Shown: one piece after another, positions 1 through 64,000 of the stretch
How the letters are laid out: each line of letters begins with the position of its first letter
Numbering within the stretch: the first letter of the stretch is position 1
From: Candidatus Krumholzibacteriota bacterium
Lineage (GTDB): Bacteria > Krumholzibacteriota > Krumholzibacteriia > JAJRXK01
Direction of reading: 5' to 3'
DNA: 64,000 nucleotides
NCBI GenBank assembly: GCA_029262065.1
Contig: JAJDAC010000046.1
Location: 1-64,000, forward strand
Notes under the pieces: model-generated
Told to the model about the DNA's origin: nothing
The model's database searches: none
Seen by the model: only the letters and a program-made list of their open reading frames with translations
Translations under genes and position numbers: made by a program

Positions 1-40
1 GGATATTCAGTGGATTGAAGACTCGCAAAAGTAGCCCGCT

Positions 41-143
41 TCCTAACATCGCCCTGCACTTGGCGGCTGCGGGCCGAGGCCTTCATCTTGGATTGGGAAT
101 CCTAGTAGGCCCTTGCCGCAAGTGAGGGCGGGGTCCGTTAGCC
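41..143 (+). other. attC site 0
   Basis: R'' is TCCTAAC at 41-47 and R' is GTTAGCC at 137-143. The outer arms pair imperfectly: the left reads CTAAC then CGCCCTGCACTTG, and the complement of the right end reads CTAAC then CGCCCTCACTTG. It closes a cassette whose gene lies outside the window and opens the DUF4258/DUF2283 cassette. Its inner arms differ from the following attC sites. Confidence 0.75.
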
Positions 144-159
144 AGAATAGGGAACGCTC

Positions 160-420
160 TTGATCCGACACCGCTGGCCAGAATGGTGGGAGTGGGACCT
201 TGAGCTTAGTCCCCACCTGATGAAGCGCATGGCGGATCGCCGATTCTCCGAGGTGGAACTGCGCTCCATGCTCCAGCGCGCACTCGACTACCGCCGGGAC
301 CACGTTCTTGGACGGTTTGCGGTCCAAACGCGCTTCCGTCGCCGGGATTGGATCGTGATTGTGGAGCCAGACTTGCAGCTGGAGATACTTGTTGTGATCA
401 CCGCTTACCCTGTAGACTAA
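160..420 (+). CDS. DUF4258-like small protein, probable toxin of a cassette TA pair
   Basis: This 86-residue protein starts at TTG, 17 bp after the attC core; there is no ATG in frame before residue 21. It carries the pattern of small DUF4258-type proteins: HLMKRMADRRFSEVELRSML near residues 19-38, then a basic strand-rich half ending in an IVIVEPDLQLEILVVITAYP core. Such proteins are compact and RelE-like in size and are often paired with DUF2283 partners. Here a DUF2283-like gene follows after 5 bp, in the same cassette. A toxin role is inferred from the family and pairing; no catalytic residues can be assigned from the sequence alone. Confidence 0.7.
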   Translation: MIRHRWPEWWEWDLELSPHLMKRMADRRFSEVELRSMLQRALDYRRDHVLGRFAVQTRFRRRDWIVIVEPDLQLEILVVITAYPVD

Positions 421-425
421 GAGCC

Positions 426-695
426 ATGCGAGAACCATATCTAGAAGTCACGTTTCGGCACGGCAAGCCACTGGCCGCCTACCTGTATCTCCCCCGGAAC
501 GCAGGCCAGAAGAGCTACCGCACCAAGGAAATGTCGCCGGGTCTCCTGGTTGACTACGCACGCGGCGGGCGGGCCATCGGGATTGAGCTCACCGACCCGG
601 GCCGGGTTTCGCTCAACCGGGTCAATCAGGTGCTCCAAGAGATTGGCCAAGACAAGCTGAAGCGAGCCGATCTCTCTCCGCTACTTGCAGCGTAG
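426..695 (+). CDS. DUF2283-like protein, probable antitoxin partner
   Basis: This 89-residue protein has the short core LLVDYARGGRAIGIELTDPG near residues 44-63, which matches the DUF2283 pattern (V-D-x-D-x-x-G-x-x-x-G-I-E-I/L). It starts at ATG 426, five bases after the upstream stop; a longer in-frame extension would overlap the upstream gene and lacks homology. DUF2283 proteins are commonly encoded next to DUF4258 proteins and are presumed antitoxins. The gene ends 7 bp before the next attC core, so both genes share one cassette. The antitoxin role is inferred. Confidence 0.72.
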   Translation: MREPYLEVTFRHGKPLAAYLYLPRNAGQKSYRTKEMSPGLLVDYARGGRAIGIELTDPGRVSLNRVNQVLQEIGQDKLKRADLSPLLAA

Positions 696-701
696 GCATC
701 T

Positions 702-836
702 GGCTAACACGCCACTGCAACGGACGGGTCGGTTGTCACGCCGGCTGCTGCCGTCGTATCTTTCCTGAAGAACCCTCGCCGCGCCGGCAGCCAGCGCGCC
801 AAGTAGCCTGCCCGCTGATGGGCAGAACCGTTATGC
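702..836 (+). other. attC site 1
   Basis: R'' is GGCTAAC (702-708) and R' is GTTATGC (830-836). The inner left arm contains TTGTCACGCCGGCTGC and the inner right arm GCGCGCCAAG, and the right end carries CCGCTGATGGGCAGAACC. This is the full 135-bp form of the array's attC family. Confidence 0.9.
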
Positions 837-870
837 GGACAGGAAAAAGGTGGAGTGAGGGCACGCCGTC

Positions 871-1410
871 ATGAAAGGAACGAGGCATCACAAGCGCTTC
901 GTCACGCTGAGGAGCTGCGCGCGGGAGGCACTTGCGCACGCTGAGGAGTCCAGGGAGGGAAGCTACTTCTCCGGCCTTTCTTCGGTCTTCGCGAGCGTAT
1001 TCACGCTTGAGGCCTACCTAAACCACGTCGGTGCTGGGCTTGAGCCGGACTGGGAGGAACGCGGTTCTTGGGAACCACTGAAAGACAAGCTCAAGTCCAT
1101 TTGCTTCAGATTTTCTGTCGATCTCGACGCTGCTTCCAAAGAGTACCAACTGCTCATCGTGGCAATGAACGCCAGGGACTACTGGGTTCACGGGCGCACA
1201 GAGACAACCCAGGAGCAGACCTGGAACCCCAACAAGCGCGGTACCCGACCTTGGAAAGCGCTCACTCCCCAAGAAGAGCTGATTTGCGTTCTGCCAGCGC
1301 CGCGGCATCTACTTGAGCACATCGAACGTGTCGTTCAAAGACTTCATCGGGCAGGCGGAGGTAGCGGAGATCCCTTCCTGAATGTTGGCGGTGGCGCTGG
1401 CTCGGAATAG
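871..1410 (+). CDS. HEPN-like cassette protein
   Basis: This 179-residue, mostly helical protein is the only gene of its cassette, starting 35 bp after the attC core and ending 7 bp before the next. Residues 30-55 resemble the first helix of HEPN-type proteins (FSGLSSVFASVFTLEAYLNH). Residues 99-109 contain MNARDYWVHGR, an R-x4-H arrangement (R102, H107) that matches the catalytic motif of many HEPN RNases. A glycine-rich tail follows residue 160. No partner nucleotidyltransferase is present in the cassette. HEPN assignment is by motif and helix layout only; function is unproven. Confidence 0.55.
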   Translation: MKGTRHHKRFVTLRSCAREALAHAEESREGSYFSGLSSVFASVFTLEAYLNHVGAGLEPDWEERGSWEPLKDKLKSICFRFSVDLDAASKEYQLLIVAMNARDYWVHGRTETTQEQTWNPNKRGTRPWKALTPQEELICVLPAPRHLLEHIERVVQRLHRAGGGSGDPFLNVGGGAGSE

Positions 1411-1416
1411 GGCGCC

Positions 1417-1550
1417 GCATAACACGCCCATGCAGCGGATCAGCCCACTTGTCACGCCGGCTGCTTCGGGCGTAGTCTAGGAAAAGAACCCGACCCTTCA
1501 GCACCCGGCGCGCCAAGTGACCTGCCCGCTGATGGGCAGAACCGTTATGT
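1417..1550 (+). other. attC site 2
   Basis: R'' is GCATAAC (1417-1423) and R' is GTTATGT (1544-1550). The outer arms fold well: the left reads GCCCATGCAGCGG, and the complement of the right end reads GCCCATCAGCGG, leaving an unpaired base as expected for attC. Inner arms are CTTGTCACGCCGGCTG and GCGCGCCAAG. The right end is nearly identical to attC 1. Confidence 0.92.
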
Positions 1551-1625
1551 GGGTAGAAAACGGCACGCCTCTTGATCGAAACCGACATGCCCGTATGCCG
1601 TCTCCGCCCGTTGGGGAGTATTCCG

Positions 1626-2405
1626 ATGAAGGCAGCAGTTCTCCTAATAGTCATGCTAACTGTGCCCGCGAGCGCGACAACGGCGCAGCTCACGTACCAG
1701 TCACAGAGCCGCGAAATAGTGGCGCACGCAGAGGGACGGGCTGGCTCGGAAGAACCACAGGTTGAGCACGCGGAGAGTTCTGCTCCTGACTTCCATGATT
1801 ACATTGAGGATGTGTACGCGAAAGTCAACCACGACGAGGGCTCAAGCGAAAGCTACGCTTATCAGGAATCTGGGCTGTCGCCATCCGGGTTTTTTGCGCA
1901 AGCTTGGGCAATTGGCAAGAGGTCGGGCAACTCAGAGATGCACGCCTCATCCTCATCCACCGTCGACGTTGTGTTCTCACTTGACGCCCAAACTGATGTG
2001 TTTCTTTCCGGACGGTGCGTCATTCTTGATCCGTCCGATGCTAATCTCGGTCAAGCCACAGCAAGCGTGAGACTGGAGTGTGACGGCGCGGTTCTGTTCC
2101 ATCACCTGATCGTCGACGTCGACGATTCGGAGTTTCTCTGGACTGGGGAACTGAACCCAGGCACGTATAGACTATTTGCGGCTGCTACCACGGTCGCGGC
2201 ATTGAGTGAGACTGTCGACGCCGACGCCTACTTTGTTTTCGCGCTTGGAGCGAGCCCCGCTGTGGCGACGTCCACGCTGAGTGTGGGACTGCTCAAGTCA
2301 CGGTTCTGGGCGGTGGAGTTAGAACCGCATAACAAGGCCAATGCAGCAGTCGGGATCTTGTCACGCCGACTGCTCAGGGAGTACCTTGAGATAGGAAAAG
2401 AGTGA
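1626..2405 (+). CDS. Secreted cassette protein whose C-terminus is encoded by attC
   Basis: The ATG at 1626 is preceded by GGGGAG at 7-nt spacing and begins a signal peptide (MKAAVLLIVMLTVPASATTA). A longer form starting further up would bury this signal. The 259-residue product is acidic, rich in Asp, Ser and Ala, with beta-strand pattern and no recognised enzyme motif. The reading frame does not stop before the next attC: it runs through R'' at 2327 and ends in the attC loop, so about the last 26 residues come from the recombination site. Function unknown; probably periplasmic or surface located. Confidence 0.7.
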   Translation: MKAAVLLIVMLTVPASATTAQLTYQSQSREIVAHAEGRAGSEEPQVEHAESSAPDFHDYIEDVYAKVNHDEGSSESYAYQESGLSPSGFFAQAWAIGKRSGNSEMHASSSSTVDVVFSLDAQTDVFLSGRCVILDPSDANLGQATASVRLECDGAVLFHHLIVDVDDSEFLWTGELNPGTYRLFAAATTVAALSETVDADAYFVFALGASPAVATSTLSVGLLKSRFWAVELEPHNKANAAVGILSRRLLREYLEIGKE

Positions 2406-2454
2406 GCGGCAGCCGTCGCGCCAAGCGCCGCTGCTGATCGGCTTCACGTTATGC
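2327..2454 (+). other. attC site 3 (overlaps the end of the upstream gene)
   Basis: R'' is GCATAAC (2327-2333) and R' is GTTATGC (2448-2454). Inner arms are CTTGTCACGCCGACTGC and GTCGCGCCAAG. The outer arms pair as AATGCAGCAGTCGGGATC against GCCGCTGCTGATCGGC. The coding frame of the preceding gene continues into this site. Confidence 0.9.
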
Positions 2455-2481
2455 AGACGGGAAGAAAGGTAGGAAGCCAAA

Positions 2482-2691
2482 TTGCCCGTTGTCTCAGCAT
2501 TCTTTGGTATCATTGTGCGCATGTACTACCGCGAGCACGGTGTGGCACATTTCCACGCTGAGTACCAAGGGCAGCAGGCGAACTTCACCATCGATGGTGA
2601 GATTCTTGCTGGATCTATCCAGTCCAAGACCGCGTTGAGGCTGGTCAAAGAATGGGCGTCGATCCACGGCGCGGAGCTGCAGTTGAACTAG
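2482..2691 (+). CDS. DUF4160 protein
   Basis: This 69-residue protein has the DUF4160 signature: PVVSAFFGIIVRMYYREH at the start, then AHFHAEYQGQQANFTIDG and a C-terminal helix ending LVKEWASIHGAEL. It starts at TTG 2482, with AGGA about 8 nt upstream. DUF4160 genes are often coupled to DUF2442 genes, as here (61-bp gap, same cassette), and the pair is widely suspected to act as a toxin-antitoxin-like module. That role is not shown by the sequence. Confidence 0.85.
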   Translation: MPVVSAFFGIIVRMYYREHGVAHFHAEYQGQQANFTIDGEILAGSIQSKTALRLVKEWASIHGAELQLN

Positions 2692-2752
2692 GATCGTGCT
2701 CGCGCCGGAGAACCCCTCGACAGAATCGCCCCGCTCGATTGAGGCTTAGGTC

Positions 2753-3004
2753 ATGGAACAGCTTCCAATCGTAGTCAGCGCGGAATACGTCGCAGAGTAT
2801 CGGATTCGCCTGGTTTTCAGTGACGGGCTTGAGAACGTTGTAGACTTCTCGGGGTGGCTCGACGGACCTGTCTTCGCGCCACTCAAGGACCAGGGCTATT
2901 TCCAACGGTTCTTCCTGGATGGGGGTACCGTTAGCTGGCCCAACGGAGCAGACATCGCTCCCGAGACGCTACATCAGCGAGCTCGGTCGAGCGCAGCCGC
3001 ATAA
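2753..3004 (+). CDS. DUF2442 protein; its stop codon lies in attC R''
   Basis: An 83-residue protein of the DUF2442 type: a strand-rich start (YVAEYRIRLVFSDGLENVVD), then FSGWLDGPVFAPLKDQGYF, then FFLDGGTVSWPNGADIAPE. It is encoded with the DUF4160 gene in one cassette. The TAA stop is formed by the attC core itself (GCATAAC), so the final Ala-Ala-Ala is partly fixed by the recombination site. DUF2442 proteins are assumed partners of DUF4160; the biochemical role is unknown. Confidence 0.85.
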   Translation: MEQLPIVVSAEYVAEYRIRLVFSDGLENVVDFSGWLDGPVFAPLKDQGYFQRFFLDGGTVSWPNGADIAPETLHQRARSSAAA

Positions 3005-3123
3005 CACGCCCATGCGGCGGGTCAGCCCACTTTTCACGCCGGCTGCTCCATCGTAGTCTTGGAGACGAATTCCCCCTCCCGCAGCCGGGCTGACCTGCCC
3101 GTTGATGGGCAGAACCGTCAGAT
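2999..3123 (+). other. attC site 4 with altered R' core
   Basis: R'' is GCATAAC (2999-3005), and the arms match attC 2 (CATGCGGCGGGTCAGCCCAC on the left, TGACCTGCCC then GATGGGCAGAACC on the right). The right core reads GTCAGAT instead of GTTATGC, so the conserved GTT is changed to GTC. The inner right arm has also lost GCGCCAAG. This site may recombine poorly. Confidence 0.85.
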
Positions 3124-3155
3124 TGACTTCAATTCCTAGAAAGTAGGATTTTGCA

Positions 3156-3641
3156 TTGAGCAGATACAATCAACCAAAAACGTTTGCGTTCTTGGGAGCG
3201 TTGTTGCTCGTTGTGTGTGGTTGCGCGGAAGAGGGAGGGGGACCGCTATCATCCACCGATATCCAAGCGGTCGAGGCCGCATCGAGAGCTTATGGAGAAG
3301 CCTGGCTCTCAAACGATCCAGAGAAAGTGATGGACACTCTGACGATGGATGCGGTGATTGTACCCTCTGGCATGTCCGCCCTGCGGGGTGAAGAGGCCAT
3401 CCGTGCGTTTTGGTGGCCGGATGATTCTCCATCAACCACTGTGAATGAGTTTACTTCGACGGAAGACGAAGTTGGTGGGCGCGGCGATCTCGCGTTCGTT
3501 CAAGGGTCGTTCAGTCTAAGCTTTGAATACGATGGTGTTAGCTACTCAAGCGGCGGAACTTACTTTTGCCTATTGAAGCGGCTTCCAAACGGCCATTGGC
3601 GAATATCCCACCGAACGTGGAGCGATCGGCCGCGGATCTAA
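3156..3641 (+). CDS. Lipoprotein with SnoaL/DUF4440-like (NTF2-fold) domain
   Basis: This 161-residue protein starts at TTG 3156. A hydrophobic segment ends in VCGC, a plausible lipobox with Cys23. The rest fits the NTF2-like DUF4440/SnoaL pattern: an N-terminal helix (YGEAWLSNDPEKVMDTLTMD), then AVIVPSG and ALRGEEAIRAFW, and a C-terminal strand GHWRISHRTWSDRP. Such domains bind small ligands or are non-catalytic; no active site can be named. It is the single gene between attC 4 and an eroded attC-like site. Confidence 0.7.
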   Translation: MSRYNQPKTFAFLGALLLVVCGCAEEGGGPLSSTDIQAVEAASRAYGEAWLSNDPEKVMDTLTMDAVIVPSGMSALRGEEAIRAFWWPDDSPSTTVNEFTSTEDEVGGRGDLAFVQGSFSLSFEYDGVSYSSGGTYFCLLKRLPNGHWRISHRTWSDRPRI

Positions 3642-3651
3642 GGGCAATGCA

Positions 3652-3745
3652 ATCTAACAGGCCGCTGCTACTGACGGCCTGTGGGCGACGGGAGTGTGTT
3701 GAAGTTTGTAGACAACGGCCGCAGCGTAGCGGCCATCCGTCATGC
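3652..3745 (+). other. Probable eroded attC site with two perfect hairpins
   Basis: A TCTAAC core just after the upstream stop and GTCATGC at 3739-3745 bracket 94 bp. The interval holds AGGCCG paired with CGGCCT, and GGCCGC paired with GCGGCC across AGCGTA. The right core has the same GTC change seen in attC 4. It would separate the lipoprotein cassette from the inverted HigA cassette. Confidence 0.45.
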
Positions 3746-3756
3746 GCTCCGGGGGA

Positions 3757-4056
3757 TCATGCTGCTTCGTGGTCTGTTGGCGTGAAGTGAATCTCCAGAC
3801 CAAGTGACTCGAGAAGCGTGGCCAAGCTCGAGAGTCTGGGGTTGCCCTTCTCAGACAGCATTCGGTAGAGGTTCTCACGGTTCAGGCCCGTCAAGTTCGC
3901 GGCTGCACCAACTCCACCGTGCGCTTCGACCACGTTGCGTAGGCCGAGAAGAAACACCTCCTCCGAATCCTCAAAGCACGCAGTCAGGTACTCCGCCGCC
4001 TCATCGATGTCCTGCAGTTGCTCGATGAGTTCTTCGTGATAGCTCCTACTTGGCAT
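3757..4056 (-). CDS. HigA-like antitoxin (XRE family addiction-module antidote)
   Basis: A 99-residue protein encoded against the direction of the array. Residues 43-90 form an XRE-type helix-turn-helix: VEAHGGVGAAANLTGLNREN followed by LYRMLSEKGNPRLSSLATLL. This is the pattern of the HigA/RelB-type probable addiction-module antidote proteins that follow a HigB/RelE toxin. Its ATG overlaps the end of the truncated toxin frame by 11 nt. It should bind the inverted repeat at 4241-4260 and repress its own promoter. The antitoxin looks intact although its toxin is not. Confidence 0.85.
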   Translation of the reverse strand: MPSRSYHEELIEQLQDIDEAAEYLTACFEDSEEVFLLGLRNVVEAHGGVGAAANLTGLNRENLYRMLSEKGNPRLSSLATLLESLGLEIHFTPTDHEAA

Positions 4057-4237
4057 CTCGGTAGGCCCTCCAGTATTCTTTCGCTTGCTCTATGTCCCGG
4101 TTCTGGCGGCGCTTGTCTCCGCCGCACAACAGAACTACGAGCACATCGCTTTCCTGGCCAAAGTACACGCGATATCCAGGTCCGTAGTCGACTCTCAGTT
4201 CAGAAACTCCGTCCCGAGCAGCGTCCGTTCCATGGGA
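4046..4237 (-). pseudogene. 5'-truncated HigB/RelE-type toxin remnant
   Basis: Reading the minus strand in frame gives DGVSELRVDYGPGYRVYFGQ followed by a VLVVLLCGGDKRRQNRDIEQ segment and the end WRAYRDAK. This is the conserved C-terminal half of HigB-type addiction killer proteins. An in-frame TAG at 4238-4240 sits directly upstream and there is no start codon, so about the first 40-50 residues of the family are missing. The promoter and operator lie immediately upstream of the remnant, which suggests an internal deletion that removed the toxin N-terminus and kept expression of the antitoxin. Confidence 0.8.
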
Positions 4238-4239
4238 CT

Positions 4240-4268
4240 ATTGTAGCTTACAAACTACAACTACGCAA
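4240..4268 (-). promoter_or_regulatory. Promoter and operator of the HigA module
   Basis: Plus-strand TTGTAG (4241-4246) and CTACAA (4255-4260) form a perfect inverted repeat around an 8-bp centre. On the minus strand TACAAT (4240-4245) is a good -10 box, with TTGCGT (4263-4268) 17 bp upstream as a -35 box. The repeat overlaps the promoter, as expected for autorepression by a HigA protein. Confidence 0.6.
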
Positions 4269-4294
4269 GCCGTATGCCGAGGGATTCCTGGGGG

Positions 4295-4426
4295 GCCTAA
4301 CCCGTCGCTGCAGCAGTCCGACGCGCTTGTCACGCCGACTGCATCGGACTTAACATTGACTTGGAGAGTCGTAGAGGACAGCCGTCGCGCCAATCGCCCC
4401 GGCTGCTGAGCGACAAGCCGTTAGAC
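4295..4426 (+). other. attC site 5
   Basis: R'' is GCCTAAC (4295-4301) and R' is GTTAGAC (4420-4426). Inner arms are CTTGTCACGCCGACTGC and GTCGCGCCAA. The outer arms pair as CGCTGCAGCAGTCCGACGCG against CCCGGCTGCTGAGCG. It is the last fully typical attC in the window. Confidence 0.9.
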
Positions 4427-4444
4427 GGACTCAGGACTTCTCGA

Positions 4445-5194
4445 ATGCGAAACTACTGTAGATTTCTCACTCTCCTCCTTCTCGTCGGCTCCGCCGAGCG
4501 TGCGGATTCGCAGAACGTGAACAACCCTTTTCTTCCTTACGATCCAGACCAGAACACACTCATCCTCTACCACTTCGATGAGCAGCCGTCGTCTATGGTT
4601 CTGGACGCCAGCGGAAACACTCTGCACGGTCTTTGGACGCCAACCCCAGCGGGATCAACTGGGCGCTTCGGCAATGCGATCACGCTAAGTGGTGTGGCGG
4701 AGGTGATTTCAACTACTTTTCCCGAGCTGGAGGATACTGACTTAACGGTTGAGGCATGGATCTACCCCCTTTCGCACACGACCTGCCTTGTCGCCGACCT
4801 TCGAAGCCCGGGAATACCGGCAGACGACGGCATCGCTATAGGACTTACGGAGGAAGGCCACGCCTTCGGGATTTCCCAGGGTGGACATCTCCCTTTCTTC
4901 ATCGTTGAAAGCACCAGCGTGATACCGCTTGAGTCTTGGACTCATGTCGCGGTTGTGTTTCCTGGTACAGCGGCTCTCCTCCAGATCTACGTCAATGGGA
5001 ACCTGGAAGCTGGAATCGACGGTGTCCGTTGGCGCGGAACCCGCAAGGTCGTACTTGGCAAGGTCATGTCGGGGGGATGGGGGCACTTCACCGGCCTTCT
5101 CGATGAGTTCCGTGTCTCCACCGTCACCCGGGGATTCTCGCCGGTCTCCGTGAACGGGACGTCTTGGGGCCAGCTCAAGTCCGGTTGGGAGTAG
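4445..5194 (+). CDS. Secreted LamG-like jelly-roll protein
   Basis: This 249-residue protein begins at ATG 4445, with AGGA 8 nt upstream and just after attC 5. Residues 1-23 form a signal peptide. The mature part is a single concanavalin A-like/LamG domain: LILYHFDEQPSSMVLDASGN, then GRFGNAITL, DLTVEAWIYPL, SWTHVAVVF, LQIYVNGN and a closing GLLDEFRVS. Such domains bind carbohydrate or adhere to surfaces; no enzyme domain is attached. A surface or extracellular binding role is inferred. Confidence 0.82.
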   Translation: MRNYCRFLTLLLLVGSAERADSQNVNNPFLPYDPDQNTLILYHFDEQPSSMVLDASGNTLHGLWTPTPAGSTGRFGNAITLSGVAEVISTTFPELEDTDLTVEAWIYPLSHTTCLVADLRSPGIPADDGIAIGLTEEGHAFGISQGGHLPFFIVESTSVIPLESWTHVAVVFPGTAALLQIYVNGNLEAGIDGVRWRGTRKVVLGKVMSGGWGHFTGLLDEFRVSTVTRGFSPVSVNGTSWGQLKSGWE

Positions 5195-5198
5195 TGCT

Positions 5199-5278
5199 GT
5201 CTAACCAGGGCATGGACTTGACGGGCTGGCGCGCTGCCGACTATCGGCGGTAGAATGCCCACCAGGAGGTCGTTATGA
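5199..5278 (+). other. Short attC-like site supplying the next start codon
   Basis: GTCTAAC (5199-5205) follows the LamG stop codon, and GTTATGA (5272-5278) closes the interval. Between them GGGCAT pairs with ATGCCC and CCGACTATCGG forms an inner hairpin. The ATG of the next gene lies inside the right core, with its ribosome binding site AGGAGG at 5264-5269. It is shorter than the other attC sites and lacks their inner arms. Confidence 0.4.
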
Positions 5279-6660
5279 AGAGGCGCTCGCTTCCACTGAT
5301 TGCTGGGATCCTTCTCGCCACGTGTGTGTCGGCGGCTCCGTCAGTTGCCGAGGACGCGAAGGAGCTTCGGGAAAGCGACGAGAATCCGGCGGTCGCCGTC
5401 GAGCATGAGGTGCGGCTTGCTGCGGCGAACGCGGCAGAGGAAGCGCTGTGGCCGGGGTTCGATCCCCTCGTTGTTCCCCTCGCCGTGTTCGACGGAGCGA
5501 AAACATTTCTATTTCGCCACCCTGCCCCGCCGTCGGGGTTCACGCCTGTCGCGGGCGCCTCGCCCGGCACTTGGTCCTGGGAAGGGCGGCATGAGGCCGT
5601 TACCGCCAACACCAACTCTGAGATCGGGGGCGTCGCAACGGCAACGCTCATGGTCGATCGGGCGGAGCCGGGCCGCTCATTCCGGAACCTCGCTGCCGTT
5701 GCCATCCACGAGGCGTTCCATGTCTATCAGCGCGCGCACCATCCTGACTGGATCGGGAACGAGGTCGATCTTTTCGTGTACCCGACCGACGCCGCCGACC
5801 TCCTTGCGCTGCGCCGGCTCGAGACCGAAGCGCTGCGGCGAGCGCTGGCGGTTGATGACGAGGTCGGCGCGGCGTGCTGGGCTCGCCGGGCGCTGGCGCT
5901 CCGCGCCGAGCGGTACGCCCAAATGGACTCGGCCTTCGCCGCATACGAGCGCGGAACGGAGCTGAATGAAGGACTCGCCACCTACGTCGAGATGCGGGCG
6001 GTGGGCCGGCGCGCGGTAGACTGGCCCGAAGCAGAGTTCGGTCCGGCCGAGGTTCGCCGCCGCGCTTATTCCACCGGCGCCGCACTCGCGCTCCTCCTCG
6101 ACCGCTTTCAGCCCGACTGGTCCGCCGCGTTCGAGGCCGACGACCACCAGACGCTCGACGAAGCGCTCACCACGGCTCTCGGCATGGAGAGTGCCTGCAC
6201 GTTCGACAGTGATGTCGTGGCCGGCGCAGAGCAGAAAGCGAGCCTGGACGTGGCGGAGCTCGCGGGGGAGCGGGAACGGCGGCTGGCCGCGTTCGAAGAG
6301 AAGCCCGGATGGCGTGTTGTCGTCGAAGCGGACGGCAGCGAGCCGCTGTGGCCGCAGGGGTTCGACCCGCTCAACGTCGAGCGCGCGGGAGCCGGCCGCG
6401 TGGTCCACACCCGCTACCTCCAGCTGGGCAATGCCGCCGGGCAGCTGGAGGTCCTGAATGCGGAGGCGCTGACGGACGGAGCTGGTCCGCACCCGCTGTT
6501 CCAGGGCGTCCGCCGCGTGGAGTTGACGGGTCTCGTGGAGCCCGAAGTCAGCGAAGCGGAAGGCAAGGTCAGCGTGCGGGCCCCTGGCCTGACGTTGGAG
6601 TTCACGGGGGCGAGCGTCACGCGAACCGGTGAAATGATTGCCGTGAGACTGGATTCATGA
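5275..6660 (+). CDS. Exported gluzincin-like zinc metallopeptidase
   Basis: This 461-residue protein starts at ATG 5275 behind AGGAGG, with a signal peptide (residues 1-25). The zinc site is visible: AIHEAFHVYQRAHHPDW around residue 142 (HExxH), and ELNEGLATYVEM around residue 228, which supplies the third ligand Glu. The C-terminal third is strand-rich. The layout matches secreted peptidases of the gluzincin group that other soil bacteria encode. It is large for a cassette gene. GC content and codon use are higher than in the neighbouring cassettes, which suggests a separate origin. Confidence 0.75.
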   Translation: MKRRSLPLIAGILLATCVSAAPSVAEDAKELRESDENPAVAVEHEVRLAAANAAEEALWPGFDPLVVPLAVFDGAKTFLFRHPAPPSGFTPVAGASPGTWSWEGRHEAVTANTNSEIGGVATATLMVDRAEPGRSFRNLAAVAIHEAFHVYQRAHHPDWIGNEVDLFVYPTDAADLLALRRLETEALRRALAVDDEVGAACWARRALALRAERYAQMDSAFAAYERGTELNEGLATYVEMRAVGRRAVDWPEAEFGPAEVRRRAYSTGAALALLLDRFQPDWSAAFEADDHQTLDEALTTALGMESACTFDSDVVAGAEQKASLDVAELAGERERRLAAFEEKPGWRVVVEADGSEPLWPQGFDPLNVERAGAGRVVHTRYLQLGNAAGQLEVLNAEALTDGAGPHPLFQGVRRVELTGLVEPEVSEAEGKVSVRAPGLTLEFTGASVTRTGEMIAVRLDS

Positions 6661-6682
6661 TGGGGTCACGTCGCGGCCGGTG

Positions 6683-6730
6683 GCCTAACCCTTAGCTGGC
6701 GCCGATTCCAGCGGGCGGTCTTCCCAACGT
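6683..6730 (+). other. attC remnant
   Basis: GCCTAAC (6683-6689) lies 22 bp after the peptidase stop codon and is followed by a GCTGG/CCAGC hairpin. No clear right core is present. It is consistent with the left half of a decayed attC. Confidence 0.3.
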
Positions 6731-6733
6731 GAG

Positions 6734-7552
6734 GTGACTTTGACCAAGCCAGAGATCGACAGTTCGTTCACGACGGATGTAGCCAGGTTCTATGAGGCGA
6801 CTCTCGTCCCGTTGATTTTCCGGCCCTATGCGCGGGACCTGGCGGACCGAACCAAAGACCTCACACCGAGCGCGGTCCTGGAGGTTGCCTGTGGGACCGG
6901 AGTGGTGACTCGAGCCCTTGCCGAAAGTCTTCCTGACGACTGTGACATCGTTGCGACTGATCTGAATGACGCGATGGTGGCGCATGGTCAGCATGTCGGA
7001 ACGGCACGTTCGGTAACCTGGCGACAGGCAGACGTGATCGATCTTCCGTTTCCTGCGGACACCTTCGATGTCGTGGTGTGCCAGTTCTCGGTGATGTTCT
7101 TCCCCGACCGTGTGGCAGCATACCGCGAGATACGCCGCGTTCTTCGGCCCGGCGGTACGTTCCTGTTCAACGTCTGGAATAGCATTGAGCAGAACGAGTT
7201 CGCCGACGTGGTGACGAAGGCCGTGGGCACTCTCTATCCCGCCGACCCTCCAATCTTCCTGGCTCGGACACCTCACGGCCACGGCGCACCGGAGGAGATT
7301 GAGAGCGACCTGAAGGCGGCGGGTTTTGTGACGTGTGCTCTTGTCCAAAAGGAGGAGATCAGCGTGGCCGACGCCCCGGACGTCCCCGCCGTTGCGTATT
7401 GCCAAGGCACTCCTCTCCGCAATGAGATTCTGGCTCGAGATCCAGATGGACTCGAACGGGCCACCAGGGTTGCGACGGAAGCGCTGCGGTCGCGGTTCGG
7501 AGAAGGCGAGATCAAGGGTCGGATCAGTGGGGTGGTGGTGATCGCTAGCTAG
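6734..7552 (+). CDS. SAM-dependent class I methyltransferase
   Basis: A 272-residue methyltransferase. Motif I is VLEVACGTGVVTRAL (near residues 51-65), the acidic end of beta-2 is DIVATDLNDAMV, then ADVIDLPFPADTFDVVVCQF and the post-motif LRPGGTFLFNVWN. This is the Methyltransf_11/25 fold. Residues after 150 give the acceptor-binding region; the substrate cannot be inferred. The start is GTG 6734, with TTG 6740 as an alternative. The selenoprotein gene follows 118 bp downstream on the same strand; no functional link is evident. Confidence 0.88.
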   Translation: MTLTKPEIDSSFTTDVARFYEATLVPLIFRPYARDLADRTKDLTPSAVLEVACGTGVVTRALAESLPDDCDIVATDLNDAMVAHGQHVGTARSVTWRQADVIDLPFPADTFDVVVCQFSVMFFPDRVAAYREIRRVLRPGGTFLFNVWNSIEQNEFADVVTKAVGTLYPADPPIFLARTPHGHGAPEEIESDLKAAGFVTCALVQKEEISVADAPDVPAVAYCQGTPLRNEILARDPDGLERATRVATEALRSRFGEGEIKGRISGVVVIAS

Positions 7553-7670
7553 CAAGCGATTGCCGCTGCGCGCTTGTGTAGATGGCCGCGGCGTAGCAGA
7601 ATCGCGGGACACTATCCGGAGAGAAATACGACTTCTCACGATCGATGCACCCCGACATGGAGAGCGCGCG

Positions 7671-7922
7671 ATGGCTATCCGAATCGTCTACTGCGAGACC
7701 TGAGGTACGACCGCCAAAAAGGCAGCGAGTTTCGCTGCCCTCATCCGCAACACTCTGGGGAATCCCGTCGAGCTGGAAAAGGGGCGGCAAGGGCAATTCG
7801 ACATCGTCGTAGACGGCCAAACTGTCGTTTCCCGAAAGGGCGGACTGCTTGCCAAACTCTTGAATAGACCTTGGCCAAGCGAGGAGGACGTCGTAGCGGC
7901 TGTACGCGACGCGGTACAGTAG
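7671..7922 (+). CDS. SelW-like (Rdx family) selenoprotein with in-frame TGA as Sec
   Basis: Read with TGA 7701-7703 as selenocysteine, the frame from ATG 7671 to TAG 7920 gives 83 residues beginning MAIRIVYCETUGTTAKKAA. Cys8 and Sec11 form the CxxU redox motif of SelW/SelT/SelH (Rdx) proteins. The part after the TGA keeps family features: GQFDIVVDGQTVVSRKGG and a final PSEEDVVAAVRDAV helix. GGAGA lies 7 nt before the ATG. A bacterial-type SECIS hairpin follows the TGA. The product is a small cytoplasmic thioredoxin-fold protein, probably a thiol oxidoreductase. Standard gene calling would miss it, because the TGA leaves a 10-codon frame. Decoding needs selA, selB, selC and selD, which are not in this window. 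Confidence 0.88.
7701..7739 (+). promoter_or_regulatory. Bacterial SECIS element (UGA plus downstream hairpin)
   Basis: Seventeen bases after the TGA a perfect 7-bp stem, GGCAGCG (7721-7727) with CGCTGCC (7733-7739), encloses the loop AGTTT. The loop starts 24 nt after the TGA and has G as its second base. Known bSECIS elements have the apical loop about 16-37 nt from the UGA and a G among the first two loop bases. The hairpin lies inside the coding region, as in bacteria, and would bind SelB. Confidence 0.8.
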
Positions 7923-7974
7923 ATCGTGGGCGGAGGCCAGATAACAAAGTCACGTCAGGTGCAGGGGAAACGTC

Positions 7975-8367
7975 GTGCAAATACTCCCTAGAGCATTGGC
8001 CGGCCTGAGCGGACTGCTTTTGCTCGTGGATGCCTATCTTCATTCCACGGGAACTGCTGCGGTCCGGGAAGCGCTAACCGGAGACCAGGTTCCAGAGTTC
8101 TTTGCCCATGCTCTTCCGATCATCTGGCTATTCTTCTCCTGGCATCTGGTGGCCATGGCGGCGCCGTTGCTGTGGGCTTCCATAACCAACCCTTCCTGGT
8201 TCTTGCCAGCCACGTTCTTCTGCGGGTTGGTGGCGCTCGGCGATTTTTTTTGGGTGTATAGCGCTGCGGGTTGGTTCCCTGGTACCGTTGTCCTGTTCTT
8301 GGTCGTGGCGGCGCTCGGGGCTACCACCATTGTTCTGGCCCGAGGGAGAAGTGCGACTGCCACCTAA
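7975..8367 (+). CDS. Small four-helix membrane protein
   Basis: A 130-residue protein starting at GTG 7975, 52 bp after the selenoprotein gene. It has four hydrophobic segments: residues 6-20, 45-65, 75-97 and 101-122, with short loops and no catalytic motif. The stop TAA is part of ACCTAAC (8362-8368), an attC-like left core. I do not recognise a family. An inner-membrane protein of unknown function. Confidence 0.7.
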   Translation: MQILPRALAGLSGLLLLVDAYLHSTGTAAVREALTGDQVPEFFAHALPIIWLFFSWHLVAMAAPLLWASITNPSWFLPATFFCGLVALGDFFWVYSAAGWFPGTVVLFLVVAALGATTIVLARGRSATAT

Positions 8368-8453
8368 CATGTCGCTCAGCTGGACATCGGCATGCTGTGC
8401 GCGCCACTGAGTTGCTGTAGGGGTATCATGGTCGGCAGCTCCCTGGGTCACCG

Positions 8454-9071
8454 GTGTTCGCAGCTGATGCCTTGTCCGCTAGCCAGTCGGAGCTGGATGT
8501 GGAAAGTGAATTTCCCCTCGGTGCGCAGATCATGGCCCTCGCGGCGGGGGGCTTGCTCGTGGTGTGTGTTCCGCTACTGATTCTTGAGATTTCGATGATC
8601 AGATGCTTCCAAGCTTTCTTCTTCGGGCACGGGTTGGTTCTGTATTCGGCGACGCGCAAACTGGACCACGCCAGCTGGCGTGTCCCAGGGACCAGGGTCA
8701 CGACCAAACATGGTGTTTTTGTGTTCCTGGGTCCGAACCGCCTACTGTTTCGGGGGACGTTCACGGCCGACGGTCGACGTGAGAAGATCTCGACCCTGGC
8801 CAAGGGCATGGTCACGCTCAAGGGCGACCTCGCCGAGACTACAGTCCGGGTTCCGCTGTATATGTTCCTTCTTCCGCTCTCGATTGCGCTCATATGGTTT
8901 GTCTTCGTACTCTTCGGAACAAGCGTTGGGGTGGCGGCCAAGGGTGCGTTGCTTCTCCCAGGAGCTTTGTTCATTGCGTTTGTGACCCGACAGACCGCGC
9001 GGTCCGAAATGCGTCAGGTTTCAGCGTTGATCGGCGACCTCGACTCACTGATCGGCAAGGACGTTGGCTAA
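8454..9071 (+). CDS. Membrane protein of unknown function
   Basis: A 205-residue protein from GTG 8454. One hydrophobic segment spans residues 27-48. A soluble strand-rich central part (residues 60-130, including GVFVFLGPNRLLFRGTFTAD) could form a small barrel. Two more membrane segments follow at about 132-150 and 155-175. The short C-terminus is basic. The TAA stop lies inside the GGCTAAC core of an eroded attC (9066). No family recognised. Confidence 0.65.
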   Translation: MFAADALSASQSELDVESEFPLGAQIMALAAGGLLVVCVPLLILEISMIRCFQAFFFGHGLVLYSATRKLDHASWRVPGTRVTTKHGVFVFLGPNRLLFRGTFTADGRREKISTLAKGMVTLKGDLAETTVRVPLYMFLLPLSIALIWFVFVLFGTSVGVAAKGALLLPGALFIAFVTRQTARSEMRQVSALIGDLDSLIGKDVG

Positions 9072-9209
9072 CAAGACGATCAGCCAGACCGCGGTGCTTG
9101 TCACCCCGGTTGCATGGACGTCATACTGGATGGCTCTTGCGTGCATTGAATCGATCGCCGGGTGCACCTTTCTAAGAACCTCTCTGCCGATAGTCAGGTG
9201 GACTTATGT
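9066..9209 (+). other. Eroded attC site
   Basis: GGCTAAC (9066-9072) is followed by an arm matching the array's family (AAGACGATCAGCCAGACCGC then CTTGTCACCCCGGTTGC). The right half is no longer recognisable except for CTTATGT at 9203-9209, a plausible worn GTTATG core. That core contains the ATG of the next gene. Confidence 0.55.
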
Positions 9210-9763
9210 TGCGAATCCGGATCTTCGCCGTTGCAATGCCGTTGGCCATGCTTGGGTGCGCAACGCTCGGACCTGGGCCTGAGGCGGGTCCCTTCGAGAT
9301 CGCTGCCCGAGTAGCAGATGCCTTTGATCGTGGCGACGACGATACAATCGTGTCGTTGTTTTTTACCCCATCTCAGAAGCCCGCGTACAAGCTGGAGGAG
9401 CGCAATGAGCGCCTGGCGCGAGGACTGGCCGTATTTCGGAAACATCTCGGGTCAACCACCGGAGAGCGAGCCCCGTTTGCTGGAACTGACACATACGTAT
9501 TGAGCCTCAAGGTCGCGAGCGACGACTTCTGGCAGCCCCTGGAGAAAAACGGTGAGTTTGCGCAGGTCAGTCTTCTGGTTGAGTACAAAAAGGCTGGCCC
9601 GGGGTGCATGCAGCTCTCATTCTACCGACACCGCAACGCTTGGAACCTACGGAATCTGTCCTTCGGGTTTCCGGGGTCCGTGGATGGCGCGATAGAACGG
9701 ATGAGCCCACTCTCAAATGAGCTCTTTCAGGTGATGGTCGAGAAGCCGGCGCCCAGCATCTGA
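9206..9763 (+). CDS. Lipoprotein of unknown function
   Basis: A 185-residue protein with the lipoprotein signal MLRIRIFAVAMPLAMLGC; Cys18 follows the lipobox AMLG. Residues 34-60 hold an NTF2-like start (IAARVADAFDRGDDDTIVSL). The rest is amphipathic, with a central EFAQVSLLVEYKKAG strand region. Anchored in the periplasm or outer membrane. The gene starts inside the eroded attC right core. A GTTACAG core lies 21 bp after its stop (9784-9790), perhaps the last trace of its own attC. Confidence 0.65.
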   Translation: MLRIRIFAVAMPLAMLGCATLGPGPEAGPFEIAARVADAFDRGDDDTIVSLFFTPSQKPAYKLEERNERLARGLAVFRKHLGSTTGERAPFAGTDTYVLSLKVASDDFWQPLEKNGEFAQVSLLVEYKKAGPGCMQLSFYRHRNAWNLRNLSFGFPGSVDGAIERMSPLSNELFQVMVEKPAPSI

Positions 9764-9806
9764 GCCTTGCGCTCGTCGCCAGCCGTTACAGCAGACGGAA
9801 AATCAC

Positions 9807-10604
9807 ATGCAGAAACTGCCAAGGTCCATATTCATTTCTCATGGTGGTGGCCCGTTGCCGTTGTTGGGAGACGAACGGCATCATGAAATGTTGGTCTGTC
9901 TGAAAGATCTTGCGGCCGCCATTCCTAGACCCGACGCGATAGTAGTGGTCAGCGCCCATTGGGAAGAAAAGCGCCCTACGATTACGGCGGCACGCAATCC
10001 ATCGCTGATCTATGACTACTCCGGATTCCCTGCGGAGTCCTATGAAATCAAATACCCGTGCGTGGGCGAGCCCGCTTTGGCAGATGAGATATTTCATCTG
10101 TTCACGGCAAGATACATCGATGCAGGATTAGATGAAGAAAGGGGTCTCGATCACGGCGCTTTCGTTCCGCTTAAGAACATGTATCCCGAGGCCGACAGTC
10201 CGTGTGTGCAGGTATCTCTGGTAGATACACTGGATCCGTCCACACACATTGAAGTTGGGCGGGCGCTCGGGAGCCTTCACAAGCGGAACGTGGTGGTTAT
10301 TGGGTCAGGTTTCTCTTTTCACAATGTGAGGGCGTTCTTCGCGCCTGATGGATCTGAGGGCGATCGGCTCAATGAGGCGTTTGAAGAGTGGTTGCAGGCC
10401 GCATGCAGCGGCAGCCATTATTCAGAAGAACAACGGTATGAATTGTTGGCCCGATGGAGCGACGCCCCAGGAGCTCGCTACTGTCACCCGAGAGAAGAAC
10501 ACCTTCTACCACTGCATGTGTGTTACGGGTTGGCGCGAAGCCCCTGCACCAAACGTATGGAACTCACCATCATGAACAAGAAGTCGAGCATGTATGTGTG
10601 GTGA
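9807..10604 (+). CDS. LigB-type extradiol ring-cleavage dioxygenase (YgiD-like)
   Basis: A 265-residue protein of the class III extradiol dioxygenase family (4,5-DOPA dioxygenase type). Metal and active-site histidines are visible in IFISHGGGPLPLL (near residue 12), VVVSAHWEEKRP (near 50), ERGLDHGAFVPLKNMYPEAD (near 119) and PREEHLLPLHVCYG (near 236). It would use Fe(II) or Zn and O2 to open catechol-type rings. The start ATG 9807 directly follows the trace of an attC core. The C-terminal 15 residues (SSMYVW end) differ from the family. Confidence 0.88.
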   Translation: MQKLPRSIFISHGGGPLPLLGDERHHEMLVCLKDLAAAIPRPDAIVVVSAHWEEKRPTITAARNPSLIYDYSGFPAESYEIKYPCVGEPALADEIFHLFTARYIDAGLDEERGLDHGAFVPLKNMYPEADSPCVQVSLVDTLDPSTHIEVGRALGSLHKRNVVVIGSGFSFHNVRAFFAPDGSEGDRLNEAFEEWLQAACSGSHYSEEQRYELLARWSDAPGARYCHPREEHLLPLHVCYGLARSPCTKRMELTIMNKKSSMYVW

Positions 10605-10652
10605 TCCGAATGCCAACCAATCGTTGCAGCGGGCATGTGAACCGTCGAACCC

Positions 10653-11072
10653 ATGAGCAAGATCTTCTTCTACGGCCTGTTCATGGATCGGTCTCTTCTC
10701 GCTGAGAAGGGTCTTCACCCGGAGATTGTCGGGCCAGCAGTGTTACCCGACTACCGCATCCACATTGGCGACCGAGCAACATTGCTGCCATCCGCTTCGA
10801 GTCGCGCCTTTGGAATCGTGATGGAACTCGCCGACCAGGAAGTCCGTGCGCTCTACTCGGAACCGAGCGTTCGCGAGTACACAAGAGAACGCGTACAGGT
10901 GGAGCTGTTGGACGCAAACGAAGCTGTCGAAGTGTACTGCTACAACCTTCCGCGCGAGTTGGGCCTGGCCGGAGCCAATCCCGCGTACGCGATCCAGCTA
11001 GCCCAGTTGGCTGCGGTGCTGCAGTTCGATTCGGCATACGTGGAAGAAATCGTTGCGTTCGGCGAGTCGTAG
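10653..11072 (+). CDS. Gamma-glutamylcyclotransferase-like (AIG2/GGCT fold) protein
   Basis: A 139-residue protein that opens with MSKIFFYGLFMDRSLL, the substrate-binding YGxxM-type loop of the GGCT/AIG2 fold. The pattern continues with ASSRAFGIVMELADQEVRAL, then EPSVREYTRERVQVEL. Members cyclise gamma-glutamyl amines or act on related amides. The catalytic Glu is probably in the middle segment and is not assigned here. Single gene; substrate unknown. Confidence 0.75.
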   Translation: MSKIFFYGLFMDRSLLAEKGLHPEIVGPAVLPDYRIHIGDRATLLPSASSRAFGIVMELADQEVRALYSEPSVREYTRERVQVELLDANEAVEVYCYNLPRELGLAGANPAYAIQLAQLAAVLQFDSAYVEEIVAFGES

Positions 11073-11219
11073 TGGCCCCACTGCCTAGGGGCGGCGTTCG
11101 CCATCGACTACTGGGGAAAGGGTACAGTGAGGTCAGTTTGGCCGCCTCAAGGAATTGATTGAGCGGGCCGGCCACCTTATGATTGTGCAGCGTCCCCAGG
11201 ACTCCCACAGGGGTAGAAC

Positions 11220-11846
11220 ATGAACACAAGCAGATTGCTGAGACGGCTTCCGCTAGTCGGCCTTTGCTTCGCTTTGAGTTGTCTTGTGGAGGCGACTCCG
11301 AGCTATTCCCCACTCCATGCAGAACAGATTTCGGAGTCGTCTGTAGCACAGAGTGACTCGTCGGGCGGTGCACCTCAGGAGACCCTTGACCTGGCGGCGC
11401 TATCACCCGAAAGGCGTTTCGATTTCCTTGTCGGCACATGGGACATACTCGTCGATGACAAGATCGTCGGAGTAGCCACGTTTACGAAAATCATCGAGGG
11501 GACAGCCCTTGAACAAGAAGAGGTGTATTTCCAGAATGGTACCTCGTCGAAGGCTTTGATCAGTTACGCCTACCGTGAGCAGAAGAAGTGGATTCAATCA
11601 TGGATAGACATATGGGGCTTTCATCTGGTCTCGAAAGGTGGTCTTGAGGGGAACGCGATGGTGCTCTATACCACGACAAGGTATTTCGAGGACGCGGTTG
11701 AAGCCCAGGTGCTTGCTCGTCAGATTTTCTCGGACGTAACGGAGGCGGGTTTCCAGTACGCGTGGGAGATTTCTCAAGACGAGGGCAAGACGTGGACCTT
11801 CAACAATGGATCGTACTACGCGCGCAGAGAAGTTCGAGGGCGTTGA
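11220..11846 (+). CDS. Exported DUF1579-like protein
   Basis: A 208-residue protein with a signal peptide (about residues 1-34). The mature part has the FDFLVGTWDILVDDK opening typical of DUF1579-like beta-barrel proteins, then repeated strand pairs (VGVATFTKIIEGTALEQEE, SKALISYAYREQKKWIQSWI) and the end FNNGSYYARRE. A lipocalin-like fold is probable. Role unknown; periplasmic or secreted. No operon partner. Confidence 0.7.
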   Translation: MNTSRLLRRLPLVGLCFALSCLVEATPSYSPLHAEQISESSVAQSDSSGGAPQETLDLAALSPERRFDFLVGTWDILVDDKIVGVATFTKIIEGTALEQEEVYFQNGTSSKALISYAYREQKKWIQSWIDIWGFHLVSKGGLEGNAMVLYTTTRYFEDAVEAQVLARQIFSDVTEAGFQYAWEISQDEGKTWTFNNGSYYARREVRGR

Positions 11847-11882
11847 TGGCCGCGAGGCCTGACCAGCCAAGAGGGAACATGC

Positions 11883-12497
11883 ATGACCATGATTTTCAGG
11901 TGTGAGTATCGATTTCGAGATTATTCCGGTTACGACAACGATACGCTGAAGGAGCTTGTTGAGAAACTATTTCACCTTGGATATTCATCCCCACCAGATC
12001 GGGTCGAGGTAGTTGAATATCAAGAAGTGATCAATGAGCACGAACCCGATGAGCCCGTGGAAATCGATTCGAAGATACTGGAAGCAACTCTGGAAGAGTG
12101 CATCGAACAGATAGGAAGAGTTGGTGCGAATCGCACAGCCATCAAGTTTCAACACTCAGCAGGTGATAGCCCCGACAAGAGATTCCTTCTCAATGCGACC
12201 ACCGGGCTATACAACGAATTGATAGGGTTGGCCGACAAGTACCGCCTGGAGAGTGGGAACGAATGGGGGCATGCTTTGTACTATCCCCTTTCGGTGGGTA
12301 TGGGTATTGATGGCTATGAAGGATCGCGACCGCGGTGGCGACCACGCATTACAATAGGAGGGGATGGCTATGTTCCCAGTTCCGATGATTTTGCAGATTA
12401 TCTGCTGAAGAATAGTAATCGACTGCAAGAACTAGCAAGCATGGCGAGAGAAATATTCAAGACTGAAATTGATCCTGTAATGGTGTACCTCGGCTAG
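11883..12497 (+). CDS. Hypothetical protein, AT-richer than its surroundings
   Basis: A 204-residue soluble protein with no family I recognise. Acidic N-terminal half (VEVVEYQEVINEHEPDEPVE), a helical middle, and a Gly/Pro-rich segment (GMGIDGYEGSRPRWRPRITI). Codon use is visibly AT-richer than that of the neighbours, which fits a recent arrival. The stop is followed at once by TCAACC and CATCGTTGCATCGG, reminiscent of the left half of an attC. Confidence 0.6.
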   Translation: MTMIFRCEYRFRDYSGYDNDTLKELVEKLFHLGYSSPPDRVEVVEYQEVINEHEPDEPVEIDSKILEATLEECIEQIGRVGANRTAIKFQHSAGDSPDKRFLLNATTGLYNELIGLADKYRLESGNEWGHALYYPLSVGMGIDGYEGSRPRWRPRITIGGDGYVPSSDDFADYLLKNSNRLQELASMAREIFKTEIDPVMVYLG

Positions 12498-12552
12498 CTC
12501 AACCGACCCATCGTTGCATCGGTACCACTATCATGGCTTTCGAGGAGTTGCG

Positions 12553-12879
12553 ATGGCCGACCCTTACGCATCCGTCAAAGCCCACTTCGAGAATGTCGCT
12601 GGCGTAACCGTCAATGCTGGACGCGGAGCCCAGGGCCTCAAGGTGGGCAAGAAGATGTTTGCTATGTTTGCCAAAGGGGATCTACTCCTCAAATTGCCGC
12701 CGGAGCGGGTCGATGCACTGACCGCCGCCGGGCGCGGTCTGCCCTACGATCCGGGAACCGGCAAGGTGATGAAGAACTACGTGTTGATTCCGGCGGCCAA
12801 GAAGCGCTCCTGGATCAAGCTGTGTGAAGAGGCGGCAGCAGCGGCGGATGCCGCAGCCGCTGCAAGGCATTCACGATAG
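12553..12879 (+). CDS. TfoX N-terminal domain/YjbR-type small protein
   Basis: A 108-residue protein. MADPYASVKAHFENVAGVTV, then GLKVGKKMFAMFAKGDLLLK and LPPERVDALTAAGRGLPYDP match the TfoX_N/MmcQ-YjbR fold, and residues 80-95 (YVLIPAAKKRSWIKL) the closing helix. The C-terminal run is Ala-rich. ATG 12553 is chosen because the fold starts there. TfoX_N proteins are small and usually of unknown role; the DNA-uptake role of TfoX itself should not be transferred. Confidence 0.8.
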   Translation: MADPYASVKAHFENVAGVTVNAGRGAQGLKVGKKMFAMFAKGDLLLKLPPERVDALTAAGRGLPYDPGTGKVMKNYVLIPAAKKRSWIKLCEEAAAAADAAAAARHSR

Positions 12880-12916
12880 GCCGTCAGGCCACATCAATCA
12901 GGCGGTGGCGCTTTGA

Positions 12917-13147
12917 CTATCCGGCGTGTCGTACTGGCTCTTGACCGGAGCGATGCTCTTTGCGGCCGAATCGCCAATGAAGACTTTGGTGAAACATGTC
13001 AACGAAACTCCGGACGCTCCCTCCGAGGGTTCTGAGTTGATTATTCCTCCCGAGCTAGACGCTCTGGTGCTGCAGTGCCTGGCAAAAGACCCCGCGAATC
13101 GTCCGAGCAGCGCGGAAGAGCTGTCGGCCAGGCTAAGTACGTTGTAA
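12917..13147 (+). pseudogene. C-terminal fragment of a Ser/Thr protein kinase
   Basis: About 75 residues match the last part of PknB-type kinase domains: SYWLLTGAMLFAAESPMKTL, then VKHVNETPDAPSEGSE and ELDALVLQCLAKDPANRP, ending at the kinase C-lobe. The N-lobe, HRD and DFG motifs are absent and a TGA lies in frame just upstream. It is a remnant, not derived from the intact kinase at 13572, whose C-lobe sequence is different. It may be scar DNA from an insertion or deletion. Confidence 0.75.
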
Positions 13148-13491
13148 CGGACAATGTTGTTTCAACGGCTTTGAGCGAAATACTTCCAACGTTGCCCCAA
13201 CCCGCATCGACCGCGGATCGGTATGGAGTAGGATTCGTGATCATTCATCGCGGCACTCTCCGTAACTGGTTCTTGCTGGACTGGTGGGAGCACGAAGACA
13301 TCTTGTGCCATAAGCTGTTCTCATCACCCTTGAATGATATGGCTTCCATTACCGCTGAAGATAGTGCGGCCACTGCTTGCGTTCATGAGCTCAAGATCAT
13401 CAACTTCGAAACTGAAGTGTGGATAGACACCGCGCTTGGTAAAGATGGTGATCGAGATTTTAGCAACTACCTGGACCAAACGCTGACGTGA
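13075..13491 (+). CDS. Hypothetical protein of a kind common in cassettes; start uncertain
   Basis: Residues from about 35 on look real: YGVGFVIIHRGTLRNWFLLD, then WWEHEDILCHKLF and HELKIINFETEVWIDTALGK. This resembles small hypothetical proteins often found in integron cassettes (WW-x-ILC and W-ID-TxL motifs). The first 20-30 residues read through the kinase remnant in another frame and are unlikely to be native. No ATG occurs between 13100 and 13330 in frame; TTG 13171 is the other candidate. The gene may have lost its own 5' end. Confidence 0.55.
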   Translation: MPGKRPRESSEQRGRAVGQAKYVVTDNVVSTALSEILPTLPQPASTADRYGVGFVIIHRGTLRNWFLLDWWEHEDILCHKLFSSPLNDMASITAEDSAATACVHELKIINFETEVWIDTALGKDGDRDFSNYLDQTLT

Positions 13492-13571
13492 TACTGTCTG
13501 GAAGGAGAATCTCGTCAGGGTCCGCGGCCGCCGACCCATTTTCCGTGGACCCATGCGTTTTAGGATGAGCC

Positions 13572-16268
13572 GTGACGGTTGAAGCTGGCCGGACCCTTCT
13601 GCACTACAAGATCGTTTCCAAGCTCGGAGAGGGGGGGATGGGCGTCGTTTGGCGCGCGGTCGACACCACGCTCGATCGCGAGGTGGCGATCAAGGTGCTG
13701 CCGGCGGCAATGGCCACCCAACCGGACCGGCTGGCGCGCTTCGAGCGCGAAGCCAAGCTGCTGGCCTCTCTGAATCATCCTAATATCGCGGGGATCCACG
13801 GCATCCACGAGGTCGACGGGACCTCATTCCTGGCCATGGAACTGGTCGAGGGCCAGGACCTGCAGCAGCGTCTGGCCGGGGGAGCGATGTCGCTTCGGCA
13901 GTCGCTGGAAGTGGCACTGCAGATCGCGCACGCCGTCGAGGCGGCGCACGAGTCCGGTGTGATCCACCGCGATCTCAAACCGGCCAACGTCAAACTGACC
14001 GACGAGCACGTGGTCAAGGTGCTGGACTTCGGTCTGGCCAAGGCGCTGTCAGATCCGTCGCAAGCAGGCACGAGTCCGTCGATGTCACCGACGTTGACGT
14101 CGGCGGGGACCATGGCGGGGATGGTTCTGGGTACTGCGGCCTACATGAGCCCCGAGCAGGCCAAGGCCAAGGACGTTGATCGCCGGGCCGACATCTGGTC
14201 CTTCGGGGTTGTGCTATTCGAGATGCTCAGCGGACGGCGACTGTTCCAAGGCGAAGGTGTATCCGAGACGCTGGCCGCCGTGATCATGAAGGAAGTCGAA
14301 TGGGGCTCGCTACCCGCGGATACGCCGCCGCGCATCCGGCGACTGCTCGAGCGTTGCCTCGAGCGTGACCCGAGATTGCGGCTGCGGGACATCGGTGACG
14401 CGCGCATCACCATCGAAGAAGTCCTGGAGGCACCAGACGATATTGCGGTTGGCGAGCCGACGGCGACGCGTCGCCCGGCGTGGGTTTCGATCGCTCCCTG
14501 GGTCGTTGCCGCGGCGGCGTTGGCGGCGCTCGGCTGGGGCTGGTCTGGCGGTGACAAGCAGCGCGCCCCATCGCCCGTGATGCGCTTTACCATGGCGCTG
14601 GCCGAGGATCAGCCGCTCGACACCTCGGCGCACCCGATGCTGGCCGTCTCGCCCGATGGCCGGCGTATCGCCTACCTCGGCAACCACAACGATGAGGACG
14701 TGATCTTCCTGCGCCTCACCCGCGAGCTCGAATCCGTACCGCTCCCGGGAACCGAGAACGCCGACGCGCCCTTCTTCTCGCCCGACGGCGAGTGGATCGG
14801 TTTCGGCGCCCACGGCAAGCTGAAAAAGGTCTCCGTGTTGGGCGGACCGCCGGCGACCCTGTGCGATGCTCCGGAGTTTCGAGGGGCAACCTGGGGAACC
14901 GACGGGACGATCGTGTTCACGGCGTTGCGCGAAGGTGGCCTGATGCGTGTGTCCGATGCCGGCGGCGATCCCGAACCGCTGACGCTTCTCGAAGATGAAG
15001 TGGACTCTGAGGGCGCTCGAACCCATCGCTGGCCGGACTACCTCCCGGGGGACCAAGCGGTGATCTTCACGTCCAACGTGCGTTCTTCGGACTTCTCGGA
15101 GGCCGAGATCACGGCCTATAGCTTCAAGGACAAGAGTGTGAAGACGGTGGTGAAAAATGGGACCTTCGGTAGGTTTGTGCCACCGGGCTTTCTGGTCTAC
15201 GCGCGGAACAACACACTGTTCGCCGCCCGTTTCGACCCACGGCGCCTGGAGATTGTCGGCCCTGCGGTTCCGGTGCTCGAGGGGGTCAATGGTCCGATCA
15301 GCTGGGGCAGCAAACACATGGCATTCTCGGACAGCGGAACGCTGGTCTATCTCCCCGGCGGCACCGACCTGGAGCTCAGAACGCTGGTGTGGATCGACCG
15401 GCAGGGCAATGAGCAGCCCGCGTCGTTGCACGAGCGAGGCTTCGAAAGATTCGACATTTCGCCCACGGGAACGCACGTCGCTGTCGGCATTACCAACACA
15501 GCGGGCGATCAGGAAGACATCTGGATCCTCGAGTTGGAACGGGACACGCTGACGCGGCTGACCTTCGACGAAGCAAAAGACTCGATTCCGATCTGGAGCC
15601 CTGACGGTGAGTGGGTCACCTTCGCCTCCGATCGTGACGTTGGCGTGGGCAACCTGTATCGCAAGCGTGCCAATGGAACCGGCGAGGTCGAGCGATTGAC
15701 GACGAGCGAGGCCCCCCATTGGCCGAACTCGTGGTCACCAGACGGAACGGTCCTGGCCTTCGGCGAATTCATCGCGGGCAACGCCGGGAACATGATGTTC
15801 TATCGCCCTGGCGCCGATCCCGAGATCGAAGTCTTTCTGGGAACTCCCTTCTGGGAGTGGGTCCCGCAGTTTTCCCCGGATGGACGCTTCGTCGTCTACA
15901 GTTCCAACGAGTCGGGGTTGTCCGAGGTCTACGTCCGGCCTTCCGACGGCAAGGGTGCACAGGTCAAGATTTCGACCAGCAGCGCCAGGGACGCCCAGTG
16001 GGCGGGAGCAGAGGAGCTGATCTACCGGTCGGCGGACGAGATCCTGAGCGTAGGTGTGTCCGCGGAGGGCGATGTCGTGAAGCCGGCGCTGCCGCAAAAG
16101 CTGTTCGACCTCCCAATGCCGCTTTGGAGCCTGAGGTTCCGTGTCTCGCCCGACGGGCAGCGGATTCTGGCGAGCAAGAATCTCGGGAACGCATCCGCCC
16201 GGCGCGATCCCGTCGTCGTGATCAACTGGATCGACGAGCTGGAGGCGAAGGTCCCGGCCGCGAGATGA
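13572..16268 (+). CDS. Ser/Thr protein kinase with TolB-like beta-propeller sensor
   Basis: An 898-residue receptor-type kinase. Glycine loop GEGGMG (residues 19-24), catalytic Lys41 in VAIKVL, HRDLKPANVK (Asp134), DFG at 152 and MSPEQAK show an active kinase. A membrane helix lies near residues 300-322 (WVSIAPWVVAAAALAALGWG). The outer part (330-890) has at least six SPDG-type blades such as SPDGEWIGFG, SPDGEWVTFASD and FSPDGRFVVYSSNESG, a TolB/WD40-like propeller. The architecture is frequent in Acidobacteria and FCB-related phyla. The start is GTG 13572. Ligand and targets are unknown; no phosphatase is adjacent. Confidence 0.92.
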   Translation: MTVEAGRTLLHYKIVSKLGEGGMGVVWRAVDTTLDREVAIKVLPAAMATQPDRLARFEREAKLLASLNHPNIAGIHGIHEVDGTSFLAMELVEGQDLQQRLAGGAMSLRQSLEVALQIAHAVEAAHESGVIHRDLKPANVKLTDEHVVKVLDFGLAKALSDPSQAGTSPSMSPTLTSAGTMAGMVLGTAAYMSPEQAKAKDVDRRADIWSFGVVLFEMLSGRRLFQGEGVSETLAAVIMKEVEWGSLPADTPPRIRRLLERCLERDPRLRLRDIGDARITIEEVLEAPDDIAVGEPTATRRPAWVSIAPWVVAAAALAALGWGWSGGDKQRAPSPVMRFTMALAEDQPLDTSAHPMLAVSPDGRRIAYLGNHNDEDVIFLRLTRELESVPLPGTENADAPFFSPDGEWIGFGAHGKLKKVSVLGGPPATLCDAPEFRGATWGTDGTIVFTALREGGLMRVSDAGGDPEPLTLLEDEVDSEGARTHRWPDYLPGDQAVIFTSNVRSSDFSEAEITAYSFKDKSVKTVVKNGTFGRFVPPGFLVYARNNTLFAARFDPRRLEIVGPAVPVLEGVNGPISWGSKHMAFSDSGTLVYLPGGTDLELRTLVWIDRQGNEQPASLHERGFERFDISPTGTHVAVGITNTAGDQEDIWILELERDTLTRLTFDEAKDSIPIWSPDGEWVTFASDRDVGVGNLYRKRANGTGEVERLTTSEAPHWPNSWSPDGTVLAFGEFIAGNAGNMMFYRPGADPEIEVFLGTPFWEWVPQFSPDGRFVVYSSNESGLSEVYVRPSDGKGAQVKISTSSARDAQWAGAEELIYRSADEILSVGVSAEGDVVKPALPQKLFDLPMPLWSLRFRVSPDGQRILASKNLGNASARRDPVVVINWIDELEAKVPAAR

Positions 16269-16311
16269 TCGGCGGAGTTTAGGCCCTGTATGAAATGGGA
16301 CTGGCAAGAGA

Positions 16312-16509
16312 ATGCACTTCGGCCGACGATTCACAGTTGCTGCTCTAGCACTCGCCGTGTTGGTCGGCGGTGCGATGGCGCTCGACCCGCGCTTCCTGTC
16401 TCACTCTGAGATTCGACAGGGGCATATTCTCGCTCCATTCGTCAGCGGTGTTGCCTACCTGATCGCGTTTCTGGCAAGTTGGGGGATTGCAAGGGCCTCC
16501 AGGGAGTAA
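16312..16509 (+). CDS. Small two-helix membrane protein
   Basis: A 65-residue protein with two hydrophobic segments, residues 8-23 and 42-60, joined by a polar loop. It overlaps the start of the CPBP gene by 31 nt, so the two may be translated together. No family recognised. Confidence 0.5.
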   Translation: MHFGRRFTVAALALAVLVGGAMALDPRFLSHSEIRQGHILAPFVSGVAYLIAFLASWGIARASRE

Positions 16510-17309
16510 CGAACATCGAAAGCCTTGCCTACGCAATTCTGCCAGTGCTACTTGTTGCGAACGTTTTCACTATCGTCCGCGACAAGCGCTGCTACGTGCG
16601 TTTCAAATCTCTAGATACGACTCGCGAACGCCAGGCCATGTTTCGCCGCTGGCTCGTTGAGTCGTTTCTGATGCACGGAGTGATATCTGTCGTTTGCCTT
16701 CTTGCGCTTGGGCATCTTGCAGCGTTGATGGAACTACCTGACTTCATGCAGCAATTGTCGAACTCGCTATATGGGCTGAGGGACAGTGAAGGCCAAGACA
16801 GTTTTGTTGGCGGCTTCTTTCGAGGACTCTCCCTGTCGCTCATTCCTGTACTGCTGTTCGGCAATACATTCGTTAGTCTAGCGAGAACGTACTCTGAGCA
16901 TCGGAAGGCCGAGGACGAAAGAGTCGATGCGTTTGAATCGCGTGACATCGCGCATCTGTTTCCTCGCAACCGTGATGAACGATTCTGGACAGCGCTGCTG
17001 TCCGTCAACGCTGGCCTTTCTGAAGAGTTGTTTTTTCGCTTGTTGGCGCCGCTGCTGTTCTATCTGGTGACCGGCGACCCTTTCGTGTCGGTACTTGCGG
17101 CGACTCTCTGGTTTGGTCTTGCCCACTACTATCAGGGGTGGGCAGGAGTTGCGCTGACCGCGCTAGCCGGGGCGATATTGATGCTTGTCTATTTGTACAC
17201 CGGAAGCATTTGGTTGGTGATCTTGATTCACGCGGTCTGGGACCTGAATGACCTGGCATTGTCACCGTGGTTCTCAGATTGGCTGAAGAGGCGGGAAGCC
17301 CCGCGATAG
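16479..17309 (+). CDS. CPBP family intramembrane metalloprotease
   Basis: A 276-residue polytopic membrane protein. The CPBP (Abi) motifs are present: LSEELFFRLLAP near residue 185 (EExxxR), FGLAHYYQGWAG near 209, and ILIHAVWDLND near 251 (HxxxD/N). These form the metal-dependent proteolytic core of the CAAX-protease-like/Rce1 family. Six or seven membrane segments. The TTG start at 16479 overlaps the upstream small gene; no ATG is available near it, so the N-terminus is uncertain. The role could be in peptide processing or self-immunity; nothing adjacent decides it. Confidence 0.85.
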   Translation: MGDCKGLQGVTNIESLAYAILPVLLVANVFTIVRDKRCYVRFKSLDTTRERQAMFRRWLVESFLMHGVISVVCLLALGHLAALMELPDFMQQLSNSLYGLRDSEGQDSFVGGFFRGLSLSLIPVLLFGNTFVSLARTYSEHRKAEDERVDAFESRDIAHLFPRNRDERFWTALLSVNAGLSEELFFRLLAPLLFYLVTGDPFVSVLAATLWFGLAHYYQGWAGVALTALAGAILMLVYLYTGSIWLVILIHAVWDLNDLALSPWFSDWLKRREAPR

Positions 17310-17376
17310 ACGGAGGCAGGCTGCAGTAGAAACGGCAGCAGACGTACCACAGCAACACAGTTCAACAGGAGAAGCT

Positions 17377-17946
17377 ATGAGAGCAAGATATCAGACACTG
17401 GCAATTGCTATCGGGGTTGGGCTGACCTCGGGCCTGGCATTGGCAGAGGGAGTGGATCCGCAAATCGAGAGTCGTGTCATGAAGACGGAGGCCCACGAGC
17501 TGATTCTCGTGCAGGAAGTGGTGGTTGAGGCGCCGATTGCCAAAGTGTGGGGGGCCTACACGACGGGCGCTGGATGGATGGCGTGGGCTTCACCGCACGC
17601 TGAAGTAGACCTCCGCGCAGGGGGAACGATTCGGACGCACTATGGATCCGACGCCAAGATTGGGGACCCGGGTACCAACACCCTGCATATAGTCAACTAT
17701 GTACCAGAGCGAGTTCTAACACTACGCGCCGAAGTCTCAGACCGCTGGCCAGATGTCATGAAGGAAGATGAAGGCAATCTCATGAATGTGATTGTGTTCG
17801 ATGCCATGGGAGAATCGGTTACTCGAATACAGTCTTACGGCGTCGGCTATCGCGATCTGCCAGCCTATGATGACCTGATGAAGTTCTTCATCCCAGCCAA
17901 TGAAGGTCTATTTCAGAAATTGAAGGCACACCTGGAGGACAGGTAG
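17377..17946 (+). CDS. Exported SRPBCC-fold protein
   Basis: A 189-residue protein with signal peptide MRARYQTLAIAIGVGLTSGL to about Ala23. The mature part is a START/Bet v1-like SRPBCC domain: VVVEAPIAKVWGAYTTGAGW, then ASPHAEVDLRAGGTIRTHYG and the long C-terminal helix NEGLFQKLKAHLED. Such domains hold a hydrophobic ligand. Export of an AHSA1-type domain is less common than cytoplasmic forms. The beta-lactamase-like gene follows 11 bp later, probably in the same operon. Confidence 0.8.
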   Translation: MRARYQTLAIAIGVGLTSGLALAEGVDPQIESRVMKTEAHELILVQEVVVEAPIAKVWGAYTTGAGWMAWASPHAEVDLRAGGTIRTHYGSDAKIGDPGTNTLHIVNYVPERVLTLRAEVSDRWPDVMKEDEGNLMNVIVFDAMGESVTRIQSYGVGYRDLPAYDDLMKFFIPANEGLFQKLKAHLEDR

Positions 17947-17957
17947 AAGAGGAAGCA

Positions 17958-19517
17958 ATGATCCGATTCCGTTCTGCTGGCAACTTGGGTGCGCTGGCGT
18001 ACCTTGCCGTCGTCACAATGCCGTTGAGCCTTTCTGCGGCCGCCGCGGCTGGACAGCCCGCACCGGTCGTCGATAGCGAAGCCGCGCGCGCGATCGATGC
18101 CCACTTCGCCGAGTTCGATGGGCAGCGCCCCGGTTACGCGGTGGGGGTTATCAGCGCCGGAGAGCTCCGTTACGCCAAAGGGTTTGGAAGTGCCGATCTA
18201 GACCATGGTGTCTCCATCGGTCCCAGGACGGTATTCAACGTCGCGTCATTGTCGAAGCAGTTCACGGCTGCCGCTCTCGCTATTCTGATTCAACGACAGT
18301 CCGTTGGCCTCGAAGATCCTGTTCAGAAGCATATTCCCGAGTTACCGGACAGGTTTGCTGGCGTTGCGTTGCAGCACCTGGTCTATATGACCAGCGGGTT
18401 GCCCGAGTACTACAATTTGCCGCGACCGGGTGGCCGGAGTTGGGACTCCGACTACTTCACGGTTCAAGATGCAATTGCGGCCGTCTTATCCCAGCCAGAA
18501 CTGGAATTCTTGCCAGGAACAAAGTGGGCGTACAGCAACACGAACTATCAGCTCATTGCAGAAGTTGTCGAACGAGTTGGTGGCGTGCGGTTCTCAGAGT
18601 TCGTAGAGAGCGAGATATTCAAGCCACTTGGTATGGAAGACAGTCTAGTCGACGATGACCTGGGCCGCGTCATTCCAGGCCGAGCGACAGGGTACAACCG
18701 CGAGGGCGAAGGCTTTCGACAAGAAATCCGACGATCGCCCCACTACGGCGGCAGCGGGGTCTTCACAACGCTCGAGGACCTTGCGAAGTGGGACAGCCAG
18801 TTTCGTGACCATCGGCTCGGCGGGATAGAGTTGACCGAGTTGCTGCTTCAAACGCGAGCCTTTGAGCACGAGAAGGCAAACGACGCGTTTGGTCTCGTAT
18901 GGGGCGAGTACGCCGGTCGGCGAACCATATGGTATGAGGGCGGTGACCTCGGCTTCAGTAGCTACATGGCCCGATTTCCGGATGATGATCTCACGGTAAT
19001 CGTGTTGTCAAACCTGGGAACCGGCCGGGCGCTGCATCATGCCCATGCAGTCATGGAGATTCTCTTCGCCGAAAAGCACGGAGCCGGCACCACCGAACGA
19101 GAATCTGCGCCCATATGGGATCTCGCATCGTACCTTTCCGATGCCCAAGAGGAAATCAACGACCAAGTGTACGCCTTGTTGCCCTTTGACGACTGCGACG
19201 CCGAGACCGAGTGTGATTCACGGGCCTACGCTCTGGTCCACGGCAAAACTGCGGATTCGTTGTCCGAGATCCGAGCCTTGGAACATGGTGGTGGGAGAGA
19301 ACGCCAGGCGGCCGCGGGACGTGCGTATTTGTTCTTGGCTCGGCAGGCGCTGTCTGTAGGCAATCGCGAGGTGGCCGCGGAACACGCGTTGCACGTATAC
19401 TTGTCGGGTACGCCTCATCGACTGCGGCTCGAAGCACTTCGCGTGTCCTGCAACAGTGCAAGCCCGGAAGAGTCGAGTCGGTGGATTGGGAAGCCTCGTG
19501 ACGAAACCCTGAAATGA
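17958..19517 (+). CDS. Exported serine hydrolase, class C beta-lactamase/PBP-like
   Basis: A 519-residue protein with a signal peptide (to about Ala33). Active-site motifs: SLSKQFTAAA (SxxK, Ser near residue 96), YSNTNYQLI (YxN near 193), and EGGDLGFSSYM near 317, which replaces the usual HxG/KTG. It belongs to the beta-lactamase class C/esterase/DD-peptidase superfamily. The extra C-terminal 130 residues are helical and contain a Cys pair in DDCDAETECDSRAY. The substrate may be peptidoglycan peptides or an ester. Antibiotic hydrolysis cannot be concluded. Confidence 0.88.
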   Translation: MIRFRSAGNLGALAYLAVVTMPLSLSAAAAAGQPAPVVDSEAARAIDAHFAEFDGQRPGYAVGVISAGELRYAKGFGSADLDHGVSIGPRTVFNVASLSKQFTAAALAILIQRQSVGLEDPVQKHIPELPDRFAGVALQHLVYMTSGLPEYYNLPRPGGRSWDSDYFTVQDAIAAVLSQPELEFLPGTKWAYSNTNYQLIAEVVERVGGVRFSEFVESEIFKPLGMEDSLVDDDLGRVIPGRATGYNREGEGFRQEIRRSPHYGGSGVFTTLEDLAKWDSQFRDHRLGGIELTELLLQTRAFEHEKANDAFGLVWGEYAGRRTIWYEGGDLGFSSYMARFPDDDLTVIVLSNLGTGRALHHAHAVMEILFAEKHGAGTTERESAPIWDLASYLSDAQEEINDQVYALLPFDDCDAETECDSRAYALVHGKTADSLSEIRALEHGGGRERQAAAGRAYLFLARQALSVGNREVAAEHALHVYLSGTPHRLRLEALRVSCNSASPEESSRWIGKPRDETLK

Positions 19518-19539
19518 TGAACAGGAGCGGATCAGTTTG

Positions 19540-20004
19540 ATGTATCGGAGTTTCGTCGTTGGTATCGCCCTCTCCGCAGGCTTGATTCCGGCCTTGGCGT
19601 CCCCAGCGGGCAGCCATGGCCAGGCCGGGAAACTCGACCACTGTTCGGGGTCGTTCACGGTCGGGCCGCTCGAGCCCAGCCTGGCCGAGACTTGGCAACT
19701 CGGCGACACCCGGATGCTCAGCTGGTTGATCGGCGACGGCTGTGGTCCGCTCACGTATGAGGTCGAAATCTCGCGTAACGATGGCGCTTTCGAACTGGTT
19801 GGGTCGACCGGCCCACATCAGTTCAATGGTTGGGTGGAGTTTCCGTGGTTGGTGGTGGGTAGTGTCGGTGACCAGTTGATCTTCAGGGTACGGCGCGTTA
19901 TTCCGGGAAGCTCACTTCCTTACACTCATACGCCCATCATCACGATCGCATCGGCGGTATTGGTCACGGAGATGTCCTGGTCTGTATTTCGCGCCTGTTA
20001 TTAG
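19540..20004 (+). CDS. Secreted protein with a beta-sandwich domain
   Basis: A 154-residue protein with a signal peptide (MYRSFVVGIALSAGLIPALA). The mature part has Cys-containing strands (KLDHCSGSFTV, GDGCGPLTYEVEISRNDGAF) and a VGDQLIFRVRRVIPG strand that resembles a fibronectin III or similar sandwich. Cys residues could pair in the periplasm. Family not recognised. Confidence 0.6.
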   Translation: MYRSFVVGIALSAGLIPALASPAGSHGQAGKLDHCSGSFTVGPLEPSLAETWQLGDTRMLSWLIGDGCGPLTYEVEISRNDGAFELVGSTGPHQFNGWVEFPWLVVGSVGDQLIFRVRRVIPGSSLPYTHTPIITIASAVLVTEMSWSVFRACY

Positions 20005-20070
20005 CCGCTCACCGCCCACCAAGCGGCAGGGCAGACAGTTCTCTTTGTCGTCCGGCGCGGGGGCCAGGAG

Positions 20071-20601
20071 GTGCCCGTGACAGAGCTGACGTCGACGCGG
20101 ACGATCCTCCGACATTTTGTCGAAGACGATCGGGACGAACTCCTTGGTCTGTTCCGCGATTCCTCGGTGCGCCGGTACCTACTCGATGACTCGGTAGTGT
20201 CCGTCGACTGGGTGACCGATGAGATCGTTGCCAGCCGTGAACGGTTCGAGAGTTCGGGATCGGGGCTATGGTCGATCCGGCTCAAGGACCAGAAACCAAT
20301 CATTGGCTTTGCAGGATTTCGCGAGTTTTTTGATCCGCCGCAGCTGCAACTCCTCTACGGGCTGCTTCCCGCGTTCTGGGGCCAAGGGTTGGCAACCGAG
20401 GCGGCGGCGTCGATCTGTGAGCACGCCTTTCGAGATCTTGGTTTTGACGCAGTCCGCGCTGCGATTGACATACCGAACACGGCGTCGGCGAGCGTGCTGG
20501 ATCGTCTGGGAATGGAGCTAAAGCGGAGGTCACCCGAGGGTGAGAATGGGACAGCGTTCTACGTATTGCGGCGTGCGGACTGGGAATCTCGGATCGTGTA
20601 G
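20071..20601 (+). CDS. GNAT family N-acetyltransferase (RimJ/RimL type)
   Basis: A 176-residue protein beginning with the RimJ/L-type pattern STRTILRHFVEDDRDELLGL. The acetyl-CoA site is AFWGQGLATEAAASICEHAF (Q/RxxGxG/A type, near residues 107-126), followed by RAAIDIPNTASASVLDRLGM, where Asn and Ser are typical. The start is GTG 20071; GTG 20077 is equally possible. Substrate unknown; often protein N-terminal or small-molecule amines. Confidence 0.88.
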   Translation: MPVTELTSTRTILRHFVEDDRDELLGLFRDSSVRRYLLDDSVVSVDWVTDEIVASRERFESSGSGLWSIRLKDQKPIIGFAGFREFFDPPQLQLLYGLLPAFWGQGLATEAAASICEHAFRDLGFDAVRAAIDIPNTASASVLDRLGMELKRRSPEGENGTAFYVLRRADWESRIV

Positions 20602-20646
20602 ACTAGAGTCAGAGTTGGCGCCCTTTTGCCTCGATATCGAAATCTC

Positions 20647-21339
20647 ATGAAGCCGATTGCTGTCACCTTCTTCGTCGTTCTCCTCGCATTCATCGGTGTG
20701 GGGTTACGTCGCGGGGAACCACTCAGCGACGAACATACTGTCTCGCCGGAACGAACCCTGGTGGGACAATTGTTGTTGCCAAACGGACTCGGTAGCCGCG
20801 GCGTGGAGGTGCGGGTGACGGTCGCAACCGCAGACAGTGAACCTCGGGTCGTGTGGGTGCTGTTCGACGAGCAGGGGCACTTCGCCCACTCGTTCCGGGA
20901 GCGAGTGCGCAGTGTGAAAGTTACGGCCGGCGCGGGGGCCGAAGTGTACCGGGTCGATACCGAAGAGTTGCCCGAGGTGAATCACGCGGGTCAGATCGAC
21001 GTGGGCGTGATCGACCTCCGCGATCGACTGACGAGGCATCGCATAATGGTGCGCGCGGCCGACGGAAAACCGTCGGGCGACGTGCGCATGGCTATGTGGT
21101 TTGGGCCGCCTCCAGTTGGTCCGGTCGGCGAGCCTGTGTCGCTGGGGTCCAGGCAGTTTCCACCGTTTGTCTTGGGCAGCGAGATAGAGTGGCTGCTGCC
21201 GAACGGGGGGCAATCGATCTACTTCCTGGTAGAGCGGCCCACCGGCCCGGGTCGTGGAACGAAATGGCGAAGTGGACACCAGCGACTGTTTGGTCCCTTC
21301 AATGCGGCGGAACTTCCCACCGAACTGATCATGGATTGA
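20647..21339 (+). CDS. Membrane-anchored or exported protein of unknown function
   Basis: A 230-residue protein. ATG 20647 begins a hydrophobic segment (MKPIAVTFFVVLLAFIGVGL) that is a signal or anchor. The rest is strand-rich with a carboxypeptidase-regulatory-like start (TLVGQLLLPNGLGSRGVEVR) and a Pro/Gly-rich middle (MAMWFGPPPVGPVGEPV). No enzyme motif seen. Confidence 0.6.
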   Translation: MKPIAVTFFVVLLAFIGVGLRRGEPLSDEHTVSPERTLVGQLLLPNGLGSRGVEVRVTVATADSEPRVVWVLFDEQGHFAHSFRERVRSVKVTAGAGAEVYRVDTEELPEVNHAGQIDVGVIDLRDRLTRHRIMVRAADGKPSGDVRMAMWFGPPPVGPVGEPVSLGSRQFPPFVLGSEIEWLLPNGGQSIYFLVERPTGPGRGTKWRSGHQRLFGPFNAAELPTELIMD

Positions 21340-21420
21340 TACTGACCGTAAACGAAAACAATGTTGAAATAGTGCGTGCTGTTCAACGTTCAGCTATCCC
21401 CGGTCAGGAGAATGGAAGAC

Positions 21421-21621
21421 ATGGATCAGAACGAATCGACGCCATCCCGTGGCAGAGCAATCACCGTAGGCGTTGTTGCGGGTATCGTCAGCGCGGTCGC
21501 ATGTGCCGTGGTGTTGCGCGCGCTTGCGCCAGAATTGAGTTCCGCGGTCAGCGGCGGAGTGATTGGCGGGGTCACCGGCGCAGTTGTCGCAACAGTGGTC
21601 GGCCGGACGGGAGGGCGCTAG
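21421..21621 (+). CDS. Small glycine-rich membrane protein
   Basis: A 66-residue protein with two hydrophobic, Gly/Ala/Val-rich helices (residues 13-31 and 37-60) of GxxxG type. AGGAG at 21406-21410 sits 10 nt before ATG 21421; an ATG at 21412 would leave only one base. The C-terminus is basic. Family unknown. Confidence 0.55.
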   Translation: MDQNESTPSRGRAITVGVVAGIVSAVACAVVLRALAPELSSAVSGGVIGGVTGAVVATVVGRTGGR

Positions 21622-21654
21622 TCGTGGTCCCTGTTTCGCGGAGGCCGCCTGCAA

Positions 21655-22386
21655 ATGTCTAAGCCTGGTGTTGCTGTGCCTGTTGGCCGTGTTGTGGGGT
21701 TGTGGCGCTACCCGGTAAAGTCCATGGGAGCCCAGGTTCTAAGTGATGCCCAGGTCTCCTGGCACGGCCTGGCCGGGGATCGCCGGTGGGCATTCATACG
21801 GGACAATGTGGTGAGGAACGGATTCCCTTGGCTTACGCTTCGTGAACGCGGAGACATGAGCCAGTACCTTCCATCTTTCACTGATCGCAGCAAGCCGGAT
21901 ACCTCGCCCACGGTCGTACAGACTCCGTCCGGCGTCGTACTCGATATTGCGGATCCAGCACTCGTCTCAGAAATTGGCGCGGAAGGGGCGCGGCTGATCA
22001 GGCAGAGTCGCGGCATCTTCGACACCTTTCCACTGTCCCTCATCACGACGCAGACGATTTCTCGCCTCGGTGAGATCGTTGGCGACCGGCTCGATGTCCA
22101 GAGGTTTCGCCCGAATATCCTGGTGGACGCCACAGACGACACGCCGTTCCCCGAAGACGCGTGGGTGGGACGAGTCCTACGCTTCGGCAGTGTGCGCGTG
22201 CGCGTCGACAAGCGCGACGGCCGGTGTGTGGTCATCACCATAGATCCTGTGACGGCGGAACGCAGCCCCGCGATCCTGCGAGCCGTGGCCGACGAGCGTC
22301 AGGGTTGCCTTGGTGTGTACGGAACGACCGTAGAGCCGGGCAACGTCGCCGTGAACGACGCGGTGCTGATCGAACCTCTGGCGTGA
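21655..22386 (+). CDS. MOSC domain protein (molybdenum cofactor sulfurase C-terminal type)
   Basis: A 243-residue protein with an N-terminal MOSC_N part (VGLWRYPVKSMGAQVLSDAQ, then GLAGDRRWAFIRD) and a MOSC domain (RFRPNILVDATDDTPFPED, then DGRCVVITIDPVTAERSPAI). The conserved Cys is in KRDGRCVV. MOSC proteins act on sulfur carried as Cys persulfide or bind molybdenum cofactor; the exact role here is unknown. Monocistronic, convergent with the beta-helix gene. Confidence 0.88.
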   Translation: MSKPGVAVPVGRVVGLWRYPVKSMGAQVLSDAQVSWHGLAGDRRWAFIRDNVVRNGFPWLTLRERGDMSQYLPSFTDRSKPDTSPTVVQTPSGVVLDIADPALVSEIGAEGARLIRQSRGIFDTFPLSLITTQTISRLGEIVGDRLDVQRFRPNILVDATDDTPFPEDAWVGRVLRFGSVRVRVDKRDGRCVVITIDPVTAERSPAILRAVADERQGCLGVYGTTVEPGNVAVNDAVLIEPLA

Positions 22387-22425
22387 CCCCAACGAGCCCG
22401 GGTACTCGAGTGGCAGCTTGACGCT

Positions 22426-24507
22426 CTACTTCAGTAGGATCGCCTTGCCGGTCCTGGTGTGCACGCCATCGGATAGCCGGTAGAAGTACGTTCCTGAAGA
22501 CATCTCCTTGCCCGCGTCGCTCATTCCGTTCCACGCGGCGGCGTGCGAACCCGCCCCGAGTCGTTTCTGTACCAGGGTTCGGACGAGGCGCCCGGCCAGA
22601 TCATAGACCTTGAGCGACACTGGCCCATTCGAAGCCAGCTCGAAGTGGATTGTCGTGCCGGGGTTGAACGGGTTGGGCCGATTGCCCAGGAGCCGGGTGC
22701 TACGGGCAGGGGAGTCGGCGCTGACCCGCTCGTCGGCAATGGCGAAGCCGCTGGAGTATCCATCGCCGTCGACCGCGCAGACCTTGAAATAGACGTCGGC
22801 GCCGGCCGGTCCCAGGCTTGCCGACGTGGCCGGTGCGGCGACGATTGCTCGTACCAGAGCGGCACTCGGGGCGAATTCGGCATCGGGAGAACCGTACACC
22901 ACGTACTCGGCGATGTCGGGCTCGGGGTTGGCCTGCCAGGTCACAACCACACCTGACCCGAACACACGGTACTCGGCTGCTTGCGGTGTGCTGGGGACAT
23001 CGGTGGAGAAGTCGTGGGAACCCAACCACCCCAGGTCGCCTCGCCCGCCGTCGGGATCGACCAATAGGATCGAGGGATCGCCGGCGTCAATTGCCGGCGA
23101 ATGCACCGCAAGGTGGTAGTCGCCGGCCGCTGGATTCACGAACAACGGGTCGGCCTCGATGGTGCCTACTCCCGGGGGGCCGCAACTGAACAGGTCGGTC
23201 CCGAAGGTCAGGTTGTACGCAAATATGGGTATCGGTGATCCCGAGCAGATGATCCCGATTCCCGTGTTGCTGGCGATGATGTTGTTTGTGACGTCGACGC
23301 CGGTGTTGTTGAAGGAGAACGTCGGACCAAGTCCGGTATTGTCAGCGAAAGTGTTGCCGAAGATGGATCCGCTCGTTACGTCGACCAGGAACATCCCCGG
23401 AATCGAGCTATTGTTTGCATAGAACAAGTTGTGCCGAGCGTTCAGCGTGCCACCCATGGCGGTCACAGTTCCACCGGCGGCGGTAGAGCAGTTACGGAAG
23501 ATACAGTTCGAAACGGATACCGAGCTGGTAGCGCCGAGGATCAGGACAGCCCCTCCGTCCTGCGTTGCGGCACAGTTGTCGACGGTCAGGTTCTCGACGG
23601 TGACTACACCGCCGCCGGTGTACAGGGCTCCGGCGGATCCCACGTTATTGTTGGTAAAACTACCGCCGCGTACCGTGGCCGAAGTGTTGACGATGGAGAG
23701 CGTTCCGGTGCCCGTCGCCGAGTTGCCGACAAACACGTTGTCTTCCAGCAGGATGTTCTCGCTCCGCCATATATGCACGGCGCTCGAGCCTTCGGCCTGG
23801 TTGTTCGTGAACGTAGTGTTCAGGATCTGCCCATAGACAGGATTGAAAGTCGTTCCTGACATCGTGATGGCGCCGCCGGTGGTGGCCTCGTTGTTCTCGA
23901 AGAGACAATCGATAACGTTCAACGTGGCCCATCCCGTCGAGCTACTATCGATGTAGATCGCGCCGCCGCTGCCTCCATCGTCATCGTCCAGCACGCTATT
24001 GTTGCGGAACTCGCAGTTGGTGACCGTGAGATCGGAATTGAACACTCGGATCGCGCCGCCCTGAAAGGGGTCGGAAACGAACCGCTGGTAGCCCGTTCCA
24101 CCTTGGAACACGAACCCGTCGAACTGCACGTGCAGAGCCGTGAAGTTGGCCTGCGGTCCGGGAATCTGGATTGTGGGGCTCACCTGCAGGATTGTCTTGG
24201 CGTCCTCCACATACCGAGCCGTGAAGTCGGCGTTGTAGCCGCCGTAGAAGTTCACGAATCGCTCGATCTGGAGGTCGACGACGTTGAAGATGCCGCTTAC
24301 CACCAGGACCGAGTCGGCACCGGCGGTGGCTGGGATGACCTGAGCCAGCGAATGCGCGGCCGTGGCCGGCGTGGTGAAGGGCCACGTGGCCGAGCCGGTT
24401 GGGTTTACGTAGTGGGCGTCCACGACCGCCCAGCTCAACGACGAAGCCAAGAGAAGGCTGATGGATAGGAGAGTGGACGCGAGGACTTTTCGGGCTTGGA
24501 GTGACAT
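22426..24507 (-). CDS. Secreted parallel beta-helix protein with FlgD-like C-terminal domain
   Basis: A 693-residue protein with a signal peptide (to about Ala27). Residues 60-480 are a right-handed parallel beta-helix with repeated short strands (NCEFRNNSVL, NNQAEGSSAVHIW, GGSFTNNNVGSAGALYTGG), as in polymorphic outer-membrane or pectate-lyase-like proteins. A fibronectin-like piece lies near 520-600. The C-terminus carries RPNPFNPGTTIHFEL, KVYDLAGRLVRTL and SGTYFYRLS, the FlgD-Ig-like tail found on many secreted proteins in FCB-group bacteria, where it can act as a sorting or anchoring module. No secretion genes are in the window. Confidence 0.85.
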   Translation of the reverse strand: MSLQARKVLASTLLSISLLLASSLSWAVVDAHYVNPTGSATWPFTTPATAAHSLAQVIPATAGADSVLVVSGIFNVVDLQIERFVNFYGGYNADFTARYVEDAKTILQVSPTIQIPGPQANFTALHVQFDGFVFQGGTGYQRFVSDPFQGGAIRVFNSDLTVTNCEFRNNSVLDDDDGGSGGAIYIDSSSTGWATLNVIDCLFENNEATTGGAITMSGTTFNPVYGQILNTTFTNNQAEGSSAVHIWRSENILLEDNVFVGNSATGTGTLSIVNTSATVRGGSFTNNNVGSAGALYTGGGVVTVENLTVDNCAATQDGGAVLILGATSSVSVSNCIFRNCSTAAGGTVTAMGGTLNARHNLFYANNSSIPGMFLVDVTSGSIFGNTFADNTGLGPTFSFNNTGVDVTNNIIASNTGIGIICSGSPIPIFAYNLTFGTDLFSCGPPGVGTIEADPLFVNPAAGDYHLAVHSPAIDAGDPSILLVDPDGGRGDLGWLGSHDFSTDVPSTPQAAEYRVFGSGVVVTWQANPEPDIAEYVVYGSPDAEFAPSAALVRAIVAAPATSASLGPAGADVYFKVCAVDGDGYSSGFAIADERVSADSPARSTRLLGNRPNPFNPGTTIHFELASNGPVSLKVYDLAGRLVRTLVQKRLGAGSHAAAWNGMSDAGKEMSSGTYFYRLSDGVHTRTGKAILLK

Positions 24508-24770
24508 CGGGCTATTCCTCCGGTTGGTTCCTCATTGCTGTGCCCAGCAGGGTGGGGACCGTACGCTCTATCTTAACGGTTGGAGCGCCGCGGCGAAACC
24601 GCCTGTCGAAAGGTGCACAAGACATTCGAATCCGGGCACCAGGAGGCAGAAAAATCTCTGTGTATTGCCTCGGCGGCCAGGTCGCTCATCCGCCAATGGA
24701 GCTTCCTGGCCACGGGACGTTCGCCATCTATATCGAGGGCGGAGTGGAACTCGGGCTGTGGCAACGGTAG
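24501..24770 (+). CDS. Possible small protein
   Basis: An 89-codon frame opposite the beta-helix start. The last 50 codons have coding-like composition and a plausible strand pattern (IRIRAPGGRKISVYCLGGQV, MELPGHGTFAIYIEGGVELG). The first part overlaps the 5' end and leader of the minus-strand gene and is unlikely to be real; several GTG codons could start it. No homology known to me. Weak call. Confidence 0.3.
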   Translation: MTSGYSSGWFLIAVPSRVGTVRSILTVGAPRRNRLSKGAQDIRIRAPGGRKISVYCLGGQVAHPPMELPGHGTFAIYIEGGVELGLWQR

Positions 24771-24795
24771 GAGTAGACTCTCTTCGACGCCCTGT

Positions 24796-25461
24796 TCAGC
24801 CTTGCCGGCTTACCATTTCTGCGATCCAGATTGGAGCAAACGGTGAAGTGCAACCCTTGGACACCGGGTAGTCACGATAGACACCCAACTTCTCGCCGGT
24901 GGCCACGGCTTGCTTACGGTGCTTGGGGAAGTGGATTCCAATCTCCGCGAGGCAACAGTTCATTGTCCATTGCACCTGGAGAGGGGCTGTCCCCAGTTCG
25001 GAACCAATGCGATCCAGTAGCGCGGGAAGATCGAGTCCGTCGGGGCTCTTCACGACGCGTTCGGTAGTGAGGTTCCACCCCGCGCGGGCCGCCATGGGGT
25101 CTTTCGCTGTCATCCATCCTTGGCGTAGTACCTCCTTGTCAGGATGTTTTTTCACGACATAGGCGTTTAACCAGTCCGCTACCTGGACGAACGTGGCCGA
25201 ACGCACCATCTGATCCATCTGGGCGGTGGACAATGTCTTTGGCTTGATCACCAAGGTGCTCAGCAGTCGGGCGTCGATGTTTCCCGTCTCCCAGAGCGCC
25301 AAGGCCAACTCGTGGTTGCTTTTGACCCCCTTCGCGACCTTGCGGATTTCACCGAGTGGGACGCCGAACTGATTGTCGTCGGCGCCGTTCTTGGTGTTCT
25401 GCGCGCGCATCTTGTCGGTGCCGAGTGCTTCGAGTTGCTTGAGCGCTTCCTTCAGGGTCAT
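24796..25461 (-). CDS. AlkD-like DNA alkylation repair protein
   Basis: A 221-residue all-helical HEAT-like repeat protein. Its sequence follows the DNA alkylation repair family closely: LGTDKMRAQNTKNGADDNQF, then LALALWETGNIDARLLSTLV and TAKDPMAARAGWNLTTERVV, then GIHFPKHRKQAVATGEKLGV. AlkD-type enzymes bind alkylated bases through HEAT repeats. It is the third gene of a minus-strand operon after ArsR and SRPBCC genes (16-bp gap). The link between the repair protein and the ArsR regulator is by operon position only. Confidence 0.85.
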   Translation of the reverse strand: MTLKEALKQLEALGTDKMRAQNTKNGADDNQFGVPLGEIRKVAKGVKSNHELALALWETGNIDARLLSTLVIKPKTLSTAQMDQMVRSATFVQVADWLNAYVVKKHPDKEVLRQGWMTAKDPMAARAGWNLTTERVVKSPDGLDLPALLDRIGSELGTAPLQVQWTMNCCLAEIGIHFPKHRKQAVATGEKLGVYRDYPVSKGCTSPFAPIWIAEMVSRQG

Positions 25462-25477
25462 GCTCGTGTTCCTTCCG

Positions 25478-25960
25478 TCAGGAGTTTGAGCCGAACTCGA
25501 CCAAGCACCGGTCGAGGGTCTCGTAGGACGCTGCGTAGCCTTCCTCGAATCCGGGCTGCATGGCCGCGTCGCGTGCCTCTTGGTTCAGGTATTGGATGTC
25601 GACGGTGATCGTTGTCTGGCCCTTCGCCTCCACGAAGTTGGCCGTCACCGTGCTTGCACCCTCTGGCCAGCCGTCGTAGATCTCGGTGTACACGATGCGC
25701 ATGTGCTCGACCACTTCCTTGAACTCGGCCGTCATTCCCATCTCGAACTCCGGATTCTTCCAGACATATCTCGCCTTGCCGCCGACCCGCAGGTCGATTT
25801 CGCAGACGGGAAGCGAGTGATCGGGAGGACCCGTCATCCATTGTTTCAGGAGCTCTGGTTCGGTGTGGGCGCGCCAGACGAGATCTACGGGCGCATCGAA
25901 AGTTCGCACGACCCGTATCGAGGTCGCGGTGGGCGTAGTGAACTCAAAGGTCTGCTTCAT
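25478..25960 (-). CDS. SRPBCC (AHSA1-like) protein
   Basis: A 160-residue protein with the AHSA1/SRPBCC layout: IRVVRTFDAPVDLVWRAHTE, PELLKQWMTGPPDHSLPVCE, DLRVGGKARYVWKNPE and a final helix GYAASYETLDRCLVEFG. It is the second gene of the operon; its ATG overlaps the ArsR stop by 4 nt (ATGA). ArsR plus AHSA1 pairs are frequent in bacteria. The ligand is unknown. Confidence 0.88.
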   Translation of the reverse strand: MKQTFEFTTPTATSIRVVRTFDAPVDLVWRAHTEPELLKQWMTGPPDHSLPVCEIDLRVGGKARYVWKNPEFEMGMTAEFKEVVEHMRIVYTEIYDGWPEGASTVTANFVEAKGQTTITVDIQYLNQEARDAAMQPGFEEGYAASYETLDRCLVEFGSNS

Positions 25961-26295
25961 GGCTTTCTTCGCTTTGCCTGGGGCTTGAGTTGATCGAGCA
26001 GGCCGTCGAGCCTCTCGTAGTTGTCTTGATAGATCGACTTCAGTTCACCCAGCCATGAGCCCAGCGCCTCGAGCGCTTTGGGTTCGAGTTTGCATGGGCG
26101 GGTTTGGGCGACGCGCGAACGCGAGATCAAGCCCGCCTGCTCAAGCAACTTGAGATGCGAGGAGATCGTGGGCTGGGTGAGCTCGAAACACTGCACGAGT
26201 TCGTTGACCGTGGCCGTCCCCTGGGCAAGGCGGCCGACGATGCGGCGCCTCGTGGGGTCCGCCAGCGCGGTCAGTGTTTGGTCGAGTAGTTCCAT
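25957..26295 (-). CDS. ArsR family winged-helix repressor
   Basis: A 112-residue regulator starting at ATG 26295 (MELLDQTLTALADPTRRRIV). The winged helix is clear: ALADPTRRRIVGRLAQGTAT, then VNELVQCFELTQPTISSHLK and LLEQAGLISRSR. No metal-binding CVC motif of the arsenic type is seen, so this belongs to the non-metal group that often regulates AHSA1 genes. Its target is probably the palindrome at 26311-26322 just upstream, giving autorepression of the three-gene operon. Confidence 0.9.
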   Translation of the reverse strand: MELLDQTLTALADPTRRRIVGRLAQGTATVNELVQCFELTQPTISSHLKLLEQAGLISRSRVAQTRPCKLEPKALEALGSWLGELKSIYQDNYERLDGLLDQLKPQAKRRKP

Positions 26296-26310
26296 AGAGC
26301 ATAGATTAAG

Positions 26311-26322
26311 GTCTATATAGAC
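26311..26322. promoter_or_regulatory. Palindromic operator candidate upstream of the ArsR operon
   Basis: GTCTATATAGAC is a perfect 12-bp palindrome 15 bp upstream of the ArsR start codon. Its AT-rich centre lies where the operon promoter should be. Dimeric ArsR proteins bind such sites. Confidence 0.6.
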
Positions 26323-26443
26323 TGGGGTCAATATAAATATGATGACAAACCTGACCTATCTGGTTGCGAGGCGGCGACCGTTGGTGGCACGGTGGGCCGT
26401 CGCTGGATTCACACTGTGCCCAATAGGAAAGAGGAAGACACGC

Positions 26444-26734
26444 ATGCCCAAGCTGACCATCGTCGCGAACATCACAGCCAAGGCGGACCAGATCGCGTTG
26501 GTGAAGGCCGAGCTCGAAAAGCTGATTGCGCCCACGCTCCCCGAAGAGGGTTGCCTGCAGTACGATTTGCATCAAGACAACGACAATCCCTGTCACTTCA
26601 TGTTCTACGAAAACTGGGAGTCTCGTGAGCTCTGGCAGGCGCACATGAACAGCCAGCACCTGAAGGACTACCTGGCCGCGACCGATGGAGCGATCGAAGT
26701 CTTCACGCTCCATGAGATGACGCACCTGGACTAG
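26444..26734 (+). CDS. ABM-type (antibiotic biosynthesis monooxygenase) dimeric alpha/beta-barrel protein
   Basis: A 96-residue protein: TIVANITAKADQIALVKAEL, IAPTLPEEGCLQYDLHQDN, FMFYENWESRELWQAHMNSQ, as in ABM/YgiN-type quinol monooxygenases. ATG 26444 is chosen; a longer frame from 26339 crosses the divergent promoter area. It is divergent from the ArsR operon, with the operator in between, so it could be co-regulated by ArsR. Cofactor-free oxidation of quinols is the known family activity; the substrate here is unknown. Confidence 0.85.
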   Translation: MPKLTIVANITAKADQIALVKAELEKLIAPTLPEEGCLQYDLHQDNDNPCHFMFYENWESRELWQAHMNSQHLKDYLAATDGAIEVFTLHEMTHLD

Positions 26735-26847
26735 CCAACCCCATCGGAGATTCTGATGTTCCTGATACGCCGCGGACGGAAGAATCAGAACGGTGATCCG
26801 ATGTATTGAATTCGCACTCGTGGCTACTCCGCTAGATTGGACTTCAG

Positions 26848-27342
26848 GTGTCGTTACCCGTATCCCGCCAAGTCCTGGGCCTTGTTGGATGGCTGTTGTT
26901 GGCGTTTTCCACCGCCGCCGTCGGCGGCTTCGCGTCTGCCAGCGCCGGTACGTTCTACGCCGAGTTGGTCCGCCCTGCTTGGGCGCCGCCTGGTTGGTTG
27001 TTTGGGCCGGTCTGGTCGCTTCTTTATGCGCTGATGGGTGTTTCCGCCTGGCTGGTCTGGAAAAGGCATGGCTTCTCTGCTGCTCGAAGCGCTCTGATGC
27101 TGTTCGTCGTGCAACTGATCGTCAATGCTCTGTGGAGTTGGATCTTTTTCGTTTGGCACCGGGGTGGGTTCGCATTCGCTGAAATCCTTTTGCTGTGGGT
27201 GCTGATTTTCGCGACGGTTCGAGCATTCTGGCCGCACAGTCGAACCGCGGCAGCGCTGCTATTGCCCTACCTGGTTTGGGTGACGTTTGCGGCGGCACTC
27301 AACATTGCGGTCTGGCGCCTGAACCCAGTGCTCTTGGGGTGA
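26848..27342 (+). CDS. TspO/MBR family protein
   Basis: A 164-residue protein with five membrane helices and the TspO pattern: PAWAPPGWLFGPVWSLLYAL near residues 43-62, NALWSWIFFVWHRGGFAFAE near 92, and a final LNIAVWRLNP. The start is GTG 26848. TspO proteins bind porphyrins and tryptophan-rich ligands and respond to oxygen and stress. No haem or carotenoid genes are adjacent. Confidence 0.9.
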   Translation: MSLPVSRQVLGLVGWLLLAFSTAAVGGFASASAGTFYAELVRPAWAPPGWLFGPVWSLLYALMGVSAWLVWKRHGFSAARSALMLFVVQLIVNALWSWIFFVWHRGGFAFAEILLLWVLIFATVRAFWPHSRTAAALLLPYLVWVTFAAALNIAVWRLNPVLLG

Positions 27343-27411
27343 ACACAACAATCGAGTGCATCCGCGCCAAGGAAGCGATCAACAAGAAACGAACTTGGAG
27401 CTGAGGTTGGG

Positions 27412-27633
27412 ATGAGGGTTCGCATTTTCGATCGCGTCTCTTGGCTTGTTCTCGGAGCTGCGTTCGTGAATGTGGCACGATTGGTGGTGGATCTCGATTG
27501 GGTCCGCGGCCCCCGATTTTCTTGGATAGCTACGGTGCCGCCCAGCCCATCGAGCTACGTGGCGCTTCTTGCCCCGCCGGTACTGCTGCTCCTGTACGTT
27601 GTGGCTCGTCGGCGACTTATCGCAAGCAAGTAG
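27412..27633 (+). CDS. Small two-helix membrane protein
   Basis: A 73-residue protein with two hydrophobic segments (residues 8-27 and 47-66) and a basic tail (ARRRLIASK). The start is ATG 27412, with GAGGTTGGG as a weak binding site. It may be co-transcribed with the VOC gene. Family unknown. Confidence 0.55.
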   Translation: MRVRIFDRVSWLVLGAAFVNVARLVVDLDWVRGPRFSWIATVPPSPSSYVALLAPPVLLLLYVVARRRLIASK

Positions 27634-27707
27634 AAACCGGGAGGGCCTTGTGTCAGTCTTGTCCCAAGACGCACGAGGTGACACCCATTGGAGGAGGGCG
27701 ACCTATC

Positions 27708-28061
27708 ATGATCAGCGGTGCGCATACGATCATCTACAGTACGAACCCTGATGCCGACCGAGCTTTCCTGCGCGATGTTCTGAAGTTGACCAACGTCGAT
27801 GCTGGAGACGGTTGGTTGATCTTTGGATTGCCGCCGGCGGAGGTAGCGGTGCATCCGTCCAACAAGAACGATCTCCACGAGTTCTACTTGATTTGCGACG
27901 ACGTCGAGGCGCTGATCGCGGAGATGGAAACGCAAAGCATCGCTTGTGGGCCCGTGCAGGACGAAGGGTGGGGTCTGCTTACCCAGATCACATTACCCGG
28001 TGGCGGGCATCTGGGTGTCTATCAGCCGCGCCATGCGCGACCAGAACCGATGGGCGGTTGA
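27708..28061 (+). CDS. VOC family (glyoxalase/bleomycin-resistance-like) protein
   Basis: A 117-residue protein: MISGAHTIIYSTNPDADRAF, then WLIFGLPPAEVAVHP and a second half LHEFYLICDDVEALIAEMET, ending GGGHLGVYQPRH. It has the paired beta-alpha-beta-beta-beta modules of vicinal oxygen chelate proteins. His6 and the later Glu/His could bind metal. ATG 27708 begins the conserved fold; the longer frame upstream is not VOC-like. Ligand unknown. Confidence 0.88.
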   Translation: MISGAHTIIYSTNPDADRAFLRDVLKLTNVDAGDGWLIFGLPPAEVAVHPSNKNDLHEFYLICDDVEALIAEMETQSIACGPVQDEGWGLLTQITLPGGGHLGVYQPRHARPEPMGG

Positions 28062-28104
28062 GATGACCGAGCCCGCGTGGATCACAAATGGCGATTTTGC
28101 ATAT

Positions 28105-28125
28105 GGTTACCCGGGTGAAGTTTCG
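28105..28125 (+). repeat. Dispersed repeat, copy 1
   Basis: GGTTACCCGGGTGAA followed by GTTTCG; all 21 bases are identical to copy 2 at 34544. A weaker inverted partner, TTCACCTGGT, lies 14 bp downstream. Intergenic between VOC and the next small gene. Confidence 0.75.
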
Positions 28126-28175
28126 CTACGTCGAATGTTCACCTGGTGTTGAATTCACTTAACTAGGAGCCCGGC

Positions 28176-28421
28176 GTGCCCACCGAAACTCAATTGAAGG
28201 ATGCCCTGGCGGCGGCCGGCAGCGCCCACCACGACTACGAATCCAGGTTTCTGGATGGGAGTCCGGACGAGCAGTGGGCTGGCTGGTATTCAGCGTATGC
28301 GCTGGGCCGGCTGGGAGACTTCACGACCCCGACGGTGCTCACCGAGTTGCTCCAACAGGCGTCGGGGGAGGGTGATTGGGCCGAATATGCCGCCGAGCAT
28401 GTCGTTTCGAAGTTGGGCTAG
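28176..28421 (+). CDS. Small HEAT-like hypothetical protein
   Basis: An 81-residue acidic helical protein (MPTETQLKDALAAAGSAHHD, QWAGWYSAYALGRLGDFTTP) starting at GTG 28176. The repeat-like QWAGWYSAYALGRLGDF pattern is seen in many small proteins of unknown function. AGGAG lies nearby (28165-28170). Confidence 0.6.
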   Translation: MPTETQLKDALAAAGSAHHDYESRFLDGSPDEQWAGWYSAYALGRLGDFTTPTVLTELLQQASGEGDWAEYAAEHVVSKLG

Positions 28422-28470
28422 ATTCCGAACTTGGGGGCGGCAATGTATTGAGTCTCACGGATCTGGATCG

Positions 28471-28887
28471 TCATTTGAGATTCCTGAAGCTCACCACCAG
28501 GTATACGAATGCGGCACTGGCCACCAGTACCACCCCGGTCGCTATCTTCCCCAGCGTGGACACCTCCCGCCCGGCCTTCATTCGGATTTCTCGCAGATCA
28601 GATCTTGTGTACTCGGTTTTCCGGGCGGTGCTTTGCGATACTTCCCTGCTCCCTTTTCGGTACCATTTGTCCCGAAACGTGACGGAAGATTTCGTGCGGG
28701 ACTGGACCACCGCCTCGAACTCCTCACCATCTTCCGTTAATACAATCACAGCGTGACCGTTGGGTACTCTCTCCAACGAGTCACCCATGTCGACGCCCGC
28801 GCTGTATTGAGGGCTGCATCCTACCGCGCTGTGTAACAGCGACGCGATCAGCAGCACGACACAAGCGCGATGGGAGTGTGTATTCAA
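28471..28887 (-). CDS. Lipoprotein with C-terminal membrane helix
   Basis: A 138-residue protein with a lipoprotein signal (VLLIASLLHSAVGC; Cys24). The middle is a small strand-rich domain (HAVIVLTEDGEEFEAVVQSR, SSVTFRDKWYRKG), possibly an SH3-like fold. A hydrophobic segment near residues 114-133 (IATGVVLVASAAFVYLVVSF) precedes the end. The two membrane anchors are an unusual layout. Role unknown. Confidence 0.65.
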   Translation of the reverse strand: MNTHSHRACVVLLIASLLHSAVGCSPQYSAGVDMGDSLERVPNGHAVIVLTEDGEEFEAVVQSRTKSSVTFRDKWYRKGSREVSQSTARKTEYTRSDLREIRMKAGREVSTLGKIATGVVLVASAAFVYLVVSFRNLK

Positions 28888-29035
28888 GCGCAGAATTCGA
28901 GTCTCCTTCGTCGGGGCTACTTGGGTGTTACAATCCGGTAGCTTGCGAGACCCGCGCCAAAACGGGGAGGCAAGGATTACCTGCTGTAGGATTTGACGTT
29001 ACGATTCCGTACGACGCCGGGGCAGGGGGATAGGT

Positions 29036-29515
29036 GTGTCCTTGAGTAGACTAACTGTTCGTGGGATCAGACACGGGTTTTTGTTGGTTCGCACCCGAAT
29101 CGGTTCTACTTCAACAAGACCACTATCCCTGGCGTCGCTGGCGCTAGCGCTAGCGCTTCTCTCTGGCTGCGGGTCGTCCCCTTCACCGGTTGCGCCAGAT
29201 CCACTTGCTGACTTCGTTGGTGAGTGGGAGCTTACCGGGGCCAACATCTACGGAATCTCCCAGATTCGCGTCGCCCGGGAAGGCGGTGCTACCGTCACGT
29301 TCACGTGGCAGAGACTGGGGGGATGCGGCGGGAGCCACGCGCCTCGCTCCACCGCGGTTCCCGCGCGCTTTGACGGTTCGGGGATCGTCGGTGACTATCC
29401 GAGCGGTCCTCCCGGTGGCAGGTTCGTACTCGAAACCACGTCATCAGAATTGGGTGAATTTGTCATTACTTGGCCCGATGACATCGAGGTTTTGGCTGAG
29501 GTTCGTAGGCGCTGA
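29036..29515 (+). CDS. Lipoprotein of unknown function
   Basis: A 159-residue protein from GTG 29036 with a long positively charged start and a lipoprotein signal (ASLALALALLSGC; Cys45). The mature part opens FVGEWELTGANIYGISQIRV, a short beta-barrel-like pattern. The DNA for the signal contains the palindromic run GGCGCTAGCGCTAGCGC. Function unknown. Confidence 0.65.
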   Translation: MSLSRLTVRGIRHGFLLVRTRIGSTSTRPLSLASLALALALLSGCGSSPSPVAPDPLADFVGEWELTGANIYGISQIRVAREGGATVTFTWQRLGGCGGSHAPRSTAVPARFDGSGIVGDYPSGPPGGRFVLETTSSELGEFVITWPDDIEVLAEVRRR

Positions 29516-29556
29516 TCGCGCAGACCCGGAGACGCGGAAAGTTGAGAGGTTGACCG

Positions 29557-29800
29557 ATGCCTGACCACCGAGTCGGCCCCCAGACGAAACGCCTGATCCA
29601 CCGGGAACTCACCGTCGATGACGCCGAAGCGTTCTACGCACTGAATTCCAACCCACAGGTCATGCGACTCACGGGTGAGGATCCGGTTGCGTCGGTAGAA
29701 AGAAAGTGGGCATGCATCGGGAGGGAGAATTGCAGTTCAATGGTCTGTCTGCGTTGCGGTACTCGATTGAGAAAACCGCCGGCGGGCTGCAGCGAAATCG
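29557..29800 (+). pseudogene. Frameshifted GNAT acetyltransferase remnant
   Basis: The first frame reads a GNAT N-terminus (TKRLIHRELTVDDAEAFYAL, NSNPQVMRLTGEDP). After residue 47 the similarity moves to another frame, which reads HREGELQFNGLSALRY, as expected for the middle of the same family. The acetyl-CoA loop and C-terminus are missing. The remnant frame runs into the next gene and creates a false 348-residue fusion. Confidence 0.65.
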
Positions 29801-29871
29801 GCCTCGGTGACATCTTCAGGGTGAACGCGAAGTGCGCGAACCAAGTCACCTCACAGAAAGCCGGTTTCACC

Positions 29872-30603
29872 ATGACCATCCGCTCCGTGCGCCATTTTCC
29901 TGGTCGCATTTCCCACCACGGCAAGTTCCTGGCGGTTCTGGTTACCCTGATCGCTTGGCCGCTGGCCGCAACGGCGGCACTGCACACCGTTACCTATTCC
30001 AACACCATCGATCCGCCCACGGTGGTATGCGACGGGGATGCAGCCGACCTGGACCCCGACGTGGGCGAAATCGAGGTGCACTACAGTCTGGCCGATCCGA
30101 TCGCCGACGATTGGGTGGCCACCGGCACCATTCTGGCCACGACCACCAACCCGGCCGGCGCCACCCTGGTGGTCACCGACACCACCATCCGCAACGTGAC
30201 CGGCAATCAGGTGCTGGCGGCGCAGATTCTGGTCGAGCATGACTTCCTGCCGCTCGTGTCGTTCACCCAGCAGTATGTCGGGCATATCGACGGCTCGTTC
30301 GACAAGGTTGGTGGCGGTATCCTGGGCAATCTCATCCTGAATTGGACGGCCACGATCACTGGGAACACCATTGCGAATCAAGGGTTTCCCGGGGGGTTGG
30401 TACCGGCCCCGGTGTTCTTCGATTGGACCGGGGGACCCTTTCACGAGGACACCGTGACCAGGCAGACCCAGGAATTCATCTTCTATATCGACGAGCTGGA
30501 CAACACGATCAACTTCTACGACAGCGCGACGATTCTGCCCACGGAGGCGCCCGTTCTGGCCGAAGACGCCTCCTGGGGGGCAATAAAGGGACTTTTCCGG
30601 TAG
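29872..30603 (+). CDS. Exported beta-rich protein of unknown function
   Basis: A 243-residue protein starting at ATG 29872 with a signal peptide (to about Ala34). The mature part is Thr/Val-rich (VATGTILATTTNPAGATLVV, FPGGLVPAPVFFDWTGGPF) and predicted all-beta. The longer frame upstream includes a GNAT pseudogene and is not native. Family not recognised; probably secreted. Confidence 0.65.
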   Translation: MTIRSVRHFPGRISHHGKFLAVLVTLIAWPLAATAALHTVTYSNTIDPPTVVCDGDAADLDPDVGEIEVHYSLADPIADDWVATGTILATTTNPAGATLVVTDTTIRNVTGNQVLAAQILVEHDFLPLVSFTQQYVGHIDGSFDKVGGGILGNLILNWTATITGNTIANQGFPGGLVPAPVFFDWTGGPFHEDTVTRQTQEFIFYIDELDNTINFYDSATILPTEAPVLAEDASWGAIKGLFR

Positions 30604-30712
30604 CCGTGGAGCCGGGACTTGGCAGGCAGGTGACTGGGCGCTACTATATGAGGTCGCCCAGTCAATCTCTCTACTTTCCCGGTCAACGATCCGTTGGACC
30701 TATTGGAACACA

Positions 30713-31210
30713 ATGAGCGAATGGATTCTCCGCCCTTACCCCCACGACAAGCTGCGTACCGATGAGTTTCTTGCCCAGAAGATCATCGCCATCGGCTGGC
30801 CGACCATTGGGGATGCCCGAGAGCGCTCCGCCGAGGAGTTGCAGGTACTACTCGAGACCACGTACCCATCTTGGAGTGCACGACGCGTGACCAACGGCGT
30901 CGATTGCATTACGCAGTTCACGCAGGACATGGCCGCGGGAGATCTTGTCTTGATCGTTCCAAGAATGTCCGATTTCAAAGGTCACGTAATGTTGGCCGAG
31001 GTCCAGGGCGACTACCAGTTCGAGAAATCGCTGGCGACCGACAAGGAAGGCTATCCGCACAGCCGTAGTGTCCGTTGGGTCCGGCACCGCATCGCGCGCA
31101 ACAACCTCTCGGACGAGATCATGCCCATGCTGGGGCAGCGCGGACTGACGCTGACGCGCCTCGAGGGCGATCCGCTGCGTAGGCATTCGCTTGAAGTTGG
31201 CTGGCTCTGA
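30713..31210 (+). CDS. EVE/PUA-like domain protein related to Mrr-type restriction N-termini
   Basis: A 165-residue protein: WILRPYPHDKLRTDEFLAQK, IIAIGWPTIGD, then GDLVLIVPRMSDFKGHVMLA and a closing SVRWVRHRIARNNLSDEIMP. The Gly-Trp-Pro start and the GDLVL-P core match the EVE-like module that precedes nuclease domains in Mrr-type restriction proteins. No nuclease domain is attached; the protein ends after the module. It may bind modified DNA bases or act alone. Moderate confidence. Confidence 0.6.
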   Translation: MSEWILRPYPHDKLRTDEFLAQKIIAIGWPTIGDARERSAEELQVLLETTYPSWSARRVTNGVDCITQFTQDMAAGDLVLIVPRMSDFKGHVMLAEVQGDYQFEKSLATDKEGYPHSRSVRWVRHRIARNNLSDEIMPMLGQRGLTLTRLEGDPLRRHSLEVGWL

Positions 31211-31256
31211 GGTAGCACTCGACTCCGATCGAGTAGGATTCTCCGCGGAGAATGGA

Positions 31257-31895
31257 ATGAGCCAGAGTTCGCACCAGGTCCAAACGCTCGGACCCGACCA
31301 CGTACCAGCCGTCGTGGATGTGATGTGCGAGTCGTTCTTCGAGTATCCCGTCATGCGATACGTGCTGGGATCGCCGCCTGATTACGAAGAGCAGCTTCGT
31401 ACCATGGTTACGTTCTTCGTGATGGCGCGCGTGCACCGCGGTGAGACGCTTCTGGGTGTTGCCGATCTGGGTGTTGCCGATGCGGCAAACCTCAGCGGTG
31501 CGGCGCTCGTTTCGTACCCCGGCCGAACGGAAGCTCCCCCGGCCTTGAGCGAACTCCAGGAGATTACCTGGGGCAAGTTGGGGTCGCAGGCGCGTTCTCG
31601 TTACGACGCCTTTGGCAAGGCCTGTGGTCCCATTGGTGTCGATGTCCCCCACATTCATCTGAACATGATCGGGGCACGGCGTTCAGCCCAGGGTAAGGGA
31701 GTGGGGCGAGCCCTAATGGAGGCCGTACACCACATCTCACAATCTGACGAACAGTCGCAAGGCGTGTCGTTGTCGACCGAACGCGAGCAGAACCTTCCGT
31801 TGTACGCGCATTTCGGCTACAAAATCATTGGTTCAGCCACCGTATCGCCGCAGCTCACGACCTGGGGGCTCTATCGGCCCGACCCCGCGAAGTGA
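31257..31895 (+). CDS. GNAT family N-acetyltransferase
   Basis: A 212-residue protein: VQTLGPDHVPAVVDVMCESF at the start, NMIGARRSAQGKGVGRALME (acetyl-CoA loop R-x-x-G-x-G/A near residues 140-159), then SLSTEREQNLPLYAHFGYKI. ATG 31257 is chosen over an in-frame ATG at 31191 that overlaps the upstream gene. Its stop overlaps the start of the next acetyltransferase by 4 bp (GTGA). Substrate unknown. Confidence 0.85.
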   Translation: MSQSSHQVQTLGPDHVPAVVDVMCESFFEYPVMRYVLGSPPDYEEQLRTMVTFFVMARVHRGETLLGVADLGVADAANLSGAALVSYPGRTEAPPALSELQEITWGKLGSQARSRYDAFGKACGPIGVDVPHIHLNMIGARRSAQGKGVGRALMEAVHHISQSDEQSQGVSLSTEREQNLPLYAHFGYKIIGSATVSPQLTTWGLYRPDPAK

Positions 31896-32554
31896 GCGCG
31901 CGCACGGTCACTTCGATTCGTGCCGTACGGCGCGGAGATCGGGGCGAGTGGCTGCGAATGCGTACCCGGCTGTGGCCCGAGTCTCCCGAAGATCATGCGC
32001 CGGAAATTGATGAGCACCTTTCCCCAACGTCATCGACGTCCGAGGTGTTTGTCGCGGTCAGAGGCGGCGGGCTCCTCGGCGGTTTCATCGAAGTGGGTGC
32101 GCGTCCGTTCGCCGAAGGCTGTTCTTCGCGTCCCGTGGGCTACATCGAAGGCTGGTGGGTCGATCAAGACCTACGGCGCAAGGGGATTGACTGTGACTTT
32201 CGCCATCCGGTCCGTTTCCAGGGCCTTCTACTCGGAAAAAAGTTCCCCTTCGGACGTTTCAACCCAGCAAGAGGCCTGCAGCGCAGCGATTTCGTGGCGT
32301 ATTCGCATGCGGAACGGACTTTGCTTTTGCATTTCCTGGCCCGGGATCTCGCTCCCCGGCCGGGCCTGCCCGTCATTCCTCGGCCAGACCCAATACATGA
32401 ACCCAACTGTGGTCCATCACGGGGGATACCAGAATGTTCAATCGCTCAATGTTCGCGGCCTCGGGTCGCGCCGTCCTTACCAGTGCCGCTATCGTCGCGC
32501 TGGTCTTCGCGCTCGCGCCAGTTGCCAATGCCGGCGGCGTTGGCTTTGACGTAG
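31892..32554 (+). pseudogene. Truncated AAC(6')-like aminoglycoside acetyltransferase relative
   Basis: Residues 1-95 match AAC(6')-type GNATs: SIRAVRRGDRGEWLRMRTRL, FVAVRGGGLLGGFIEVGARP, then GYIEGWWVDQDLRRKGI. The match stops in the acetyl-CoA loop at RRKGI (about base 32188). The next codons do not encode the family's C-terminal third in any frame, and the open frame continues into the next gene. A deletion or insertion removed the end of the enzyme, so it should be inactive. No resistance should be inferred. Confidence 0.65.
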
Positions 32555-32997
32555 CGTACATCAGCCCAGAAGGTTTCGACGGCACGTTCGGTGTTGGCGG
32601 ATTCTTCACGCTTGATACCGGCATGACCAACCTCCAGATCGAGCCTTTCGCGGGCTACTGGTCGCGCACTGAGGGCATGCCCGGTGACGAGGCTTCGCTC
32701 AGCGATCTCACGCTGGGCGCACGTGGCAAGTACAACTTCAACCTGCCCAGTGCTCCGGTTCAGCCCTACATTGGTGTGGGTGCGGGTTTGCACTTCCTGA
32801 AGGCTGGCGCCGATTTCACTCTTGGGGGCCAGACCAGCAATCTCTCCGTTACCGATTCCGAGTTTGGTCTCGACGTGGGTGGCGGTATCAGCATCCCTGT
32901 GTCGCCGGCGTTTTCGCTGCGCGGCGAGGGATGGTACAGCTTCGTGGGTAGCACCGAGTGGGCATCGGCCCGAATTGGTGCGCAGTTCACGATGTAG
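32434..32997 (+). CDS. Small outer-membrane beta-barrel protein
   Basis: A 187-residue protein with a signal peptide (to about Ala33). Alternating strands (VGGFFTLDTGMTNLQIEPFA, LTLGARGKYNFNLP, PYIGVGAGLHFLKAGADFTL) end in GAQFTM, and the C-terminal aromatic pattern fits an OmpA/OmpW-like barrel. Transcription ends at a strong hairpin directly after the gene. Role may be structural or transport. Confidence 0.85.
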   Translation: MFNRSMFAASGRAVLTSAAIVALVFALAPVANAGGVGFDVAYISPEGFDGTFGVGGFFTLDTGMTNLQIEPFAGYWSRTEGMPGDEASLSDLTLGARGKYNFNLPSAPVQPYIGVGAGLHFLKAGADFTLGGQTSNLSVTDSEFGLDVGGGISIPVSPAFSLRGEGWYSFVGSTEWASARIGAQFTM

Positions 32998-33026
32998 TTT
33001 CTGCTCTCCGGAGCAGCGGTTTGAAC

Positions 33027-33060
33027 GGCCCGGGGAGAAGTCTCCCCGGGCCTTCTTTGT
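33027..33060 (+). terminator. Rho-independent terminator after the barrel gene
   Basis: GGCCCGGGGAGA (33027-33038) pairs perfectly with TCTCCCCGGGCC (33041-33052), followed by TTCTTTGT. A 12-bp GC stem with a T-rich tail. Confidence 0.9.
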
Positions 33061-33113
33061 GGGTGGTGAAAGGCAGTATCACGTCGTTCGCAAGCTCCGA
33101 ATAAGCCGGGCGA

Positions 33114-34241
33114 TCACAGGTCGCTCTCGATCAAGAGTCTTACGGCCGCGGCAAACCCGGCCTCCGTGATGCCGGAGTGAAGTTCGAGCTTCTCGAAGAA
33201 GCGCTCGCCGTCCTTGCCACAGTGAAGCACGTCGATCAGGGCATCGAATCCATGCTGTTGTTCGATCTGTCCCGCGAGCAGTGCGTTGATGGCGTAGCGG
33301 ATGTCGTGTCTTCCTATCTTTACCTTGTCGTCGTAGGCCTTGCGTAGGTCGACATCGCGGTTCGTGGCTAAGTATTCTCTTAGTTGACGAAGTATCTCCT
33401 GGTAGGGCTCACCCCAGGAACCAGCGTAGTAGCTCGCGATACCTTCTTCGAACGGCCGATATGTTTTTTCCCGCCCGAACTTCTTTTCGAAGTAGACGTG
33501 GAGGAGATCGTGCTCGTACCCCTCTTCGTCGAATCCCGTAATGAAATGGTATCCATCGTTGAAGGCAGCGCGCGGGTTGCCGTTGGCGGCGTAGTGATAG
33601 TCGATGCCCAGGAATCCCAGTGCTTCGGACGCGTCCTTGCACCGCACGTATGTCACGGTTTGGGGTTCCACGCCCAGGTTCGTGGCGATCCGCGTGTTGA
33701 ACTGGTCGAAAGCACGCGCACGCTTCTCGTTGAGCGTTCCTCGAAACATGTAGTCGATGTTGCCTACTGTCTGTCGTCGCCAGTCTTGTTGGTTCTGATC
33801 GGCCAAGCACCAGAAGCGAAACCTGGAGCCTTCGCGCCGCGCGAGCATGCGAAAGTTCATCCGAAATACGGCGGGTCCGTCGGCAGGGATTCCTACCTGG
33901 GAAATCTGCACTACGTAGTCTTCGTCTCCGTGGGGTTCCACGGACAGCAGGTGGCTCTTGTAGAAGTCTTCGCTCTCGAATCGCGTACTCGCGGCGAACC
34001 CCCAGAGCTCGTCGAAGAACAGGGCGTTCGTGGTGAAATGCTCTGATTCAACGTACTTGGACGATTCCTGCTTCGTAGCCATGTCGTATAGGAACGCGTC
34101 GAGAGAAGTCAGTAGTTCTTGTCGGTCCGCCTCGTCGGTTGGTAGCGAGATCAACGGACTGTAGGCGACACCGTAGTCGGAGCTTGAAGCGAGAGCTGGC
34201 CAACAAAGGGCGGCCAGGGCGAGCAAGAGTCTCAGTATCAT
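33114..34241 (-). CDS. Exported peptidase-like protein with HDLLH motif
   Basis: A 375-residue protein starting at ATG 34241 (MILRLLLALAALCWPALASS, signal peptide). A longer frame would read through upstream tandem repeats and is rejected. EGYEHDLLHVYFEKKFGREK near residues 238-257 followed by RPFEEGIASYYAGS near 262 resembles a gluzincin site, but the first His is followed by Asp-Leu-Leu-His, so the catalytic Glu of HExxH is replaced by Asp. It may be an inactive peptidase or use Asp. Periplasmic or secreted. Confidence 0.65.
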   Translation of the reverse strand: MILRLLLALAALCWPALASSSDYGVAYSPLISLPTDEADRQELLTSLDAFLYDMATKQESSKYVESEHFTTNALFFDELWGFAASTRFESEDFYKSHLLSVEPHGDEDYVVQISQVGIPADGPAVFRMNFRMLARREGSRFRFWCLADQNQQDWRRQTVGNIDYMFRGTLNEKRARAFDQFNTRIATNLGVEPQTVTYVRCKDASEALGFLGIDYHYAANGNPRAAFNDGYHFITGFDEEGYEHDLLHVYFEKKFGREKTYRPFEEGIASYYAGSWGEPYQEILRQLREYLATNRDVDLRKAYDDKVKIGRHDIRYAINALLAGQIEQQHGFDALIDVLHCGKDGERFFEKLELHSGITEAGFAAAVRLLIESDL

Positions 34242-34278
34242 CGGGCGATCCTTTCGCGAGAAATGCAGAACCCATGCA

Positions 34279-34385
34279 ACACAGAAGCAAAGCAATACAG
34301 AAGCAAAGCAATACAGAAGCAATGCGATGCGGAGCAATGCGATGCGGAAGCAATGTGAAGCGATTCGATGCAATGCAAGTATCGC
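34279..34385. repeat. Degenerate tandem repeat (AGCAATACAGAAGCAA-like units)
   Basis: About six 10-16-bp units drifting from AGCAATACAGAAGCAA to AGCAATGCGATGCGGA and AGCGATTCGATGCA. The repeat sits in the leader of the 33114-34241 gene. In one frame it encodes a Leu/Cys-rich false N-terminal extension. Confidence 0.85.
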
Positions 34386-34543
34386 GAAGGGTGTGGGCGA
34401 TGTCGATACGACGAGGCGCGAATGTACAGGCGTTTTACATGCGCATCTTGGCGCCGAGTCTTCATGACACGCTCGCCGCCGATCATGTCAAGTGAGGCAG
34501 TGGAAGCGGCCTGAATGGAGTGCTAACAGATCCATGGACAACA

Positions 34544-34564
34544 GGTTACCCGGGTGAAGTTTCG
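34544..34564 (+). repeat. Dispersed repeat, copy 2
   Basis: GGTTACCCGGGTGAA followed by GTTTCG, preceded by GGACAACA. Intergenic, in a 506-bp non-coding stretch (34242-34747) that otherwise holds only tandem repeats. Confidence 0.75.
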
Positions 34565-34603
34565 TTTCCTTCTTCGTTCGCTGCGTACGCTGGTTTACAC
34601 TAT

Positions 34604-34663
34604 GCGTTGGCTGTCGTGGCTTGGCTGATATCGCTTTGGCTGAGATTGCATTGGCCGACGTGC
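34604..34663. repeat. Tandem repeat (GCTTTGGCTGAGATT-like, four units)
   Basis: Four 14-15-bp units around TTGGCTG: GCGTTGGCTGTCGTG, GCTTGGCTGATATC, GCTTTGGCTGAGATT, GCATTGGCCGACGTG. Non-coding on both strands as far as I can see. Confidence 0.75.
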
Positions 34664-34747
34664 GCGATTCCAACGCCGGCATTGTTCCGGCCTGCTGAGT
34701 TTCCGCGCCTCGTGTAGGGGGCGCTTTCAACCGACCAGGTGTCGTAG

Positions 34748-35248
34748 ATGATATCGCTTGCATCGCATGTATCGCTCCTGTGGGTAGTCGTGGCCTCAAT
34801 ATGGGGTGCTTCTCAAGAGGGTGTGGCGGCCGGTCCTCCGCTTCCCGATTTGGAAGGCGCGTGGGCGGACACCACATGCTCCGTCGACATTGGTGACAGC
34901 GAGAGTCTTCTGGATCGTGCTTGCCTTCGCTGGCGAGCGCAGCAAACGACTGCGGTTGTGGACAGCCTCTATCGTCATGTTCTGTTCACACTCGAACAAT
35001 CCAAGCAGGGAGCGGTGGCCGACGCGGATTCTTCGACGGCTGACATGTTTGATCATGTTGAGTACTTTGCTCGCCAGATTCGATTGCTCGAAGAATCCCA
35101 GGAAGTGTGGATCCGGTACCGCGACGCGGCGTGTGCCGCAGCCGGTGCCAAATACTGGGGCGGGTCGATGTCTTCCCTGACGGTGGTGAATTGCCGTACG
35201 GAGCACAACCTGGCGAGGATCAAGGAACTCAAGTGGATGGTCGAATGA
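34748..35248 (+). CDS. Exported DUF1311 (LprI-like) protein
   Basis: A 166-residue protein with a signal peptide (to about Ala27). Cys pairs and the end pattern QEVWIRYRDAACAAAGAKYW, then TVVNCRTEHNLARIKELKW match DUF1311 domains (Q-x-x-W-x-x-Y-R-D-x-x-C). Family members include lysozyme-inhibitor-like LprI proteins. The role here is not proven. Confidence 0.8.
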   Translation: MISLASHVSLLWVVVASIWGASQEGVAAGPPLPDLEGAWADTTCSVDIGDSESLLDRACLRWRAQQTTAVVDSLYRHVLFTLEQSKQGAVADADSSTADMFDHVEYFARQIRLLEESQEVWIRYRDAACAAAGAKYWGGSMSSLTVVNCRTEHNLARIKELKWMVE

Positions 35249-35275
35249 CCAGATTGATGATCGCCGAACCGACCG

Positions 35276-35350
35276 CCTGGCTCGCCTGACCGGCTGACCC
35301 CCTGGCCGGCTGAACGCCTGACCGCCGACCGGCTGACCGGCTGACCGCCG
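35276..35350. repeat. GACCGGCTGAC-type tandem repeat
   Basis: About six copies of CTGACCGGCTGAC or CTGACCGCC-like units between two genes. GC-rich; could pair with itself only weakly. Confidence 0.8.
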
Positions 35351-35353
35351 AGA

Positions 35354-35758
35354 ATGGATTGTCTCTTCATGTCTGACGACGTCAAGATCCTGCGATCATC
35401 AAAACGCATGGCAGTGATCCTGACGGTAGCAACGCTGGGCCTGGCCGCCGGGTCGGTAGTCCTGTATCGGAATCAGGGGGTGGGTTTCCAGCTGCTTTTC
35501 TTGGCGGGCCTGGCCGTGCTGTGTGTGTTTGGTGTGGTGGAATCCCTGCTCACCCGTGTGGAGCTTCATTCTGCAGAGATGTTCATTTCGCAAGGTTGGC
35601 GAAACCGGCGTATCCCCAAATCTCAAGTCGAGTCCGTCACCTGGGAAGGGGGAGTAGGTGTATCAGTGAAGCTTGTATCGGGCGACTGGGTGCGGCTGCC
35701 GGCGATTGGCAACAGTCAGGCGCGAACGAATTCCATCCGTGCCTGGTTGAAGCGCTAG
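35354..35758 (+). CDS. Membrane protein with PH-like C-terminal domain
   Basis: A 134-residue protein with two membrane helices (about residues 19-37 and 44-64), then a soluble strand domain (VELHSAEMFISQGWRNRRIP, SQVESVTWEGGVGVSVKLVS, DWVRLPAIGNSQ) that looks like a small bacterial PH domain. ATG 35354 or 35369 may start it. Function unknown. Confidence 0.6.
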   Translation: MDCLFMSDDVKILRSSKRMAVILTVATLGLAAGSVVLYRNQGVGFQLLFLAGLAVLCVFGVVESLLTRVELHSAEMFISQGWRNRRIPKSQVESVTWEGGVGVSVKLVSGDWVRLPAIGNSQARTNSIRAWLKR

Positions 35759-35824
35759 GTTGTCGAGTCAGGTACGTCGTGGGGCTGTTCGGTCGCGATG
35801 TCAGGGATTCAAGTGGGAGAGATC

Positions 35825-36250
35825 ATGAAACTCGTACTGACATTCACGATGATGGCGGTGATGCTGCAGTTGGGCGCGTGCTCGAACGGAGTGAATACCG
35901 ACAACGGATCGGGCCTGCCCACGGGGACGTGGGTCGCGCTTGAACCCGTGCAATGCCTGGGGAACCCATGGGAGCAGGATTGGCTATCGCAAGACGGCCA
36001 TGACCCCGAATCGTATCCGAAGAACCCCACGCTGAAGGGGCTGGAACCGGCGGAATTCGATATCGTGCGGAACTTCTATCTTGTTCACGGAGTTGAGGTT
36101 CTCGACTCAGCCTGGGCGCCCAAATTCGAGGTGGTCTGCATGGCTTGTAGCTGCCCCGAGGGGCATACCATGTTCCTCCTGGTCCGTGCCCGGGACGTCG
36201 AGGCCATGCACGCCCTGGGATACAGAACAGAGGCTCCACGCCACGACTGA
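35825..36250 (+). CDS. Lipoprotein with Cys-rich C-terminus
   Basis: A 141-residue protein with lipoprotein signal MKLVLTFTMMAVMLQLGAC (Cys19). The mature part has a Cys-x-x-Cys-x-Cys cluster (VVCMACSCPEGHTMF) near residues 104-118 that could bind metal. Start ATG 35825, with GGGAGAGATC upstream. Family unknown; periplasmic. Confidence 0.65.
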   Translation: MKLVLTFTMMAVMLQLGACSNGVNTDNGSGLPTGTWVALEPVQCLGNPWEQDWLSQDGHDPESYPKNPTLKGLEPAEFDIVRNFYLVHGVEVLDSAWAPKFEVVCMACSCPEGHTMFLLVRARDVEAMHALGYRTEAPRHD

Positions 36251-36393
36251 ATCGCAGTACCCTGTGAGGGCACACATCACAGATTCACAATGCGTGGCTG
36301 TTCGGATATCCTGAGGTTCGCGGGTAGGTTGTCTTCCATGGTCGGTGCGCGAATTCTCGCCGGGAAATCGGGGCCGACCCGTAAGGAGGGGCG

Positions 36394-37470
36394 ATGCGGC
36401 ATACCGTCATTGTGGGAACAGGTTGCTACATTCCGCCACGCCGGGTCCGGAATGAGGACCTCGTCTCCAGGCACTATTTCGAGGGCTATGGAAAGCCGCT
36501 CGATCGTGGCCACAATCAGCGCCTTGTCCGGAAATTCCAAGAGATCACGGGCATAGCCGAGCGTCGCTATGTGGAGGACGATCTGGTTGCGTCGGACATT
36601 GCCTTGCTGGCCGCGCAAGACGCGATCGATGATTCGGATGTGGACAAGGAACAGATTGATACGATCATCGTCGCACACAACTTCGGGGACATCCGACACG
36701 ACAGTCGTCGTTCGGAGTTCGTGCCCACGCTCGCCGCGCGCGTAAAGCATCGGCTGAAGATCGCCAATCCCGAGTGCATTGCGTACGACCTGCCTTTTGG
36801 ATGTCCGGGCTGGCTTCAGGGCGTGATCCAAAGCGACTGCTCTCTTCGCTCGGGAGAAATCAGTCGGGCGTTGGTCATTGGCGCCGAGACGTTGTCTCGT
36901 GTGTGTGATCCCCATGATCGCGACAGTCTGATCTATGCCGATGGCGCGGGTGCGGTGGTTCTGGAGGCGCGTGAATTGGATTCGCCCGCGGGTATCCTCG
37001 CCCATGCCGTGCGATCTGATACGCTGGGTGACGACCCCTTGCTCTGGATGGGTTCTTCGTACGATGTTGAACATCCCACCGATGGATTGTTCCTCAAGAT
37101 GCACGGGCATCAGCTGTACCAGCACGCGCTCAAACACGTTCCGGGAGTCGTCAATACGAGTTTGGAGCGTGCGGGCGTTGCATTGACCCGCGTGAACAAA
37201 GTCCTGATGCATCAGGCCAACGCCAAGATGAACGAAGCGATTCTCAGCCGATTGTTCCGATCGAACCAGGTCGAGGAAATCCCGGTGGGAGTCATGCCCA
37301 TGACCATTTCCTGGTTGGGCAACAGCTCGGTGGCCACCGTGCCCACGCTGCTGGACCTGATCTGCCGCGGAAAAATGGAAGGCCAGGCGATTGAGGCTGG
37401 CGACGTAGTCGTGTTCGCATCGGTAGGGGCCGGGATGAACATCAACTCCGTAGTGTACCGCTGGGTCTGA
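36394..37470 (+). CDS. 3-oxoacyl-ACP synthase III (FabH-like, thiolase fold)
   Basis: A 358-residue condensing enzyme. The KAS III triad is visible: Cys137 in YDLPFGCPGWLQG, His273 in KVLMHQANAKMNEA, and Asn310 in SWLGNSSVATVPT. The N-terminal VIVGTGCYIPPRRVRNEDL and the SLIYADGAGAVVLEA segment agree. AAGGAGG lies about 7 nt before the ATG. No acyl-carrier or fatty-acid gene is next to it, so it may serve a special acyl condensation rather than bulk synthesis. Confidence 0.9.
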   Translation: MRHTVIVGTGCYIPPRRVRNEDLVSRHYFEGYGKPLDRGHNQRLVRKFQEITGIAERRYVEDDLVASDIALLAAQDAIDDSDVDKEQIDTIIVAHNFGDIRHDSRRSEFVPTLAARVKHRLKIANPECIAYDLPFGCPGWLQGVIQSDCSLRSGEISRALVIGAETLSRVCDPHDRDSLIYADGAGAVVLEARELDSPAGILAHAVRSDTLGDDPLLWMGSSYDVEHPTDGLFLKMHGHQLYQHALKHVPGVVNTSLERAGVALTRVNKVLMHQANAKMNEAILSRLFRSNQVEEIPVGVMPMTISWLGNSSVATVPTLLDLICRGKMEGQAIEAGDVVVFASVGAGMNINSVVYRWV

Positions 37471-37575
37471 GCGGCCTCGGCCTGCCGGTCCTGCGTTTCG
37501 GACTTCCGCCTCGGCCTCGCGCTTCGGTCTTCCGTTGCCGGTCTTCGGCCTGCGCGATCCTTCCCTGGGCTGCGC
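37471..37575. repeat. Low-complexity CGGCCTCGG/CTTCGG-rich repeat
   Basis: Short alternating units (CGGCCT, CCGGTC, CTTCGG, CTTCCG) after the synthase stop codon. No gene or clear hairpin terminator in it. Confidence 0.65.
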
Positions 37576-37639
37576 ATCTAAGTGTGACATGAGAATTCAC
37601 TGATTGAGGCATCCAAGTTACCGACGTGGAGACTGTAAA

Positions 37640-38926
37640 ATGTTCCGAGCTAGCAAGTTACTGACGTATTTCGTTTTGGCGCTGGGCCTGACCCTGGGCG
37701 GAGCTGTCGGCTGCGGTGGCGATGACGACGAGGGCGATATGGGCCCAGGGCCGGTGACCGGGCGCGACCCAGCCGAGCCCAATCCCACATATGCGGTTCC
37801 AGCGGACCGCATCGATCCTTCTACGGCTCGGGACTTCTCAAACGCCCAGTTCATGGCCTTGGGCGCAGCCCGTTCGGGTCCGGACGGCAATGGGGTGGCT
37901 CCGAGCACGACGGCCGCCCGCTACGTCTCGGCGGTCAACGGCAGCGATTCGAATGACGGCACGGCCGGCAACGCGTGGCGGACCCTGCAGCACGCGGCGG
38001 ATACGGCCGCGCCCGGAACCAGGGTTCTGGTTGATTCCAGTGCGGACTACACGGGTGGGCTGAGGGTGTCGCGGAGCGGCTCCGAGGGCGCATGGATCGT
38101 GTTCGTTGGCGAAAACACCTCCAACCCGCCGCGCCTGGTGGGTGGAATGGACGAAGATGCGGTTGTCGACATCGACGCCAGCTATGTTGCGTTCGTAGGC
38201 TTTGAAATCGCCGATCATGTGCGTGGTGGCAACTCAACCGACGAAATTGGTATTCAGGTTGAGCCTCGCAACGGAGACATTTCACACGTTTGGATCCTGA
38301 ACAATATCGTGCGCAACATCGGTCCGCCCGACGTCGGTGGTGCCAGCTGTGTGTACAACGCGCATGGCATCATCGCGCAGTCCGACGGTTATCGCATCGC
38401 GAATCTCATCATCGATGGCAACGAGCTTCACCATCTGTATGTGGGCAATAGCGAGTGTTTGGTAGTGAACGGCTTGGTTGAGGAGTTTCGTGTCACGAAC
38501 AACTACATTCACGAAGTAAACAATATTGCCCTGGACATCATTGGGTACGAGAAAAACGCGAAAGAAACCACATCGCAGGGACTCGTGGCCGACAACGTGA
38601 TCCTGGATGCGTCCAATTACTGGCCCTACTGTGGCCGCGGAAACTGTACGTATCCTGAGGGTGATGAGTCGTCCGATGGTATCTACGTCGACGGCGGCGC
38701 CGACCTGATCATCGAGTACAACGTGGTGGGTCGGACCGACCATGGCATCGAGCTGCAGTCCGAGAACGGCGAATTGATTCGCAACACAGACGTTCGCTAC
38801 AACGTGGTATTCAACAGCAACTACCGGCAGATTACAGTTGGTCAGGTAGAGAACTCAACGGCCTACGACAATGAAGAGGTGAACCGCGCTGAACTTGCGG
38901 ACTCCGAATTTGAAGCGTGCCGATAG
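37640..38926 (+). CDS. Exported lipoprotein with parallel beta-helix
   Basis: A 428-residue protein starting at ATG 37640; lipoprotein signal LGLTLGGAVGC (Cys25). A charged linker (GDDDEGDMGPGPVTGRDPAE) is followed by a right-handed parallel beta-helix: GSDSNDGTAGNAWRTLQHAA, then NNYIHEVNNIALDIIGY and DGGADLIIEYNVVGRTDHGI. DUF1565/pectate-lyase-like fold. Lyase or adhesin function cannot be decided. The outer membrane is the probable location. Confidence 0.85.
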   Translation: MFRASKLLTYFVLALGLTLGGAVGCGGDDDEGDMGPGPVTGRDPAEPNPTYAVPADRIDPSTARDFSNAQFMALGAARSGPDGNGVAPSTTAARYVSAVNGSDSNDGTAGNAWRTLQHAADTAAPGTRVLVDSSADYTGGLRVSRSGSEGAWIVFVGENTSNPPRLVGGMDEDAVVDIDASYVAFVGFEIADHVRGGNSTDEIGIQVEPRNGDISHVWILNNIVRNIGPPDVGGASCVYNAHGIIAQSDGYRIANLIIDGNELHHLYVGNSECLVVNGLVEEFRVTNNYIHEVNNIALDIIGYEKNAKETTSQGLVADNVILDASNYWPYCGRGNCTYPEGDESSDGIYVDGGADLIIEYNVVGRTDHGIELQSENGELIRNTDVRYNVVFNSNYRQITVGQVENSTAYDNEEVNRAELADSEFEACR

Positions 38927-38948
38927 GTTTCTGGCCATGACAGACCCC

Positions 38949-39029
38949 TAGATTGTAGGTTCCTATTGGCCAAACGATCGCGCCCCTGGCATTGCCGGGG
39001 GCGCTTCGTCTAGAATGTAGGCTCCTGGG
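38949..39029 (+). terminator. Terminator hairpin flanked by direct repeats
   Basis: GCGCCCC (38980-38986) pairs with GGGGCGC (38998-39004), with CTGGC and GCCGG extending the stem. It is flanked by TAGATTGTAGGTTCCTA (38949-38965) and TAGAATGTAGGCTCCTG (39011-39027), an imperfect direct repeat. The T-tract is weak. Confidence 0.6.
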
Positions 39030-39107
39030 GGTTCGTGGGGAGAAGGTCGACTTGTCGTCGATCGGAGCGTATCCCTCCCGAACGAGTATTCGTGGTTCGA
39101 TGTTGTA

Positions 39108-39503
39108 GTGAGCGAGGGCCATTGGCTTGAGCGGGTCAAATCAGCGCTTCGTTCGAGTGACCCCATGAGCTGGGACGTCCTACGCGACTGGTTCCTGGGG
39201 TTGGGTGACAAGTACGGCGTCAATCCGATCGTTTTCGGAACCATTTACGTCGGCGCGATCCCATTCTTCTCACTTTCTTTGGCTTGGCTCATACGTCGTT
39301 TACGGCGTAGGGAATCCATCGTGTTGCCCGCGCTCAGCGCCGCGTTCTTTTTCGTGTCTGCCTACCTGTATCTGGTGGTTGTCGGTCGCAACGTGCCGGC
39401 CTGGGTCTACGTGTTCATAGTTGCGATGCTGGTCGCCGGGGCAGTGTCGGCAGTTCGGAAGGTGCGGACAGGGGTACGTTCCGACGCGGTCGAAGAAAAC
39501 TAA
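39108..39503 (+). CDS. Three-helix inner-membrane protein
   Basis: A 131-residue protein. After an amphipathic start (ERVKSALRSSDPMSWDVLRD) come membrane helices near residues 43-62, 74-91 and 95-113, and a basic C-terminus. WFLGLGDKYGVNPIVFGTIY is a conserved-looking stretch. The start GTG 39108 is uncertain; ATG 39165 would also fit. Family unknown. Confidence 0.65.
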   Translation: MSEGHWLERVKSALRSSDPMSWDVLRDWFLGLGDKYGVNPIVFGTIYVGAIPFFSLSLAWLIRRLRRRESIVLPALSAAFFFVSAYLYLVVVGRNVPAWVYVFIVAMLVAGAVSAVRKVRTGVRSDAVEEN

Positions 39504-39520
39504 AATTAGCAACGACAATA

Positions 39521-39535
39521 GGTTACCCGGGTGAA
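39521..39535 (+). repeat. Dispersed repeat, copy 3
   Basis: GGTTACCCGGGTGAA followed by CTTTTT, preceded by ACGACAATA. It lies between convergent genes. Confidence 0.75.
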
Positions 39536-39597
39536 CTTTTTGGGTCGCCGCACGCTGGATGTGTTTCGCTGAGCAAAGCCCGCATTCGGCGCCGGCT

Positions 39598-40605
39598 CTA
39601 GAACCGGGCGCGTACCGCACCCATGCTGGTGCTTTCCACGGCCACGGGCATGCTGATGAACGTGGGATAGGGGAGATCGCAGCACTGCGAGAAAACGGCC
39701 GTGTATTCGGCGTCGTTCGGCAATCCGGAAGCGAATGCGCCCAACGGCGTGACCTGCGTCGACCCGGGATCTGGTCCAAACCGGAAGCCCAGCGTAGCCA
39801 TGAACACGGTGTTGTCGATCTGAACGGGCGTGGTCCCCGAGAGTTCCAATCGCGTTCCACCGGACGGGATGGGCGAGATCGAACCCGTCCAGTCGGCCGG
39901 AAGATCGTCCAAAACGATGTCATCCAATACCACCACCGTTTCGTCCCAGTCCAAATCAAACGTCAGGCGAGTGAGTTGTGGAATGGTGCAGCCGAATCGC
40001 GTAAACGCAAACCCGGAAAGAGGGACCTCCACTCGGGTGTTGGGTGCCGCTTCCGCGCCGGGAAATCCCACGATGGTCCACGCATTCCCGGGACTGCAAA
40101 AGGAGTCGAGTACTACGCAGTTTCCTGCCGGCAGCGCCAATACCTGGTTCTGGCAGTTGGCGTACGCGGGGGCGGGGGGAGTGACGCTGCTGTCGTTCAG
40201 GGGCTCGAGGCACAGGAATCGACTTCCGCCATCCGGAATGAACAGGGTCAACTTGGCTAGGCGGTACATCCCTGGAAATGGACGACAGCCATCGCCCAGT
40301 CCGACGATGAATTCCGGCGTGGTGCCGATGTTGATCGAGGTGGCGCTGTCGAGTTCGATGCCCACCAGGAAGATCTCTGGGTCGAGATTGATACGGGCTT
40401 CCCACGCCCCCAAGCCGCCAATAGGAACATTCGCGAAAACATATATGTCGACCGGCTGCGAGGGATCGTACGGGAGAAAACTCGAGGTACCCGCCTCGTC
40501 GACGAACAGGCCGATCTGGCCCGGCGCCAGCGGTTGGGCGCTGGTTGGTCCAGCGAAGGCAAGGGTTGAAACCAAAACACAAAAGGTTGCGACAACGCCG
40601 CGCAT
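39598..40605 (-). CDS. Secreted protein with repeated beta-sandwich domains
   Basis: A 335-residue protein from ATG 40605, with AGGAGGATTCGTC before it and a signal peptide (to about Ala25). Two Cys-containing beta-rich halves (IYVFANVPIGGLGAWEARIN, GCTIPQLTRLTFDLDWDETV) resemble cohesin-like or similar sandwich domains. The Cys residues could form disulfides. Function unknown; secreted. Confidence 0.65.
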   Translation of the reverse strand: MRGVVATFCVLVSTLAFAGPTSAQPLAPGQIGLFVDEAGTSSFLPYDPSQPVDIYVFANVPIGGLGAWEARINLDPEIFLVGIELDSATSINIGTTPEFIVGLGDGCRPFPGMYRLAKLTLFIPDGGSRFLCLEPLNDSSVTPPAPAYANCQNQVLALPAGNCVVLDSFCSPGNAWTIVGFPGAEAAPNTRVEVPLSGFAFTRFGCTIPQLTRLTFDLDWDETVVVLDDIVLDDLPADWTGSISPIPSGGTRLELSGTTPVQIDNTVFMATLGFRFGPDPGSTQVTPLGAFASGLPNDAEYTAVFSQCCDLPYPTFISMPVAVESTSMGAVRARF

Positions 40606-40808
40606 GACGAATCCTCCTGGGACCCGAGGGAGGCACTGGAGAACATGCACCTGGGGAGGTGGGTGCGCTGTGACGATCATACCATGGTCTGATGCCGAAG
40701 AGGATTCGGATCACCCGGATCCCTAGCGGTGTATCCTTTTCAGGGGCTTGGACGTATAGCCCCGAAGCACCTTGCCAATCCGAATACAATCTGCACACGG
40801 GGGCGGAA

Positions 40809-42269
40809 ATGAGTTCAAAGCTGGGCCACGTAGGTTGGCTTTCTATTGCACTGGGTTTTCTTGCACCCACCTGGGTCTGGGCAGAATCGGCCCAGTACAC
40901 CGTCATTGTCGATGACCCCCGCGCCAATACGCTGCGCGTGGAGGCCAGTTTTGATCTCGAGAGTGATTTGGTGGGGTTTCAGATCACCCGATCGCCCGAG
41001 TTGGCGAACGGCCAGGCCGACCTCGTGCGCGATCTCCAAGTGCGGCGGGACGGCCAACTACTCCAGATCGACGGTCAGGGTGCGGGCGACTGGAAGGTGG
41101 TTGGAGCCTCGGCCGGCGAGCGGGTCGACGTTGGCTACGAGATCCTGCTGGAGCACGATAAGTACGGGTGGGGACCTGGAATTGACGAAGTAGCCTACCG
41201 AACCGACGAAGGTCTGTTTTTCACCGGATTCTCGCTCTTCGCGATCCCGGGCTACGATATGCCCGAGGGCGCGCACATTCAGTTTCAACTTCCCGACACC
41301 TGGCAGGCTTCGACGCCGTGGCCGAACGAAGACGGTGTGTTTGTCGCTTCCGATTCCGTTCGGTTGCTTCGGAATTGCCTCTTCATGGGAAGCCACAGAA
41401 CGCAGGTTGTCGACCTGGATGGTTTCCGGTTCACGATGGTGCTTGGCGGTGATCTCTGGGATCGGCGCGAATTGTTCGTGGAGGCAATGAAGCCCGTACT
41501 GCCTGCGGCCAAAGCTGCGTTCGGCGGAATGCCGAATGAAACCAATTATCTGGTCGTATTCAATCGAGGCAATCGCGCGGACGGCGGTGCTTTCCTGGCG
41601 AGTTATTCCATGTTGCTCAAGGGGGCCGTGAACGAGGCGAGCAGCGTCATATGGGGTCACGGCGTGGCCCACGAGGTCATTCACTTCTGGAACGGTCACG
41701 CTTTGACGCCCGTGTCGCAGGACGAAGAATGGCTGAAAGAGGGTTTTACCGATTACTTCACCGTTCTGGTGCGCAGCCGGTCGGGTCTGGACGACACCCA
41801 GCACGTGTATCGTAAGGTGGAAAACTGCATGCGGCGCTACGTGATATCCAAACGGGTCCTCCAGTCGCCGTCGACCCTGCAGGAGGCTGGGCACAACAAA
41901 CACAAGGAACGGATGTTGGTCTATGGTGGCGGCATGCTGGTGGGTTTGGCGCTCGACGTTCGTATCCGTCAGGCAACGGACAATGCGCGGGGCATCGACG
42001 AATTCCTGGGCGCCATGTTCGCCGAATTCGGTGGCGGGGAACGCTACACGTTTGACGATGTGGTTCGCATCGCCAGCTCCGTGAGTGGTCAGGATCAGTC
42101 AGAGTTCTTCGCCAGCTTCGTTGCGGGCCATGAGTTCCTCGACCTGGCCCCGTACCTGGGCGCCATCGGGATGCAAGTTGATACGGTCGTGGATGAGTTC
42201 TACCTGAGCGTAAGTCCCGAAGCTACCGAGGAGCAGGAGGCCATGCGAATCGCGATGTTCGGACACTGA
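40809..42269 (+). CDS. M61-type glycyl aminopeptidase-like exported peptidase
   Basis: A 486-residue protein starting at ATG 40809 (signal peptide to about Ala25). The zinc site is HEVIHFWNGH near residue 288, with WLKEGFTDYFTVL supplying the Glu about 19 residues later, as in M1/M61 peptidases. The N-terminal part is a beta-domain (VGYEILLEHDKYGWGPGIDE). No PDZ domain is seen at the C-terminus, which M61 members often carry. A longer frame upstream is unlikely, since it lacks a signal. Predicted to act outside the cytoplasm. Confidence 0.85.
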   Translation: MSSKLGHVGWLSIALGFLAPTWVWAESAQYTVIVDDPRANTLRVEASFDLESDLVGFQITRSPELANGQADLVRDLQVRRDGQLLQIDGQGAGDWKVVGASAGERVDVGYEILLEHDKYGWGPGIDEVAYRTDEGLFFTGFSLFAIPGYDMPEGAHIQFQLPDTWQASTPWPNEDGVFVASDSVRLLRNCLFMGSHRTQVVDLDGFRFTMVLGGDLWDRRELFVEAMKPVLPAAKAAFGGMPNETNYLVVFNRGNRADGGAFLASYSMLLKGAVNEASSVIWGHGVAHEVIHFWNGHALTPVSQDEEWLKEGFTDYFTVLVRSRSGLDDTQHVYRKVENCMRRYVISKRVLQSPSTLQEAGHNKHKERMLVYGGGMLVGLALDVRIRQATDNARGIDEFLGAMFAEFGGGERYTFDDVVRIASSVSGQDQSEFFASFVAGHEFLDLAPYLGAIGMQVDTVVDEFYLSVSPEATEEQEAMRIAMFGH

Positions 42270-42369
42270 CTGTGGGCTCCGAGTAGACGCCGGTAACAAA
42301 CTGGCCTTAAGCTTCGCTGGAAAGCGCAGGAGATGTGGTTTCTTTCCAGATCCTCGGTTCACCGAGGCG

Positions 42370-42675
42370 TTGATAGGGGCAAAGTTGGGACCGAATGAGC
42401 TTGAGCTGTACCGTCGATGTGACGAGATCCTTCACTACGTTTGGGATCCCATTGAGGTAGCCGACGTACCTGAGGCTCGCGACGAGTACCTCGACTACCT
42501 TCCCCGATTACTGCGAAATCTGTTGGATGGCGACGGGGAAGACGAGGTGGCCGCATATCTGATCAACCTCGAAGAGGAAGCCATGGGATTGGACACGAAC
42601 GGCTCGAAAGCGCGGAGTGCGGCCGAACTGTTGGTGCGGTGGCGCGACCATATCGGGACGATGGAGCTGGATTAG
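42370..42675 (+). CDS. Small acidic hypothetical protein
   Basis: A 101-residue acidic helical protein starting at TTG 42370. Pattern LGPNELELYRRCDEILHYVW, then DVPEARDEYLDYLPRLLRNL and GLDTNGSKARSAAELLVRWR is recognisable from small proteins of unknown function in many bacteria. No catalytic residues assigned. Confidence 0.65.
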   Translation: MIGAKLGPNELELYRRCDEILHYVWDPIEVADVPEARDEYLDYLPRLLRNLLDGDGEDEVAAYLINLEEEAMGLDTNGSKARSAAELLVRWRDHIGTMELD

Positions 42676-42699
42676 TTGTCGAGCGGGGAGAGTCGACCC

Positions 42700-42757
42700 G
42701 GGAGGTCCGTCCAGGGCCCCCGTCCAGAAGCCTCCTGTCCAATAGCCCCCAACCCAT
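42700..42757. repeat. GTCCAGAAGCCTCC-like degenerate repeat
   Basis: Three units, GTCCAGGGCCCCC, GTCCAGAAGCCTCC and GTCCAATAGCCCCC, in the convergent gap after the acidic small gene. Confidence 0.65.
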
Positions 42758-42764
42758 TGCCTAA

Positions 42765-43088
42765 CTATGAGCGGGAGCCGCGACGCGGGAACGCGAGAAG
42801 CATGATCGAGGTTTCGAAGATTTCTTCGGCCAGGAAGACCACGCCAAACAGCAACCATGGGGCGCTGAATCGCCACAGGCCCACCGCGAAACACACGAAG
42901 CCAATGGCCAGGATGCCACTGCGGATGCCCTGGATGAGCCAGCGACTCTGGTCGTCGTGTCCGGGACTCTTGAGGGCGCGAGCGCACAGTCTCCAGCTGC
43001 GAACATCCAACCAGAGCGCGATGGGCACGCACGCCACGGCCAGGATGAATGGAAGTGGCCCGGGCAGGATTCTCGCCAGCATCTCCAT
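42765..43088 (-). CDS. Small membrane protein
   Basis: A 107-residue protein with hydrophobic segments near residues 8-26, 50-68 and 75-98 and a basic end (FPRRGSRS). The start MEMLARILPG at 43088 follows a leader; a longer form is possible. Family unknown. Confidence 0.6.
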   Translation of the reverse strand: MEMLARILPGPLPFILAVACVPIALWLDVRSWRLCARALKSPGHDDQSRWLIQGIRSGILAIGFVCFAVGLWRFSAPWLLFGVVFLAEEIFETSIMLLAFPRRGSRS

Positions 43089-43132
43089 ACACCAAGTATA
43101 GAAAAAGCCGGCGAGCATCGCTCAGCCGCTTT

Positions 43133-44407
43133 CTACTGTTGGCCGATGATAACGGTTCCGCCCTGACTGCGTAGGACGTATGGCTTGATGACCGAGATGC
43201 CCTCGTCGTAGCTTCCCGGCGCGATGAAGACCGTTCCGCCCTGATAGACTGCGCTGATTCCTTCGAAAACCGTGTTGAACGGGCTACCTATGCTACCCAC
43301 TTCCACGCCCGTGGTATTGGCCTTGTCGACCCACACGTTGCTCAGATTCCGCAGATCCCAACCCAGGTCCTGCAGAATACCCAGCGTGACCTCCCCCGGG
43401 TGATGGATTACTTCGCCATCGTTGAGGGAGAAGGTCATGAGCGCGTCGTCGGTGTTGTTGAAGACCTCACCCAGGTGCGAGTAGCTCGAGCCCGGGTTCC
43501 AGGTGCCGGGCGCGTACAGTTCCGGCGGAGTGAATCCATTGAGAATGTTCGCGGTGGGACCATCGAAGAAAATGTCGTCCCCAGTCAGTTGGTTGCCCAA
43601 CGCCGTGGAATTGTTTACAAAGCTCAGCACCGCGGTGCCTCCGCCGTTCTCCGTGAAGCGGTCGTAGATTCCGGGGTTGGCACCCGCCGTCCCCCAACAT
43701 CCAACTCCAGCGGTGCCCGTGCACTCGGCCAGGTTGGTCGTACCGTTGTTGACGCCGTCGTCAACGCGCATCTGACCGGAAAACCCCAGTCCGTGCGCGA
43801 TCTCGTGCAGCACCACAGTTACGAAGTTGGGTTGGTCCTCGGATCCTTGTGCGCCCGTACCCAGGAACCAGTCGAAGTTGCTATTGAAGTTGATGAAGAT
43901 CTCGGCGCCGGTGCCGTTGACGTCGGATCCCGCCAACTGGTTGGCCAAAGACGCGGAGTACCAGGTGTTGGCCTGTGGCGCGTTCGTAAAGTTCCGAACG
44001 ATGGACGACGCGGTACTACCAAGGGTTGTGGCAGCGAGGTTGTTCACCCAGCAGGCGTCGATTTCAATGTTCTGATCGCCGTTCAGAATGGATTCCCAGA
44101 TATCCACGGCCATCTGGAACGCCGTCTGAGCGTCGTTGGTCCAAGCGACGCCGCCGTTGCAGGTGGAGGGGTTGTAGTTGACCGTGATGGTAGCGGTCTT
44201 GGGCCAAGCTTCCTCGCCGTACCACGTGGGTGGCGGGACGTAACGCGGATTTGGCCGCGTATCTCTGATCAGGCCGTGACCTGTGGTCGTCCGACCGATT
44301 TCAGCGGACGCGGCCGGTCGGCTGGTCAGGATCAGGGTCGTGACCAGCAGCAGGGTCGTAACCAGCAGGAGGCCAGTTCTATGGGTTATGTGGGCGAAAT
44401 GGGCCAT
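43133..44407 (-). CDS. Secreted metzincin-like zinc protease with beta-helix tail
   Basis: A 424-residue protein with a signal peptide (to about Ala35) whose repeated LLLVTT comes from a DNA repeat at 44322-44372. The zinc motif is VVLHEIAHGLGFSGQM near residue 200 (HExxHxxGxxG). A short beta-helix tail follows (SPFNTVFEGISAVYQGGTVF, IAPGSYDEGISVIKPYVL). The combination is seen in secreted peptidases of environmental bacteria. The PA-like inserted region from 215 to 300 is Gly/Asn-rich. Secretion route unknown. Confidence 0.85.
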   Translation of the reverse strand: MAHFAHITHRTGLLLVTTLLLVTTLILTSRPAASAEIGRTTTGHGLIRDTRPNPRYVPPPTWYGEEAWPKTATITVNYNPSTCNGGVAWTNDAQTAFQMAVDIWESILNGDQNIEIDACWVNNLAATTLGSTASSIVRNFTNAPQANTWYSASLANQLAGSDVNGTGAEIFINFNSNFDWFLGTGAQGSEDQPNFVTVVLHEIAHGLGFSGQMRVDDGVNNGTTNLAECTGTAGVGCWGTAGANPGIYDRFTENGGGTAVLSFVNNSTALGNQLTGDDIFFDGPTANILNGFTPPELYAPGTWNPGSSYSHLGEVFNNTDDALMTFSLNDGEVIHHPGEVTLGILQDLGWDLRNLSNVWVDKANTTGVEVGSIGSPFNTVFEGISAVYQGGTVFIAPGSYDEGISVIKPYVLRSQGGTVIIGQQ

Positions 44408-44605
44408 CAGAGTGTCTCCCGGGAAGCGAAACCGGGGGTATCCCGGCCTCTATATAAGGAAGACGAGATCCAACACGGAATCCGGACAGTGATCCTGCGA
44501 TATTCTCTGGCGCCAGATCAGACTTGCGATCCGGGCATCGTATGAGAAGCTCGCCCCGGGAATGTCCCTCGGATCCAAGGTTCAGCCAAAAATGGGGTCT
44601 CTTTG

Positions 44606-45331
44606 ATGACTGGCGACACGCACCTCAAGGATGATAATTCGCTGATAATCTCATATCTCACGCTCAGACGGTCCATTGGATACATGGGCCTGCTGCTGCC
44701 GGTGGTGCTGTGGTTCCTTGCCCGGGCGCTTTTCAGCACGGGCCTGCAGCCGTCGCTGAGCGCGTACTACCATACCGATGTGAGAAGCGTATTCGTGGGT
44801 ACGCTCTGCGTGCTCGGGGCCTTTCTCGTTTCGTACAAGGGCTACGAAAAGCGTCCGAGTGACCAGTGCAAAACCGCGCTGGACGAGGTGCGGCGACGCG
44901 TTACCGACAACTCCGCGACGAATCTGGCCGGTATTTGCGCCGTGGGCCTGGCGATGTTTCCTACCGCACCAACGCTGGCGAGCTCCGGTGATGTGCTATC
45001 CCAGGCCGCGAAGAACGCATCCGCGGCTCATCTTGCCTTCACGGCCGTGTTCTTCCTGGCCCTGGTCTACATGTCGGCATTCATGTTTACCATGACCGAG
45101 CCCGGTACTTCGCCGCACGGTGACAAGGTCAATCGCAATCGAATCTACCGGATCTGCGCCGCCATCATGGTGCTGTGCCTGCTGCTCATCGTTTACGTCA
45201 AATGGCGCCACCTGGATACGTTTCTGGGTATGACGCGGCCGGTTTTCTATCTCGAGGCCGGTGCAATCATTGCCTTTGGTGTTTCATGGCTGGTCAAGGG
45301 CGATACACTTGGGTTCCTGAGTGACGAATAG
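44606..45331 (+). CDS. Six-helix membrane protein
   Basis: A 241-residue protein with six probable membrane helices (about 23-43, 60-80, 108-125, 140-160, 180-200, 210-230). A conserved-looking segment is LQPSLSAYYHTDVRSVFVGT, with Tyr/His in the first loop. Start ATG 44606. No transporter family I can name. Confidence 0.7.
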   Translation: MTGDTHLKDDNSLIISYLTLRRSIGYMGLLLPVVLWFLARALFSTGLQPSLSAYYHTDVRSVFVGTLCVLGAFLVSYKGYEKRPSDQCKTALDEVRRRVTDNSATNLAGICAVGLAMFPTAPTLASSGDVLSQAAKNASAAHLAFTAVFFLALVYMSAFMFTMTEPGTSPHGDKVNRNRIYRICAAIMVLCLLLIVYVKWRHLDTFLGMTRPVFYLEAGAIIAFGVSWLVKGDTLGFLSDE

Positions 45332-45403
45332 GGAGGGGGTCATCGACAAAGGGTTGGCGGACTGCCTTCAGTCCAAGGGCTTGACTCATAGGAGAGTGTC
45401 GAA

Positions 45404-45607
45404 TTGATTCCAGGATTGTTCCTTCCATCGGCGCTGGCACTGGCCTTTGCTCTTGTCATGGGTGCTGAAAGTTTGCACGCGTACGATCAACGGGCGAAGG
45501 CCGCCTTCGGCGCTGGCCACAAGTACTGGTTCCTGGAGAAGTTGCGGGGACGAGAAGATGTGGATCTGGTTGATCTGCGGCCTTACTTGCCGGGCGGCGA
45601 TCGGTGA
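45404..45607 (+). CDS. Small protein with N-terminal anchor
   Basis: A 67-residue protein from TTG 45404 with a hydrophobic start (LFLPSALALAFALVMGAESL) and a charged end. AGGAGAGTG lies before it. The stop overlaps the GNAT start (GTGA, 4 nt). Function unknown. Confidence 0.5.
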   Translation: MIPGLFLPSALALAFALVMGAESLHAYDQRAKAAFGAGHKYWFLEKLRGREDVDLVDLRPYLPGGDR

Positions 45608-46068
45608 CATCACTTGTGCGACTGCGCGACGTCCTTGAAAGTGACCTGCCGGTGTTTTTCGATCACCAGCGGGATCCGCAGGCCAACCGGGTCGCGTCTT
45701 TCCCGCCGCGTTCGTGGGATGCCTTCATGACGCATTGGCGCGAGAAGATCTTTGGTGACGAGCTTGTCATCAAGCAGACGATTCTGTGTGGCGATCAGGT
45801 AGCTGGGAATATCGTGTGCTTTCGGGATTCGGATCGTTGGCTGGTGGGTTACTGGATTGGTCGGGAATTCTGGGGTCAGGGCGTCGCCACGCTCGCACTT
45901 GCTACATTTCTTGATCAGATATCGATGCGCCCGCTCGAGGCGTACGTCGCGGCTGACAACATCGGATCGATTCGCGTGCTGCAGAAAAATGGTTTCGCCG
46001 AAGTGGCTTCCGGCGGTCTGGCTTCAGAAAGGGCCGCAGTCGAAGAGCTTCAGTTCCGGTTGAACTGA
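45604..46068 (+). CDS. GNAT family N-acetyltransferase (RimJ/RimL type)
   Basis: A 154-residue protein: VRLRDVLESDLPVFFDHQRD, then REFWGQGVATLALATFLDQI (CoA loop) and AADNIGSIRVLQKNGFAEVA (Asn/Ser/GF end). It starts at GTG 45604, coupled to the upstream small gene. Substrate unknown. Confidence 0.88.
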   Translation: MTSLVRLRDVLESDLPVFFDHQRDPQANRVASFPPRSWDAFMTHWREKIFGDELVIKQTILCGDQVAGNIVCFRDSDRWLVGYWIGREFWGQGVATLALATFLDQISMRPLEAYVAADNIGSIRVLQKNGFAEVASGGLASERAAVEELQFRLN

Positions 46069-46105
46069 GGCTGCGCCGCGCCTCGGCCAGGGAGAGAGAC
46101 CCATC

Positions 46106-46633
46106 ATGAACGTTCTTGCGCAGCTGGACCTCTTCAACGGCAAGAATATCGAGCCGCTGGAACAACTGGCAACGGCTTCGGATCGGTCTCCGGCGACGAT
46201 CAATCACCTGTGTGACGGAGCCGCGTTGGCCGAAGTCCGCTATCAGGTGGGGGCGACGTGGATTCTGAAGCGGTTCCATGACGAGGGTCTGTCGTATTCG
46301 GACTTGCAGGCGCGCCGCTTGGTGGCGTTGCTTCTGGGTGTCGCGGCCTGGGAGGCGAAGCTTCACTTGCTGCAAGTGCTCCCCGCGCTGGCGGTCGCGC
46401 GCGAACAGGCCGCCGATCTTCAGGAAGCGCTGGAGTTGAATCTGGATCATGACAACAAGTTCGTGCGGGCGTGGTCGTACAACGGCCTTGCGGTGCTGGC
46501 GAACCAGCATGCGGAATATCGTTCGGAAGTGAACGAGCTACTGGCCCGCGCCTACCAGGCCGAGGCGGCCTCGGTGAAAGCCAGAATAAGAAACGTACTG
46601 AAGACCATGAAGTGGACTACGACACCCCGATGA
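46106..46633 (+). CDS. HEAT-like helical protein
   Basis: A 175-residue, nearly all-helical protein with two or three alpha-alpha pairs (ARRLVALLLGVAAWEAKLHL, FVRAWSYNGLAVLANQHAEY, VNELLARAYQAEAASVKARI). It resembles HEAT-like domain proteins of unknown role. Located directly after a GNAT gene. Confidence 0.6.
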   Translation: MNVLAQLDLFNGKNIEPLEQLATASDRSPATINHLCDGAALAEVRYQVGATWILKRFHDEGLSYSDLQARRLVALLLGVAAWEAKLHLLQVLPALAVAREQAADLQEALELNLDHDNKFVRAWSYNGLAVLANQHAEYRSEVNELLARAYQAEAASVKARIRNVLKTMKWTTTPR

Positions 46634-46652
46634 CCCCGCGCAAGTTGTCGTC

Positions 46653-47519
46653 TCAGAAGTCGGAAAAGAGACGGAGGTTGGGCCAGTCAGTCCTTACGGC
46701 CTTTTCCATCTCGGTGTCACGTTCGGGATACAGGTGCATGGCGATGTTGCTTTTCGCGCCGATCAGACTGTGGACGATTCGCATTCCGCTGGAATACGAC
46801 ACGAACCACGCGGGGACAAGAGCCAGGTCGATGTTCTCGTCGGGCAGGCCTAGCCCTTCGTAGTCTCGCGGTTCGGTGCTGGCGTCGCCGAAGTGGATCA
46901 CCTTCACGCCGTCGATCTCGACCATTATCGCCACGTTCTCGGTGACATCGCGATTGCTGCCGGCGTGCGGAACGTCGTAGAACGTCACGATCATCCCTTG
47001 GTGTTCCAGCGTTTGAGTGCCGGTCTCACGCGGGCTGAATCCGTGCGCGCGGTCGGCCACGTCGGCCCATCCGGGAAAATCGATCCTCAGCCGATCAGCC
47101 GCCTGGCCCGTCCCCGCAAAGACTGCATTGGGATTGGCCGCTAGATGTTCGCCGACGATCTGAGCATTGAAGTGGTCGAAGTGGTGATGCGTCGTCAGAA
47201 CGATGTCCACGTCGCGCCACTTGCCCTTGCCCGTGCGCACGAGCTGTCGCTCTTCCTCCGGCAAGTTCGTGTAGTGGAAGTTTCCGCGCTGGGTGCCGTC
47301 GAAGAAGCCATCGATTACCGCGATTGTATCGCCAGACTCGATCAGGACTCCCGCGTTGGCCAGCCACCGTACGAGGACCGGCCCGGCGTCCCCGTCGAGA
47401 CTGACCTCCGTGGTGTATTCCTGGGCAACGGCTTGGTTTGAAGCGAGGCAGGCGACCGCAAGCAGCAGTGCCGCGACAGGCGAGGGTGATGGTAGGGCCC
47501 GAAATATGGTGGAGTGCAT
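46653..47519 (-). CDS. Exported metallo-beta-lactamase-fold hydrolase
   Basis: A 288-residue protein starting at ATG 47519 (signal peptide to about Ala30). The metal motif is VLTTHHHFDHFNAQ near residue 105 (HxHxDH type) with later AGSNRDVTEN, HFGDAS and the end MHLYPERD. It is an MBL-fold phosphohydrolase or lactonase relative; sequence details do not point to a true beta-lactamase. Exported to the periplasm. Confidence 0.85.
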   Translation of the reverse strand: MHSTIFRALPSPSPVAALLLAVACLASNQAVAQEYTTEVSLDGDAGPVLVRWLANAGVLIESGDTIAVIDGFFDGTQRGNFHYTNLPEEERQLVRTGKGKWRDVDIVLTTHHHFDHFNAQIVGEHLAANPNAVFAGTGQAADRLRIDFPGWADVADRAHGFSPRETGTQTLEHQGMIVTFYDVPHAGSNRDVTENVAIMVEIDGVKVIHFGDASTEPRDYEGLGLPDENIDLALVPAWFVSYSSGMRIVHSLIGAKSNIAMHLYPERDTEMEKAVRTDWPNLRLFSDF

Positions 47520-47634
47520 GGGTTCCCTTGTTCCCGAGGGCAGGTCGACCGTGAGTGGATGCTCCAGAGTACGGGTCGTCAAGGTCGGAAGTTGCGCACC
47601 GGTACGAGTGTTCCGTTACAATACTGGGTTTCCG

Positions 47635-47667
47635 AAGTAAAGATGCGAATGAAGAGTAGAGATGCGA
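47635..47667. repeat. Direct repeat AGTAAAGATGCGAA/AGTAGAGATGCGAA
   Basis: Two 14-bp copies, 19 bp apart, one mismatch, just before the APH-type gene. The second copy contains a possible alternative ATG (47662). Confidence 0.6.
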
Positions 47668-47679
47668 AGGATCCGAAGC

Positions 47680-48555
47680 ATGCACGCATTGATTCCCGAC
47701 GCCGAAATAGATACCGATCCGGACCTGGTGCGGGCTCTCTTGCGCGAACAACACCCGGACCTGGCAGATGAGCCATTGAACCTTCTGGGTAGCGGGTGGG
47801 ACAACGATACCTACCGGCTTGGGCAGGATCTGGCCGTGCGTCTGCCGCGACGCGAGTTGGCCGCCGAGCTCATTCTGGTCGAACAGAAGTGGCTTCCTGT
47901 CGTTGCCGCGCGTATTGAGGTACGGACGTCGGCGCCGGTACGAGTGGGGCGCCCGAACGCATCATACCCGTGGCACTGGAGCGTCGTGCCGTGGATACCG
48001 GGCGAGTCGGCCGATCTCCAGCCACTGGCGCTGAGCGAGGCGTCTCGGTTGGCTCATATCCTTCGCAGCCTGCACATCGATGCACCGTCGGAGGCCCCGT
48101 TCAATCCGCGCAGGGGAGTGCCGCTGGTCGAACGCGAGGAAGTTCTTCAACCACAGCTCGATGCGCTCGATCATCTGGACTCCGCGCGCGTGGACCAACT
48201 TCGGACGATCTGGCGCAACGGTGTTAATGCTCCAGCGGCCAGGCACACGGTCTGGATCCACGGCGATCTTCATCCGCGTAACGTGGTGGTTCGCGAGGGT
48301 CGGCTCGCGGCCTTGATCGACTGGGGTGACATGACGGCCGGCGATCGCGCGAATGATCTGGCGTGTGCATGGATGCTGTGGACATCGGGCGAAGCCCGCG
48401 CTGAGTTCTTCCGTGTCTACGGCGCAGCGCCGCCGGCCATATCCAGGGCTCGTGCCTGGGCGATCTTCTTCGGCGCGATCCTGTCGAGAAGCGGTGAAGC
48501 AGGACACGAGGCCATGGGTGTGAGAATCCTGGAGACGCTGCTAGCGGAGAGCTGA
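47680..48555 (+). CDS. APH family phosphotransferase (aminoglycoside phosphotransferase-like)
   Basis: A 291-residue kinase-like protein: DEPLNLLGSGWDNDTYRLG (nucleotide loop), then WIHGDLHPRNVVVREGRLAA (catalytic Asp) and ALIDWGDMTAGDRANDLACA (DxG-type). MHALIPDAEIDTDPDLV at 47680 is the family-like start. The APH superfamily includes kinases for many small molecules; aminoglycosides need not be the substrate. Single gene between repeats. Confidence 0.88.
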   Translation: MHALIPDAEIDTDPDLVRALLREQHPDLADEPLNLLGSGWDNDTYRLGQDLAVRLPRRELAAELILVEQKWLPVVAARIEVRTSAPVRVGRPNASYPWHWSVVPWIPGESADLQPLALSEASRLAHILRSLHIDAPSEAPFNPRRGVPLVEREEVLQPQLDALDHLDSARVDQLRTIWRNGVNAPAARHTVWIHGDLHPRNVVVREGRLAALIDWGDMTAGDRANDLACAWMLWTSGEARAEFFRVYGAAPPAISRARAWAIFFGAILSRSGEAGHEAMGVRILETLLAES

Positions 48556-48563
48556 ACCCGCGA

Positions 48564-48618
48564 GCGTAACGACTCCTCTTACATCCCGACTCCCCTACAT
48601 GTCGATTCCTCTTACATG
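48564..48618. repeat. Three 16-17-bp direct repeats (CGACTCCTCTTACATCC type)
   Basis: Units CGACTCCTCTTACATCC, CGACTCCCCTACATGT and CGATTCCTCTTACATGG lie in tandem between two convergent genes. The third holds the stop codon of the minus-strand lipoprotein gene. Confidence 0.85.
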
Positions 48619-49076
48619 GTCAGGGTAAATACGATCGTCATCCCCTGGTCAACTTCCTGAAGAGTCAATGTACTGCCACTCAAATTGAAATCGAACGTCG
48701 ACATCTCGTTAACGCTTCCGTCGGAGTTCTGCTGCATGTTGATGTCGATTTCACCAGCGTCATTCACGAAAACGAACCCCGATTCCGACCAGAGTTGCCC
48801 GCCCGCCGCATTCACTTCTTCGTAGAAGTAGGCTGAGTTGGCCTGCACCGTGATGCGGGCCTCGACCGCATTCGCTACCCAATCCAATACCGTCGCCAGG
48901 CTCGCAGCCGTGCCGTCGACCGTGACGGACTGATAGATCCAGGTGCCCACCATTTCGGCGGGCGGCTTGCCCTCGTCCGCGGTACCCATGGCATCTTCGT
49001 CGTCGTCACTGCCGCAGGCCGGAACCAACAACAGCAACATGAGAATGTAGGCGGGAAGAAACGTCATGCGAAACAT
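48612..49076 (-). CDS. Lipoprotein (lipocalin-like)
   Basis: A 154-residue protein: signal MFRMTFLPAYILMLLLLVPA with Cys21, an acidic linker (GSDDDEDAMGTADEGKPPAE), then EMVGTWIYQSVTVDGTAASL and a strand-rich end (TFDFNLSGSTLTLQEVDQGM). A lipocalin/DUF-like barrel is likely. Its stop is formed by a tandem-repeat unit. Role unknown. Confidence 0.7.
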   Translation of the reverse strand: MFRMTFLPAYILMLLLLVPACGSDDDEDAMGTADEGKPPAEMVGTWIYQSVTVDGTAASLATVLDWVANAVEARITVQANSAYFYEEVNAAGGQLWSESGFVFVNDAGEIDINMQQNSDGSVNEMSTFDFNLSGSTLTLQEVDQGMTIVFTLTM

Positions 49077-49233
49077 GGTTGCCCTTCGATCAGGAATCAG
49101 CGCCAGTATTGCCTGTTCATATTGCCATGCTTCGGGCGGGGCGGGCTACCCAGCAAACATTGTTCTGGTGTGAATCGAGGGCACGTTGTTCCACGAGAAC
49201 CACGGTAGGCCAGGTTGACGATACTACCCCGTC

Positions 49234-50175
49234 ATGCCAAGTTCAGCGGGACAGATCGCTAGATTCAAGGCTAACGTTTTTCCCCAGTTCGGAGAGTCGC
49301 ACTTGGACCCCGTGAACGAGAACCCAGCGGCCAGTAGGTCATCAGATGCTGAATCCGCCCGAAAAACCGCCGCCTTCCGAAACCTGCACGAAGCGGGCTG
49401 CTTCGTGCTGCCGAATCCCTGGGATCGGGGCAGCGCGAAGTTCTTGGAATCGATCGGATTCAAGGCCTTGGCCACGTCGAGTGCGGCGTTGGCGTTTTCA
49501 CTTGGGCGCCCCGACACGCCGACGTCGCTCGACCGCGACGCGACGCTGGCGAATGTACGAGACATCGTTGACGCGACTCACCTGCCGGTTCAAGCCGATT
49601 TCCAGGACGGCTACGGAGTCACTCTGGAGGCCATCGCCGCCAGTGTTCAGCTTTGCGTGGAGACTGGCGTAGCCGGGTTGTCGATCGAAGACGCCACCGG
49701 CCATGCGCGGCAACCGCTCTATTCGCTTCCGGACGCGCTCGCGCGATTGCGCGCGGCGCGGTCTGCCATCGATGCCACCGGACAGGGTGTCGTACTCACC
49801 GCGCGCGCGGAGTGCTTTTTGGTGGGGCACCCCGAGCCTTTGAAAGAATCGATCGAGCGTCTGGTCGCGTACGCCGATGCGGGCGCCGACTGCGTGTTCG
49901 CGCCCGGACTTCGTAGCCTCGACGACATCGCGAAAGTGGTGGCGGCGGTGGCGCCGAAGCCGCTCAACGTATTGACGGCAGATCCAATCGGGATGTCCGT
50001 GAGAAGACTGGCTGACGTTGGAGTAAGAAGAATCTCGGTGGGCTCCGCGTTTGCCCGTACGGCATGGCGAAGCTTCATCGAGGCGGCGCGTGAGGTATCA
50101 GACCTCGGTACGTTTTCCAGACTCGCCAACGCCGAGCCGTTTGAAACGTTCGACGATCTCTTCGGGCCACGGTAG
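49234..50175 (+). CDS. Isocitrate lyase/PEP mutase family enzyme
   Basis: A 313-residue protein. AGCFVLPNPWDRGSAKFLES, ADFQDGYGVTLEAI (metal Asp/Glu), LSIEDATGH and VLTARAECFL (second metal segment) identify the ICL/PEPM superfamily, near 2-methylisocitrate lyase and phosphonopyruvate-type enzymes. The typical KKCGH loop of true isocitrate lyase is absent. Start may instead be GTG 49312. Substrate uncertain; no phosphonate genes nearby. Confidence 0.85.
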   Translation: MPSSAGQIARFKANVFPQFGESHLDPVNENPAASRSSDAESARKTAAFRNLHEAGCFVLPNPWDRGSAKFLESIGFKALATSSAALAFSLGRPDTPTSLDRDATLANVRDIVDATHLPVQADFQDGYGVTLEAIAASVQLCVETGVAGLSIEDATGHARQPLYSLPDALARLRAARSAIDATGQGVVLTARAECFLVGHPEPLKESIERLVAYADAGADCVFAPGLRSLDDIAKVVAAVAPKPLNVLTADPIGMSVRRLADVGVRRISVGSAFARTAWRSFIEAAREVSDLGTFSRLANAEPFETFDDLFGPR

Positions 50176-50258
50176 GATAGGCGGCCATTGCCGGCACCGG
50201 CATGACCGTGATTTGGATTGTGCCGGCACAGATCCAGTAGAAGAAGAATCGAGGCTTG

Positions 50259-50627
50259 ATGAACGCCATTGCCGAGACGCTTTTCGATTCGGTCAGAGAG
50301 GTTCGCTACGTGGCTATCTACCGCGGTGGCGAGCTGGAGCTGAACGTGCGACCGGGTATCGAATCGGCCAGTAGTTCGGAATCGGACCGCTACGAGGAAC
50401 TCCTGGTGAACCCGGCCCTACTAACGTTGTTGCGCCAGCGGGGCGAGATCGATTGCGGCGGCTTGGACCATGTTCTCATCCGCTACGGGAATTTCTTCCA
50501 GTTGGTCTATCCCGTGCGCGACGGACATGTATCGGTGGCGATCGACCCCCAGGCCGATCCGCGCAACGCGGTCGACGTTGTACGCCGCGTTGTCCGAGAG
50601 GCTGGCGTCGCCCCGGGGCAAAGGTAG
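50259..50627 (+). CDS. Roadblock-like or related small alpha/beta protein
   Basis: A 122-residue protein: VREVRYVAIYRGGELELNVR, ESDRYEELLVNPALLTLLRQ, then VLIRYGNFFQLVYPVRDGHV. The strand-helix-strand order is consistent with a roadblock/profilin-like fold, but I would not commit. It precedes the ATP-grasp gene by 5 bp and is likely co-transcribed with it. Confidence 0.55.
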   Translation: MNAIAETLFDSVREVRYVAIYRGGELELNVRPGIESASSSESDRYEELLVNPALLTLLRQRGEIDCGGLDHVLIRYGNFFQLVYPVRDGHVSVAIDPQADPRNAVDVVRRVVREAGVAPGQR

Positions 50628-50632
50628 TAGAG

Positions 50633-51547
50633 ATGTCGACGAAGACCTGTGTGTTCCTTTCCTACGACGGACAGGCTGGCCTGGACGACGATGCCACTTT
50701 GCACGAGCCGATGCTCGACCTTGGATGGACGATCGAGACTGTTCCATGGCGACTCGTGTCGAGCCATCCGCGTATGGATGCGGCGGTGATTCGGAACACA
50801 TGGGACTACCAGGGTGCTCCGGACGAATTTCTCGAGGCCTTGACGCAGATTCAAGCTCGCGGCGTGCCGTTGTTCAATGGTCTGGACATTGTTCGTTGGA
50901 ACTATTCCAAGACGTACCTGGATGATCTGGCTCGTCGTGGCCTGCCGGTCGTTCCCACGACGTTTCATGAGCGACTCGAACCGGGCGGGCTTGCAACATT
51001 GCTCGATGGGGCCGGCGAGGGCGACTGCGCGTCAAGGATCGTGGTGAAACCGGTCATCAGCGCAAACGCCGAAGGAACGTTCACTCTCGATCAGTCGTCG
51101 CTGGAGGAACGGACCCCGGTGATCGAGGCAACATTCGCGGATCGTCCCTTCATGGTCCAACCGTTCGCGCGCTCCATTTCCACCGAAGGCGAGTTCTCGC
51201 TCATGTACTTCGACGGCGCGTACAGCCATTCCGTATTGAAGAAGCCGGCGCAGTCCGATTTCCGTGTGCAGGAATCGTATGGAGGAGGACAACGTTCGGT
51301 GGAAAGCGACGTGGATCTGGTGGCGGCGGCGGACGAAGTGATCGGCGCGCTGGATCAGGTCCCCGTGTATGCGCGCGTTGACATGGTGCGATCCAACTCG
51401 GGCGACGGGTTCTGGCTCATGGAATTGGAACTGATCGAGCCGTCGCTCTTCCTGAGGATGGATGTCGATGCACCGAGGCGATTCGCCGAGAGCATCGATC
51501 GGCGGTACCGTGCGGCGGGCCCTGAGGCCAGAAACGAGGCATCGTAG
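50633..51547 (+). CDS. ATP-grasp family ligase
   Basis: A 304-residue protein. DAAVIRNTWDYQGAPDEFLE, NGLDIVRWNYSKTYLDDLAR, RIVVKPVISANAEGTFTLDQ (ATP lysine), FMVQPFARSISTEGEFSLMY and WLMELELIEPSLFLRMDVDA (metal Glu, RimK/glutathione-synthetase-like end) show an ATP-grasp enzyme. It would ligate a carboxylate to an amine or thiol; the substrate is unknown. Middle gene of an operon (50259-51795). Confidence 0.88.
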   Translation: MSTKTCVFLSYDGQAGLDDDATLHEPMLDLGWTIETVPWRLVSSHPRMDAAVIRNTWDYQGAPDEFLEALTQIQARGVPLFNGLDIVRWNYSKTYLDDLARRGLPVVPTTFHERLEPGGLATLLDGAGEGDCASRIVVKPVISANAEGTFTLDQSSLEERTPVIEATFADRPFMVQPFARSISTEGEFSLMYFDGAYSHSVLKKPAQSDFRVQESYGGGQRSVESDVDLVAAADEVIGALDQVPVYARVDMVRSNSGDGFWLMELELIEPSLFLRMDVDAPRRFAESIDRRYRAAGPEARNEAS

Positions 51548-51795
51548 TGGGGGCGATGCTCGCGGCGTCTGCGAAGTGGCTTTTCCCAGGTTCCATCGTT
51601 TTCATGATTTTGGCGTTCGTCTACAGCCTGATTGCTTCGGCAATGGCGTACCGGGAATCTGGTCAAGCTTGGATGCTGCTGTATCCGACCTGGGTGGACG
51701 CCAAGAGCGGGGTGTCCGCTCGCGTACGTTGGCACGGGAAGATCGCGTTTGCGCTGCTGCTCGTGAGCCTGGGCGTGTTCATGGCCAGTCGGTGA
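51547..51795 (+). CDS. Small two-helix membrane protein
   Basis: An 82-residue protein whose GTG start shares one base with the ATP-grasp stop (TAGTG), so it is translationally coupled. Membrane segments near residues 12-33 and 63-79. Function unknown; could anchor or serve the ATP-grasp product. Confidence 0.65.
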   Translation: MGAMLAASAKWLFPGSIVFMILAFVYSLIASAMAYRESGQAWMLLYPTWVDAKSGVSARVRWHGKIAFALLLVSLGVFMASR

Positions 51796-51995
51796 GTCGT
51801 AGGCGGTTCCCGCTGGCCCCAAATTGTTCCAACGCGAACGATACAGGCTGTATTCCCAAAGATACTTCTGTCGCTGCCGGGACGGGCTGATTCAGCGCTT
51901 CGATTCACGGTTTCGCTCTCGAATCGCGGTGTTTGAGGTCGATGCCGTTCGAGAGGCACGTGGCTCGCATTGTCAGCGGGGCAGAGGTAGAAATC

Positions 51996-52391
51996 ATGCT
52001 ATTCACATCTCGACAGTTTCGCTCGCCCATTGTCGCGGGGTTTGTCCTCTTGGCTTTCGCTCTCACTGGCTGCGCACAATACGCGACGGTCAAAGTGGGT
52101 TCAGGCGGTCCGAAAACGGACGACGTCAAGCTGGAGCCCGGCTCGGAAATCAGGATCGATTTTTTCATGGGGGATCAGAGTCCCAGATTGCGAATACACA
52201 GTACCGATTCGGACGGAGTTACCACGAACGACGGTTTTGTACCCTGGTCGAAGATATCCCGCGTGCACGTGTTCGAGTTGGCCGACGGGACTCCGGTTGG
52301 CGACCAACACTCGGTCGGGTTCTGGCCGCTGATCACAGCGGTTGGTGTTCTCGCCATCTATGGCTCACGAGTCAGCGCCCCTTTCTTCTAG
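51996..52391 (+). CDS. Lipoprotein of unknown function
   Basis: A 131-residue protein with lipoprotein signal VLLAFALTGC (Cys24), starting at ATG 51996 with GAGGTAGAAATC before it. The middle is strand-rich (VKLEPGSEIRIDFFMGDQSP, RLRIHSTDSDG), followed by VFELADGTPVGDQH and a hydrophobic end (WPLITAVGVLAIYG). A degenerate partial copy of its tail follows (52392-52550). Confidence 0.7.
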   Translation: MLFTSRQFRSPIVAGFVLLAFALTGCAQYATVKVGSGGPKTDDVKLEPGSEIRIDFFMGDQSPRLRIHSTDSDGVTTNDGFVPWSKISRVHVFELADGTPVGDQHSVGFWPLITAVGVLAIYGSRVSAPFF

Positions 52392-52550
52392 TACCTGACA
52401 CTCGGAACCGAATGTCGGAGATCGTTCGAGAATCAGTCGTTTGAACTGGCCGACGGCACTTCTCAGCGCGATCGACGTCCTGTCATGCTCTGGACCGGGG
52501 GCACCATCGTAGCGCTCGTCACTCTCATCGGAGTGAACTTCACGTATTGA
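52392..52550 (+). other. Degenerate partial duplication of the upstream lipoprotein tail
   Basis: Directly after the lipoprotein stop codon the same frame stays open for 52 codons and reads SFELADGTSQRDRRPVMLWT then GGTIVALVTLIGVNFTY. FELADGT and a hydrophobic end recur in the same order as in the lipoprotein. The DNA around CTGGCCGACGGCACT is about 80% identical to the first copy. No start codon; most likely a decayed duplication. The rest of the gap to 52696 shows nothing. Confidence 0.5.
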
Positions 52551-52696
52551 CGGTTTCTTGTGCGATTCAGGTACGGGCAGGGCTCGACCGGGAGCGGTTG
52601 GCGCTTCCATGACGCATCAGTCGGGATGCAACCATTTGGGCCTTTGGGGCGTCCAACTCATGCCACCCCCGGCACGTGCTTTCTCAAGGGAACCGA

Positions 52697-54928
52697 ATGA
52701 AAACCTGCCTCCTCTGCGTCGCCGCGGCCGCCGTCTGGCTGCTGCCCGGACGGTCTAGTGCATTTGAACCCAATGTTTTACCGGAAATGGATGTGCCTCG
52801 TACCAACGGTAAGGTCACGATCGACGGCGAGCTCGATGAGCCGGCATGGTTAGGCGCGGGGCGGGCCCAGAACTGGACCGAGACCTGGCCGGGCGACCAG
52901 GTCGAGCCGCCGGTGGGTACCCAGACCTGGGTCATGTACGACGACGATCATCTCTATCTGGCGTTCCTGGCCGAGGATGATCCCGGCTCGGTGCGAGCCT
53001 CGTTGCGCGACCGCGACGAGATCTGGCAAGACGACTACGTGGGCATCATCCTCGATACCTACGGCAACGCATCGTGGGCCTACGAGTTGTTCGTCAATCC
53101 GTTGGGTATTCAGGGCGACCTGCGTTGGACAACTCAAGGCGAGGACATGCGTTTCGACATGGTCTGGGAGTCGAAGGGCAAGATCACCGAGGACGGCTGG
53201 CAGGTCGAAGTAGCCATTCCTTTCAAGAGCCTGCGTTTTCCCAACGGCACGGAACAGTCTTGGCGCGCAACGTTCTGGCGCAACCATCCCCGCGATAGTC
53301 GAACTCGATACAGTTGGGCCCGCATGAATCGCGATGACCCATGTTGGCCCTGCAATTTCGGCACGTTGCGCGGGATTCGAGAAGTCAGCTCCGGTAGTTC
53401 CTGGGAGCTGTTGCCTTCCCTTACCGGTTTCGACGTTTCCGAACTGCCCGATTCCGACGATCCGTCGACCGGGCTGCAAGGTGTGAACTCGGATATCGAT
53501 TTTGGTATGGGTGCGCGCTACGCGCTCACGTCGAGTGTATCGGCCGAGGGAACGTTCAATCCCGACTTTTCGCAAGTAGAAAGCGACGCGGCGCAGATCG
53601 ACGTGAATACCACGTTTGCACTTTTCTTCCCCGAGCAGCGCCCATTCTTCCAAGAGGGAAGCGATCTCTACGACACGTGGGTCAGTCAGGTCTACACGCG
53701 TTCCATCAACAATCCCCAGTGGGCGGGCAAGCTCACGGGGCGGCCGGGAAAGAACAGCTTCGCGTTCATGAGCGCGCAGGATGAAGACTCACCAGTAGTG
53801 CTCCCGTTCCAGGAGAGCAGTGAGATTTTGCGAAGTGGCCGCAGCTGGTCGAACATCTTTCGCGCGCGGCGGACGTTCGGCGAAGACAACCACATCGGTT
53901 TCCTGGGAACGGACCGTCGCCTCGAGGGTGGCGGATCGGGAAGCACATTTGGTCTCGACGCCCAGGTACGGGTGAACAACATCCGTATCGAAGCCCAGGC
54001 CACTGGCAGCTATACCGAAGAGCCCGAAGACCTGATATTGACTGCCGATCTGGGAGACATGACGTTCGATGGTGGCGACCACACTGCCGCATTCGACGGC
54101 GAGTCGTTTGCCGGCAACGCCGGCTATTTCAGCGTGGAGCGTGATGCGCGGCGTTGGAACTTCGATTTCGACTACTGGCAGTACTCGCCTACGTTTCGCG
54201 CCGACAACGGATTCGTTACGCAAAACGACACACGGCGGACTGTGTTCTGGACCGGATGGAATTGGTATCCCAACAACAGGATTCTCGACGATTTTTCTGT
54301 CAGCAGTTCGGTAGGCCGCATCTGGAATTTCGATAGTATTCGCAAGGACGAGTGGGTACGGCCGCAAGTGAACTTTCAGTTCAAGCGGCAGACGTCGATG
54401 AGCGCGGGATTGTTGTTCAGCGAAGAACGCTTTCGTGAGAAGGAGTTCAAGGGCATCACGCGGTCGTGGGTCAATGTGAATAGCAATTTCAGCCAGCCGG
54501 TGCAGGCCGGGCTGTATTACGAGCGAGGCAAGAGCATTGCGAGGAATCTGGACGATCCGGTGTTGGGGGATATCCAGACCCTCAGCCTCTGGGGCGGGAT
54601 CAAGCCCATCCAGCGACTGATCATTGGTCCGACGTTGGACTACGCAAAACTCGATCGCCGCGATGGCAGCAACATCTTCGAGGGTTACGTGGTTCGCACG
54701 CGCATTTCGTTGCAATTCTCACGCGAACTGTTCCTGCGCCTTGTTCTTCAGTACAACGAATTCGCCGACCGCGTCGACGTGGAGCCGCTGATCACCTACC
54801 GGGTCAACCCGTTCACGGTGTTCTTCGCGGGAACCCAACATCGGTTCACCGACTTCGGTGCTCCACTCGACTACGAACAAACCGACCGGCAGTACTTCGC
54901 CAAGTTCCAGTACCTGTTCCGGATCTAG
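52697..54928 (+). CDS. DUF5916 outer-membrane protein with CBM9-like N-terminal domain
   Basis: A 743-residue protein with a signal peptide (to about Ala22). Residues 40-220 are a carbohydrate-family-9-like beta-sandwich (VTIDGELDEPAWLGAGRAQN, VMYDDDHLYLAFLAEDDPGS). The rest is DUF5916: PSLTGFDVSELPDSDDPSTG, NPDFSQVESDAAQIDVNTTF, ALFFPEQRPFFQEGSDLYDT, a long beta-barrel and a C-terminal aromatic residue pattern (YFAKFQYLFRI). Barrel and sugar-binding parts suggest an outer-membrane glycan-related role, which is not established for the family. Confidence 0.88.
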   Translation: MKTCLLCVAAAAVWLLPGRSSAFEPNVLPEMDVPRTNGKVTIDGELDEPAWLGAGRAQNWTETWPGDQVEPPVGTQTWVMYDDDHLYLAFLAEDDPGSVRASLRDRDEIWQDDYVGIILDTYGNASWAYELFVNPLGIQGDLRWTTQGEDMRFDMVWESKGKITEDGWQVEVAIPFKSLRFPNGTEQSWRATFWRNHPRDSRTRYSWARMNRDDPCWPCNFGTLRGIREVSSGSSWELLPSLTGFDVSELPDSDDPSTGLQGVNSDIDFGMGARYALTSSVSAEGTFNPDFSQVESDAAQIDVNTTFALFFPEQRPFFQEGSDLYDTWVSQVYTRSINNPQWAGKLTGRPGKNSFAFMSAQDEDSPVVLPFQESSEILRSGRSWSNIFRARRTFGEDNHIGFLGTDRRLEGGGSGSTFGLDAQVRVNNIRIEAQATGSYTEEPEDLILTADLGDMTFDGGDHTAAFDGESFAGNAGYFSVERDARRWNFDFDYWQYSPTFRADNGFVTQNDTRRTVFWTGWNWYPNNRILDDFSVSSSVGRIWNFDSIRKDEWVRPQVNFQFKRQTSMSAGLLFSEERFREKEFKGITRSWVNVNSNFSQPVQAGLYYERGKSIARNLDDPVLGDIQTLSLWGGIKPIQRLIIGPTLDYAKLDRRDGSNIFEGYVVRTRISLQFSRELFLRLVLQYNEFADRVDVEPLITYRVNPFTVFFAGTQHRFTDFGAPLDYEQTDRQYFAKFQYLFRI

Positions 54929-54946
54929 TCGTTCAGGAAGGGCATG

Positions 54947-55005
54947 AACGGCGCAGAACCAGGAGGCAGGAGCCAAGAAACAGGAGCCACAATCAGGAGC
55001 CAAAT
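54947..55005. repeat. CAGGAGCCA-type tandem repeat
   Basis: CAGGAGCCA or a variant recurs four times within about 55 bp (CAGGAGGCAGGAGCCA, ACAGGAGCCA, ATCAGGAGCCA). Intergenic. Confidence 0.85.
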
Positions 55006-55038
55006 GGCTTAGGACCCTTCGGCCGTACTTAAAACGGA

Positions 55039-55071
55039 GAACGCCCCGGCGCACAAGCGTTCGGGGCGTTC
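55039..55071 (+). terminator. Terminator hairpin after the DUF5916 gene
   Basis: GAACGCCCCG (55039-55048) pairs perfectly with CGGGGCGTTC (55062-55071). Weak T-tract. It lies between convergent genes, so it may serve both strands. Confidence 0.75.
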
Positions 55072-55139
55072 TCACATCCTGTCGTCGTCGCTTGGGCTGA
55101 GCGCGGGTAAAGCAGTCGAACCCAAGAGCTGCAAACTCT

Positions 55140-55197
55140 CGCGCACGGCTGGCCCTGGCCGGCATGTTGGCCCTTGCTGGCTAGCTGGCCCTTGTGG
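55140..55197. repeat. GCTGGCCCTTG-type tandem repeat
   Basis: CTGGCCCTGGCC, TTGGCCCTTGCTGGC and CTGGCCCTTGTGGC-like units just before the stop of the minus-strand repeat protein. Confidence 0.65.
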
Positions 55198-56181
55198 CTA
55201 GTAGTTGCCGTGGATCTTCATCGACACCAGGTCATCCACGCTCACCGTGCCGCGCCGATCCTGCATCCGCTCGGCGAATGACGCCGTTACACCGTGGATG
55301 CGGCAAGAAACCAGCTCATCGATCGAGATGTCCGGGTAGCCGACCTCGAACATGTCCTTGATGAAGTCGAGGTCTGCGCCGTGGATCCTTAGCGACATCA
55401 GGTCATCCATACGTAGACGACGGAAGCCCAACTCATTCAGCTCATCCACGAATTCGGGCGTTACGCCGTGGATCCGAGCGCTCAAAAGGTCGCCGGCGTC
55501 CAGACGACGGAAGCCAGCTTCCTCGAAGGTCTTGGCCAGCTCGGGCGTGACGCCGTGGATCCGCATGGAGACGAAGTCATCGATGTCCAGGGTTTCCCCC
55601 AGGGCATCGGCCATGGCGTCGATGTACGCGAGTGAAGCTCCGTGGATGCGCAGCGCTGTAAGATCGTCCCATCGCACGCGCTCGTAGCCACGGTCGTTCA
55701 AACCGCGGACGAAATCGGTCGAAATGTCGAATACGGTCGCGGCCAGATGCTCTTCCTCATTGATCCGTCGGTAGCCGAGATCGTTCATGGTATCCAGGTA
55801 GGTCTGGCTTCCTGCGAAGGCCCAGTCCCCGCTGATCCAGCGCCGGCCGTCCCATTCTCCCTCGAACGTCAGCACTCCGGCCTCACGGTCCAGTTTGAAC
55901 ACGACCGGGTCGCTCCGGTTTTCGGGATCGAGGCCAGTCAGATTGGCGACGTCGGTCGAAAAACCCCATTGATCGCGCCCGCCGAGGCCCAATTGGAGCT
56001 GAATGCGCGGGCCGTTCTCTGCGTCTCGTGTCCGGTGCAACTCGGCATCGAAGGAGCCGGAGGTCTGAGCCTGGACCGCGGGGGCCCACCAGGCGCAGGC
56101 CGCGGTGAATAAAACCGACAAAAGTAGGCCCTTTTGGGCAAGGTTGACGAATCGGCGGCGAGTCTGGGTCGGCGCGGGCAT
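55198..56181 (-). CDS. Exported protein with 29-residue RIHG repeats
   Basis: A 327-residue protein from ATG 56181 (GGAGGAAAC before it; signal peptide to about Ala38). From residue 150 on, 28-29-residue repeats follow each other, with RIHGVTPEFVDELNELGFRR as a typical start and LRMDDLMSLRIHGADLDF as the joint. RIHG or KIHG occurs six times. Similar repeats are known near M56/BlaR1-type sensors and in proteins of Gemmatimonadota-like bacteria. The first 150 residues include an all-beta region (VFKLDREAGVLTFEGEWDGR). Function unknown; a binding scaffold is plausible. Confidence 0.8.
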   Translation of the reverse strand: MPAPTQTRRRFVNLAQKGLLLSVLFTAACAWWAPAVQAQTSGSFDAELHRTRDAENGPRIQLQLGLGGRDQWGFSTDVANLTGLDPENRSDPVVFKLDREAGVLTFEGEWDGRRWISGDWAFAGSQTYLDTMNDLGYRRINEEEHLAATVFDISTDFVRGLNDRGYERVRWDDLTALRIHGASLAYIDAMADALGETLDIDDFVSMRIHGVTPELAKTFEEAGFRRLDAGDLLSARIHGVTPEFVDELNELGFRRLRMDDLMSLRIHGADLDFIKDMFEVGYPDISIDELVSCRIHGVTASFAERMQDRRGTVSVDDLVSMKIHGNY

Positions 56182-56324
56182 GTTTCCTCCCGTGGACGAT
56201 ATGGTTAGCGGTAAGGACAGCATTGGCGGGAATGTCCTAAGGGTTGGACCCCGTTGGGGGGTGAAAGGTTGCAACGCGGGCGCTACACTACGGGCTCTCT
56301 TTTCCACTCGATGCTGAGGTTTCA

Positions 56325-57434
56325 ATGGTCCATGCAAGTACCACCGTGTCCACTCCAGGTTTGTCCCTTCCGGGGCCCGTAGAGGACTTGATCGGACCTA
56401 TTCTCGATCCGCTACGAACGCAGCCCTGGCTCTTGGCCTTGGTTATCGTCGCCCTCGGGATGATTGTCGCCAAGATCACGGACATCATCCTGACGCGATG
56501 GGTCCTGGCCGTGACTCGCCGAACCAAGACCAATCTGGACGATCGCGCGGTGAGGTTGCTTCACCGCCCGGTTTTTCTCACGGTGTTCCTGTTCGCGGTG
56601 GCTTTGGCAATTCGGGTGCTCGGCCTGGCCGAGGGTATCGAGCTGGTGCTCGTGCAGATGCTCCGTACGATCGTGGTGTTTCTGTGGATGGTTACCATCT
56701 GGGGCCTGGCCAACCTGGTTTTGGTCGCGCTCAGCGAATCCGATCGATTCGCCCTGGTCGAGACGCAGTCTCTTCCACTGTTCGACAATGTCACCAAGGT
56801 CCTGGTCATTGGCACGGCTACGTACATCGTGATGGGGATATGGGATCTTGATGCCACGGCGCTGCTTACGTCGGCCGGTATCCTCGGAATCGCCGGTGGC
56901 TTCGCGGCCAAGGACACCCTGGCCAATCTTTTCGGCGGCGTCTTCATCCTCGCCGATCGACCCTACCAACTGGGTGATTTTGTCGTGCTCGACAGCGGTG
57001 AGCGTGGTCGGGTAACGAGCGTGGGTCTGCGTACGACCCGCTTGCTTACACGCGATGACATCGAGGTGACGATTCCCAACGCCGTCATAGCGAACAACAA
57101 GATCGTGAACGAAAGCGGAGGGCCTTATGCGAAAGAACGCATCCGTGTGAAGGTTGGAGTGGCCTACGGAAGCGACGTGGATCAGGTTTGTCAGGTGCTC
57201 GAGAACGTGGCCCTGGAACACGAACACATCTGTACCGATCCCGAGCCACGGGTCCGATTTCGCGCTTTCGGCGAGTCTAGCCTCGATTTCGAGCTTCTGG
57301 CGTGGATCGACGAGCCAGTCCAGAGAGGCTTGCTGGTGCACCATATGAATATGTCCGTCTACAAAGCATTGCAGCGGGAGGGCATCGAAATACCGTTCCC
57401 GCAGCGTGTCGTTCACATGCGTACGGGCGAATAG
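56325..57434 (+). CDS. Small-conductance mechanosensitive channel (MscS family)
   Basis: A 369-residue protein: membrane helices near residues 37-56, 80-97 and 105-125, then the pore segment LLTSAGILGIAGGFAAKDTL and ANLFGGVFILADRPYQLGDF, followed by the beta-domain (VVLDSGERGRVTSVGLRTTR, DDIEVTIPNAVIANNKIVN) typical of MscS. It opens under membrane tension to release solutes. Divergent from the RIHG-repeat gene. Confidence 0.92.
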   Translation: MVHASTTVSTPGLSLPGPVEDLIGPILDPLRTQPWLLALVIVALGMIVAKITDIILTRWVLAVTRRTKTNLDDRAVRLLHRPVFLTVFLFAVALAIRVLGLAEGIELVLVQMLRTIVVFLWMVTIWGLANLVLVALSESDRFALVETQSLPLFDNVTKVLVIGTATYIVMGIWDLDATALLTSAGILGIAGGFAAKDTLANLFGGVFILADRPYQLGDFVVLDSGERGRVTSVGLRTTRLLTRDDIEVTIPNAVIANNKIVNESGGPYAKERIRVKVGVAYGSDVDQVCQVLENVALEHEHICTDPEPRVRFRAFGESSLDFELLAWIDEPVQRGLLVHHMNMSVYKALQREGIEIPFPQRVVHMRTGE

Positions 57435-57515
57435 AGCCCCTTTCAAGCTCCGTTGGGGCAGGTTATACTTAAGGCCCAGCGGGAATCCAATCACTCGATC
57501 TGAGGTAACCGAAAA

Positions 57516-58544
57516 ATGTCTCTCGTTCCCATGCGCGCCTTGCTCGACCACGCAGCTGAAAACGGCTACGGCGTCGGCGCGTTCAATGTCAATAACATGG
57601 AACAGATCCAGGCCATCATGGAAGCCGCGGATGAAACCAACTCGCCCGTCATCATCCAGGCCAGCCGTGGGGCACGTTCGTACACGAACGACAACTATCT
57701 TCGGCACCTGATGTTGGCGGCGATCGAGTTGTACCCCAACATTCCGGTCGCCATGCACCAAGATCACGGCAACGAGCCGGCGACGTGCTTCAGTGCCATG
57801 GACATGGGGTTCACGTCGGTGATGATGGACGGTTCGCTCATGGCCGATGGTAAGTCGCCTGCCTCCTACGAGTACAACGTGGAAGTAACCAAGCAGGTTG
57901 TTGATCGCGCGCACGGCATCGGCGTGACGGTCGAGGCTGAGCTGGGTTGTCTCGGCGGGATCGAAGATGGCCACGGAGCTGGTTTGAGTGGAGAGGAAGC
58001 TTTGGAGCACCTCACCGATCCCGAACAAGCGGAAGAGTTCGTTGCATTGACGAAGTGCGATGCTCTTGCGGTTGCGATCGGTACGAGCCACGGCGCATAC
58101 AAGTTCTCCCAGAAGCCCACCGGTGACGTTCTGAAGATGGACATCATTGCCGAGATTCACCGTCGCCTGCCGAATACGCACATGGTCATGCACGGTTCGA
58201 GTTCCGTACCGAAGCACCTGATCGACATAATCAACGAGTACGGCGGCGACATGCCCGAGACGTACGGAGTGCCGGTCGAGGAGATTCAGGAAGGGATCAA
58301 GCACGGCGTGCGCAAGATCAATGTGGATACCGACAATCGCCTCGCCATTACGGGCGCCATTCGCAAGGCATTCGCCGAGAAGCCTAGCGAATTCGATCCC
58401 CGGTACTACATGAAGCCGGCTCGCGCCGCGATGAAGCAAGTGGTCAAGGACCGTATGGTGGCGTTTGGGCAGGCCGGGAACGGCGACAAAGTGCCCAAGA
58501 CCTCGTTGGATGACATGAAGCGCAAGTACAACGGAGCGGGTTGA
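57516..58544 (+). CDS. fba: Class II fructose-bisphosphate aldolase
   Basis: A 342-residue enzyme. [17 protein letters not shown]-like and [18 protein letters not shown] segments, EAELGCLGG, then GTSHGAYK and [18 protein letters not shown] show the metal histidines and phosphate loops of class II aldolases. It splits fructose-1,6-bisphosphate into DHAP and GAP. A weak promoter (TATACT at 57464, 17 bp after TTTCAA) lies upstream. Length is normal for the long CbbA-type group. Confidence 0.93.
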
Positions 58545-58550
58545 TCCTCC

Positions 58551-58781
58551 ATGATTCTCTGGGTCCTGACATTCCTCGCCCATGCATACGTGTTCAACAG
58601 TCGGCACCGTTGGACTGCATGGCGATGGTTTGCCTACGTTGCTTTCTGGCTGGCGACCACGCGAATGGTCGCCGGTCAGCGCGGAATGGAGGCGGGCGTT
58701 CTGTTTGGAGCGGGCTTGGCTGTGATCCACGTGACGTTGGAAGCAGTGGCCGAGCGACGTATGCGTGAAGGTACGTTCTGA
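58551..58781 (+). CDS. Small two-helix membrane protein
   Basis: A 76-residue protein 6 bp after the aldolase stop, probably in the same transcript. Hydrophobic stretches at residues 2-14, 23-38 and 46-63, basic ends. Function unknown. Confidence 0.6.
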   Translation: MILWVLTFLAHAYVFNSRHRWTAWRWFAYVAFWLATTRMVAGQRGMEAGVLFGAGLAVIHVTLEAVAERRMREGTF

Positions 58782-58943
58782 CGCTCGATCCCACCACTGT
58801 CAGCGAAATTTTCGGCGAGTAGGGTTCACGCGAGTTGAGCTGCACGCGCTGTATGTCGTAGACTGCGCAAGTCCTCCCTGGAGCGAGCCGCTGGGAGTAG
58901 GTCTTCCAACGCAGACTCGCCCGTCCAGCCTTCCAGAAGTGAC

Positions 58944-60029
58944 ATGACGATGGCAGATGTCGCGCGTGCTCAACGAGCACATGACGCACTGGTATACGCC
59001 TTGGCAAGTCTCAGCCACGCTGAGAAAAATGTTACGCTCGCTTTCGCGGAGGTCCTGCACGGCGAACATTTCCGTCCCTTGGGTTACTCGTCGATCCACC
59101 ACTATGCCAAGGAAGGACTGAAGCTCTCGCATGCGAAAACGATGCAGTTCGTACGGCTAGCTCAAGACATGAAGCGGTTGCCCGCGCTCGAGAAGGCAGT
59201 GGCGTCGGGTGAGATTCCGTGGACAAAAGCGCGCACCGTGGGGGCAGTTGCTACTCCCGAGAATCAGGATGAGTGGGTGAAGCTGGCCAAGACGCAGCCG
59301 CGGCGCGAACTAGAACGACAGGCGAAACAGGCCAGGGGGAGGATGAAGGCAGCTCGTGCGAAGCAGCCCAACTTTGCGTCCCGGTTTGATTCAACCCCGA
59401 ACCCGCCTCAGGGCGACCCGCCTCGTCGAGTGAGTTTTGAGCTCACCTCGCTGCAGGCAGCCCAATTCGACAAGTTGATGGAGAGCGCTCGTCGTCAGGG
59501 TTCGAAAGACACGGCGACGCTACTGCTTGCTTCGCTGGAATCATATGTTTCCCAACAGGTTACCCGGGTGAACCCGGCCTCGAAAACAACCGTCAAGAGT
59601 CGGCCGGCGGCTCAGGTGGTTCTCTACAAATGCGAATCGTGTAGCGGCGTGGAGGCTCCGGTACAACGTGGGACGAGGCAATTGCAACCGGCTGAGGCGA
59701 AGGCCGCCTTGTGCGATGTCATCCAGATCGGAATCGATGGGCGCAAGCGGTCCAAGATACCACCCAGAATCAGAACGGCCGTATTGGCTCGTGACAAACA
59801 CTCGTGCAAGCGGTGCAAGAACACCAGTTTCGTTGATGTCCACCATATCCAGCGGCAGGAGAGTGAGGGTGCACACGCCCTGGAGAACTGCGTTTCACTG
59901 TGTCGGGCCTGCCACGTCAACTGGCATCGGGAGGAAGAGCGGTTGATTTCAGCTGGAGTCAGCGCTCGGCGCGTACTTGAACTTGCGCGTGAGTTTGCGT
60001 ACGGAACTTCGTCGGCGGTGGACCAATAA
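58944..60029 (+). CDS. HNH endonuclease with helical N-terminal domain (DUF222-like)
   Basis: A 361-residue protein. The N-terminus is helical (LVYALASLSHAEKNVTLAFA, GYSSIHHYAKEGLKLSHAKT), the middle is basic, and the C-terminus is an HNH nuclease: VLARDKHSCKRCKNTSFVDV, HHIQRQESEGAHALENCVSL, CRACHVNWHREEE, with four Cys that bind zinc. This layout is typical of dispersed HNH families in high-GC bacteria. The DNA encoding residues 206-210 contains the dispersed 15-mer (59558-59572). Target unknown. Confidence 0.85.
   Translation: MTMADVARAQRAHDALVYALASLSHAEKNVTLAFAEVLHGEHFRPLGYSSIHHYAKEGLKLSHAKTMQFVRLAQDMKRLPALEKAVASGEIPWTKARTVGAVATPENQDEWVKLAKTQPRRELERQAKQARGRMKAARAKQPNFASRFDSTPNPPQGDPPRRVSFELTSLQAAQFDKLMESARRQGSKDTATLLLASLESYVSQQVTRVNPASKTTVKSRPAAQVVLYKCESCSGVEAPVQRGTRQLQPAEAKAALCDVIQIGIDGRKRSKIPPRIRTAVLARDKHSCKRCKNTSFVDVHHIQRQESEGAHALENCVSLCRACHVNWHREEERLISAGVSARRVLELAREFAYGTSSAVDQ
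59558..59572 (+). repeat. Dispersed repeat, copy 4 (inside the HNH gene)
   Basis: GGTTACCCGGGTGAA within CAACAGGTTACCCGGGTGAA, the same 20-mer as at copy 2. Here it codes for Gln-Val-Thr-Arg-Val-Asn. Confidence 0.75.
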
Positions 60030-60063
60030 GCATCGGTCACACCGACGACCCGCGTCGGGAAGG

Positions 60064-60465
60064 TCAGGTTGGCATTTCGGGACTCCCGCCGAATTCTGCA
60101 GGTAGGTCAATCTCCTCGCGGGACAAGATGAGGATCGCGCTGTTTGGTACCACGAAATAGCGCTCGCCTTCGTACGTGATCTCCACGGCCGCGGTCTTCA
60201 AGAAGATGACGAAGTCCCCCTCGCGGGCCTGCAAAGGAATGTACCGGGGCTCGTTGCTCTTCTTCTTCCAGAATTCCTCGGTGTCGGCGGGCTCGGGAAT
60301 GGGAGTGCCTGGGCCAACCTTGACCACCTTGCCCGCCCGGACCTGCTGTTCGTTCACAGCGGTAGCGGGCAGATAGAGACCAGCGTTGGTACGCTCCTCG
60401 CCGTCGCGGGCTTGCACCAGAATGCGGTCGCCCACGACAATCAGTTCTTTGCGAATGCCGGCCAT
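60064..60465 (-). CDS. Co-chaperonin GroES-like protein
   Basis: A 133-residue protein with the GroES fold: LIVVGDRILVQARDGEERTN, AGLYLPATAVNEQQVRAGKV, VKVGPGTPIP and ITYEGERYFVVPNSAILILS. It has an extra charged insert (EFWKKKSNEPRYIPLQ) and is longer than the usual 95-100 residues. No GroEL is adjacent, so it is probably a diverged second copy. Confidence 0.88.
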   Translation of the reverse strand: MAGIRKELIVVGDRILVQARDGEERTNAGLYLPATAVNEQQVRAGKVVKVGPGTPIPEPADTEEFWKKKSNEPRYIPLQAREGDFVIFLKTAAVEITYEGERYFVVPNSAILILSREEIDLPAEFGGSPEMPT

Positions 60466-60562
60466 GTGTTCTCCTGGTCCCTTGATGGAATCCGTGTCTC
60501 AGGTATTCTTGTCGCAGGTTCAATGTTCCCGCAAGCCCGTCCGCAGGGGAAGGATTCTGTTC

Positions 60563-62242
60563 ATGTTGCGTTGGTTTCCGGGGCTTTCAATCTTGCCGGT
60601 GATCGCCTTACTGACGGCGGCCCATCCGCTGCCGGAGTCCCCCGATGACCTGCTTCTGGTAGGTGACAGCGTTACGGCCGGGGTCTACTTCCTGTCTATC
60701 CGTGATGATTCCGCTCACCAGGCCTGGTCCGGCCAGCTCATGGAGTACCTGGGCTTGCCGCGGGAATCCGTACGTCGACCGGACTTCTATCCAATCGACC
60801 ATCTGAAACTGACGGAGGAAGGGCTGGGGATAGGTGGTCTGAAATATCCGTGGGCAGCGTTGCCGGCGGTGCGGCCACGTCGGCCTCTGTTTGCCGCCGA
60901 CGAAGAACGGGTTCGGTTGGCGATCCCCGGTCAGACCCTGGGCGAGTATTTGCGGCAGTCGAGTCTGAACAAGGGCCACAAATCTGCGGGATGGACGTTT
61001 GCCTCGTTGTTTCTTCCGAAGGACCTCTCGGCCATTGAAACGATCGAGCAGTGGACCAAGCGGCCGCCCTGGATCGTGGTATTCCTCGGCGCGAACGACG
61101 CGCTGGCCTCGTTTGGCATTGTGGGTGGGGCGGAGCCACCCACGCCAAAGCAGTTCCACAATGACTATGACGAGTTGGTCGTGCGCTTGATGAAGCGCAT
61201 GCCCGACAACACCGATCCTGCCCAGCTTATCGTGCTTACGGTGCCCGACGTAACCAAATTACCGTTCATCCAGCCGGTGCGTGACGGATCGCGCGACGAG
61301 CACGGAGGACTCCTACCCAAAGGGACCATGGCATCGGCGTTCCTGGTTCCGTTTCGGGATCGTTTCGAAGATGCCGAGGCGTTCACGCCTGACGAGCTTC
61401 AAGAGATCAGGCAACTCGTGGCTGGGTACTCCGACGCAGTGCGCCAGATTGCCGACGAGCGCGGTGCGACCGTGGTAGACATGGACGATGTACTGGGGGA
61501 GCTGGCCGTCGATCCGAACTTCGCGACAGCCAATTCCGACTATTTCAGCCCCGACCTTCATCATCCGGCGTTTCGTACCCATGCGGCGATTGCCCGTCGG
61601 GTCCTGGAAACCATGGGGCGCGTGGCTGACCTGCAACTCAACGAACTGACCGCGCTGTCGGAGGTGGCCGCGCGAGGCGAGGTTGCAACAACCGAGGGCT
61701 CTCGCCGCCTGCCTACCAACTTCGACTTCAACGACACGCAGCGTCGGCGGGTCGGTGCGGTCCTGCGTCCGGCAATGCAAGGCCTTCGCTCTGGGCCACT
61801 TCCACCGAAGACTACCTACCGACTCGGAGTGGAGCTGGGTGGTCAGTCCGGCTTCGAGCGCGTGGGCGACGCCACGCTATCACTTCTGGTCGGGACCGAG
61901 AGTGTCGGCTTCCCCATTGGCGATTGGTGGCAAACGCGTGGCGGGGTCCAGGCTCGTGCCACTGCCGTGGCGTTGGGCAGCGATCAGGCACCAGCATACT
62001 TTCCGAAGACATCGATCGAATTCCGAGGCGGCATTGCGCACGAGCGCATCGGCGGTTGGTCATGGCTGCGCGGAACATACGGCGCGCTCTACGCACTTGA
62101 AGGTGGGTTCGGCTGGTTCTTGCGCGGAGAATACCGTGGCGTATATATCGACGCGTCGAGTCGTAGTTGGGAGCCGGGTCGATTTGAAGCGGGGATACGT
62201 TGGGGCGCTCACCCCGGGCGGGTGGGTCGCAACGGCAACTAG
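60563..62242 (+). CDS. SGNH/GDSL-type hydrolase with C-terminal barrel-like part
   Basis: A 559-residue protein starting at ATG 60563 (signal peptide). The hydrolase core has GDS in LLVGDSVTAG near residue 32, GxND in VVFLGANDALAS near 175, and the catalytic Asp-x-His in FSPDLHHPAFRT near 331. From residue 400 on it becomes strand-rich (YRLGVELGGQSGFERVGDAT, GWFLRGEYRGVYIDASSRS), perhaps an outer-membrane barrel. Frame continues upstream to 60386 but that part overlaps the divergent GroES gene and lacks a signal. Confidence 0.85.
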   Translation: MLRWFPGLSILPVIALLTAAHPLPESPDDLLLVGDSVTAGVYFLSIRDDSAHQAWSGQLMEYLGLPRESVRRPDFYPIDHLKLTEEGLGIGGLKYPWAALPAVRPRRPLFAADEERVRLAIPGQTLGEYLRQSSLNKGHKSAGWTFASLFLPKDLSAIETIEQWTKRPPWIVVFLGANDALASFGIVGGAEPPTPKQFHNDYDELVVRLMKRMPDNTDPAQLIVLTVPDVTKLPFIQPVRDGSRDEHGGLLPKGTMASAFLVPFRDRFEDAEAFTPDELQEIRQLVAGYSDAVRQIADERGATVVDMDDVLGELAVDPNFATANSDYFSPDLHHPAFRTHAAIARRVLETMGRVADLQLNELTALSEVAARGEVATTEGSRRLPTNFDFNDTQRRRVGAVLRPAMQGLRSGPLPPKTTYRLGVELGGQSGFERVGDATLSLLVGTESVGFPIGDWWQTRGGVQARATAVALGSDQAPAYFPKTSIEFRGGIAHERIGGWSWLRGTYGALYALEGGFGWFLRGEYRGVYIDASSRSWEPGRFEAGIRWGAHPGRVGRNGN

Positions 62243-62280
62243 TGCCGCTGCGACCCCAGACGATCAGCTGATCCAGTCCG

Positions 62281-63804
62281 CTAGTGGATACCGTGCATCC
62301 ACTTCCGCAGCAGCGGAACCAACGCCAGTGAAAGCACCGTGGCGGCCATGGCGGCCAGTCCGATGTTCTGGAATACGTCACCGTAGATCGCCACTGTCTG
62401 TATCGGGTCAAGCGCCTCGGCCGAGCCGCCCTCGGCGCCGCTCACCGAAGTGAAGCGCGCGATAACCGATGCGAGGTAGTTGGCGAATGCGTTCGACAGG
62501 AACCACGCGCCCATGACCATACTGACGATCTTCATGGGGGCCAGCTTGGTCACCATGCTGAGTCCCACGGGAGAGAGGCAAAGCTCACCCGTGGTGTGCA
62601 GCAAGTAGCCCAGGATGAGCCAGATGATGGCCACCTGACCGGTGTCCGAACTCAGGCGCGCGCCAAAGGCCAGCACCAGAAAGCCCAGGCCGAGCTGGAA
62701 GATACCCAGCGTGAACTTGAGCGGGGTGGGTGGCTCACGGTGCATGGTTCCAAGCTTGGTCCACAGCGCCGCGAAGGGCACACCCAGCAGGAGAATGAAC
62801 GCCGGATTGAACGACTGGCCCCATGAAGTGGGCATCTCCCAGCCGAATATTCCACGGTCCACGTTTCTTTCGGTGAACAGGTTGATCGAACTACCTGCTT
62901 GCTCGAAGAAGCTCCAGAACAGTGTAGAGAAGAAGATGAGTACCAGGACGACCCACATCCGGTGGCGCTCGGCCTCTTCAAACCGGGTTGATGAGTAGAA
63001 CAGGTACGCCAGCACCACCACGCCCGTGGCGATCATCAGGAACTTGATGATGGGATTCACCGGCTCGTTTCTCACCAGCAGCGAGAACACCGCCACCGAC
63101 GCGATCACCGCGATGTACGTGATGACTTCCTTGCTCAGACCCGCGAACTTCGGACGCTTCAGGTCCTCGGGGTCGGGAGGGTTGCCGTAGGCAGCCATTT
63201 TCTTGCCGCCCGCACTGAACACGATCTGACCAAGTACCATGCCCACGCCGGCCAGTCCAAAACCGTAGTGCCAGCCCACGTTCTCGCCAATCCAGCCGCA
63301 CACCAGCGGAGCCAGGAACGCGCCCAGGTTGATGCCCATGTAGAAGATCGTGAAACCGCCGTCGCGGCGGGGATCGTCTTTCTTGTACAGCTCTCCGACC
63401 ATGGTCGAGATATTGGGTTTGAACAGTCCATTACCCGCGATCAACAGGCCCAACGCTCCGTAGAAGGCCCACATGGGAGGGAAGGCCATGAGAAAATGGC
63501 CCGCCGCCATAAGGATGCCGCCCAACGTGACGGCCTTCTTCCGGCCCAGGATGCGGTCAGCGATCATGCCGCCGATGAATGGCGTGGCGTACACCAGCGA
63601 GGTGTAGGCGCCGTAGACCACGTAGGCGCGGTCGTCGCTGAAGACGAATTCCTGCGTCATGTACAGCACGAGTAGCGCGCGCATGCCGTAGTAGCTGAAC
63701 CGTTCCCACATCTCCGCAAAGAAGAGGATGTACAGCTGACTGGGCTGACCCGTCTGGGAAGGTGCCGGGGCGCCTCCGGCGGTAGTAGCAATGTTTTCGG
63801 TCAT
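62281..63804 (-). CDS. POT family proton-coupled peptide transporter (Dtp-like)
   Basis: A 507-residue protein with about 12-14 membrane helices. The PTR2 signatures are present: FFAEMWERFSYYGMRALLVL near residue 30, GRKKAVTLGGILMAAGHFLM, GLFKPNISTMVGELY and FTIFYMGINLGAFLAPLVCG. It imports di- and tripeptides with protons. ATG 63804 is chosen, with AGGA 7-10 nt upstream; the longer frame to 63942 lacks similarity. The remaining 63805-64000 shows nothing recognisable. Confidence 0.92.
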   Translation of the reverse strand: MTENIATTAGGAPAPSQTGQPSQLYILFFAEMWERFSYYGMRALLVLYMTQEFVFSDDRAYVVYGAYTSLVYATPFIGGMIADRILGRKKAVTLGGILMAAGHFLMAFPPMWAFYGALGLLIAGNGLFKPNISTMVGELYKKDDPRRDGGFTIFYMGINLGAFLAPLVCGWIGENVGWHYGFGLAGVGMVLGQIVFSAGGKKMAAYGNPPDPEDLKRPKFAGLSKEVITYIAVIASVAVFSLLVRNEPVNPIIKFLMIATGVVVLAYLFYSSTRFEEAERHRMWVVLVLIFFSTLFWSFFEQAGSSINLFTERNVDRGIFGWEMPTSWGQSFNPAFILLLGVPFAALWTKLGTMHREPPTPLKFTLGIFQLGLGFLVLAFGARLSSDTGQVAIIWLILGYLLHTTGELCLSPVGLSMVTKLAPMKIVSMVMGAWFLSNAFANYLASVIARFTSVSGAEGGSAEALDPIQTVAIYGDVFQNIGLAAMAATVLSLALVPLLRKWMHGIH

Positions 63805-64000
63805 GGACGTTCCTAGGTGGGGCGAGATACCAGGGTTACAGTCGGGAGTGTGGACGAGAATCCGTCCGGTACAATTGCCCGCGAGTGTATCGCACACAGG
63901 CGGCAGCTGCAATTGGAACCCCAAGCGTGCGTTTGGTCCCAAATCGTTGGAATTGTGGAGGTTAGGCCCGTTCCGCCGGGTGGGCGTCTACTGCGTGGCC

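Follow-up and report, generated by a model that had tools for sequence, protein, structure and literature searches.

An Rdx-family gene carrying an in-frame TGA is confirmed at positions 7671 to 7922 of a 64,000-nucleotide stretch of DNA from a Candidatus Krumholzibacteriota bacterium (contig JAJDAC010000046.1), which as a whole is referred to here as the window. It is best explained as a small selenoprotein gene, and its sequence makes it very probable that the product is a thioredoxin-fold Rdx protein in which UGA 7701 is decoded as selenocysteine (Sec). The match to the Rdx family, the bias of substitutions by codon position, and the dN/dS ratio all argue against a chance reading frame. The features discussed below are the following, all on the plus strand.

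7659 to 7662, +: likely ribosome binding site GGAG, 8 nt 5' of the ATG
7671 to 7922, +: putative selenoprotein gene of the Rdx family (SelW-like), with 83 codons and a TAG stop
7692 to 7703, +: codons for C8, E9, T10, and U11, the CxxU redox motif, with C and U/TGA invariant across relatives
7701 to 7703, +: in-frame TGA, probably read as Sec; the TGA is conserved in relatives and the host has Sec machinery
7721 to 7739, +: bSECIS hairpin with an 8-bp stem, GGCAGCGA/UCGCUGCC, and the GUU loop at 7729 to 7731
7833 to 7874, +: codons 55 to 68 (RKGGLLAKLLNRPW), 7 to 8 residues longer than in canonical SelW according to alignments

Reading across the TGA

The initial annotation had proposed an 83-residue product with CETU at residues 8 to 11 and 72 codons 3' of the TGA, and its coordinates proved exact, with the ATG at 7671, the TGA at 7701–7703 in frame, and the TAG at 7920–7922. 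For the good ribosome binding site it claimed, there is likewise a likely candidate at the listed distance. With U denoting Sec, the product reads MAIRIVYCETUGTTAKKAASFAALIRNTLGNPVELEKGRQGQFDIVVDGQTVVSRKGGLLAKLLNRPWPSEEDVVAAVRDAVQ. As had been noted, standard stops leave only overlapping frames in the mechanical list of open reading frames (ORFs), e.g., 7574–7867 (+) and 7545–7820 (−). Both other frames of the plus strand are interrupted by stops in the window or its relative.

The closest relative (L009/L029, CALZKF010000024.1) originates from a metagenome-assembled genome (MAG) deposited as Acidobacteria. Its identity is 78%, and it shares the TGA. The differences between the two genes number 10, 9, and 41 at codon positions 1, 2, and 3, respectively. 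Over the 72 codons past the TGA, dN is 0.13 and dS is 1.21, and with a dN/dS of about 0.11 this part of the sequence evolves under purifying selection, in agreement with the conservation that had been claimed for it. Decay of a CxxC Rdx gene into a pseudogene, with its Cys codon mutated to TGA, would need one change from TGT or TGC, and the long form of the protein was not seen in the other genomes searched within the host's phylum. Such decay is nevertheless extremely improbable, as the 78%-identical relative retains the TGA under the constraint just described, three more distant members of the sub-lineage and canonical SelW genes have it as well, and an intact bSECIS hairpin follows it.

The host assembly comprises 59 contigs and is 95.6% complete. 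It contains a tRNA-Sec with the anticodon UCA (71.6 bits, above the Rfam cut-off) and matches to SelA (E 5e-116), SelB (E 1e-105, profile positions 2–577 of 581), and SelD (E 3e-100), so that all the genes for Sec decoding that the initial annotation had suggested looking for were found. The TGA might instead be read through because of leaky suppression or a general reassignment, with Trp, Cys, or some other residue incorporated, and the identity of the inserted residue is not evident from sequence alone. However, of 28 long ORFs in the mechanical list for the window, which are largely free of overlap, 11 end in TGA, and the codon thus looks like a normal stop here. Given also the dedicated tRNA-Sec, SelA, SelB, and SelD in the genome and the bSECIS-type hairpin 3' of the TGA, read-through of this kind is hardly credible. 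The interpretation as a SelW-like selenoprotein, with Sec presumably inserted at the TGA, is well supported by these sequence features. From established knowledge, SelB-GTP carrying Sec-tRNA would bind the hairpin at 7721–7739 downstream of the UGA, and Sec would be delivered by SelB at UGA 7701.

Two further TGA-containing genes were observed in the same genome. The host selD itself contains an in-frame TGA, close to the N-terminus within SAAGU (L020, G000:C48:88900-89832, − strand). A second Rdx gene, located on a different contig, is a canonical SelW with a TGA (VKVSIQYCGAUNYLPRA..., motif CGAU; L021:1498-1728, G000:C29:24990-25205), and the hairpin following its TGA is weak in a simple scan (−0.5 kcal/mol). 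Taken together, the Sec machinery, the TGA of SelD, and the second SelW suggest that several selenoproteins are very probably made by this host.

A hairpin 3' of the TGA

The published bSECIS model (PMC13188914) describes a loop of 3–9 nt located 16–37 nt 3' of the UGA, a stem of 4–16 bp, and an energy of at most −7.5, with a G within the first two loop positions that is often followed by G or U. The window hairpin agrees with the model on every point, having a 3-nt loop (G then U) at a distance of 25 nt, a stem of 8 bp, and an energy of −13.2 kcal/mol. When positions 7698–7745 were folded, none of 200 shuffled sequences did as well (z −2.9); for positions 7701–7750, 6 of 200 did. An Rfam search of the window gave no match.

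Three of the eight stem pairs join a third codon position to a third codon position, and codon choice can therefore keep or break the stem while leaving the protein unchanged. In 22 family members, whose hairpin sequences were aligned by protein motif, the stem is 94.9% paired. The covariation score of this set is 0.357, compared with 0.134 in shuffles, a test inflated by the kinship of the sequences, and no more than 0.155 in slid controls. Columns 6–18 show C-G, U-A, A-U, and G-C pairs plus one G-U and one U-G, while columns 9–15 are either G-C or C-G, with no mispair at either site. Both variable pairs join third positions and are thus largely free of protein constraint. The outer pair 3–21 is looser, being unpaired in 6 of the 22 members. 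A separate set of ten canonical SelW genes from the host's own phylum shows weaker covariation (0.214 versus 0.109). Three sequences without the A-A-x-x-A-A motif (L026, L033, and L042) were left out of the covariation set; they also have a hairpin of the required kind. Between the window and L009, the longest identical run is 23 nt (p 0.03, codon shuffling). As the hairpin is identical in this nearest relative, the covariation signal stems from the more distant members.

The same fold could be a by-product of the alanine codon repeats (GCN GCN .. GCN GCN) in KAASFAAL and no SECIS at all, because the four alanine codons pair through their first two positions at any codon choice, and several stem pairs are indeed invariant. 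Such an origin would not account for pairs 6–18 and 9–15, which have changed on both sides and are still paired in 7 and 8 of the 22 members, nor for the same behaviour of 6–18 in 3 of the 10 sequences of the canonical SelW set. Furthermore, none of the seven third positions in the hairpin differs between the window and L009, against 41 of 83 gene-wide, making the by-product very unlikely. The structure of the hairpin, here taken as a bSECIS, is selected independently of the protein.

Fold, redox motif and known counterparts

For the Pfam search, C was substituted for U in the product. The Rdx membership claimed at the outset is borne out by Pfam Rdx (PF10262), which matches residues 3–80 of 83 with 35.7 bits against a cut-off of 22.6 (E 1e-8). 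Scores for two NCBIfam models are 29.5 bits for TIGR02174 (CXXU_selWTH), below the curated cut-off of 34.2, and 35.7 bits for NF041051 (SelTWH_Campy, an equivalog), below the cut-off of 88. The similarity to TIGR02174 runs end to end, and the product thus appears divergent from this model rather than unrelated. As the SelT/W/H matches are nearly full-length while falling below the cut-offs, the models would leave a called frame unlabelled.

The AlphaFold2 model, computed from an input alignment of two sequences only, reaches a pLDDT of 91.3 and a pTM of 0.82. Its elements follow a beta-alpha-beta-beta-beta-alpha order, with the CxxU located between strand 3–7 and helix 12–29. The top structure matches are the bacterial SelW-related proteins 3dex, 2obk, 2fa8, 2oka, 2p0g, and 2ojl, with Z scores of 10.9–11.4, a rmsd of 1.6–2.1 Å over 72–74 residues, and 26–34% identity in the structural alignments. 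These six structures are presumably Cys forms. MIEN1 (Z 7.9), mouse SelW (Z 7.0), and thioredoxins (Z up to 6.8) follow at lower scores. By sequence search, MIEN1 (C17orf37, Rdx12) is the sole relative with a solved structure (E 1.5e-4); the extra residues of the window protein are missing from MIEN1 and show up as an alignment gap of 7. The model thus predicts the thioredoxin-like fold of known SelW proteins, and similarity of the part past the TGA to Rdx proteins is seen in the profile and structure matches alike. Cys8 and Sec11 would form a redox pair at the turn from the first strand to the first helix. They most likely act as a thiol/selenol oxidoreductase through selenenylsulfide/dithiol exchange.

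UGA decoding, bSECIS elements, and SelW-like redox proteins are already established. Bacterial SelW-like selenoproteins, known since 2005–2006, were described in PMC1088965 and PMC1794560, and the family is entered as SELENOW-like/Rdx/CxxU in PMC9312934. With the bacterial SelW-like proteins (PF10262), the window protein shares its size, the predicted thioredoxin-like fold, the N-terminal CxxU past the first strand, and the downstream bSECIS. The SelW of Campylobacter jejuni (CJnc60) resembles the window gene in being a small unannotated ORF with an in-frame UGA, and its full-length translation is supported by Ribo-seq and proteomics (PMC11955535), providing a precedent for the translation of such a hidden gene. 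The window gene shows that a selenoprotein gene missed by standard gene calling can be recovered by unaided reading of the raw sequence.

The long form, its relatives and its surroundings

The window protein has 7–8 residues more ahead of the last helix than canonical SelW. The lengthened segment, codons 55–68, links this helix to the last strand, and the AlphaFold2 model predicts a short helix (59–63) inside it. The long form is known from five genomes (window, L029, L030, L031, and L032), with the TGA present in all of them. L030, L031, and L032, found among 41 genomes of the MAG's class, are 34–37% identical and share the TGA and the longer segment before the helix, with CPTU as their motif. 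Rdx members fetched from outside the sub-lineage are 28–41% identical to the window protein and carry NY after the redox motif, where the window sub-lineage has GTT or ATT after Sec. A genome-scan match, L010, was rejected as false, since its translation reads as a ClpX-like ATPase.

A profile search of 80 genomes of the host's own phylum gave mainly canonical SelW selenoproteins, and no second long form was present among the proteins read out from these genomes. The closest relative thus lies outside the own-phylum set, which suggests horizontal transfer, and the window gene was probably passed between lineages. No relative of it was found in the plasmids, phages, and viral contigs searched. 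In a phylogenetic tree, the five long forms are set apart from the rest by a branch whose support is 68/90, present in 65% of bootstrap trees, and the tree carries a long-branch warning for this grouping; support for the long-loop branch having arisen once is weak. Tentatively, the five may represent an unnamed, Sec-only Rdx branch with a conserved loop, a CxTU motif, and a substrate of its own, scattered across lineages and in two cases present beside a canonical SelW, although this proposal is somewhat less likely to be right than wrong. The novelty of the long-loop branch is modest. It adds a divergent branch to SelW, whose window member would not be named by the curated NCBI models tested.

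Other Rdx groups with a TGA were encountered during the searches. L045 and L047 (G101 and G100) belong to a separate Rdx-like group with the motif CEQU. The C-terminal half of these proteins is different (WLGTRLVARRGPLRWPW), and they may constitute a further branch. L026, L033, L042, and L044 represent another Rdx branch with a TGA, which shows the pattern SGLHAVRVAAKLRRE or similar, occurs in several genomes, and is distinct from canonical SelW.

A methyltransferase gene upstream in the window (6734–7552) was considered as a conserved partner, because a methyltransferase also precedes the gene in L009 and L032, and rejected. Its counterpart at L009 is dissimilar, the one at L032 is similar in the common core only (35% over 102 residues), and no methyltransferase was seen adjoining the gene in L030 and L031. 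Among the loci compared (window, L009, L030, L031, and L032), no conserved neighbour gene was established. At L032:1737-2402 (−), the stop of the methyltransferase gene and the start of the long-form Rdx gene overlap, which points to co-translation at that locus. Elsewhere in the window, positions 3757–4056 (−) encode a probable addiction module antidote protein (PF21716), positions 9807–10604 (+) a LigB-type aromatic ring-opening dioxygenase (PF02900), and positions 13572–16268 (+) a fusion of a protein kinase with WD40-like (PD40) repeats.

Follow-up and report, generated by a model that had tools for sequence, protein, structure and literature searches.

The open reading frame (ORF) at positions 7671-7922 of the window, by which we mean the whole 64,000-nt stretch of DNA analysed, is almost certainly the gene of a SelW-like selenoprotein of the CxxU type, whose UGA at 7701-7703 is read as selenocysteine (Sec) by means of a bacterial SECIS hairpin (bSECIS) at 7721-7739. 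The evidence in hand comprises an in-frame TGA, a hairpin with a covarying stem and a conserved loop, the family and predicted fold of the protein, and a genome with SelA, SelB, tRNA-Sec and SelD; SelB binding, Sec insertion and redox activity are what we infer from it. SelW-like proteins are a known bacterial selenoprotein family in PMC13188914 and PMC1794560, and PMC2398784 counts them among the most widespread (427 Sec versus 56 Cys sequences in Table 2). Since the bacterial family itself is known and widespread, what is new here is a variant with a spacing of 24 nt, and it is of modest interest.

Translation of 7671-7922 with TGA as Sec begins MAIRIVYCETU-GTTAKK. The sole Pfam match of the ORF is Rdx (PF10262; E 1e-8, 35.7 bits against a cut-off of 22.6), and similarity to this family is found on both sides of the in-frame TGA. 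Two NCBIfam models scored below their curated cut-offs, namely TIGR02174 (CXXU_selWTH; 29.5 bits against 34.2), under which the ORF is for this reason not filed, and NF041051 (SelTWH_Campy; 35.7 bits against 88). The AlphaFold model of the protein (pLDDT 91.4) gives a confident Rdx fold, thioredoxin-like, with CxxU where the first strand ends. Its structural matches include chains of PDB 2obk, 2oka, 3dex and 2fa8 (query TM-scores 0.70-0.77); SelW-related proteins from bacteria lead the PDB list, in which mouse SelW (PDB 2npb) comes at rank 23 with a TM-score of 0.61. These structural matches agree with the result of a profile search against PDB sequences. The product of 7671-7922 is a SelW-like, Rdx family CxxU protein. 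Compared with bacterial SelW-like (SELENOW-like, PF10262) proteins, the gene is alike in having CxxU after the first strand, a Rdx fold, an in-frame UGA and a bSECIS directly after it, and its protein belongs to a subclade that differs by a CxTU motif, by one extra residue after Sec and by a lengthened loop ahead of the last helix (GGLLAKLLNRPWP). The features of the locus are collected in the table.

Table. Features of the SelW-like locus, in window coordinates
Feature	Positions	Strand	Basis
GGAGAG, probable Shine-Dalgarno sequence, 6 nt 5' of ATG	7659..7664	+	sequence reading; inference
SelW-like/Rdx selenoprotein ORF, 83 residues, TGA as Sec, TAG end at 7920-7922	7671..7922	+	translation, PF10262, AlphaFold
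TGC, Cys8 of the CxxU motif	7692..7694	+	reading; invariant in a 34-row alignment
TGA, Sec11	7701..7703	+	direct reading, translation; TGA kept in homologues
UGA-to-stem spacer, 17 nt	7704..7720	+	direct reading
bSECIS stem, 5' arm, GGCAGCG	7721..7727	+	direct reading, RNAfold, clade covariation
Apical loop AGTTT, conserved G-U at positions 2-3	7728..7732	+	direct reading, 98-gene comparison
bSECIS stem, 3' arm, CGCTGCC	7733..7739	+	direct reading, RNAfold, clade covariation

The sequence-only reading of this DNA had described a perfect 7-bp stem that starts 17 nt past the TGA and carries the loop AGTTT with G as its second base, and direct reading confirmed each of these elements. RNAfold of 7701-7745 returned the same 7-bp stem and extended it by one A-U pair to eight, which leaves a GUU triloop (MFE -16.4, z -3.04; equally good shuffles 3/200), and the energy of the hairpin alone is -13.2 kcal/mol. 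The bSECIS model, as given in PMC13188914, allows a loop of 3-9 nt and an upper stem of 4-16 bp, with a G as first or second loop base and G or U as the base after it, a distance of 16-37 nt from UGA to apical loop, and an energy of at most -7.5 kcal/mol. The hairpin at 7721-7739 lies within all of these limits, for loop, stem, G plus G/U, spacing and energy alike, and we see no departure from the published consensus (bSECISearch model, Fig. 2 of the same source). The earlier claim that spacing and loop agree with this consensus was hence borne out, by a distance of 24 nt from the TGA to the start of the loop and by the loop AGTTT.

Homologues were collected by genome searches. Of 80 genomes from the window's phylum, 49 matched a profile, at 51 Rdx places, all 51 with a TGA inside the match, within the CxxU motif (one also has a TAA). 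A search of 396 Acidobacteriota genomes gave 102 places in 93 genomes, 99 of them with TGA; the other three are two Cys forms (G393 and G448; CTQC), which carry Cys at the Sec site, and one match cut by a contig end (G311:C19). We read 98 Sec-type genes, 51 of the window's phylum and 47 of the other phylum's 99. L078 (the same gene as L019), L025 (as L021), L027 (as L022) and G311:C19 were left out of the counts, and the two Cys forms were used in the tree only. The nearest relative, L019, lies on a contig labelled uncultured Acidobacteria and has TGA at the same codon, followed by an identical 19-nt hairpin; its genome also has SelB. L084 (G188:C577), a member of the window's clade, has the TGA and an extra in-frame TAG, being either a broken gene or a sequencing error; it was kept in the set with X at the TAG. 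No relative was found on plasmids or viral contigs. One candidate, L020, was dropped: it is apparently a gene of the ClpX type, which had matched over a short stretch by chance.

Conservation of the hairpin was read over these 98 genes. A strict model, with a contiguous stem at its place after the TGA, was passed by 77/98, as compared to 1 to 20/98 when the model was applied to these genes at ten different offsets. In 88/98, RNAfold placed four or more pairs around the expected loop and left loop bases 2 and 3 unpaired. All 98 genes have G as the second base of the loop. The third, a codon wobble position, is T in 84 and G in 14, and never A or C; like codons elsewhere in the same genes end in C 637 times, in G 319, in T 231 and in A 149. 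Among 45 distinct hairpins from 52 genes, 30 cells had changed on both sides versus 8.4 in shuffles (0/500), and in the window's clade (13 distinct hairpins, 97.8% of cells paired) there were 9 double changes versus 2.5 in shuffles (1/500; pair score 0/500), all of these shuffle statistics being inflated by relatedness. Slid controls are free of that fault, and the pair counts of the 45 hairpins are clearly above those of their slid versions. At the fourth pair from the loop (columns 6 and 18, wobble positions), GC, CG, AU, GU and UA are all found within the window's clade. Moreover, where the window's gene and L019 code for the same residue, codons are identical at 8/9 positions in the hairpin and at 21/53 outside it (Fisher p 0.0075). 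A stem not kept in homologous genes had been named as an observation that would refute the bSECIS; this was not what we saw, the stem being maintained by compensatory changes.

The strict model was failed by 21/98 homologues, including L024, a second Rdx gene of the window's genome, and one member of the window's clade (13/14 pass). In the class with a loop start at 21 nt, 15/84 genes were flagged: either the expected loop was closed by a run of fewer than four pairs, or the best fit lay at another offset. Most flagged genes of this class have an A-C or U-C mismatch as the third pair from the loop, after which the outer pairs resume. Flagged hairpins may be real SECIS elements that contain an internal mismatch, or they may be weak SECIS elements.

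The stem is made of the codons for a conserved helix, Ala-Ala-[SGR]-[LFV]-Ala-Ala (Ala-Ala-Ser-Phe-Ala-Ala in the window), and it could be asked if the TGA encodes Sec while the hairpin is a by-product of this coding, the real SECIS lying elsewhere. Synonymous recodings that preserve the protein passed the -7.5 kcal/mol limit in 771/5000 trials (15%) and equalled the observed hairpin in 73/5000. Set against this are the compensatory changes at the wobble positions of columns 6 and 18, the restriction of the loop wobble base to T or G in every gene read, and the conformity of the hairpin to the published rules of spacing and loop; we consider such a by-product very improbable. The recoding results do bear on the earlier statement that hairpin and protein similarity support each other independently. 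Both indeed support the bSECIS reading, but as the stem sits in Ala-rich codons they are not wholly independent, and that part of the statement needs to be softened.

A more improbable alternative still is that the TGA really does terminate translation, the gene being broken or the ORF just 10 codons long, with a hairpin that arose by chance. On both strands of the window, a hairpin that conforms to the model and is at least as stable follows 7/1856 TGAs, the one at 7701 included; a model hairpin of -7.5 kcal/mol or lower follows 116/1856, and one with at least seven Watson-Crick pairs 9/1856. A model hairpin is combined with a frame that is open to either side at 34 TGAs, including the one at 7701. 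The hairpin rules by themselves are weak evidence, since in GC-rich DNA seven of 1,856 TGAs do as well. A hairpin at the single TGA that lies within the CxxU of a Rdx gene is a different matter, an event of about 0.4%. By energy alone, the hairpin ranks 7th of the 1856 TGAs, and a chance origin was rejected only in combination with homology. In favour of a stop, the gene is also missing from the mechanical list of ORFs of the window. Against a stop stand the codon itself, which is TGA in every match of the window's phylum and in 13 further clade members, the Rdx pattern, which continues in frame past it, and the covariation of the hairpin. Conservation nearly excludes a true stop.

The bSECIS reading also predicts a Sec pathway in the organism, and absence of SelB had been named as a second refuting observation. 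We looked for it in the window's genome (5.77 Mb, 95.6% complete) and SelB was there, on C58, at 354 bits against a cut-off of 242 and with the winged-helix domains SelB-wing_2 and SelB-wing_3. The genome search yielded a complete set of SelA (C7), SelB, SelC (tRNA-Sec, on C17, anticodon TCA, 71.6 bits) and SelD (L018 on C48, G000:C48:88900-89832). In the SelD gene, an in-frame TGA falls within the N-terminal loop (ASAAGUAAK), and SelD thus looks like a selenoprotein too. The second Rdx gene (L024, G000:C29:24990-25217) is a canonical SelW-like gene with an in-frame TGA, and the mismatch in its hairpin is at the third pair. About 1.7 kb from the tRNA-Sec gene, a 658-aa frame gives a SelB-like GTPase match (G000:C17:49623-50312; 78.7 bits, below the cut-off), which is probably a translation factor other than SelB. 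That UGA is read as another amino acid, through a changed genetic code or readthrough, would suit a frame open across the TGA, but with a tRNA-Sec of anticodon TCA and the whole Sec pathway in the genome, a neighbouring gene (5275-6660) that terminates in TGA, and Cys rather than Trp at the site in homologues, its probability is negligible.

As a Sec-type gene with its bSECIS, the window's gene belongs to a minority in spacing. In 14 of the 98 genes, the window's included, the distance from the TGA to the loop is 24 nt, and the other 84 were grouped as a 21-nt class, with respect to which the window's hairpin lies 3 nt further from the UGA. In the protein alignment the 14 proteins have one extra residue just after Sec, so that the hairpin still falls at the same point of the protein helix. 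In a 100-row tree the 14 genes form one group (99/91, and 100% of bootstrap trees), from only 77 columns and with a bootstrap that had not fully settled. The 13 other 24-nt genes all came from the search of the 396 Acidobacteriota genomes, and the window's genome is the only one of its phylum's 80 to carry this form. Window and L019 proteins are 78% identical, versus 35.6% for the SelB of the same two genomes and 40.8% for their other SelW-like pair. This comparison suggests horizontal transfer, by which the window's copy may have been acquired. We think it fairly probable that these genes are a distinct Sec-type Rdx clade (CxTU plus an inserted residue), in which the gain of a codon would have shifted the bSECIS from 21 to 24 nt with loop and helix place fixed, and that the window's copy would have come across phyla together with its SECIS and would work with a foreign SelB. 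Among the papers listed by our literature searches, we found none that names the 24-nt clade.

The surroundings of the gene were compared as well. No conserved operon partner was found among the ORFs round ten clade members, with the first part of each translation read by eye and Pfam applied to the window's neighbours only, and in a blastn comparison of window positions 4001-12000 with L019 only the gene itself matches. Rfam gave no match over the whole window at gathering scores. Elsewhere, at ~33020-33081 on the - strand, there is a very stable hairpin with a perfect stem (GGCCCGGGGAGACTTCTCCCCGGGCC, -23.1 kcal/mol), its loop beginning 36 nt past a TGA; it is possibly a terminator.

In the SECIS of E. 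coli fdhF, the hairpin lies just after the UGA and the loop G-U is read by the winged helix of SelB. The hairpin at 7721-7739 is proposed to work in the same way, with a protein and a stem different from those of fdhF. The C-terminal winged-helix domains of SelB would bind the apical-loop G-U, and when the UGA reaches the A site SelB would supply the ribosome with Sec-tRNA-Sec. Translation would then continue to the TAG at 7920, and the product would be a small, thioredoxin-like protein with a redox function, in which Cys8 and Sec11 form the redox pair.

Automatic annotation halts at a TGA of this kind and the gene is lost. It can be seen here how far sequence alone carries a bSECIS claim, through covariation and through a loop wobble base that is never A or C, the latter being a usable marker for true bSECIS in the SelW-like family. 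Finally, one SECIS that occurs within one family at both 21 and 24 nt offers a natural series for the spacing tolerance of SelB.
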